This document shows, one piece after another, positions 1-28,767 of a stretch of DNA of 28,767 bases. Made by a program: the position numbers and the translations under genes. The notes below the pieces were generated by a model. The model was given only the letters and a program-made list of their open reading frames with translations. It did not search any database and was not told the DNA's origin. The DNA lies in IMG/VR virus record IMGVR_UViG_3300021368_000101, positions 1 through 28,767 of that record; one strand, 5' to 3'. Each line of letters starts with the position of its first letter. Positions within the stretch are counted from its first letter, which is position 1. The DNA comes from a virus.

Positions 1-74
1 TTGTGCCATTCTTTATTGTGTGTCTTAGGAGGTTTAGGTAATTGCCAAAACCCCAGTTCTCGTTGTGGTATTAT
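1..74 (-). CDS. Possible 5' end of next gene, expected large terminase (partial)
   Basis: The gene after the small terminase should encode the large terminase. Only its first codons would be in the window. One frame is open from the terS stop to the window edge and reads IIPQRELGFWQLPKPPKTHN, which looks like protein. It has no ATG, GTG or TTG; the candidate start is ATA at 74-72, overlapping the terS TAA as ATAA, with AGAAGG about 9 bases upstream. The alternative is the ATG at 9-7 in another frame, with a weak ribosome site. Product and start are both uncertain. Confidence 0.3.
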   Translation of the reverse strand, partial: MIPQRELGFWQLPKPPKTHNKEWH

Positions 75-439
75 TCGTTCTGACCTTCTTTTGGTGGTAA
101 GTAGAAGATGCCACCACCGCTAGTGACATCTACTTTGTCTACCTTACCAAGCCCTGCTCTGTCAAGTAAATCTTTTGCAGCTACCATCTTTTCTTTTATG
201 CCTAGTTCTGTCGGGTCATACAACGCACCAACCATAGCCATAGCAGCTTTAGGAGCAGTACGTGCAAAATATGTACGAGTCTTCTCACCGATCTCATCCT
301 TTAGAGATTCAACAATCGCTGCAGTGTTACTGTTATCACCGTAACCTGCCAATTTCTTAGCTGCGACAACATCACCACCAGCTTCATCAAATAGTACATC
401 TAGAAACCGCTGCTGCTTATCTGTTAAATTTCTTGCCAT
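71..439 (-). CDS. terS: Terminase small subunit (TerS)
   Basis: Likely small terminase, the DNA-recognition part of the packaging motor that brings phage DNA to the large subunit. The 122-residue length is typical. The N-terminus (LTDKQQRFLDVLF, then a Gly/Asp/Ala-rich turn and a helix near residues 20-50) has the helix-turn-helix layout of TerS DNA-binding domains. The middle is helical (oligomerisation), and the C-terminus ends in a GGGIFYLPP-type tail before acidic residues. The ATG lies inside the end of the DUF1127 gene (23-base overlap). The call rests on overall resemblance and position, not on a catalytic motif. Confidence 0.72.
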   Translation of the reverse strand: MARNLTDKQQRFLDVLFDEAGGDVVAAKKLAGYGDNSNTAAIVESLKDEIGEKTRTYFARTAPKAAMAMVGALYDPTELGIKEKMVAAKDLLDRAGLGKVDKVDVTSGGGIFYLPPKEGQNE

Positions 440-581
440 ATATTGCTTCCCTTATCTGTGACCGACCTATACCTAAGTCGTTTAATTCTCTGTCGGTCAT
501 CATGTGCATTAATCTGAAGTCTGCACGTTTTTGTTGCCTAATACAATGGTTATCCCATAGACGCTTTAGTAAGTTTTTCAT
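417..581 (-). CDS. DUF1127-family small protein
   Basis: A 54-residue gene. Its second half, TDRELNDLGIGRSQIREAIYG, matches the DUF1127 (YjiS-like) pattern: L-x-D-R-E-L-x-D-[IL]-G-[IL]-x-R-x-x-I. The N-terminus is basic. These proteins are abundant in Alphaproteobacteria, where small DUF1127 members have been linked to RNA binding and RNA turnover. AAAGGAGAT sits about 7 bases before the ATG, and the end overlaps terS by 23 bases, so the two are probably co-translated. As a phage gene it could modulate host RNA metabolism, but that role is inferred. Confidence 0.82.
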   Translation of the reverse strand: MKNLLKRLWDNHCIRQQKRADFRLMHMMTDRELNDLGIGRSQIREAIYGKKFNR

Positions 582-633
582 AGCACTATCTCCTTTGTTT
601 GTGTGCGGAGATAGTTATACACAAATATAGGTC

Positions 634-668
634 AGGTAGTAGTACCTATTATTGCATAACCGTTATGC
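634..668. repeat. Two short inverted repeats between structural genes
   Basis: The 86-base gap before the DUF1127 gene holds two imperfect palindromes: AGGTA-GTAG-TACCT (634-647) and GCATAAC-C-GTTATGC (654-668), the latter touching the stop codon of the preceding gene. No U-tract follows on the minus strand, so a Rho-independent terminator is unlikely. They may be a regulatory site or an RNA processing hairpin. Confidence 0.4.
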
Positions 669-1030
669 TACCTTGTTGGATTAAAAAACTCCCTGCCTGA
701 TAAGAATACTTCTAAGTTACCACTAGAACCATCAAAGGCTGTTATCTTATCCCCTGCATGTAAATAGATTCTATCTGATGTAATAATATTATATACATCA
801 TTACCAGCTATAGTTTTCTCATTTAGTATATGATGATATGTATCGGTGTCTGCATGATACCATTGAATGCTTATATTTTTATTAGAACTAGAACCGTTAG
901 TAATATGAAGAAAGTCTATTTCTGCATCATGATTAGCAGGACACGTATATAGAACATTAGAACTAGCACCCCCTGATGTAGCGGTAACTGTTAGTCCTTT
1001 AGTTACTGTATTGTAGTTTCTAGCTACCAC
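668..1030 (-). CDS. Small beta-rich virion-type protein, unknown function
   Basis: A 120-residue protein rich in Thr, Ser, Asn and aromatic residues with alternating hydrophobics (VLYTCPANHDAEIDFLHITN, then SIQWYHADTDTYHHIL). This suggests a single beta-sandwich domain, as in phage decoration or tail-accessory proteins. There is no signal peptide. The start is GTG immediately after the TAA of the preceding gene, with only a weak purine-rich ribosome site, so translation probably depends on coupling. Its place before the terminase genes suggests a structural role. I do not recognise a named family. Confidence 0.6.
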   Translation of the reverse strand: MVARNYNTVTKGLTVTATSGGASSNVLYTCPANHDAEIDFLHITNGSSSNKNISIQWYHADTDTYHHILNEKTIAGNDVYNIITSDRIYLHAGDKITAFDGSSGNLEVFLSGREFFNPTR

Positions 1031-1282
1031 TTACTTTTTCTTTTTCATTGGTTTCATTGGAGGGTTAGATGCACCACAAGCTACACCACCGTGACCCATC
1101 TTGTTATGCTTTTTAGCCATTCCACCATACATATAGCCCATCTTCTTTGCTACTTCTGGTGCAGCTTTCTTTAATGCTTTCATTCCTTTATTCATAATAC
1201 CACCTTTGTTCATGTCATGATAACCTGTACCCCCACAATGAGAGCAACCTTTTCCTTTACACTTTGGACACTTCTTCTTCAC
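1031..1282 (-). CDS. Basic zinc-knuckle protein with paired CxxCxGxG motifs
   Basis: Unknown function. The first 20 residues hold two adjacent CxxCxGxG units (CPKCKGKG, then CSHCGGTG), the zinc-binding repeat of DnaJ, so one zinc site is likely. The rest is very rich in Lys, Gly and Met and ends in a Lys run. The start chosen is GTG at 1282, which overlaps the previous TGA as GTGA and has AAGGAAGAG just upstream. A longer in-frame ATG at 1315 exists but lies deep inside the previous gene and lacks a good ribosome site. The protein is 83 residues. Confidence 0.65.
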   Translation of the reverse strand: MKKKCPKCKGKGCSHCGGTGYHDMNKGGIMNKGMKALKKAAPEVAKKMGYMYGGMAKKHNKMGHGGVACGASNPPMKPMKKKK

Positions 1283-1551
1283 GTTCTCTTCCTTCCTGAT
1301 GCTGTTGTAGACCATTTTACTTTCTTAGGTCCAGTCTTTTTTCTAGCTTCTGCTTTACTAATTTTACCTGCTACTGCCTTTGGTCTACAAGCAGGGTAGG
1401 GTCTTCCTTTATCTTTTGCACCTGACCTACCACAGGGCTTACCTGTCTTTACGTCTGTCCATTCTTCGCCAAACCATTTACCTAGTCCACCTTTGAAAAA
1501 ACCTCTACCACTAGGCAGTACGTGATTTGACTTTGTTTTTAGACGAGCCAC
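1279..1551 (-). CDS. Small basic protein with conserved Cys/Gly/Lys pattern, unknown
   Basis: A 90-residue, very basic protein. A central segment (WTDVKTGKPCGRSG, then KGRPYPACRPK) has two cysteines in a pattern I recall from small proteins of marine phages and large DNA viruses. The C-terminus is a Lys/Arg tail (KKTGPKKVKWSTT). GTG at 1551 is chosen because GGAGGT lies 7 bases upstream. The longer open frame also begins with GTG (1566), but that codon overlaps the same ribosome site. The gene overlaps the preceding DUF5872-like gene by 41 bases. Function is unknown; nucleic-acid binding or virion packaging are possibilities. Confidence 0.65.
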   Translation of the reverse strand: MARLKTKSNHVLPSGRGFFKGGLGKWFGEEWTDVKTGKPCGRSGAKDKGRPYPACRPKAVAGKISKAEARKKTGPKKVKWSTTASGRKRT

Positions 1552-1684
1552 TATACTTACCTCCACGTGCTTTATATGTTTTTACCAACCAAGCACTTGC
1601 ATATGCGCTGGGCCATGTCTTAAACTTTTTCTTAGCTTCTGCTTTTACTCTAGCATATAGTTTTTTATTTGTAGGTGTAGCCAT
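1511..1684 (-). CDS. DUF5872-like small basic protein
   Basis: A 57-residue protein beginning MATPTNKKLYARVKAEAKKK. It continues with FKTWPSAYASAWLVKTYKAR, then a Gly/Lys/Ser tail. The core [KR]-x-[KT]-W-P-S-A-Y-A-S-[AG]-W-[LV]-V-K-x-Y-K resembles DUF5872, a short domain of unknown function common in marine phages and giant viruses. The ATG overlaps the previous stop (TAATG). It lies between two other basic peptides, so a joint role is plausible, for example as a DNA-binding or packaged virion component. The family number is from memory. Confidence 0.72.
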   Translation of the reverse strand: MATPTNKKLYARVKAEAKKKFKTWPSAYASAWLVKTYKARGGKYSGSSKNKVKSRTA

Positions 1685-1953
1685 TATGTACGCCTTGACT
1701 TTGTACCACTACACTTCCATTTAGCACGTGATAGACGTAGTGGGCTGTTTGGATTCTTTGCTGCCTTGGGATGTTTCTTCATCTGCCCAGCACTACGAGC
1801 GCAATACGAATCACCTTTACTAGTTCCCGGTCTAATACGCTTACCACCGTCCTTGGCTTTACCAGCCTGACCGTAGCTTATCTTTGTCTTACGTCCTGTC
1901 TTGGGATTGGTAACTGTCTTGGCAAACATCTTACCTTTACGTGGTGTAGCCAT
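1684..1953 (-). CDS. Small basic Cys-containing protein, unknown
   Basis: An 89-residue Lys/Arg/Gly-rich protein. The N-terminus may form a short beta-hairpin (KMFAKTVTNPKTGRKTKISYG), followed by a conserved-looking segment (RPGTSKGDSYCARSAG), then HPKAAKNPNSP and RAKWKCSG. The two cysteines and the Ser-Tyr-Cys-Ala-Arg-Ser motif recall small uncharacterised proteins of marine viruses. TAATG overlaps occur at both ends, so the block of basic genes is strictly coupled. Function is unknown. Confidence 0.65.
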   Translation of the reverse strand: MATPRKGKMFAKTVTNPKTGRKTKISYGQAGKAKDGGKRIRPGTSKGDSYCARSAGQMKKHPKAAKNPNSPLRLSRAKWKCSGTKSRRT

Positions 1954-2339
1954 TACTTTTTCTTCCTTTGCTTAGCAACGCCACCTTTATTCATAAGTAT
2001 CTTTTTTGATAATGCAGTTTTAGAATACTCTTGTGGCATCTTCATACTACCACCGCCACCACGACCTGTCATTCTTTTTGCAGCCGCTGCTTTTGCTTTT
2101 TTCTGAACTGCTGCTCTTTTTTCAGCACCTGTTAAAGCAAACCTACCTATCTTATGCTTCTTTTCAAAAGAATCAAGTTTTTTAACAGCCGCAGTTTGCG
2201 CTCGTTCAAATGAGGCTACATCTTTAACTTTTGTTTTACCGCCTTTATTTCTATTTTGCCTTAGATAGTCTGCATAAACTCTTTGCGTTTTTTTAAGATT
2301 TTCTTTTAGTTTTTGATGCTCTTTTTGAATATCAGCCAT
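1953..2339 (-). CDS. Basic coiled-coil/low-complexity protein, unknown
   Basis: A 128-residue protein. Residues 1-60 are charged and helical (KEHQKLKENLKKTQRVYADY), consistent with a coiled coil. The middle is Ala/Lys-rich, and the C-terminus has a GRGGGGSMKM stretch and ends KQRKKK. The TAGGAATAAGTA before the ATG is a moderate ribosome site. Composition matches its basic neighbours downstream. No enzyme motif is visible; a nucleic-acid-binding virion or scaffold role is possible but unproven. Confidence 0.6.
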   Translation of the reverse strand: MADIQKEHQKLKENLKKTQRVYADYLRQNRNKGGKTKVKDVASFERAQTAAVKKLDSFEKKHKIGRFALTGAEKRAAVQKKAKAAAAKRMTGRGGGGSMKMPQEYSKTALSKKILMNKGGVAKQRKKK

Positions 2340-2357
2340 TACTTATTCCTAATCTTC

Positions 2358-3002
2358 TTATAAAGGGTTTTCAACCAAGCTATCATACGCTTTCCAAATG
2401 TCATCAATTTCTGTTTGAATAACATCTAACTTCTCTCCTATGCCATTTGTTATCGTTGTTGCTTTATCTACTTGACTACGTAGGTCCAGTAGTACCTTCT
2501 GCTGCTCTAGTATCTGCTGCATGTTTGTGGTTAGTTGTGCTAGTTTAGTATTTAGTCCACGTACATCATTATCTACTACAGCTTGCTCTACTGTTTGTAC
2601 TCTACTTGTTATTGTTGATTCTAATTCGTTTATCTGTTTATTCAACTGTTGCATTTTTACAACAATGTCATCGTTTAGTTTTGTTTCAGCTTCTTGTAAT
2701 TCTTTTCGTATTGCTTGACTAGCTGTTGTTAGTTGGTTTGCCGCAAATGTTTTATTCGCTGTTCTCTCTCTTGCAGTGTCAGTCTCTAACTTAGTTAAGC
2801 TTTTTTGTATTTCTAAAATTTGCTTTGCGTTTGCGTTGGTCTTATCTAGTGCTTCACCAACGCCACCCTCTACACCGTAAAACCTATTAAGAGTATCGTA
2901 GCCCCAATACACACCGCCTGATATAGCAGATAATACTGGGAGTGCTACAGCTACCATCCAACCTTTAATGTTGTAGCCACCTATGCTAAAGCCTACGTCC
3001 AT
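2358..3002 (-). CDS. Membrane-anchored coiled-coil protein
   Basis: A 214-residue protein with one N-terminal transmembrane segment (about residues 14-34, GWMVAVALPVLSAISGGVYW) followed by a long charged heptad-rich region (about 50-205) with repeated LxxLxxxI spacing, ending NPL. The topology (short cytoplasmic N-terminus, helical C-terminal part outside the inner membrane) is compatible with an inner-membrane spanin or another lysis or ejection factor. It is longer than usual for a spanin and does not directly adjoin the lipoprotein gene. I recall similar proteins as unannotated in marine phages. Confidence 0.6.
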   Translation of the reverse strand: MDVGFSIGGYNIKGWMVAVALPVLSAISGGVYWGYDTLNRFYGVEGGVGEALDKTNANAKQILEIQKSLTKLETDTARERTANKTFAANQLTTASQAIRKELQEAETKLNDDIVVKMQQLNKQINELESTITSRVQTVEQAVVDNDVRGLNTKLAQLTTNMQQILEQQKVLLDLRSQVDKATTITNGIGEKLDVIQTEIDDIWKAYDSLVENPL

Positions 3003-3093
3003 CCTCTTTACGTTCCTTCTTTTCTAAGTAACGCCTCTTCTTCATCTTCTGTATTGGTCTTTTCTTTTTAGGTAGCTTCTTTTTCTTAGTTAT
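2986..3093 (-). CDS. Possible Lys/Arg-rich micropeptide with ATA start
   Basis: The apparent 87-base gap between two genes holds an open frame of 35 codons (ITKKKKLPKKKRPIQKMKKR and onward), more than half Lys or Arg. It runs from an ATA overlapping the upstream TAA (ATAA) to a TAG 17 bases inside the next gene. No ATG, GTG or TTG precedes it in frame after a stop; an internal ATG would give 19 residues. Tight packing elsewhere in this operon argues for a gene, but the start codon is unusual. Confidence 0.35.
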   Translation of the reverse strand: MTKKKKLPKKKRPIQKMKKRRYLEKKERKEDGRRL

Positions 3094-3917
3094 GGCATTG
3101 TTCCGTATTCTTCTACGTATTCACCAGCAGCGTATATCTCTGCTGCAGTCTTCATATCGTCCTCTAGATAGCCTTGCCAACCAGAACCGAACCCATCGTT
3201 ATCCCAGTTAATTACAAACTCATCTACGCTTTGTGTGTAAGTAATAGCTGTGTAGCTACCAACTACAAAGTTATTCTGTGTTGCGTAACTATCTATACTT
3301 GCTGTTAGTTCACTGTTATTAGCTGCAGCCATAAATGCACCAGCTTGTTGGGCGTAGTTCTCTACCTGTGCTACAGCTTGGTTGTACGCATCAACTTCTG
3401 CTTGGTCTATGCTGTACTCATCCGTAGCCATCATGCCTTGCAACGCAGTTTGCTCTGGTGATGTATCTGCTGTTGCTGCAGTCTCCATAATACCTGTAGC
3501 AGTTAGTATCTCTGCTGAAGCATCAGCTAATACATCTATAGCTTCATCCAAGTCATTCATAGCAGCTTGGTATTCTTGTGTGAACAACTGCTGTGCGTTG
3601 GTAGCAGTCTCGTAGTCGTGACCTAGTACAAGATCCTTTGCATCTAAGTAATCATCTAACTCCTGCTGTGTAATAAGTCCATCATCAAATGCATCATCTA
3701 CAACAACACCGCCCAGCGCAGCATATCCTACTGCACCTACTGTGTGATATCCATTGTCCGTCACCCTGTTCTTTATAGCACCCAGCGTACTAATTAGTTG
3801 GTCTATCTTCTCCTGACCTGTCATTGTCAGTGCTGGGTCCGTTACTTCTGCGTTTGCTTGACCTGAACTGGTCACTAAGGCTGCGCTTAGTAGTAGTAAC
3901 TTCAGTGAATGCTTCAT
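3090..3917 (-). CDS. Secreted acidic helical protein, unknown
   Basis: A 275-residue protein with a clear signal peptide (KHSLKLLLLSAALVTSSGQANA, likely cut after ANA near residue 23). The mature part is acidic, rich in Ala, Asp, Gln and Thr, and mostly helical up to about residue 200, with a Trp/Gly-rich C-terminal part (INWDNDGFGSGWQGYL). No catalytic motif is recognised. The start is well supported by AGAGGAATACG before the ATG, although it lies 128 bases inside the preceding gene. Export to the periplasm or envelope during infection is inferred from the signal peptide. Confidence 0.65.
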   Translation of the reverse strand: MKHSLKLLLLSAALVTSSGQANAEVTDPALTMTGQEKIDQLISTLGAIKNRVTDNGYHTVGAVGYAALGGVVVDDAFDDGLITQQELDDYLDAKDLVLGHDYETATNAQQLFTQEYQAAMNDLDEAIDVLADASAEILTATGIMETAATADTSPEQTALQGMMATDEYSIDQAEVDAYNQAVAQVENYAQQAGAFMAAANNSELTASIDSYATQNNFVVGSYTAITYTQSVDEFVINWDNDGFGSGWQGYLEDDMKTAAEIYAAGEYVEEYGTMP

Positions 3918-4596
3918 CGTATTCCTCTCCTACCTGTAACAAGGTATCCCAAAACTCTTTGTCTAACTCGTAACCTACAACAAACAATGCAGGGTCTTCT
4001 CTGTATTTCTTTATAGCGTTCCTACCCATCAACAACTTACCAGTACGTGCATCGTTTATTGGGCACGGAGTATTAGCTAACATCATACTCCTGAACACTG
4101 TGGCATCCTGACACATCACTGAAATGGCTGATACCTGTAATCCTAACCCTCCAACCTGTTGAGGTAAGCCCAGTAATCTAGCATTCTTCCTGCGATTACA
4201 ATTAGGGTCTTGCTGCATCTCACCTTCAGATAGGCCAATTATATTTAATTGTAAGCCTCTACTCTTAGGGATTAAGCAAGAGTCATTACCTCCCCCACCC
4301 ATTACTGTTGGAGCTATGCTGGACATTACCGGGTTACTTCCTGGAGATGAACCTGCTCCGTTATAGTTTATAACTTCACTTTGATTGTTTGAATCTACAA
4401 CTGAGTCTTCGTAGTTATTAGAGAAGTCTCCTTCTATGTCGTTACCGTTGTCTGTATTCGTTGTGGTATTATTAGTTATACCATTATCTAGCGGTACTTG
4501 TTCCTGTGCATACAGAGGACTTGCTAATACTACTATCACTACACATAAGTTCAGTAGCTGCTTCTTTATGTCCAATAAGTGCGAGTGTCTTTGCAT
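3790..4596 (-). CDS. Secreted Asn-rich protein with Cys-containing core, unknown
   Basis: A 268-residue protein. Residues 10-30 form a signal peptide (LLNLCVVIVVLASPLYA, then QEQ). Next comes an Asn/Thr/Asp-rich linker (about 35-95), then a conserved-looking domain with four cysteines (GGGNDSCLIPKSRG, CNRRKNARLLG, SVMCQD, TPCPIND). I recall a related Cys pattern in unannotated marine-phage proteins. The last 43 residues are polar and low-complexity and are encoded in the overlap with the next gene, so they may be a non-essential extension. The ATG lies 113 bases inside the lipoprotein gene with a weak ribosome site. Confidence 0.6.
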   Translation of the reverse strand: MQRHSHLLDIKKQLLNLCVVIVVLASPLYAQEQVPLDNGITNNTTTNTDNGNDIEGDFSNNYEDSVVDSNNQSEVINYNGAGSSPGSNPVMSSIAPTVMGGGGNDSCLIPKSRGLQLNIIGLSEGEMQQDPNCNRRKNARLLGLPQQVGGLGLQVSAISVMCQDATVFRSMMLANTPCPINDARTGKLLMGRNAIKKYREDPALFVVGYELDKEFWDTLLQVGEEYDEAFTEVTTTKRSLSDQFRSSKRRSNGPSTDNDRSGEDRPTN

Positions 4597-4717
4597 CTTG
4601 GTTTCTCTGACATGCAGTATCTCCCACCCTGCATGACGCTGTATATGTTATTGTTTGACAAGCTGTAACTAACATTAGTACCCATAGTTGTACGCAAGCT
4701 TTAGTATATGTCAACAC
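4484..4717 (-). CDS. Small lipoprotein (lipobox VTAC)
   Basis: A 77-residue protein. Residues 9-20 (VQLWVLMLVTAC) form a lipoprotein signal peptide with a lipobox and lipidated Cys20, leaving a mature peptide of about 58 residues with several more cysteines. Size and lipidation fit an outer-membrane spanin, but the mature part is not proline-rich and the partner is not adjacent, so lysis function is only a possibility. The start is GTG, with TTG in the next codon as an alternative. The 3' third overlaps the next gene. Confidence 0.55.
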   Translation of the reverse strand: MLTYTKACVQLWVLMLVTACQTITYTASCRVGDTACQRNQDAKTLALIGHKEAATELMCSDSSISKSSVCTGTSTAR

Positions 4718-4722
4718 TTTTT

Positions 4723-4983
4723 TTACCCTATCCCGGGTCTTTTTCTTTCCGGGTCTAATACTTCATGTTTGTCCAGGAAGCCCTCCAGGTACATAGCTCT
4801 TTCTACGTGGTCCAGTGTGTACCTTTTTCCTAGCCTAGCTTCCAACGCTTCTCTTACATAGAAGACATCGGACTTAGGTATGTGTACACGTCTGAGTCTT
4901 TTACTGTCACCGTCTGCTATAGCATCGTAGAACTCTTCAATGACATCCTCAGAAGAGTACAAGCTTACTTTGTTCTTATACAT
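4723..4983 (-). CDS. Conserved small phage protein, first gene of leftward operon
   Basis: An 86-residue cytoplasmic protein with alternating acidic and basic helices (EDVIEEFYDAIADGDSKRLR; then YVREALEARLGKRYTLDHVE). I recall similar proteins in marine phages without a known role. The ATG is preceded by TTAAGGTTAG and by a leader of about 130 bases from the promoter at 5124-5152. A GCGTTGG heptamer (4842-4848 on the plus strand as CCAACGC) lies in an Ala-Leu codon pair. Confidence 0.6.
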   Translation of the reverse strand: MYKNKVSLYSSEDVIEEFYDAIADGDSKRLRRVHIPKSDVFYVREALEARLGKRYTLDHVERAMYLEGFLDKHEVLDPERKRPGIG

Positions 4984-5047
4984 AGTCTAACCTTAAAAGG
5001 TGGTATGTGCAGTATCTACATGTAGGAGGAGGAGACATGGAGGAAGA

Positions 5048-5120
5048 GTAACACACAGATTACTACACATACCATAGTGTAACACTTATTGTTTGTTACA
5101 TTATATTGTGTTACGTAACA
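5048..5120. promoter_or_regulatory. Cluster of GTAACA/TGTTAC half-sites, operator-like
   Basis: Five copies of GTAACA or its complement TGTTAC lie in 73 bases: 5048-5053, 5079-5084, 5094-5099, 5109-5114 and 5115-5120. The last two form the perfect 12-base palindrome TGTTACGTAACA, which covers the predicted transcription start (about 5117) of the leftward promoter. That position is classic for a repressor operator. No repressor gene is seen in this window, so the binding protein is unknown. Confidence 0.55.
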
Positions 5121-5123
5121 AGA

Positions 5124-5152
5124 AGTATACAGAAGGATAGTATAACTGTCAA
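5124..5152 (-). promoter_or_regulatory. Sigma70-type leftward promoter, proximal
   Basis: On the minus strand, TTGACA (5152-5147), a 17-base spacer and TATACT (5129-5124) form a near-consensus sigma70 promoter. Predicted start is about 5117, about 134 bases before the first leftward gene. A copy of the 9-mer AGTTTAACT abuts the -35 box. Confidence 0.75.
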
Positions 5153-5242
5153 GTTAAACTTTACCTATGTCCAATTATTTATATAGTTTAACTATTTATT
5201 TAGTTATATTATTTATTAAGTTAAAACACTAAAAGTTTAACT
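5152..5242. repeat. Three copies of AGTTTAACT in an AT-rich tract
   Basis: The 9-mer occurs as AGTTAAACT at 5152-5160 and in the opposite orientation at 5185-5193 and 5234-5242, with a degenerate copy near 5218. The sequence between is almost only A and T. It lies between the two leftward promoters. It could be a regulator site or iterons of an origin; chance is not excluded given the composition. Confidence 0.4.
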
Positions 5243-5261
5243 GTCCTGCTCCTGCTCCGCA

Positions 5262-5289
5262 GTTATACTCAAAAAATAGGGTCTGTCAA
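5262..5289 (-). promoter_or_regulatory. Sigma70-type leftward promoter, distal
   Basis: On the minus strand, TTGACA (5289-5284), a 16-base spacer and TATAAC (5267-5262) form a second near-consensus promoter reading into the leftward operon. The same box pair and spacing recur in front of the SSB-like gene at 17336-17363, supporting use of host-type RNA polymerase. Confidence 0.65.
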
Positions 5290-5527
5290 GTATATATTTG
5301 TAATACTGCGACAGTTTGACACACTTATAAAAAACCACTTCTGTGTATTTGTGTATATATACGTACTATACACCCGGCAGTGGCTCTCGCACCCCCCCTC
5401 TAAAATAAAAAAATATCTGTAAATCTAAGTGTCTTACCTTGTAAGTTATTGTTTTTGTTAGACTTTATAACTGATATATCCTCAATATACTGTAAAAAGG
5501 TGTGTCTTTCTTGCAACATTCTAGAAA

Positions 5528-5597
5528 TGTGATCACAAATCAAGAAGGGATGCATAACTATACCCCTCTTTTGTGATCACAAAATACTATACCCCTC
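5528..5597. repeat. Tandem operator-like unit: TGTGATCACA plus ACTATACCCCTC, twice
   Basis: TGTGATCACA occurs at 5528-5537 and 5572-5581; the second is the centre of a perfect 16-base palindrome (TTTTGTGATCACAAAA, 5569-5584). Each is followed by an identical 12-mer ACTATACCCCTC, at 5557-5568 and 5586-5597. Spacing between palindrome and 12-mer differs between the two units. This looks like a pair of binding sites for a dimeric regulator; which one is unknown. Confidence 0.6.
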
Positions 5598-5697
5598 AAA
5601 AAGCTAAACTCATTATATATACAAAAAGAAGTTCTTACTTTGTTCTACTCTTAAAAGCTAAGTCTTTGTTTTTATTACACTTTCATCCTGGCTGAAA

Positions 5698-5712
5698 GAA
5701 CACAACGAGAAC
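5698..5712. promoter_or_regulatory. GAAC-N7-GAAC, alphaproteobacterial LexA-type box
   Basis: GAAC at 5698-5701 and 5709-5712 with exactly 7 bases between matches the alphaproteobacterial SOS box (GTTC-N7-GTTC on the other strand). About one match is expected by chance in a window this size, but few in a 1.3 kb control region. It overlaps the palindrome AACATATGTT (5710-5719). Confidence 0.35.
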
Positions 5713-5829
5713 ATATGTTTTATCTGCACAAAATCTGCATAAAAGTTTTCAATAAAATCAAACACTTACAAGAAATGTGCAGAAAGTGTGCATTTTTTAC
5801 TTGCTTTCTATGTTGTGGTATGTCCTTAA

Positions 5830-6235
5830 TAGGTTATCGAAAGCGACAAGTTAGCTTAGAGAGTAGGCCAAAAGCCCTTGATCCTCAGATTAACAGCGTC
5901 CTCTCGACGGCTCGGTGAAATGCCCTAGCAAAATACTAAAGACTACTAACTAAACTAAATAAGAAAGACTGAATATAACGAAACAAACTAAATTGATCAG
6001 GCCACATATTATAGCCGACCAAATGATGAGATTAAGGAACTCAATAGCTGCCCAATGGAAGTGACGTGGATTAGCAGCAGTAGGATTGATGCAAAGCCCA
6101 ATCTATAGAACGGTAGAACACATAAGTCCGTCATTAGGAAAAGTGATTGCTTTTTGTGAGGGTCAATCTAGGCTAAATGCGGCCAACCGTATCTTGTCCT
6201 TGAGACATGGGCTTGGATTGCCCTTTTGTAAGAGC
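5830..6235 (+). ncRNA. Candidate structured RNA (family not recognised)
   Basis: This stretch has no plausible gene but many short stems. Examples are CGTC/GACG around 5898-5910, GATTG/CAATC at 6084-6103 and ACGG/CCGT at 6110-6131. There is also a three-way-junction-like domain closed by 6158-6168 with 6216-6225. It encloses a 6-pair hairpin with a CCAA loop (6177-6192) and a UGUC/GACA hairpin (6195-6207). I tested it by eye against tRNA, tmRNA, RNase P RNA, SRP RNA and group I intron cores and found no match. The strand is a guess from direction toward the early genes. Confidence 0.3.
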
Positions 6236-6312
6236 AATAAAAAAATGTTTGACAGCATTTTAAAAGTATGATCCTTATGTAAGTGAAAGACAAAACAGAA
6301 AGGACAAACAAA

Positions 6313-6510
6313 ATGGAAGAAACAAAAAGAGTAGAATTGATCAAGTCAATCATAAGACTTTATTATCAAGCTGAATTAAACTGTAATTTTGTTAGCAATG
6401 AATTAGCAAGACAATTAGATAAAGAGCTAGAAAAGTTAATGACAAAGGAAGAACAAGACTTGTTTTTTACTTCAAATGAATTTCAATCAATCCCTTGGGA
6501 TGTAGTGTAA
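6313..6510 (+). CDS. Small acidic helical protein, first rightward gene
   Basis: A 65-residue protein, mostly helical and charged (KRVELIKSIIRLYYQAELNC, then ELARQLDKELEKLM), ending IPWDVV. The ATG at 6313 is chosen over an in-frame GTG at 6283 because AAAGGA lies about 8 bases upstream of the ATG. It heads the rightward early operon. No family is recognised; many phage early genes of this size are host-takeover factors, but nothing here shows that. Confidence 0.65.
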   Translation: MEETKRVELIKSIIRLYYQAELNCNFVSNELARQLDKELEKLMTKEEQDLFFTSNEFQSIPWDVV

Positions 6511-6523
6511 GGAGGACTTATCA

Positions 6524-7282
6524 ATGTCAAACTACAAACTAATTGGCGTAGGAACAAACGCAAAAACTGTAAAGGGTGACGGTAGCGAATACCTAACCGC
6601 AATCCTATATATGACACCCTACAAAGTATGGGTAGAAACTTTGGGCAGATACTCAAACTCATGCCCAATGGCTGAACAAGCTGGATGCATTGATGCCTGT
6701 CTAAATACGGCTGGAAGGGGAAAGTTTAGCAATGTCCAAACGGCAAGAGAAAGAAAAGCACAATGGTTCTATAATGATAGAGATAGCTTTATGGATCAGC
6801 TTATAATAGATATTTCAAAGTTTGTTAATTACTGTAACAAGCGTGGAATACAACCTTGCGTTAGATTAAATGGTACAACCGACATTCAATGGGAATTAAT
6901 CAAAACGGAAAGCACCTATGGCAAAAACATTTTTGAATGGTTCCCTGAAGTGCAATTCTATGACTACACTAAAATTGCTAATCGCAGAAAAGCCAAAGAC
7001 ATACCAAACTATCACTTAACATGGTCATACTCAAACGCTGACCCAAGATATGCGGCAATGCTAGACACTGCCATTGAGAACGGTATGAACGCAGCAGTAG
7101 TGTTTAGATCAAACTTTATCGAGGTCAAACCTAAGTGTTGGCACACATGGAAAGGATTGCCTGTCATTGATGGTGACAAAGACGACTTGAGGTTTCTTGA
7201 TCCAAAGGGTGGTCACATTGTCGCACTCTATGCAAAGGGTGAAGCTAAGAAGGATCAAACAGGTTTTGTACAGGAGGTGTAA
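6524..7282 (+). CDS. Phage gene-product-88-like protein (GP88 family)
   Basis: A 252-residue protein matching a widespread phage family of unknown function. It shares the start YKLIGVGTNAKTVKGDG, a Cys cluster near residues 47-59 (CPMAEQAGCIDACLNTAGRG), FSNVQTARERK, the strand VRLNGTTDIQWE, FPEVQFYDYTKIANRR, YHLTWSYS, and a C-terminal VIDGDKDDLRFLDP. The three clustered cysteines could bind a metal or iron-sulfur centre. AAGGAGGACTTATCA precedes the ATG. The family name is from memory, and no activity can be assigned. Confidence 0.75.
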   Translation: MSNYKLIGVGTNAKTVKGDGSEYLTAILYMTPYKVWVETLGRYSNSCPMAEQAGCIDACLNTAGRGKFSNVQTARERKAQWFYNDRDSFMDQLIIDISKFVNYCNKRGIQPCVRLNGTTDIQWELIKTESTYGKNIFEWFPEVQFYDYTKIANRRKAKDIPNYHLTWSYSNADPRYAAMLDTAIENGMNAAVVFRSNFIEVKPKCWHTWKGLPVIDGDKDDLRFLDPKGGHIVALYAKGEAKKDQTGFVQEV

Positions 7283-7525
7283 ATGTCAGAACCAAAGCTA
7301 ATAGAACTAGCAGCAGAAATTGCTGACTATTGTGTAACTAATGAATATCCATTACAAGACACAACATATGAGGCAGAAAATGGTGACATCAGATACACTG
7401 AGGATTGCCAAGAAACATTTAACGAGAGATATGTATATATCTTAGATTTATTGGAGGAAACTTTTGATGGTAAAGTTTTACGGATACAAGAACAACAACA
7501 TGGAGGAAAACATGACAGATCGTAA
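7283..7525 (+). CDS. Small acidic phage protein, unknown
   Basis: An 80-residue protein with predicted helices (PKLIELAAEIADYCVTNEYP and FNERYVYILDLLEETF) and a Gln/His-rich tail. The ATG directly follows the stop of the preceding gene, whose last codons CAG GAG GTG supply the ribosome site. Its end overlaps the next gene by 14 bases. No family is recognised. Confidence 0.6.
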   Translation: MSEPKLIELAAEIADYCVTNEYPLQDTTYEAENGDIRYTEDCQETFNERYVYILDLLEETFDGKVLRIQEQQHGGKHDRS

Positions 7526-8300
7526 ATACGTAATTAGTCTATACGACTACACAGGGGAAGCACTCAAGCCGTGGGCAGAAGCAGGATACCATTGCTTTGC
7601 CTATGACATACAACATGATGAACCATTTGACAGGTGTACCAATGTTGAAAGCTTTGACAGTGGAGGTAGCATATCATACGTTCATGCTGACTTGCACAAC
7701 ATCGGAACGCTAGACAAAATCTATGACAGTCTGTCAGGCATGGAGGTAATATTTGCTATGGCATTTCCTGTCTGTACTGACATGGCTGTATCAGGTGCGG
7801 CACATTTTAAACGCAAGGCAGAACGTGATCCCTTGTTCCAACGCAAGGCTGCTAATTATGCGATATGGTGTGCTGAATTATTCCAAGCGTTGGACTGCCC
7901 ATACTTCATAGAAAATCCTGTCAGTGTACTGTCTACTCTATGGCGCAAGCCTGACTATAGCTTCCATCCATACGAGTATGGTGGATACATTGACCCCGAA
8001 CAAGCGGAGCACCCCAAGTGGCCTGAATACATAGCACCAATGGATGCTTACCCTAAGAAGACTTGCCTATGGACAGGCGGTAACTTCACTATGCCTGTCA
8101 AGTCACCAGTAGAACCAGAGACAGGGCATAGTAGGCAACACCTCAAGCTAGGTGGTAAGTCTATGAAAACCAAGAACATACGTAGTGCAACGCCTAGAGG
8201 CTTTGCTCAAGCTGTGTACAATGCTAACAATGCAACGATGCAGAATTTGGTGCGACAATCTGTCCACTATTCAGAGCCGCAACATTGCGGTAATACTTAA
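7512..8300 (+). CDS. DNA cytosine-methyltransferase-like protein
   Basis: A 262-residue protein of the C5-methyltransferase-like phage family. The N-terminus ISLYDYTGEALKPWAEAGYHCFAYDIQ resembles the SAM-binding motif I. IFAMAFPVCTDMAVSG matches the catalytic loop, with FPVC in place of the usual PPC but the cysteine kept. YFIENPVSVLSTLWRKPDY matches the ENV/ENP motif, and KKTCLWTGGNFTMP is typical of this short family. It lacks an obvious large target-recognition domain. The ATG at 7512, with GGAGGAAAAC upstream, is preferred over 7464. It may modify phage DNA against restriction; that is family inference. Confidence 0.72.
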   Translation: MTDRKYVISLYDYTGEALKPWAEAGYHCFAYDIQHDEPFDRCTNVESFDSGGSISYVHADLHNIGTLDKIYDSLSGMEVIFAMAFPVCTDMAVSGAAHFKRKAERDPLFQRKAANYAIWCAELFQALDCPYFIENPVSVLSTLWRKPDYSFHPYEYGGYIDPEQAEHPKWPEYIAPMDAYPKKTCLWTGGNFTMPVKSPVEPETGHSRQHLKLGGKSMKTKNIRSATPRGFAQAVYNANNATMQNLVRQSVHYSEPQHCGNT

Positions 8301-8326
8301 CCACACAAACAGAGAAGGAGATAAAC

Positions 8327-8542
8327 ATGTTTGTAATATTCGCAACTAAACCACTTAACGATGGAACAAAAGGTTTCCGTTTCAACTTCCTTGGCAACAA
8401 GGGTATCTATCGTAAGCGTAAAGCTACTAACCGATACGGTAAGTCAACAGGTGATGTCATGACTGGCTATCACTTTGGCAAGCGGTCTGTATACTTTCAA
8501 CAGACTACACCAAGACGTAAGCTTTACCACTTTGCAGGATGA
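8327..8542 (+). CDS. Small basic phage protein, unknown
   Basis: A 71-residue protein with many Lys, Arg and aromatic residues (GFRFNFLGNKGIYRKRKATN) and probable beta structure. GAGAAGGAGATAAAC gives a strong ribosome site. Its TGA overlaps the ATG of the next micropeptide (ATGA). Nucleic-acid binding is possible from composition only. Confidence 0.6.
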   Translation: MFVIFATKPLNDGTKGFRFNFLGNKGIYRKRKATNRYGKSTGDVMTGYHFGKRSVYFQQTTPRRKLYHFAG

Positions 8543-8619
8543 AAGGACTGCTAATCTTATGGCTGGGTGGGATTATAATGTTTCTCACCCTAGCCCAACT
8601 CATACAATATTTGCATTAG
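8539..8619 (+). CDS. 26-residue membrane micropeptide
   Basis: A short open frame (MKGLLILWLGGIIMFLTLAQ plus IQYLH) forming a single transmembrane helix. It is coupled to the previous gene by an ATGA overlap and its stop lies inside the strong ribosome site of the next gene. The coding region can also fold into a 9-pair bulged hairpin (8561-8569 with 8586-8595). Reality is supported by the tight fit between neighbours and the complete lack of charged residues in the core. Confidence 0.55.
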   Translation: MKGLLILWLGGIIMFLTLAQLIQYLH

Positions 8620-8629
8620 GAGGTGCAAC

Positions 8630-9019
8630 ATGACTGAATTTAATAGATCACAACTAAACTTATTACGTAAGCAACTACAAGAAACTATTGATGGTGCTAA
8701 CCTATCTGACATAACTATTGATGTAGGCAACTGCTCATACACTGGCGGTGAGGCTACGTTCAAAGTCAAATGCGTACTGAAGGGTGCTAAGACTAGGGAA
8801 CAGATAGACTTAGAATACTATGCTGATATGCATGGCATTGATACAACTGCCATTGCCAAGCTACAAGGTGAGGACATGAGTATCATTGGCTACAAGTCTA
8901 GGGCTAGGAAGAAGCCTTGGATACTGCAACGACTACGTGATGGTGCTGAGTTCGTATGCTCAGATCACACAGCTAAACAGTTCTTTAAGAAAAGGGAAGA
9001 GATACATGAAGACCTGTAG
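8630..9019 (+). CDS. Conserved phage protein, unknown
   Basis: A 129-residue protein with an N-terminal helix (SQLNLLRKQLQETIDGANLS), a beta-rich middle (ITIDVGNCSYTGGEATFKVKCVL) and a C-terminal part rich in basic and aromatic residues (IGYKSRARKKPWILQRLRDG, then FVCSDHTAKQFF). The C-terminal pattern recurs in unannotated phage proteins I recall. AGGAGGTGCAAC precedes the ATG. It overlaps the HNH gene by 14 bases. Confidence 0.62.
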   Translation: MTEFNRSQLNLLRKQLQETIDGANLSDITIDVGNCSYTGGEATFKVKCVLKGAKTREQIDLEYYADMHGIDTTAIAKLQGEDMSIIGYKSRARKKPWILQRLRDGAEFVCSDHTAKQFFKKREEIHEDL

Positions 9020-9575
9020 TCAATGTAATCAAAGTAAATCTTTTTCTGAGTTTGCTAAAAGAAAATTATCAAAGGATGGACTACAAGTAAGGTGCAAAGA
9101 TTGTAATAATCTTAACAATAAAAAATGGTACATTGATAATAAGGAACAGCATAACAATACTAGTGCTAAAAACTACAATAAAAATAAAGAAAGGTATAAT
9201 AAAAGAAGTAAACAATGGTATCTAAATAATACAGAAAGACATAAAGAACTTATGTTTAACCACAGAGAAAGTAATTGCTACTCTTCATATCACGCAAAAC
9301 GTAGAGCATTAATGAAAGAAGCCATACCTGACTTTGTAATTGGCTGTGATATAGAAGCCAAACGTATCAAAGATATTTATGAGTTAAGTAGTAGACTAAC
9401 AAAGGCTACAGGTATTCAACACCATGTAGACCATATGATACCAATATCTAAAGGTGGATGGCATTGGTCAGCTAACCTACAAATAATAACAGCACATGAA
9501 AATGTGACTAAACATGCAAAGATAAACACCGATGTAAAGCATACAATAGAGGAGATGTATAACAATGCAACATAA
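9006..9575 (+). CDS. HNH endonuclease, probable homing type
   Basis: A 189-residue nuclease. The N-terminus has a zinc motif (CSQCNQSKSFSEF, then CKDCNNLNN) seen in many free-standing HNH endonucleases, followed by an Asn/Lys-rich spacer. The C-terminal HNH core reads HHVDHMIPISKGG, NLQIITAHENVTK. The ATG at 9006 follows GGGAAGAGATAC; an in-frame upstream ATG at 8886 lies within the previous gene. Its codons are strikingly A-rich (many AAT, AAA, AAC) compared with neighbours, a sign of separate origin. No intron is seen nearby, so it is free-standing. Confidence 0.82.
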   Translation: MKTCSQCNQSKSFSEFAKRKLSKDGLQVRCKDCNNLNNKKWYIDNKEQHNNTSAKNYNKNKERYNKRSKQWYLNNTERHKELMFNHRESNCYSSYHAKRRALMKEAIPDFVIGCDIEAKRIKDIYELSSRLTKATGIQHHVDHMIPISKGGWHWSANLQIITAHENVTKHAKINTDVKHTIEEMYNNAT

Positions 9576-9936
9576 GGTAACTAAGAACAAAGAGCTTGGC
9601 TTCACTGATGAACAGTGGGGTCAACTCATAGACGGCAATGGATTGCTTATCATGTGGTTCATTGAGTGGAACAACAAAGAGTGGCACGATATACCTGATA
9701 TAAAAATCCAGGATTTCTTTGCCCAAAAATATAATCAATCAGCAGGGTGTGACCCTTGGCCTATGAAAGGTAAGGTATCACTTGATGGTAAGTATGTATC
9801 GGAGTACTCAGATGACGATGACCTTGAGCCATACTTCATGATTGATACACCTGATGGCGTTGGGTACATCTATCCATACGCATTCGTAGCACTACCTAAG
9901 AAGGGCGGTGGACATACAGTAGTGAGGATGGACTAA
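9565..9936 (+). CDS. Conserved acidic phage protein, unknown
   Basis: A 123-residue protein with many Trp, Asp and Gly residues (TDEQWGQLIDGNGLLIMWFI, then DGKYVSEYSDDDDLEPYFMI), ending in a basic strand. GAGGAGATGTATAAC precedes the ATG. It is flanked by overlaps on both sides. No family is recognised; a compact beta-rich cytoplasmic protein is likely. Confidence 0.6.
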   Translation: MQHKVTKNKELGFTDEQWGQLIDGNGLLIMWFIEWNNKEWHDIPDIKIQDFFAQKYNQSAGCDPWPMKGKVSLDGKYVSEYSDDDDLEPYFMIDTPDGVGYIYPYAFVALPKKGGGHTVVRMD

Positions 9937-10106
9937 TGGAGATACAAGATGAACTACCGCTTGACCATGAGCCTAGCCAAGATCATTGGGCATGTAGACT
10001 TGCTGATGATGACGTAGCTACAGGCTACCATACAAACTGGGATGCCGCATACGAGAGTGCTTGGATGTTTTTAGATGCTGAATATAACTATGAACTAGGA
10101 GGATGA
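9936..10106 (+). CDS. Small acidic protein, unknown
   Basis: A 56-residue protein (MEIQDELPLDHEPSQDHWAC and onward), strongly acidic with three Trp. The ATG overlaps the TAA of the previous gene (TAATG). The final codons CTA GGA GGA carry the ribosome site of the next gene. The packed context supports it; function is unknown. Confidence 0.6.
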   Translation: MEIQDELPLDHEPSQDHWACRLADDDVATGYHTNWDAAYESAWMFLDAEYNYELGG

Positions 10107-10107
10107 T

Positions 10108-10314
10108 ATGTTACCAGATGAAATGGAAGCAGAGAAAAACAGGAAGATGATACTCGCACAGGCTGACGAGATAGAAATACTCAAGCGCAATGTGCGAGAG
10201 TTACAAGAACAATATCAATCTGCGCTGATACACAATAAGAACTTGACACAGAGTTTGTCCAACGCTTACGATGACTTATCTAATCTAATAAAGGAGGATT
10301 TAGAATGCAGATAA
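10108..10314 (+). CDS. Small coiled-coil protein
   Basis: A 68-residue protein that is almost wholly heptad-patterned (EIEILKRNVRELQEQYQSAL), ending in Cys-Arg. It probably dimerises or binds a partner through the coiled coil. CTAGGAGGATGAT precedes the ATG. It carries one CCAACGC heptamer (10259-10265). No family is recognised. Confidence 0.62.
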   Translation: MLPDEMEAEKNRKMILAQADEIEILKRNVRELQEQYQSALIHNKNLTQSLSNAYDDLSNLIKEDLECR

Positions 10315-10502
10315 ATGAACAGACTAAACAAATAATACGAGAGATCGTAGTAGAACTATTCAAAGAAGTAGCATCCAAGCAAACGTTTGGAGTAAGCGAT
10401 GATGTACTGATGTTAGATGAACACCTACATGATTGGACAGGTAGGAAGATCGACAAGTACAAAGTAAATGTATATGGTGCAACACTAGAGGAGAGATACT
10501 AA
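10305..10502 (+). CDS. Small helical protein, unknown
   Basis: A 65-residue protein with an N-terminal amphipathic helix (TKQIIREIVVELFKEVASKQ) and a compact C-terminal part (HDWTGRKIDKYKVNVYG). AAAGGAGGATTTAGA precedes the ATG. It overlaps the coiled-coil gene at the start and shares the final base of its stop with the ATG of the next gene (TAATG). No family is recognised. Confidence 0.6.
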   Translation: MQINEQTKQIIREIVVELFKEVASKQTFGVSDDVLMLDEHLHDWTGRKIDKYKVNVYGATLEERY

Positions 10503-10762
10503 TGCAACCACAAGAACTACACGCACATGCTAGGTGTAAGTATGAGCCGACACGTGTGCAGAAACAATTAGAGTGCCGACTATTTGGTAAGACATTCCGT
10601 AGTGTGGCAGCAGCAGCAAGGTACTATGACCTGTCACTGTCTACTGTATACCAGTGGCATCATGAGCATAAACATAGAGAAACATTCCCTAAGACTGCAC
10701 GATGGGATAAATGGAGGAATGACAATGAAGTGGTTAATACTCATAGCACTAGCGCAAGGTAA
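10502..10762 (+). CDS. Small helix-turn-helix DNA-binding protein
   Basis: An 86-residue basic protein with a probable helix-turn-helix at about residues 30-55 (FGKTFRSVAAAARYYDLSLS, then TVYQW). This resembles short phage DNA-binding proteins in which S-V-x-x-A-A-[KR]-x-[YF]-x-[LI]-S-x-x-T-V-x-x-W forms the reader helix. AGAGGAGAGATACTA precedes the ATG. It is the only clear candidate transcription regulator in the rightward operon, but its target is unknown. Confidence 0.6.
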   Translation: MQPQELHAHARCKYEPTRVQKQLECRLFGKTFRSVAAAARYYDLSLSTVYQWHHEHKHRETFPKTARWDKWRNDNEVVNTHSTSAR

Positions 10763-10952
10763 TCCTTTTACCATAGATCACAAACCATTTGACACAGAGG
10801 ATGATTGTGTAGCATGGGTTAGTGACTTGAACAATGCACAAGAGTTAGCAATAGAAGTGATTGCTGAAGTAGGTTTTAACAATCCAGTGACAGGAGTATA
10901 CTGTATCACTGATCAAGAGAGGAAGAGATATGAAACTATACAAAAACTCTAA
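10725..10952 (+). CDS. Small exported or membrane-associated Cys protein
   Basis: A 75-residue protein starting MKWLILIALAQGNPFTIDHK, a short hydrophobic N-terminus, with Cys near 28 (TEDDCVAWVSDL) and near 61 (GVYCITDQE). GGAGGAATGACA precedes the ATG. Its layout (hydrophobic start, first Cys after about 28 residues, second Cys in an aromatic context before the end) is like the gene at 22931-23131, so they may be distant paralogues. Function is unknown. Confidence 0.58.
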   Translation: MKWLILIALAQGNPFTIDHKPFDTEDDCVAWVSDLNNAQELAIEVIAEVGFNNPVTGVYCITDQERKRYETIQKL

Positions 10953-11247
10953 TGGAGTATGGGCAGGAACACAAGCTGACGCACGTAAGTATTGCGGCAA
11001 GGACTATCAGACTGTCGATGTACCAACTGACAAGCCTAATCTTTTGGGGTTTCTCAATCTCAATCAGGTAGGTAGCCTAGCCAGTAGCCCTACGTTGGAA
11101 GAGGTAAGAACTGGTGAGCCTGACCATGAAGCTATGTCTTGGTTCAGGTGGGCGTATGATTGTATGCTGAGAGGGCAGTACAAAGATGCAGAAGCAATGT
11201 TATATAAGGGATTAAAAGATGATAGAACTACTACTAGCGATGGTTGA
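10930..11247 (+). CDS. Conserved phage protein, unknown
   Basis: A 105-residue protein. The N-terminus MKLYKNSNGVWAGTQADARK is typical of a small beta-hairpin domain found in other phage early proteins. The C-terminal half is helical and Trp-rich (MSWFRWAYDCMLRGQYKDAE), like a single TPR-type helical pair. AGAGAGGAAGAGAT precedes the ATG. It overlaps its neighbours on both sides. Confidence 0.6.
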   Translation: MKLYKNSNGVWAGTQADARKYCGKDYQTVDVPTDKPNLLGFLNLNQVGSLASSPTLEEVRTGEPDHEAMSWFRWAYDCMLRGQYKDAEAMLYKGLKDDRTTTSDG

Positions 11248-11494
11248 AGAACAGAATCCTATTCACAAGTATTGCATGTCCAAGCATGACCACTGGACAG
11301 GTAGGGCTGCGTGTGTACAAGAGTTACGCCATGCCCAACGCAAGCTTGAGGTAGAGAGACTAAGACAATTCTTAAAGGACAACCCACATTACAAGTATCC
11401 AGGAATGGCTTTGCCGAATGGAAAAATAAAACCACTTGACGTATGCTGGGGATCTGCTAAAACTTATGGCACAAACAAAGAGAGGAGATGCTAA
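11219..11494 (+). CDS. Small phage protein, unknown
   Basis: A 91-residue, mostly helical, basic protein (HAQRKLEVERLRQFLKDNPH) with several Cys. AAGGGATTAAAAG precedes the ATG. It contains a CCAACGC heptamer (11335-11341) as GCC CAA CGC. No family is recognised. Confidence 0.58.
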   Translation: MIELLLAMVEEQNPIHKYCMSKHDHWTGRAACVQELRHAQRKLEVERLRQFLKDNPHYKYPGMALPNGKIKPLDVCWGSAKTYGTNKERRC

Positions 11495-11652
11495 TGTCTT
11501 ATGAAGTATGGTTTGGACAGAATGGTAAGTGGTTTGGTTACCACTCATTCAAATATAAAATGGATGCCCAACGCTATGAAGAGCGTTATCAAACGGTATT
11601 CCCTAACTTAACTGTAGAGATAAGGGAGAGAGAACATGGTAGTTATAGCTAA
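11494..11652 (+). CDS. Small phage protein, unknown
   Basis: A 52-residue protein (MSYEVWFGQNGKWFGYHSFK and onward) with aromatic, beta-hairpin-like sequence. The ATG overlaps the previous TAA (TAATG) and GAGAGGAGATGC is its ribosome site. It carries a CCAACGC heptamer (11568-11574), again as GCC CAA CGC. Confidence 0.58.
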   Translation: MSYEVWFGQNGKWFGYHSFKYKMDAQRYEERYQTVFPNLTVEIREREHGSYS

Positions 11653-11809
11653 AGTACAGCCACTATCTCAGGTCATCATGCAAACAAAACGTAGACGTGA
11701 TGACTACGAATGGGATGGTGACTTTGAGAAAGCACAACTAGAAGATGAGTATTTAAAATTATTACAAGCTGATGAAGAAAGAGGTGAGACATGGTATCCC
11801 AACTTTTAG
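11636..11809 (+). CDS. Small acidic/basic protein, unknown
   Basis: A 57-residue protein (MVVIAKVQPLSQVIMQTKRR, then an acidic helix DDYEWDGDFEKAQLEDEYL). GGGAGAGAGAAC precedes the ATG. It overlaps both neighbours (17 and 19 bases), as expected in this dense block. No family is recognised. Confidence 0.52.
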   Translation: MVVIAKVQPLSQVIMQTKRRRDDYEWDGDFEKAQLEDEYLKLLQADEERGETWYPNF

Positions 11810-11892
11810 CAAACTTATTCCCTATACTTTTAATGGTAGGTTACCTGTGGCTATGGATTCATTTGGTGATTGCACATGTTAAAGGAAAGTAA
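11791..11892 (+). CDS. 33-residue membrane micropeptide
   Basis: Open frame MVSQLLANLFPILLMVGYLW plus LWIHLVIAHVKGK: one hydrophobic helix with a basic C-terminal end. GAGGTGAGAC precedes the ATG and the last codons supply the ribosome site of the next gene. It could modulate a membrane complex or act in lysis, but it is too short to assign. Confidence 0.52.
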   Translation: MVSQLLANLFPILLMVGYLWLWIHLVIAHVKGK

Positions 11893-11894
11893 TT

Positions 11895-12149
11895 ATGAAC
11901 AAGATCCGAATGAGACTTTCGATGATGTTACACATTGGTTGGGTTACCTATCTCGTAAGGATACTGATAGCACTGAGTGTACTACTGAACGTAGTTCTTG
12001 GTGGAAGATTAAATCAAACTTTCTCAGCTAGGAACTGGGAATGGAAACGAAACAATAAAACTAATCTAGTGCGACCAATAGACGCATTGCTTGGAGAAGG
12101 GCATTGTAGTAGAGCATGGTCATACTGGAAGGTAAGGAGGAAATGGTAA
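11895..12149 (+). CDS. Conserved phage membrane protein
   Basis: An 84-residue protein with one transmembrane helix (about residues 13-36, HIGWVTYLVRILIALSVLLN). It is followed by a conserved soluble part (NQTFSARNWEWKRNNKTNLV, then GEGHCSRAWSYWKV) that I recall from unannotated proteins of many phages. AAAGGAAAGTAATT precedes the ATG. It ends in a TAATG overlap with the integrase. A holin-like role has not been shown and the soluble domain argues for something more specific. Confidence 0.65.
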   Translation: MNKIRMRLSMMLHIGWVTYLVRILIALSVLLNVVLGGRLNQTFSARNWEWKRNNKTNLVRPIDALLGEGHCSRAWSYWKVRRKW

Positions 12150-13066
12150 TGAAGAATATCCCGAAGCAAAGTGCCACGTTAGAAGAGGTGGTTGACTTTT
12201 ATCGTAACTCAGATGCTTATCGTAGGTTGTCCTCCTCCTCACAAAAAGACTACGATAATCACTTGAGTGCTACCTTGATTACTGAGGTAGAGGGCAAACC
12301 GCTTCGGGGTTACCGCTGTAAGAACTTGAAGGTTCGACACATCACACAAGCATATGATCAATGGCTACAGATTGGTACTAGAACTGCCAACTATAGACGC
12401 AGTGTCCTTTCTGCTGCGTGGAAACATGCCATGCGTTATGATGTGATGATTCACAATCCAATCTCTTTGGTGCAAACGGTTGCAGAAAAACCAAGGAAAG
12501 TACATTGGACACGTGAACAAGTGTCAATCTTTCTTGACACAGCTTACAGCGACTTTCGCTGGCGCAGCATTGGACTGATAGTTCATATGGCATACGATTG
12601 GGGTCAACGTGTGGGAGATATTCGGCTTCTTACATGGGATAGTTTAGACTTAAACCAATGTCGTATGGATATGACTCAGAGTAAACGTAATGCAGAGGTA
12701 CACCTCCCAATCTCTGCTGATCTCTGTCAGATGCTGCGTCAGCAGAAGGAAGACTTTGGGTTTCAACAGTACGTAACACCAAGAGTTAAGCCAAGAGCAG
12801 GAGCATACACACCTTATGACAAGGAAGAAGTTTCCTTATATATCAATGACATCCTGGATGAAGCTAATCTTCCTAAAGAACTAACAGCTATGGATCTACG
12901 TAGAACAGCAGTCACAGAAATGATGGAGGGTGGCGTTGACTTAGCAGGTATCATGCAAGTAACAGGGCATCAGAATGCAGCATCAGTCAAGCCATACATG
13001 GTCAACACATTTAGTGGTGCAAGCAAAGCACTAGCAGCGAGAGGAGTAAAGGATGAAGATGCGTGA
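12149..13066 (+). CDS. int: Tyrosine recombinase/integrase
   Basis: A 305-residue tyrosine recombinase. Residues 1-95 form the SAM-like core-binding domain (SQKDYDNHL, HITQAYDQWL). The catalytic domain shows Arg154 (WGQRVGD), Lys179 (TQSKRNAEVHLP), Arg251 in MDLRRT, His274 (VTGHQNAASV) and the nucleophile Tyr283 (KPYMV). The first His of the usual H-x-x-R is Met248 here. The ATG at 12149 is preferred over 12116 and 12143 because AGGAGG lies 8 bases upstream and the start overlaps the previous stop (TAATG). It implies integration or resolution of circular DNA. I saw no tRNA-like attP core near it and no repressor gene in the window. Confidence 0.92.
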   Translation: MKNIPKQSATLEEVVDFYRNSDAYRRLSSSSQKDYDNHLSATLITEVEGKPLRGYRCKNLKVRHITQAYDQWLQIGTRTANYRRSVLSAAWKHAMRYDVMIHNPISLVQTVAEKPRKVHWTREQVSIFLDTAYSDFRWRSIGLIVHMAYDWGQRVGDIRLLTWDSLDLNQCRMDMTQSKRNAEVHLPISADLCQMLRQQKEDFGFQQYVTPRVKPRAGAYTPYDKEEVSLYINDILDEANLPKELTAMDLRRTAVTEMMEGGVDLAGIMQVTGHQNAASVKPYMVNTFSGASKALAARGVKDEDA

Positions 13067-13868
13067 GTTTGTCAACGATCTAGATCTTAAAGATGATCAG
13101 AGATACAGAGGTGACTGTCCTCAATGCAGGGGCAAGAATACTTTTACTGCTGCTAAGATACTTGGTGAGATAAGGTACAACTGCTTCAAGCTAGGCTGTA
13201 CTGTTGGTGGTATCTATGACACAGACATGACTGCAACAGAGATATATCACCGTATGAAAGAACAACAAATTGCACGTGCATACACAAACATAAAGAAGGA
13301 GAAGGAGACTATGGAAATACCACCTTATGTCGTGTCACCAAAGGCACAACACACCAAGCACCAACGCTTTGTAAGGCGATGGGGTATAGCTATTGGTGAT
13401 ACCATGTATGACGTGAAGGATGAACGTGTAGTCTTTCCTATCAAGCATGAAGGTAGAATAGTAGATGCTGTGGGTAGAGCAGTAGGTAAGAAGCAGCAAC
13501 CCAAGTGGTATCGCTACACAGGCGAGGCTGATTACTATATGCATGGTAGTGGTGACATCTTACTTATTGTTGAGGATGTAGTATCAGCTATCATAGCTAC
13601 ACAAGAACTGCCCTACATCACAGCTATGGCTATCTTAGGCACTAGCTTGAGTCCTAAACACATGGAGAAAATCCAGGAATACAATAAAGTTATCATAGCC
13701 TTAGATCCTGATGCTATTGGTAAGACAGTGGAGTATCGCAGAGAGATAGAGTTGTGGACAGGTAACAAGACCACCGCTATGAATTTAATAGATGACATAA
13801 AGTATAGGATGGAAGAAGACTTAGATAAACTAAAGGAGTTGTGTAATGAAACTAGCAGTAACTATTGA
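13053..13868 (+). CDS. DNA primase, zinc ribbon plus TOPRIM
   Basis: A 271-residue primase equal to the N-terminal half of T7 gp4. A zinc ribbon is formed by Cys22, Cys25, Cys44 and Cys49. The TOPRIM domain shows LLIVEDVVSA (Glu174) and IIALDPDAIGK (Asp218, Asp220), the metal-binding residues. It should synthesise RNA primers for lagging-strand replication. The helicase half is a separate gene shortly downstream, unlike the T7 fusion. AGAGGAGTAAAGG precedes the ATG and the gene overlaps the integrase end by 14 bases. Confidence 0.9.
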   Translation: MKMREFVNDLDLKDDQRYRGDCPQCRGKNTFTAAKILGEIRYNCFKLGCTVGGIYDTDMTATEIYHRMKEQQIARAYTNIKKEKETMEIPPYVVSPKAQHTKHQRFVRRWGIAIGDTMYDVKDERVVFPIKHEGRIVDAVGRAVGKKQQPKWYRYTGEADYYMHGSGDILLIVEDVVSAIIATQELPYITAMAILGTSLSPKHMEKIQEYNKVIIALDPDAIGKTVEYRREIELWTGNKTTAMNLIDDIKYRMEEDLDKLKELCNETSSNY

Positions 13869-14124
13869 CGTAGATGGAGATATAATGTATGTACCTGAAG
13901 GTAGCGTGTTTCCAAACTTCCCAAAGCCTAAGTTGTTTGACAACATGGAGGACGCAGAAGAGGAACGTGCTAAGTGGAACACAGGTGTGATCGTAAACTA
14001 TGAGACAGGTAGATCTGTAGAACAGATAAGATCATTTACTGATGCAGAGAGAGCGAGAGCAAGAGTACGAGAGGAGATGAATAAAGATGATGGAACTAGC
14101 ACTGGTAAAGACTCTACTCAATAG
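13846..14124 (+). CDS. Small acidic protein between primase and helicase, unknown
   Basis: A 92-residue protein with a short beta start (LAVTIDVDGDIMYVPEG) and a charged helical second half (MEDAEEERAKW, then FTDAERARARVREEMN). AAAGGAGTTGTGT precedes the ATG. It overlaps both primase and helicase genes, so it probably belongs to the replication module. No family is recognised. Confidence 0.58.
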   Translation: MKLAVTIDVDGDIMYVPEGSVFPNFPKPKLFDNMEDAEEERAKWNTGVIVNYETGRSVEQIRSFTDAERARARVREEMNKDDGTSTGKDSTQ

Positions 14125-15307
14125 AGAGTTCTTTGATAATCATAAGGGCATACGTTGTCCTGATAAAATATTTAGTAAGGATGTGCGTAAAATAAAGCAA
14201 GCATTGGATACAGCTATGGAAGCCTACGATGGTGACCTAACTGTGTCTGACTTGCAAGCAGTGTTCAACCGAATCAATGCAAGCATGACCACCGCAACAC
14301 GTACAGCATATGAAGATCTATTCAAGCGTATTGAAATAGCTGAACCTATCAAAGGTGAGATAGCAGAAGACACATTGTCTCAGTTATTTCAACAGCACGT
14401 GGGTGACCTTGTAGCTAACTTGGGCTTTGACTTTGTGAATGGTGCAGAGAATAGCCTTGAACCTTTACGTAAACTATTAGAGGAATATAAAGATGACTTT
14501 ACTCCAAATCTTCGTGTCGAGTGGGATGATCACAGTCTTGATACTGTACTTGATGCAACGGCACTTGATTCGAAATGGTCATTCAATATATCCAGTCTGG
14601 CTCGTAGGGTGGAGGGTATCAGTGGCGGTCATCTTATTCTGGTTGGTGCTCGTCCTAATACTGGAAAGACTAGCTTTCACGCCTCACTTGTAGCAGCAGA
14701 GGGTGGCTTTGCACATCAAGGTGCTAAGTGTATTGTACTATGTAATGAAGAAGCATACACACGTGTGGCTGCACGATACATCAGTGCTTCATCTAACATG
14801 ACGATGACTGAGGTACGTACTAACAAAGCCCTTGCATCCAAGCGATACCATCCTGTGTCAGAACGTATACAGTTCAAGGATAGTACAGGCAAAGGCATGG
14901 ATTGGGTAGAGTCAGTCGTTAAGTTTGAGAAGCCTGACATAGTAATACTAGACATGGGTGACAAGTTTGCTGACATCAAGTCAGAACGCTCAGACATTAC
15001 ACTCAAGGCAGCAGCTATTCATGCACGTAACATAGCCAAGCAGTATGACTGTGCTGTGATATGGATGTCTCAACTATCAGCAGAAGCAGAGGGCAGGGCT
15101 GACCTGAACCAAGCTATGATGGAAGGTAGTAAGACAGGCAAGGCAGCAGAGGCTGACCTCATGGTACTCATTGGTAAGACACAACAAGCAGAAGGAGAAG
15201 AGGAAGACCCAGTAAGATACTTGAACATAGCTAAGAACAAACTGAATGGCTACCAAGGTAAGATTACTTGTATGCTTGACGGTTCTAGATCGGTGTACTC
15301 AGCATGA
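14087..15307 (+). CDS. Replicative DNA helicase, DnaB/RecA-like (SF4)
   Basis: A 406-residue hexameric-type helicase. After a helical N-terminal region of about 160 residues comes a RecA-like core. It has Walker A GARPNTGKT (Lys194), Walker B IVILDMGD (Asp289), IWMSQLSAEAEG (sensor glutamine) and a TGKAAEADLMVLIGK segment before the C-terminus, the arginine-finger area of DnaB helicases. It unwinds the fork together with the separate primase. The first ATG of two adjacent codons is used; GAGGAG lies about 10 bases upstream inside the previous gene. Its end overlaps the polymerase start (ATGA). Confidence 0.9.
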   Translation: MMELALVKTLLNREFFDNHKGIRCPDKIFSKDVRKIKQALDTAMEAYDGDLTVSDLQAVFNRINASMTTATRTAYEDLFKRIEIAEPIKGEIAEDTLSQLFQQHVGDLVANLGFDFVNGAENSLEPLRKLLEEYKDDFTPNLRVEWDDHSLDTVLDATALDSKWSFNISSLARRVEGISGGHLILVGARPNTGKTSFHASLVAAEGGFAHQGAKCIVLCNEEAYTRVAARYISASSNMTMTEVRTNKALASKRYHPVSERIQFKDSTGKGMDWVESVVKFEKPDIVILDMGDKFADIKSERSDITLKAAAIHARNIAKQYDCAVIWMSQLSAEAEGRADLNQAMMEGSKTGKAAEADLMVLIGKTQQAEGEEEDPVRYLNIAKNKLNGYQGKITCMLDGSRSVYSA

Positions 15308-17355
15308 GGCTAGTACTAGACGTAGAAAATACTATCACCAAACGTGATGACAAAGTACACGGTGATCCCTTTGAGCCTAGCAATCATTTGGTACAAGTGG
15401 GTATGCTAGATGTTGATGATCCTAAAGCTACACTTACAATCAAGACACTGGATCATAACGAGTCTAAAGATGACACAGGTTTCAACAGACTAGATATACA
15501 GTGGACACTAGACAATACCAAGCTGCTAATTATGCACAACGCACAGCACGACTTAATGTGGTTATGGCAGTGTGGCTTCAGGTATGATGGTGATATCTAT
15601 GACACCATGCTTGCTGAGTATATACTAGATCGTGGTCAGAGAAACGGACTAAGCTTACAGGCTTGTGCTGAACGTAGACAACTAGAGGTACAAAAAGATG
15701 ATACACTCAAGAAATACTTTAAGGAAGGTAAGAACACAAACGAGATACCGTTGGCTGAACTCTGTCATTATCTTGAGCATGACTTGCTTACTACTTGCGA
15801 GTTGTTCCATGCCCAAGAAGCAGACTTCGCCAAGCCTGAAGCAAGTTCCCTTAGTACAATCAAAAGAGTTACCTTCAACACCTGCAAAACCCTTACCGAA
15901 ATCTATATGGCAGGATTCAAAGTTGATCTTCAAGAGTTGGAGCGAGTAGCAAAGGAGTATGAAAATGAGAAAGCGGAGATTGAAACGAGACTACAAAAGA
16001 AAGTCAGGGAAGTTATGGGCGATACTCCGATCAACTTACGCTCTCCTGAACAGAAGTCGCAGGTCTTATTCAGCAGAAGAGTACATGACAAAAAAGAATG
16101 GGCTGATCTCTTCGAGTTCACACAGACACAGCAAGAGTTTAAGGATGCCGTTGCAGCCAACTCCTCACCGATCTACAGGACACAGGCATACACCTGCCCT
16201 AGTTGCGAAGGGCAAGGTAAAGTATACCGACTTAAAAAAGATGGAACAAAGTTTGCTAGACCGAATAAATGCAAGGATTGTAATGCACAAGGATACAAAC
16301 TAAAGGACAGTCAACAGATAGCAGGGCTACGCTTTACTGCACCAAGCAAGAAGTGGGTCAGTGCTAATGGATTTAACACAGGAAAGGATGAACTAGATGT
16401 ATTATCTGCGACTGCTAGGAACAATAGAATGGACGAGGCTCTTAATTTCCTTTCTGATCTTAAACGTCATAATGCTATCAGCAGTTATCTATCTGCTTTT
16501 GTCAACGGAATACGGACGTACACTAAGGCAAACGGATTCCTGCACGTTGGACTTACGCAGCATATTACAGCCACTGGACGTTTTAGTGGAAGAAATCCCA
16601 ACATGCAAAACATGCCAAGAGGAGGAACATTCCCAGTAAAGAAAGTATTTGTATCAAGGTTTAACAATGGATTAATAATGGAGGCTGACTTTGCACAACT
16701 CGAATTTAGGACGGCAGCGTTCTTGGCACAGGACGAAACGGCAATGGAAGAAATCTCAACTGGTTTCGATGTACATGCTTACACAGCAAAAGTTATCACT
16801 GATGCAGGGCAACCAACAACACGTCAAGAAGCTAAAGAACACACGTTTGCACCGCTCTTTGGAGCAAGCGGCTATGGACGCTCGAAAGCTGAAGCAACCT
16901 ACTACACACACTTCAACGAGAAGTATAGAGGCATAGCTAACTGGCACAGGAACTTAGCTGACGAGGCACTACGCTTCATGAAGATAACAAATATATCAGG
17001 CAGACAGTATGCTTTTCCTGATGTGACAAGGCGTCACAGTGGTGTGCCAACGCACTTCACTATGATTAAGAACTATCCAGTACAAGGCTTTGCTACAGGT
17101 GATGTAGTGCCAGTGGTACTGAATGAGATGCATGAACGTTTACGACATATGAAGTCGTGTTTAGTTAATACTGTTCATGATTCTATGGTGGTTGACGTAC
17201 ATCCTGATGAGAAAGATCTAGTATTGTCAATGGTGTGGACACTCAACCAGGATTTAAACAAAATAATAGAGGAGACATACGGAATAGATATGAATGTACC
17301 CATGCTTTTAGAAGCAAAAATAGGAGAGAATTGGCTTGACACGGTTGATATATAG
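15304..17355 (+). CDS. DNA polymerase family A with DnaJ-like zinc insert
   Basis: A 683-residue replicative polymerase. The 3'-5' exonuclease has LVLDVEN (Asp6, Glu8), HNAQHD (Asn79, Asp83) and YLEHD (Tyr156, Asp160). The polymerase has motif A EADFAQLE (Asp462, Glu467), motif B RQEAKEHTFAPLFGASGYG (Arg507, Lys511, Phe515) and motif C VHDS (His625, Asp626). Phe515 aligns with the E. coli Phe762 position. Between the domains is a zinc module with Cys298, Cys301, Cys323 and Cys326 in CxxCxGxG and CxxCxxxG contexts, like the central domain of DnaJ. I recall this fusion as a mark of HMO-2011-type phages. ATGA overlap with the helicase gene. Confidence 0.94.
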   Translation: MRLVLDVENTITKRDDKVHGDPFEPSNHLVQVGMLDVDDPKATLTIKTLDHNESKDDTGFNRLDIQWTLDNTKLLIMHNAQHDLMWLWQCGFRYDGDIYDTMLAEYILDRGQRNGLSLQACAERRQLEVQKDDTLKKYFKEGKNTNEIPLAELCHYLEHDLLTTCELFHAQEADFAKPEASSLSTIKRVTFNTCKTLTEIYMAGFKVDLQELERVAKEYENEKAEIETRLQKKVREVMGDTPINLRSPEQKSQVLFSRRVHDKKEWADLFEFTQTQQEFKDAVAANSSPIYRTQAYTCPSCEGQGKVYRLKKDGTKFARPNKCKDCNAQGYKLKDSQQIAGLRFTAPSKKWVSANGFNTGKDELDVLSATARNNRMDEALNFLSDLKRHNAISSYLSAFVNGIRTYTKANGFLHVGLTQHITATGRFSGRNPNMQNMPRGGTFPVKKVFVSRFNNGLIMEADFAQLEFRTAAFLAQDETAMEEISTGFDVHAYTAKVITDAGQPTTRQEAKEHTFAPLFGASGYGRSKAEATYYTHFNEKYRGIANWHRNLADEALRFMKITNISGRQYAFPDVTRRHSGVPTHFTMIKNYPVQGFATGDVVPVVLNEMHERLRHMKSCLVNTVHDSMVVDVHPDEKDLVLSMVWTLNQDLNKIIEETYGIDMNVPMLLEAKIGENWLDTVDI

Positions 17356-17363
17356 TGTATAAC
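17336..17363 (+). promoter_or_regulatory. Sigma70-type internal promoter before SSB-like gene
   Basis: TTGACA (17336-17341), a 16-base spacer and TATAAC (17358-17363) form a near-consensus promoter across the polymerase stop codon. The next gene starts 35 bases after the -10 box. It is one of the few places in the rightward operon with a true gap between genes. The boxes and spacing equal those of the leftward promoter at 5262-5289. Confidence 0.65.
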
Positions 17364-17398
17364 TAAGATCTCTTTGACTCTATAAAAAAGGATATAGA

Positions 17399-18271
17399 AT
17401 GAGTAATGAATTAGCAATAGCAAATGAACGTGGTCAATCAATGGCTGAACTTATGGGTGTATCTTCTGCGCCTAGTACTGAGTACACGCCAAGTATATCA
17501 CGTTTGGGAATGCTTCACCAGCCTATCATGGGTGAGGTAGATCTCAATGGCAAGATGATAAAGACAGAGGTAGTACCTGTAGGTGCATTCACCTTGAAGA
17601 CAGGTGATGATATCGTCTACAGTGTAGGTGCAACTGTCCGTGTCTTTGCCCAACGCAATCAGTGGCAACGTTGGAATAGTGATACTGAAGAGATGGAAAA
17701 GTCTGTGATGTCTAACACTCTCAACGGTGACTTGAAGGATAGCATTGGTGGGTTCAACTTAGGTAGACCTACTGGTTATATAGAAGACTTCAATGCGTTG
17801 GACGATGCTGTGAAGCAAGTGATACGTTCAGTTAAGCGTGTTGTAGTATACTATGGCACAGTCAGTCTTGATAGTCCTATGAATGAGAAGGGTGAGCCTG
17901 TGACTGCAGTTGAGTCCGTACCATTTGTATTAGATGTTAAGAACCGTGACAGCTTGAAGAGTATCAACGGTGTAATGAGTTCTTTGAAGAAGAAGAACAT
18001 GTTACCTATTATGTCCACCATAAAGCTAGAAGGTGTGGAAGATAGCATACCTACTGGTGCTAAGTTTGGTAAGATCAGTGCCTCCTTGGGCGATGCTGTT
18101 GAGTTAATCTCTTCAGACAATGATATGCTCAAGGACTTCTTGGAACTTATTGAGTACAGTAATGGTAAGATTTTAGATCTACACCATGAACGTGCTAAAG
18201 GTCACAAGGATGAAGATGAATCTTTGGTACAAGAGATACTGAACAATGACTTTGTAGAGGTGGATGAATAA
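17399..18271 (+). CDS. Putative single-stranded DNA-binding protein
   Basis: A 290-residue protein. The centre looks beta-rich (VPVGAFTLKTGDDIVYSVGA, then VVYYGTVSLDSP), and the last 35 residues are highly acidic, ending ILNNDFVEVDE. An acidic tail with an aromatic residue near the end is the signature of phage and bacterial SSBs (T7 gp2.5 type) that recruit polymerase and helicase. Position between polymerase and recombination nucleases fits. It has its own promoter, consistent with high demand. AAAAAGGATATAG precedes the ATG. The call is by tail and context rather than by a clear OB-fold motif. Confidence 0.6.
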   Translation: MSNELAIANERGQSMAELMGVSSAPSTEYTPSISRLGMLHQPIMGEVDLNGKMIKTEVVPVGAFTLKTGDDIVYSVGATVRVFAQRNQWQRWNSDTEEMEKSVMSNTLNGDLKDSIGGFNLGRPTGYIEDFNALDDAVKQVIRSVKRVVVYYGTVSLDSPMNEKGEPVTAVESVPFVLDVKNRDSLKSINGVMSSLKKKNMLPIMSTIKLEGVEDSIPTGAKFGKISASLGDAVELISSDNDMLKDFLELIEYSNGKILDLHHERAKGHKDEDESLVQEILNNDFVEVDE

Positions 18272-19131
18272 TGAACCACCCTGCTGAACTACAAGTCTTT
18301 AGCTTTTTGCAGAAGGCTATGTCTGGTGAAGCTACTATGACAGAGGAGGTAGCCAATCAGGTTGCCTCCGATGTTAAGTCTGCTTTAGACAAACAGTTTA
18401 ATTCACCACCACGTGATGAGTTCAAGCTACGTATGTCTAACATAGGCAGACCTACATGCCAGTTGTGGTTTGAGAAGAATGACCCTGAAGATAAGATACC
18501 ATTACCTCCACACTTTCTGATGAACATGATACTAGGTGATCTAGTTGAGGCTGTGTTCAAAGGATTACTACGTGCAGCAGGTGCTGAGTTCAAAGACAAT
18601 GATACTGTCACACTCAAGCTGCCTGATGGACAGGAGATACATGGCGAGTACGACATGGAAATGGATGGCAAGATAGATGACGTTAAGTCTGCATCACCTT
18701 GGTCATACCAGAATAAGTTTGACTCATTCGAATCTTTACAGAAGGGTGATGGCTTCGGTTACATCCCACAATTAGTTGGTTACTCTAAGGCCGCAGGAAA
18801 AGAAGTTGGCGGTTGGTGGGTGGTCAACAAAGGCAACGGTGAGTTTAAGTATGTCAGTGCTTCGGACGTTGACTCTGAGAAGGTATTACAAGACATCCAA
18901 GATACGGTAAATTACATAGAGAAAGATGAGCCGTTCAAGAGATGCTTTGAACCTGTACCAGAGACATACTATAAGAAACAATCTGGTAACTTAGTACTTA
19001 ATAGTGCATGTAAATTTTGTAGCTATAAACACAAGTGTTGGGAAACACTACAAACACTACCCTCAAGGGTATCTAAATCAAGCAACCCACCTGAAGTAGA
19101 TTATATATTTATAGGAGATAGCAATGGCTAA
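18271..19131 (+). CDS. Cas4/RecB-like PD-(D/E)xK exonuclease with four-Cys cluster
   Basis: A 286-residue nuclease. Its core is GDLVEAVFKG (Glu93), GEYDMEMDGKIDDVKS (Asp128, Asp137, Lys139) and PQLVGYSKAAG (Gln and Tyr), the RecB-family order. Cys63 (RPTCQLWF) plus Cys247, Cys250 and Cys256 (CKFCSYKHKC) give the one-plus-three arrangement that binds an iron-sulfur cluster in Cas4 and AddB. Likely it degrades or trims DNA 5' ends for recombination or host-DNA breakdown, the job of gp6 in T7. The TAATG start overlap couples it to the SSB-like gene. Confidence 0.85.
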   Translation: MNHPAELQVFSFLQKAMSGEATMTEEVANQVASDVKSALDKQFNSPPRDEFKLRMSNIGRPTCQLWFEKNDPEDKIPLPPHFLMNMILGDLVEAVFKGLLRAAGAEFKDNDTVTLKLPDGQEIHGEYDMEMDGKIDDVKSASPWSYQNKFDSFESLQKGDGFGYIPQLVGYSKAAGKEVGGWWVVNKGNGEFKYVSASDVDSEKVLQDIQDTVNYIEKDEPFKRCFEPVPETYYKKQSGNLVLNSACKFCSYKHKCWETLQTLPSRVSKSSNPPEVDYIFIGDSNG

Positions 19132-19348
19132 AATTACAATTAAACTAGAAGATGACAAAGAACGAGTACTGCAAACAGATGACTTCAACGAAGAACAAAA
19201 TGGTATCTTTGCTGAAGCAAGTGCTGCAGAACGAGAGTTGAATCGTTACAAATATTTGGTAGCTATCTTCAATGATCGTCGAGACTTCTTACTTGGTAAG
19301 CTACTAGCATCTGTAGACAAGGAAGATGATGGTACAAAGGAGACATAA
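19124..19348 (+). CDS. Small conserved phage protein, DUF6447-like
   Basis: A 74-residue acidic protein beginning MAKITIKLEDDKERVLQTDD, a short beta-hairpin, followed by a helix (FAEASAAERELNRYKYLVAI) and an amphipathic end. The hairpin-plus-helix layout resembles small proteins annotated DUF6447 in marine phages; the number is from memory. TAGGAGATAGC precedes the ATG. Function is unknown. Confidence 0.55.
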   Translation: MAKITIKLEDDKERVLQTDDFNEEQNGIFAEASAAERELNRYKYLVAIFNDRRDFLLGKLLASVDKEDDGTKET

Positions 19349-19760
19349 CAAAAAGTTATATCGTAGTGGCCTCGAACAAGAGGCTGCTGCTTTCCTCAAG
19401 ACTAGACAAAAGACAGTAGAGTATGAGAAGTTAAAGATAGAGTGGGAAGACTTACGCTATCGTACATACACACCAGACTTTGAACTAGACAATGGTATCA
19501 TCATAGAAACAAAAGGAATATTTAGTCCTGCAGATAGGCGCAAACATTTAGAAATACAAAGACAACATCCAAAGTTAGATATAAGGTTTGTATTTAGTAA
19601 TGCTAAAGCTAGGTTATATAAGGGAGCCAAGTCAAGGTACTGTGATTGGTGTGAACAAAAAGGTTTCAAGTGGGCGCATCGTGTTATACCTGAAGGTTGG
19701 TTATTAGAAAAAGGCAAGCGCATGAAAGAGCAGCGTGTCGTAGTTAAAAGGAGATCTTAA
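19329..19760 (+). CDS. Holliday-junction resolvase, T7 endonuclease I family
   Basis: A 143-residue protein strongly resembling T7 gp3. The catalytic residues are present: Glu16 in YRSGLEQ, Asp50 in TYTPDF, Glu60 and Lys62 in IIETKG, matching T7 Glu20, Asp55, Glu65 and Lys67. Downstream blocks RKHLEIQRQHPKLDIRFVFS and LYKG also match. It resolves four-way junctions and branched DNA so replicated DNA can be packaged, and may help degrade host DNA. Of two adjacent ATGs, the second (19329) has AAGGA at a proper 5-base distance. Confidence 0.93.
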   Translation: MVQRRHNKKLYRSGLEQEAAAFLKTRQKTVEYEKLKIEWEDLRYRTYTPDFELDNGIIIETKGIFSPADRRKHLEIQRQHPKLDIRFVFSNAKARLYKGAKSRYCDWCEQKGFKWAHRVIPEGWLLEKGKRMKEQRVVVKRRS

Positions 19761-20116
19761 TGGGTCATGAAATAGAAGACGGTGAAGTTGCTATTGTTAT
19801 AAAACCAGAACTAGACGAGAATGGTGAATGGGATGGGGCATTAAAGACAGGACTAGTGTTTGGTGGTCATCAACATCCTATGGCTATGAGAGCAGCTATG
19901 GATCTAGCCATGACTATGGCAGCTACAACGAATGTATTAGATGACTATCCAGAACTATATGATTACTTTGACGATGCTAGAGTAGAATTAGTAAAGCAAA
20001 TGTTTCCTAAAGCTTATGCTGAAACAGAACTTGAGATAGAAAAAGATATGGATTATACCACAGAGGGTAATGTAATTAAATTAACTAAGTGGACAAAAAC
20101 ATTGGGTGAAGCATGA
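19760..20116 (+). CDS. Conserved phage protein, unknown
   Basis: A 118-residue acidic protein with a beta-rich start (VAIVIKPELDENGEWDGALK), then a Met/Ala-rich helical segment (HPMAMRAAMDLAMTMAATTN) and an acidic tail. I recall similar proteins next to nucleotide-metabolism genes in marine phages but no function. AAAAGGAGATCT precedes the ATG; TAATG overlap before and ATGA overlap after. Confidence 0.6.
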   Translation: MGHEIEDGEVAIVIKPELDENGEWDGALKTGLVFGGHQHPMAMRAAMDLAMTMAATTNVLDDYPELYDYFDDARVELVKQMFPKAYAETELEIEKDMDYTTEGNVIKLTKWTKTLGEA

Positions 20117-20415
20117 GCAAAAAAGAAGAAGAAGAATTTACCATAGAAGATGTCTTCAAAGATTTTTCAGATGAAAAGTTAAATGAAATGTTTAAAGAAG
20201 ATTTGGTAAACAAACCACTTCACTATAATGTAGGTGGCGTAGAATGTATTGATGCTATCATGGCTGCTACTAATCAAAACAAAGAAGGATATCTACAGGG
20301 TAATGTAATGAAATATATATGGCGGTACAACTACAAGGGTGGCCTACAAGATTTACAAAAGGCAGAGTGGTATCTAAAAAAACTTATTGAGGTATATAAA
20401 GAGAAACACAAATGA
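20113..20415 (+). CDS. DUF3310 (SaV-like) protein
   Basis: A 100-residue protein. After an acidic N-terminal extension of about 33 residues it shows the DUF3310 signature: NKPLHYNVGGVECIDAI, then GYLQGNVMKYIWRYNYKGG and DLQKAEWYLKKLIE. This family is common in phages and often sits with nucleotide metabolism genes; its activity is not established. The ATG overlaps the previous stop, as does its own stop with the next ATG. Confidence 0.85.
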   Translation: MSKKEEEEFTIEDVFKDFSDEKLNEMFKEDLVNKPLHYNVGGVECIDAIMAATNQNKEGYLQGNVMKYIWRYNYKGGLQDLQKAEWYLKKLIEVYKEKHK

Positions 20416-20585
20416 GTAATAAAAAATTTAGTGTGATGTACCTCATTGAAGTAGATGAAGACAATAACATATTATCATCTCACGAAGATGGACACGAAGA
20501 AGATGTGCATGATTTGATATCTAATCTTATGCACGATGTAGATGATGTAAAGATACATAACTTAATTGTTAAGGAGAGACAATGA
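20412..20585 (+). CDS. Small acidic protein, unknown
   Basis: A 57-residue protein (MSNKKFSVMYLIEVDEDNNI, then a His/Asp/Glu-rich helix SSHEDGHEEDVHDLISNLMH). ATGA overlaps at both ends join it to the DUF3310 and MazG-like genes, strong support for a real gene. The histidine and acid-rich middle might bind a metal, but this is only composition. Confidence 0.6.
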   Translation: MSNKKFSVMYLIEVDEDNNILSSHEDGHEEDVHDLISNLMHDVDDVKIHNLIVKERQ

Positions 20586-20938
20586 TAACACAAGAAGACA
20601 TAGATCACTTTGCAGATATGCAGTCACCTATTATAGATATGAGTTACTATCAACAGGAGGCAGTGAAGACTGCTATCTACACTGACCCTATCATATACCC
20701 TGCGTTGGGCTTGGGTAATGAAGCAGGTGAAGTACAAGGTAAGATAAAGAAGATGCTGCGTGATGATACGTTTGACAAGGATGCTATAGCTGCAGAGATT
20801 GGTGATGTGCTGTGGTACATTGCCGCATTGTGTCGTGACTTAGAAATTGATATGGCTGAAGTAGCTGTAAAGAATTTGGCTAAGTTAAAGAGTAGACAAG
20901 AACGTGGTACGTTACAGGGAAGTGGAGATACTAGGTGA
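20582..20938 (+). CDS. MazG-like nucleoside triphosphate pyrophosphohydrolase
   Basis: A 118-residue all-helical protein of the MazG-like superfamily. The metal-binding pattern is visible as GNEAGEVQGKIKK (E-x-x-E type) followed by AIAAEIGDVLWYIAALC (E-x-x-D). The first helix region SYYQQEAVKTAIY and the end SRQERGTLQGSGD fit the family. It should hydrolyse (d)NTPs to monophosphates, tuning nucleotide pools or the alarmone response during infection. It lies just before the ribonucleotide reductase. GGAGAGACA precedes the ATG. Confidence 0.86.
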   Translation: MITQEDIDHFADMQSPIIDMSYYQQEAVKTAIYTDPIIYPALGLGNEAGEVQGKIKKMLRDDTFDKDAIAAEIGDVLWYIAALCRDLEIDMAEVAVKNLAKLKSRQERGTLQGSGDTR

Positions 20939-21030
20939 CAGACATATACATGGCTATGATTATATTGTTCTGTGTTATAGCAGGAGCAGTGTGGGTATTT
21001 ACTAGGGATTATGGAGGAAAAGATGAGTAA
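20935..21030 (+). CDS. 31-residue membrane micropeptide
   Basis: Open frame MTDIYMAMIILFCVIAGAVW, then VFTRDYGGKDE: a single transmembrane helix with a polar tail. The start is GTG overlapping the previous TGA (GTGA), and its last codons (TAT GGA GGA AAA) are the ribosome site of the reductase gene, which it overlaps by 8 bases. Function is unknown. Confidence 0.52.
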   Translation: MTDIYMAMIILFCVIAGAVWVFTRDYGGKDE

Positions 21031-22921
21031 CTTATTACCAACAGACTATCAGAGTTTTATACACCAATCACGGTACGCAAAGTACATTGACGGTAAAGGC
21101 CGTGAGTCATGGGCTGAGACAGTAGGACGCTACGTTGATAACGTAGTACGTCCAAAGCTAGGCAACGACTCATGGGTAAATCAAATAGAGCAAGCCATAC
21201 TTGGACTAGAAGTAATGCCAAGCATGAGAGCCATGATGACTAGTGGTGCTGCGTTGGATAGAGATAACACAGCAGGATACAACTGTAGCTACCTACCAGT
21301 GGATGACCCTAAGTCTTTCGATGAAGCTATGTTTATCTTACTCTGTGGTACAGGTGTAGGCTTTAGTGTGGAACGCCAGTTCATACAGCAGCTACCTGAA
21401 GTACCTGAGTTATTTGATAGTGAGACAACCATTGTTGTTAAGGATAGCAAAGAGGGTTGGGCTAAAGCATACAGACAGCTATTAGCATTACTGTGGGCAG
21501 GTGAAATACCTAAGTGGGATGTATCTAAGGTAAGACCTGCAGGTGCTAGACTAAAAACTTTTGGGGGTAGAGCCAGTGGTCCTGGTCCTCTTGTCGAGTT
21601 GTTTAACTTCACAGTTACAACCTTCAAGTTGGCACAAGGACGTAAGCTATCTTCTATGGAATGCCACGACTTAATGTGTTTCATAGGTCAGATAGTTGTA
21701 GTAGGTGGTGTCAGACGTAGTGCTATGATCTCTTTGTCTAACCTTAGTGATGACCGTATGCGTCATGCTAAGTCAGGGCAGTGGTGGGAAACAGCAGCAC
21801 ACAGAGCGTTAGCTAACAACAGTGTATCTTACACAGAGAAGCCTGACATTGAAACATTCATGCGAGAATGGACTGCTCTAGTGGAGAGTAAGTCTGGTGA
21901 GAGAGGTATATTTAATCGTGAAGCATCCAAGAAACAAGCTGAGAAATATGGTAGGCGTGATCCCAACCATGAGTTTGGAACTAATCCTTGCAGTGAGATC
22001 ATACTTAGGCCGTATCAGTTCTGCAATCTTACTGAGGTTGTCGTTAGGGCAACTGACACACTGGATACGCTCAAGCGTAAAGTCAAGTTGGCTACGATTC
22101 TTGGCACTATTCAATCTTCCTTCACCCGATTTCCATATCTACGGAAAGTCTGGCAAAGAAACACAGAAGAAGAAAGACTCTTAGGTGTATCATTAACAGG
22201 TATCATGGACAATCCATTGATGACTGCAGTCAACGCTAACTTGGAGAAAACATTAAATGAACTACGAACTATCGCAGTGGATACTAATGCTGAATATGCT
22301 GAGTTGCTTGGCATACCTCAGTCTGCTGCTATTACCTGTGTCAAACCTTCGGGTACTGTCTCGCAGTTGGTTGACAGTGCCAGTGGTATACATGCTCGTC
22401 ACTCTCCATATTACATCCGTACTGTACGAGGTGATAATAAAGATCCCCTCACACAGTTTATGATAGATCAGAAAGTTCCTAACGAGCCTTGTGTATTCAA
22501 GGGTGATACTACAACTGTGTTCAGCTTCCCTGTCAAATCACCAGACGATGCTGTAACACGTAACGATATGACTGCTATTGAGCAGCTAGAGACATGGCTC
22601 ATGTACCAACGCCATTGGTGTGAACATAAACCTAGTGTAACAATATCAGTGCGTGATGACGAGTGGCTAGAGGTGGGGGCATTCGTTTACAAACACTTTG
22701 ATGAAATGTCAGGTGTGTCATTTTTACCACACTCAGATCATACCTATCAGCAAGCACCTTATCAAGACTGTGGTAAGCATGACTATGAAATGTTACTGTC
22801 ATGTATGCCAGAAAAGATTGACTGGAGTAAGCTTTCAGAGTATGAACAAGAAGATAACACTAAGTCCAGTCAGACATTTGCCTGTTCTGGTGACGTGTGT
22901 GAAGTAGTCGATATAACATAG
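21023..22921 (+). CDS. nrdJ: Class II (adenosylcobalamin-dependent) ribonucleotide reductase
   Basis: A 632-residue monomer-type class II reductase that makes deoxyribonucleotides using coenzyme B12. Catalytic residues are visible: redox pair Cys88 (AGYNCSYL) and Cys334 (YQFCNLTE), radical Cys323 and Glu325 in NPCSEI, and the C-terminal relay pair Cys621/Cys626 (ACSGDVCEVV). The segment VKPSGTVSQLVDSASGIHAR is the conserved phosphate-binding loop. No small subunit is needed. Start 21023 has GGAGGAAAAG upstream; the longer frame from 21011 would use that ribosome site as coding sequence. Host B12 supply is implied. Confidence 0.93.
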   Translation: MSNLLPTDYQSFIHQSRYAKYIDGKGRESWAETVGRYVDNVVRPKLGNDSWVNQIEQAILGLEVMPSMRAMMTSGAALDRDNTAGYNCSYLPVDDPKSFDEAMFILLCGTGVGFSVERQFIQQLPEVPELFDSETTIVVKDSKEGWAKAYRQLLALLWAGEIPKWDVSKVRPAGARLKTFGGRASGPGPLVELFNFTVTTFKLAQGRKLSSMECHDLMCFIGQIVVVGGVRRSAMISLSNLSDDRMRHAKSGQWWETAAHRALANNSVSYTEKPDIETFMREWTALVESKSGERGIFNREASKKQAEKYGRRDPNHEFGTNPCSEIILRPYQFCNLTEVVVRATDTLDTLKRKVKLATILGTIQSSFTRFPYLRKVWQRNTEEERLLGVSLTGIMDNPLMTAVNANLEKTLNELRTIAVDTNAEYAELLGIPQSAAITCVKPSGTVSQLVDSASGIHARHSPYYIRTVRGDNKDPLTQFMIDQKVPNEPCVFKGDTTTVFSFPVKSPDDAVTRNDMTAIEQLETWLMYQRHWCEHKPSVTISVRDDEWLEVGAFVYKHFDEMSGVSFLPHSDHTYQQAPYQDCGKHDYEMLLSCMPEKIDWSKLSEYEQEDNTKSSQTFACSGDVCEVVDIT

Positions 22922-22930
22922 GAGTAAGTA

Positions 22931-23131
22931 ATGGGTTTTTGGGTTTTAATAGCACTGTTTATATTTGATGGGAAGCCAATGGTTATGAGTGACAACATCT
23001 TATATCCCAGTGTAGAGTCGTGCCACGAAGCAGCACAAGCACGTAGAGATACATTAGATGCTACCAAACCTGACTATGATTTTAAAGCAGATTATTGGGT
23101 ATGGTGTACACAAATGCCAAAGGAGTTGTAA
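22931..23131 (+). CDS. Small exported or membrane-associated Cys protein
   Basis: A 66-residue protein with a short hydrophobic N-terminus (MGFWVLIALFIFDGKPMVMS), Cys near 31 (SVESCHEAAQ) and Cys near 59 (YWVWCTQMP). It has the same plan as the gene at 10725-10952. TAGGAGTAAGTA precedes the ATG and it ends in a TAATG overlap with the GIY-YIG gene. Function is unknown. Confidence 0.58.
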   Translation: MGFWVLIALFIFDGKPMVMSDNILYPSVESCHEAAQARRDTLDATKPDYDFKADYWVWCTQMPKEL

Positions 23132-23682
23132 TGGCAGATAAAAATTGCATGACATGCGATGTTAAACTAATACCAAAAGTAAACTGGACATGTGGTAATA
23201 TAAGAAAAAAATTTTATATTTGTTGTGACTGTAGAAATAAACGTGAAGGCCCTCATAACAAAGGACGAATGTTTGTAAATGGTAAGTACATATCAAAGTC
23301 ACATCCACTATACAAACCTGGACGCTACAAAACTTTTAGTGATGCAGCCTTTGATGGTACATATAAGTTAGACTCTATTAAGGAAGGATACGTGTATGCT
23401 ATTACTAATCCTGCTTGGCCTGAGTGGGTTAAGATAGGAATGGCAATAGATGCTGACGATAGATGTAATGGCTATCAGACTAGTAGTCCTTTTAGAGACT
23501 ACAAAGTAGAACACGTAGTTGTGACAAACAACAGACGTGCTGCTGAAGCAGAGGCACACAAAGCAGCAGGTAAGATTGCACAAGAGAGGAGAGGTGAATG
23601 GTTTAAGTTAAGTATTGAACAAGCCAAAACTATACTTGATAAATGCTCTGTTGTTGAAGATACTAAAAGTAAAGTAGCATAA
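23131..23682 (+). CDS. GIY-YIG/T5orf172-type nuclease-like protein with zinc N-terminus
   Basis: A 183-residue protein. The N-terminal 50 residues have paired cysteines (CMTC, then CCDCRNKREGP) likely binding zinc, as in phage free-standing endonucleases. The C-terminal domain begins GYVYAITNPAWPEWVKIGMA, the GIY-YIG core in the T5orf172/MUG113 form. It continues with DRCNGYQTSSPF, an AEAEAHKAAG helix, and GEWFKLSIEQA. It could be a homing or DNA-processing nuclease. AAGGAGTTGTA precedes the ATG at 23131; the longer frame from 23095 lies in the previous gene. Confidence 0.82.
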   Translation: MADKNCMTCDVKLIPKVNWTCGNIRKKFYICCDCRNKREGPHNKGRMFVNGKYISKSHPLYKPGRYKTFSDAAFDGTYKLDSIKEGYVYAITNPAWPEWVKIGMAIDADDRCNGYQTSSPFRDYKVEHVVVTNNRRAAEAEAHKAAGKIAQERRGEWFKLSIEQAKTILDKCSVVEDTKSKVA

Positions 23683-23684
23683 AA

Positions 23685-23717
23685 TAAAAAAGGCCGCTAA
23701 ATGCGGCCTCTTCTTTT
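23685..23717. terminator. Bidirectional Rho-independent terminator
   Basis: A perfect 7-pair stem AGGCCGC/GCGGCCT (23691-23697 with 23703-23709) and TAAAT loop is preceded by an A-run and followed by TTCTTTTATA, so it works in both directions. It lies between the last rightward gene and the last leftward gene, whose operons converge here. Confidence 0.9.
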
Positions 23718-26700
23718 ATATCTTAGATGCTGTATTATATATGTCTCTCAGATAATCCATATAGTTTAACAGGATACTCAGTTCCCTGAAGTCCATGTCT
23801 TCTATACTACCGTCTATATTAAACTGTTCTTTAGCCATCCTCATTGCTTCCCTTTGTAGCTCTTTGGGCTTGCCTGATACTTTAGCTGCTAAACTTAGAC
23901 GTGATTCCTCTTCCCCCATATAACCTTCTTGCATACGCTTTCTTACAGCTTTCTTTACGTTACTGACTTTCTTTTTCAGTAGTTGTCTTCTGTCTGTATC
24001 ACTACCTTCTCTATAAGCTTTAGTGTTTGTCAACCTTGCTATTTCTTTTTCTAAGATAGGGGCTACAAACCCATTAAAGATTTTATCGTAGGCTGGTATC
24101 TTAGTTCTCTCACTAGCAGTAAATGCAAACATGTCAGACATTGAGTATGCTTTCTCTGTAGCTGTCCTTGCAGGTTTTACAGTAAGACCAAAGATACGAG
24201 TCAAAGGAGCAGGATCATATACCTCTCCTTCTCTTGTTGCTACTCTAAGTTCCTCACCTGTTACTGAGTCTTTACCTAGCTCAGTTCCAGCTACTGCATC
24301 TATGCCATCAGCTAATGCTTCAAAAATATTGTCAACATACTTAGTGGCAGACTGAGTAAATATATTCATACCTTCAGCCTGTCTTACATCTTTGACACCA
24401 TCATTACCTGCTATGTATCCGAATGTTTTGTTAACAAAGTCTATCGGTCTTGTAACACCTGCTACTACATTACCTGTTGCCTTGAAGAATGCATCTGCTT
24501 GTGCACCACGTTGCCCTTCATCGAAGTTTAACAAGGTATCCATAACATTTAACAAGTCATTACCGAACTGTGTATCCCTTGCTACCTGCCCTACAGCAAG
24601 CTGTGTAAGCACCTCTGTTTGTAGTTCTCTAGGTACAGGTTCACCCTTCAGGTACTTATTCATAGCACGTCCAGTTGCTAGAAAGATGGAGAACGGAAAT
24701 GTGTTCTTAGCATCTATGATAGTACCACCACTAGTCTCTACTTCAAATACACCAAGACCTTTTTGTTGTCTTTCTTCATCATACTGTATAGCAAGACCTA
24801 ATGCAGTAGAACCGACTAGGAATCTACCAAAGGCTTCTTGCTCTGTCAGATCTACTCCTTGTCTCTTAGATCTAGTAGCAAAGTTTTTAACTACAGTAAA
24901 TCCAGCTAATGGTGACCACTGATAAGCAGAGGCTACAACATTATTCATGAACCTACCGAATGGTATAATGAAACCTATTCCAGGAGTGTTGGAAGCAGAT
25001 TCAACTAGTTTAGCTACACCCTTTAGAAGCTGGTCATCTGTGGTGTAATCCTTGGCATACACAGACTTTAGTGTACTGTCTAGTGCAGCTTGTATTACGT
25101 CTTCACCAATCTCCACACTGTCATCGGTTAAGGCTTGCTTTAGTGTTGTGTTCTTAGTCATACGAAGATACTTATCCATCTCAGTCATAAACATCTGAGA
25201 CTTTGTAAAGCTATCCTGTATCTTAACACCAGTTGCTTTAGCAGACGCATCAGCTATAGCCTCTGTATATTTTATTACACTGCCATCAGGATTTATACCA
25301 TATCTTTTTGCTGAAGTTTCTACACCACCTGCCATAGTCTCAAACAGTATCTTAGATATGTCTTTGTTTTGATCTAAAAACTTCATGTACTGGTCATGAG
25401 TTGTGTATGGGTCAAGCAAGTTACGCATCTTCTGACCAAAGATATTCTTTAGTACACGTGCCTGTTGAAACGTTCTTGTGGCCTCAGTAGGATTGATATA
25501 CATCTGACCTAAACCTTTTGCGTAAAGGGTGGTTGAATTAAATATATCAGCTAGAGATTGTCCTATATAGAACTGACCAAAGCCAAACACGTTTACGGCT
25601 GTAGTAGCTGGAGAAGAAACAAGCATACGTTTCCATACAGACTGACCATACCTTAGTCCTTCTGCTCTTTTAAGTTCTTGCTCTACAGCTTCTTTTGCTT
25701 CAACACTCTTCAGTGTTGCCTGTATAGAGTCCTCTGCAGCTACGATAGATGTGTCTAACATTCTACGCATCTGAGACATAACATTCAAAGTAGAACCTGC
25801 ATCACTAATCTTCTTAGCAAGCATGTCTCCTAGCTGTCCTTTGTTTGCAGCTAGTTCACCTATCTCCAAGCCAGAACCTTTTAACTTAGCATTTACAGAT
25901 ATCAGATCTTCTTCACTTAGGTTACGTGCTACATTAGTCATAACATCAGAGACAGTTTTCTTTCTGTCAAACTTCTTACCACTGTCTTTGAATATCTTTG
26001 CTATGCCACCTATCTCTTTATTCTTCTTATAGTTCGTTCCAAACATTATGTCATGAACTAGGTCTGCTGGCATAGTCTGTGAAGAGAATGCACCCCCACG
26101 TTCTACCTTTTTATTCCATTCATCAGCAGCCTCTTCAATAACCTCTGCTGCTTTCTTGCTTTCTTCTTTATTTAGCAGTGGTGCTGCACCATCTATAATT
26201 CTATTAGTAACAGCCTCAAGCTTTGCATCTACATCTTCTGCTAGACCTGATGCACCTTTAGCTTTACCAAAGACTAGCTGTGCTCCCCCTGCTACACCAC
26301 CTAGCAAAGATGAGAAGCCTGTCTGTAAATAGCTGTAGTTCTCCTGTGCTCCTGCTCTTAGCAGAGTTGTCTGAGCCATGATGTCTTGAGCCACAGCAGC
26401 TACAGAGTCTGCTGCAATAGTTTGTTTTAGGGCTTTATATGAAGCTGCATCAAATAGTTTATCTTGTTCTGACTGTGCTGCTTTCTTAGCTAATGCTCTT
26501 CGTTTTTCTTTTGATACACGTTTAGCTACTTCTTCTGCTGCCTTGTCTGCTGCTTTACTGGTAGCTCCTCTAGCTACTGCTCTCTTTGCAGATATCTTAC
26601 CTGCCTCAATACCAGCTTCTCTTGCTGCTTGTTTACCTGCACCGCTCTGTGCTGCCTCTAGTGCTGCTCTACGTACAGTTTCTTGGACAGTTTTTTTACT

Positions 26701-27207
26701 TGTCAGGGCTACCCCTGCAGCACCTGCACGTGCAATACCACCAGTAAGTAATCCTATGTAGTTAGTAGGATCTTTAGCTGCAGCAAACACGTAGTCTTTT
26801 ACACCATCAATTGCACCAAACACACCATCATTAACAAAGACATTGCCTAAGTTGTCATATATCTGATATGCTCTTCGTGCTTTTTCTTTTGTGTCCTGAT
26901 CTGCTTTGTTTACAAATCTAGCTTCGGTTGCAGTAGATAGAGTGTTTGAGTTAAAGTATCTCATATGCTGAACAAAGTCATCAACAACTTCATCTGCATT
27001 TCTATCTGCGTAATCTACACCTTTACGTTTTACCATATAATCTCGTATAGGCTGTAGGTACTGCTGCTTTTTTAGTTCATCTTTACTAAGACTATCACCA
27101 GAAAACAAAGGCTCTGGAGTATCATAGACACTAGATGTATCGTCACTAGTTAAACCAGAAGTCCTTTGGTTAAAACTTCTGTAAAACTCTTCATGTACTT
27201 TGGACAT
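23716..27207 (-). CDS. Large internal virion/ejection-type protein
   Basis: An 1163-residue protein, mostly helical, with long Ala/Lys/Glu-rich stretches (about residues 165-250, AAREAGIEAGKISAKRAVAR). It also has hydrophobic segments (LLTGGIARAGAAGVALT; VSSPATTAVNVFGFGQFYIG; TPGIGFIIPFGRFMNNVVAS) and a charged C-terminus. Size, composition and late position match the internal core proteins of podoviruses that leave the virion during DNA ejection (T7 gp15/gp16 role). I see no lysozyme or transglycosylase motif. AAAGGTTTAAATA precedes the ATG, with TAATG overlap to the upstream gene. It is the last gene of the leftward operon, ending at the terminator. Confidence 0.7.
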   Translation of the reverse strand: MSKVHEEFYRSFNQRTSGLTSDDTSSVYDTPEPLFSGDSLSKDELKKQQYLQPIRDYMVKRKGVDYADRNADEVVDDFVQHMRYFNSNTLSTATEARFVNKADQDTKEKARRAYQIYDNLGNVFVNDGVFGAIDGVKDYVFAAAKDPTNYIGLLTGGIARAGAAGVALTSKKTVQETVRRAALEAAQSGAGKQAAREAGIEAGKISAKRAVARGATSKAADKAAEEVAKRVSKEKRRALAKKAAQSEQDKLFDAASYKALKQTIAADSVAAVAQDIMAQTTLLRAGAQENYSYLQTGFSSLLGGVAGGAQLVFGKAKGASGLAEDVDAKLEAVTNRIIDGAAPLLNKEESKKAAEVIEEAADEWNKKVERGGAFSSQTMPADLVHDIMFGTNYKKNKEIGGIAKIFKDSGKKFDRKKTVSDVMTNVARNLSEEDLISVNAKLKGSGLEIGELAANKGQLGDMLAKKISDAGSTLNVMSQMRRMLDTSIVAAEDSIQATLKSVEAKEAVEQELKRAEGLRYGQSVWKRMLVSSPATTAVNVFGFGQFYIGQSLADIFNSTTLYAKGLGQMYINPTEATRTFQQARVLKNIFGQKMRNLLDPYTTHDQYMKFLDQNKDISKILFETMAGGVETSAKRYGINPDGSVIKYTEAIADASAKATGVKIQDSFTKSQMFMTEMDKYLRMTKNTTLKQALTDDSVEIGEDVIQAALDSTLKSVYAKDYTTDDQLLKGVAKLVESASNTPGIGFIIPFGRFMNNVVASAYQWSPLAGFTVVKNFATRSKRQGVDLTEQEAFGRFLVGSTALGLAIQYDEERQQKGLGVFEVETSGGTIIDAKNTFPFSIFLATGRAMNKYLKGEPVPRELQTEVLTQLAVGQVARDTQFGNDLLNVMDTLLNFDEGQRGAQADAFFKATGNVVAGVTRPIDFVNKTFGYIAGNDGVKDVRQAEGMNIFTQSATKYVDNIFEALADGIDAVAGTELGKDSVTGEELRVATREGEVYDPAPLTRIFGLTVKPARTATEKAYSMSDMFAFTASERTKIPAYDKIFNGFVAPILEKEIARLTNTKAYREGSDTDRRQLLKKKVSNVKKAVRKRMQEGYMGEEESRLSLAAKVSGKPKELQREAMRMAKEQFNIDGSIEDMDFRELSILLNYMDYLRDIYNTASKI

Positions 27208-28700
27208 TATTTAAACCTTTTGATTATACGTGTAGTTAGTTTTCTTTCTCTAGGTTCTTCCTCTCCGTACTCTTCTAGTATTATGGCTGGCCTTTCTCCC
27301 ATAAACGCTGAGTCAAGCATCTGATCAAGCTGCTCTTTTGTTGCAGTAAAAGTACCTAAGTTCTTTATAATAACTTTATACTCTTTACCTTCTCTTGTAT
27401 TACGTTTTACGTTTAGGTTACTTAAAGATTTTTCCAGTACTTTATCTACGTCTTCTTTAAACTGGAAGCCTATCACACCCATTGGAGACACAGGTAAGTC
27501 TCTTTCTTCTCTTTGCTTACGAGACATCTTGTTCCACTGTTCACGTGTGTACTGTGCAGTGTAGCCTTTTCTTAGTTCCCCTGACACAGATGCATCCATT
27601 ATAGCTCTACCTTCTTCATCTAGATCTGGAGCAGGTGGGAAAGGATCATCTGTTTCTACAGGGTCTACAGGGTCTTTCTTCAGGTTTATATTCTTAGGAG
27701 GTACTGGTTCTTTTATTTTCAAAGAAGTATCATCTTCACTTATAGGAGTCTCTGGCTCTCTGTCATATTCTACCAATAGAGTATCTAACCACTTTTGTCC
27801 TGATCCTTCTTGGCCCGGTATTTCAAAAGTTTGTTTAATTAAATCTAATGTAGCTGGATCATCAAAGAAGCCTGTGTATTCATATGTACCTGCATAGTTT
27901 CTTATAAAGTTACCAGCAGCTTTCTGTCTCTCTATCAACATAGCTGTTTGCTTATCTGCAGGATCTACTAAAGCATTTAGTCTGCTCTTAAATGCCTGAC
28001 CAGTAATAGCATCATCCATAACTTTGTTTAGATTAGTAGAAAAGTTTAACTTAGCTTCTGAGTTATATACAGGCAACTCAGCAAAGTTTTGTACAGCATC
28101 ACCTACAAGAGCATTATATTCTGATTGTTGTGCTATGTAGTTTATATCACCTATACTTAGGTTACCATAATACTTTTCATCTGCTAGCTCTCTTCGTACT
28201 CTATCTTTAGCATCAAAGCCAAATAGAGTTTTCATAGTGCTGGCTTCTTCTGAATCTGATAACTTACCTTTAGGTACAACACCGTATGTCTGCATGGCAA
28301 GGTCTGTCAAGTCAGCAGCTACTAGACTAGGATCAATGTTAGCAGCAGTAGGAGCACTCAAGCCCATTCTTATTTCATCTTCTGTTAGCTCCTGTCCCGG
28401 ACGGTATCCTAACTGTGAATGTAAGTTCTGTAGATTGGCATAAAGATCTGTTACACCAGACACACCAGAAGACATAGCATTTATGACCAACTCTTTTGAA
28501 GCACCTAACTCCATAGCCTGTTTACCAACACGTGCTGCATTTCTTGCTACGGCTTCACGTTGACGCACTAATTGTAGGTTACGTTCAGCTAGTTGTTTCT
28601 GCTCTTCTTCATAAGCTTTAGCCTCCTCTTTACGTTCTCGTATGTTCGTAGCAGTTTCCTGCAGGAAGTTACCAGCAAACGCTTTCCAATTAAAGCTCAT
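27207..28700 (-). CDS. Virion structural protein, internal-core type
   Basis: A 497-residue protein. The N-terminal 75 residues are a charged coiled coil (ERKEEAKAYEEEQKQLAERN), the middle is helical, and residues about 325-370 are a Pro/Asp/Glu-rich linker (KEPVPPKNINLKKDPVDPVE). A small C-terminal domain follows (VIIKNLGTFTATKEQLDQML), ending in a basic tail. Position just before the large ejection-type protein suggests a second internal virion protein. GAAAGGTTTATGAT precedes the ATG. No named family is recognised. Confidence 0.62.
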   Translation of the reverse strand: MSFNWKAFAGNFLQETATNIRERKEEAKAYEEEQKQLAERNLQLVRQREAVARNAARVGKQAMELGASKELVINAMSSGVSGVTDLYANLQNLHSQLGYRPGQELTEDEIRMGLSAPTAANIDPSLVAADLTDLAMQTYGVVPKGKLSDSEEASTMKTLFGFDAKDRVRRELADEKYYGNLSIGDINYIAQQSEYNALVGDAVQNFAELPVYNSEAKLNFSTNLNKVMDDAITGQAFKSRLNALVDPADKQTAMLIERQKAAGNFIRNYAGTYEYTGFFDDPATLDLIKQTFEIPGQEGSGQKWLDTLLVEYDREPETPISEDDTSLKIKEPVPPKNINLKKDPVDPVETDDPFPPAPDLDEEGRAIMDASVSGELRKGYTAQYTREQWNKMSRKQREERDLPVSPMGVIGFQFKEDVDKVLEKSLSNLNVKRNTREGKEYKVIIKNLGTFTATKEQLDQMLDSAFMGERPAIILEEYGEEEPRERKLTTRIIKRFK

Positions 28701-28701
28701 A

Positions 28702-28767
28702 TCATAAACCTTTCATCATTAAGCCTTGTGGCTTTTCTTCTGGTGTTACCTCTTCCTCTGGCTCTCC
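28702..28767 (-). CDS. C-terminal end of a further leftward gene (partial)
   Basis: The frame is open from the window edge to a TGA at 28704-28702 and encodes 21 residues, EEEVTPEEKPQGLMMKGL at the end: an acidic stretch, then PQGLM. The stop lies one base before the ATG of the next gene, the spacing seen elsewhere in this operon. It is probably another virion gene; the product cannot be named. Confidence 0.55.
   Translation of the reverse strand, partial: GEPEEEVTPEEKPQGLMMKGL

Follow-up and report, generated by a model that had tools for sequence, protein, structure and literature searches.

The put RNA of phage HK022 consists of two stem-loops, with putL just downstream of PL, which act on RNA polymerase without the help of a protein (PMC9378689); at ~70 nt, this RNA stands alone (PMC9378689). 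GOLLD and ROOL are large structured phage RNAs of unknown function in which one part is conserved and another less so; GOLLD is often longer than 800 nt, and both are often found near tRNA islands (PMC12286853). The manA, wcaG and PhotoRC-II motifs are described as marine structured RNA domains that lie before genes and occur also in cyanophages (PMC2864571). Phages of the HMO-2011 type are said to dominate in the ocean and to be widely distributed there (PMC9038755); a search of the text of that paper returned nothing on promoters, intergenic regions or noncoding RNA.

Here we analyse a block in one such phage, for which no description of a similar RNA was found among literature titles and the opening lines of abstracts. 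The block is a genuine structured RNA of ~400 bases, the shape of which is kept across many related phages, and it is probably a cis-acting modular 5' leader of the early, rightward transcript.

The divergent gap and its relatives

The window, by which we mean the whole virus record of 28,767 bases, derives from a marine phage assigned to the HMO-2011 type because its DNA polymerase shares 71.4% identity with that of Roseobacter phage CRP-207 and 54.2% with that of Puniceispirillum phage HMO-2011. A DNA similarity search against annotated phage records gave no match for the window. Leftward genes, on the minus strand, end at 4983 and rightward genes run from ~6313, leaving a divergent gap of ~1.3 kb, and the structured block forms the right-hand third of it, its boundaries being refined to 5836 and ~6238 (Table 1). 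As originally predicted, it stands upstream of the first rightward gene, the ORF of which starts at +477 from 5836. This small ORF, between the leader and the gp88-like gene, is missing from that place in L022, L023, L012 and L003, while L002 has a similar-looking small ORF there. Two further short ORFs overlap the ends of the block (5715-5918 and 6086-6271) with no sign seen of their being genes, and the possibility that the block is protein-coding was rejected, as relatives differ by indels and compensatory changes.

Table 1. Coordinates of predicted features in and around the structured block (window positions unless a locus is named).
Feature	Position	Strand	Remarks
Putative rightward promoter	5801-5835	+	position relative to relatives
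5' domain	5836-5934	+	P1, P2, inner hairpin, P3; minimum-energy fold gives these helices
P1	5842-5843, 5845-5847 with 5898-5902	+	
P2	5850-5854 with 5890-5894	+	
Inner hairpin within P2	5866-5868 with 5874-5876	+	
Hairpin P3	5910-5912 with 5927-5929	+	inner G-C pairs
A/C-rich unstructured linker	5935-5995	+	minimum free energy 0 kcal/mol
Middle hairpin P4	6027-6043 (6027-6030 with 6040-6043)	+	loop ATTAAGGAA
Middle hairpin P5	6047-6078 (6052-6054 with 6067-6069)	+	inside GCTG/CAGC stem
P5 outer stem GCTG/CAGC	6047-6050 with 6075-6078	+	by eye
Further hairpin	6084-6088 with 6099-6103	+	by eye, sequence only
Further hairpin	6110-6113 with 6128-6131	+	by eye
3' domain	6139-6238	+	P6-P9
Outer helix P6	6146-6154 with 6230-6238	+	closes junction
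Long helix P7	6158-6174 with 6210-6225	+	
Hairpin P8	6177-6182 with 6187-6192	+	CCAA loop
Hairpin P9	6196-6198 with 6204-6206	+	CTTGA loop
First rightward ORF	6313-6510	+	65 aa from ATG; no PHROGs match
gp88-like ORF	6524-7282	+	second, after 65-aa ORF
Different conserved block	L043 3300-3440, L044 3480-3610, L039 3940-4040		by eye

Three routes yielded relatives: the gp88-like protein (22 loci), an alignment of the left neighbour's protein (568 loci, of which 80 were kept) and a conserved motif (93 stretches). In blastn, the region 4990-6268 matched L022 at 79%, and the region up to 6222 matched L023 and L012 at 76-78%. Sixty candidates passed the filter for the leader set, from which L157 and L211 were dropped as unrelated; the promoter logo was made from 59 rows and includes the unrelated L157. 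Another locus, L024, found by an 18-base exact pattern, had only ~20 bases in common with the block and was taken as a chance match. A host or prophage copy was likewise rejected, as an exact-pattern scan of genome contigs, which diverged copies would escape, returned 0 stretches.

The opposite side of the gap was also inspected. The leftward transcript (5152-4984, minus strand) has a strong promoter-like site (TTGACA, 17, TATACT), and its leader forms a long hairpin around a CCTCCTCC-rich loop. Across 21 relatives, the arms of this hairpin paired at -30.2 kcal/mol within leaders against -20.5 kcal/mol between them (0 of 5000 permutations); L100 was the one locus of the 21 whose own arms paired less well than exchanged ones. 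Between the divergent promoters lie two TGTGATCACA palindromes (5528-5537 and 5572-5581), which are possible operators, and CRP-603 (L042) has the same palindrome in its matching stretch. In CRP-1, CRP-345 and HMO-2011 a different conserved block is seen by eye at the corresponding place, a second leader family in isolates, and its stem, also by eye, changes in step (GGTATC/GATACC, GCAATC/GATTGC, GTAATC/GATTAC).

Covariation in a block of exchangeable modules

The original prediction of a hairpin-dense RNA had named two results that would speak against it, a folding energy no better than that of shuffled sequence and a lack of compensatory substitutions in relatives. The first of these was obtained: over the whole 406-nt block the energy had a z of -0.08, with 47 of 100 shuffles as good, and the 5' domain (z -0.06) and the middle (z -0.16) were no better. 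Compensatory substitutions, on the other hand, are present in the 5' domain, the middle hairpins and the junction, and the hairpin-dense structure is thereby confirmed. As the whole-block energy does not exceed that of shuffles, covariation is the evidence for structure; the energy test is a weak one for a structured RNA of this kind and, used alone, would discard a real RNA. The covariation counts given below are inflated by relatedness and by the derivation of the structure from the same alignments.

The 5' domain was analysed in an alignment of 17 relatives from which the window was excluded (A4). Here 96.8% of 339 cells were paired, with changes on both sides in 8 of the 20 pairs, and the covariation score of 0.292 compared with a shuffled mean of 0.121 (0 of 500) and with at most 0.064 for slid versions. 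RNAalifold added a P1 pair, 8-61, which is GC in 15 rows and AU in 2, and the inner hairpin occurs among relatives as AAC/GTT, AGC/GCT, GAT/ATC and ATC/GAT. A covariance model built from A4, and thus without the window, matched the window at 5836-5934 as a single hit (R1; 49.8 bits, E 2.4e-9) and recovered 64 of 65 selected loci, 17 of these being its training rows. In the window's own class (A3, 11 sequences) double changes were found in 7 of 21 predicted pairs. Two-strand alignment folding gave -16.6 for the plus strand and -17.0 for the reverse complement in A4, and -9.4 and -13.8, respectively, in A3. Folding thus leaves the strand of this domain undecided, and its direction rests on the promoter and on gene order.

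Beyond the 5' domain, the next 60 nt average 12.1 C and 7.8 G in the 58 relatives, with a mean minimum free energy of -1.7; the linker and its counterparts, with more C than G and no predicted structure, could be a Rho loading site. Among the middle hairpins, P4 showed double changes at columns 13, 14 and 16 of an 11-sequence alignment (A6), and the inner stem of P5 in 2 of 3 pairs. Taken together, P4 and P5 were paired in 78 of 78 cells, with double changes in 5 of 8 pairs, and the count of further pair types was not above shuffles (404 of 500). The second of the further hairpins (6110-6113 with 6128-6131) changes in step in relatives, by eye, as ACGG/CCGT, GCGG/CCGC, GTGG/CCAC and ATGG/CCAT. 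Two-strand folding of the middle hairpins (-7.3 for the plus strand against -5.2) lends mild support to the plus strand. A hairpin with a GGTGACTTGAATCA-like loop, the stems of which change in step, is found repeatedly in leaders, whether or not these carry the junction (L008 7411, L203 11630, L187 4790 and others).

At the 3' side, the minimum-energy fold is indeed the three-way junction expected at 6158-6225 with its 6-pair CCAA-loop hairpin. Its fold had a z of -4.17, and of -4.25 when the outer helix was included (6139-6238), with 0 of 200 shuffles as good in either case. In an alignment of 26 junction sequences, including the window and the isolate CRP-207 (A5), 97.2% of 565 cells were paired and 15 of 22 pairs carried double changes; the covariation score was 0.587 against 0.201 for shuffled alignments (0 of 500) and at most 0.131 for slid ones. 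The elements CTAA, GGCCAACC, CTTGA and ATGGG are near-fixed and lie outside helices or at helix ends, and 24 columns are invariant among the 26 sequences, unpaired letters being among them. MAFFT does not align the strands of P6, and the helix was examined by swapping strands among the sequences: pairing was stronger for cognate strands, at a mean of -8.7 kcal/mol, than for exchanged ones, at -6.6 kcal/mol (14 distinct flanks), with 1 of 5000 permutations as good. Two-strand alignment folding of the junction (alifold -18.7 kcal/mol for the plus strand, -5.7 kcal/mol for the reverse complement) favours the plus strand, while a strand call from G-U versus A-C cells (137 to 4) was discarded, the pairs having been chosen by plus strand folding. 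The junction model (R2) also matched loci outside A5, among them L082, L083, L084, L100, L124, L153, L170 and L162, and L097 weakly. The P8 hairpin scores as a terminator-like site, one being found against 1.0 by chance.

The block is built of folded modules that are exchanged between phages. The inner 5' stem falls into three types, A, B and C, besides others, and among the 58 leaders the junction is present in all 10 with type C, in 11 of the 26 with type B, in 2 of the 19 with type A and in none of the 3 others. Eight loci (L040, L079, L082, L083, L084, L097, L103 and L124) carry the junction with no R1 match up to E 1. Within whole records R1 was found in 11 of 24 and R2 in 8 of 24, never with two matches per record; of the seven named phages among these, none had R1 and only the isolated phage CRP-207 had R2, its junction module lying at 54671-54771 of the record. 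Such exchange of modules between a fixed start and a position adjacent to the ribosome-binding site would amount to a gene-like mosaicism of RNA parts. Both covarying modules now have covariance models, and one of them is present in an isolate, CRP-207.

A candidate leader of the early transcript and its rivals

Upstream of the motif, the 58 relatives display an A-rich stretch, a -35-like hexamer, a TG and a -10-like hexamer at a spacing of 17 bases. A -35-like hexamer (at least 4 of 6 letters) was in register in 44 of 58 leaders, A at -11 together with T at -7 in 46, and TG at -15/-14 in 32; the -35-like and -10 letters were both in register in 37 of 58, compared with a mean of 0.8 and a maximum of 4 in 200 letter-shufflings. 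The predicted sigma70-type promoter would, in most relatives, have the transcript begin on the first A of ATCGAAAGCG (5836 in the window) or directly beside it. The window itself belongs to the 12 leaders of the 58 that lack this A and T in register at -11 and -7. Its hexamers, TTGCTT at -35 to -30 and CCTTAA at -12 to -7, match a promoter poorly, a promoter consensus scan of the window reported none at 5801-5835, and its start is therefore assigned by homology. Covarying structure thus lies between promoter and first gene, with the window's own promoter poor.

In 53 leaders, 323-694 bases lie between the motif and the start of the first ORF (at least 55 aa, with a Shine-Dalgarno-like sequence). 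By blastp at 1e-3 these ORFs form 15 groups that show no similarity to one another, and the RNA is therefore not tied to one gene. Terminator-like sites between the predicted start and the first ORF were seen in 2 of 53 leaders (L022 and L194; 1.5% in shuffled leaders). In 25 of 34 loci (36 with the junction model, L084 and L172 being left out as near-duplicates), 8-25 nt separate the end of the junction from a start codon that has a Shine-Dalgarno-like sequence; in the other 9 the distance is 48-106 bases, and the window, at 74, is one of these. The promoter before the 5' end in most relatives, the few terminator-like sites and the junction near the ribosome-binding site make a long structured leader the best fitting of the roles offered by the original prediction, which had also named a trans-acting and an origin-linked RNA. 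The position at the predicted start, the expected read-through into unrelated genes and the junction beside the ribosome-binding site together point to a cis leader of the whole early message.

A noncoding RNA that acts in trans, transcribed from this promoter and then freed by processing or by termination, in the spirit of GOLLD and ROOL, could also account for ~400 nt with many helices, no gene-specific partner and a single copy per record. We regard it as unlikely: the scarcity of terminator-like sites before the first ORF and the frequent closeness of the junction to a start codon argue against it, as do the exchange of modules without retention of the whole architecture and the lack of a gathering-score match to GOLLD, ROOL or any other Rfam family in the window and six relatives. 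An origin-linked element, such as a structured primer or replication start, is very improbable. The window's cumulative GC skew is lowest at ~6 kb, in an AT-rich intergenic region with palindromes nearby, but the switch in gene direction there is enough by itself to explain the skew; moreover, the junction favours RNA of one strand, and at least 5 of the 7 named phage records of this kind are without both modules, CRP-207 having one.

For the favoured cis leader the following sequence of events may be envisaged. Host RNA polymerase would start at or near 5836, and the first ~100 nt would fold into two stem-loops at the RNA 5' end. After a linker without structure and a set of exchangeable hairpin modules, the leader would end near the ribosome-binding site in a three-way junction whose unpaired bases are strongly conserved. 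The transcribing polymerase may be the target of the 5' domain, or this domain may protect the 5' end of the transcript. The junction may set or gate how the first gene, whichever it is, is translated, with a protein, a ligand or the ribosome as its binding partner. Recognition of the junction by one of these three, next to the Shine-Dalgarno sequence, is likely. A CsrA sponge, a by-eye notion from GGA in loops, was dropped.

The leader might instead mainly stabilise the early mRNA or insulate its translation, sensing nothing and leaving the polymerase untouched. With structure starting no more than a few bases from the predicted 5' end and a Shine-Dalgarno sequence just past the closing helix in many relatives, this simpler function is a possibility of some weight that we nevertheless doubt, as invariant unpaired letters and long conserved single-stranded stretches suggest recognition. 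Those same invariant letters, in a three-way junction directly before the ribosome-binding site, would also suit a ligand-binding aptamer, that is, a riboswitch of a new class before the early genes; this is distinctly improbable, given first ORFs that are mutually unrelated and share no common pathway.

For the 5' domain of the favoured leader, our first choice, by analogy and speculative, is RNA-only antitermination of the HK022 put type. It is a tentative choice, since terminator-like sites are not enriched in the rightward gene block: only 4 weak ones were found on the plus strand before its end, which is chance level, and thus nothing in that block calls for antitermination. A terminator-like hairpin on both strands lies at 23686-23714, where the rightward and leftward gene blocks meet. 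A combined scheme, in which the 5' module alters host RNA polymerase protein-free, followed by exchangeable hairpins and by a new aptamer or protein-binding junction domain that gates translation, is rather unlikely as a whole. If true, such a polymerase-modifying 5' module joined to a translation-gating junction would constitute a new class of modular leader RNA in abundant marine phages.

Comparison with described RNAs

That the block would match no RNA class was borne out by a covariance search of Rfam 15, which placed neither the window nor its relatives in a family. The best Rfam match to 4980-6600 was DUF805b (E 0.41, 15.4 bits against a gathering score of 35.6); this and the matches to STnc40, SraG, U7 and FTX_4 were far below gathering scores and were taken as chance. 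GOLLD and ROOL gave no gathering-score match in the window, none up to E 10 for 4980-6600 and none in six relatives. A tRNA search of the window found none; the window may be a fragment, and GOLLD and ROOL are near tRNAs often, not always. The model R1 found no match up to E 10 in the HK022 genome (L218, 40,751 bases).

The block is a new family of a known kind, the structured phage leader, and its modular build is unusual. Unlike GOLLD and ROOL, it measures ~400 nt, adjoins a putative early promoter and is without an Rfam match, and unlike manA, wcaG and PhotoRC-II, which are Rfam families, it corresponds to none of them. The closest resemblance in arrangement is to HK022 putL and putR: two stem-loops a few bases into the predicted transcript, before a long early gene block; the predicted early promoter in front of them is in register in most relatives and poor in the window. 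HK022 put counters both termination and pausing, whereas the rightward gene block here has no excess of terminator-like sites, and in contrast to the short, solitary put RNA, the 5' domain of ~100 nt is followed here by a further 300 nt of modules.
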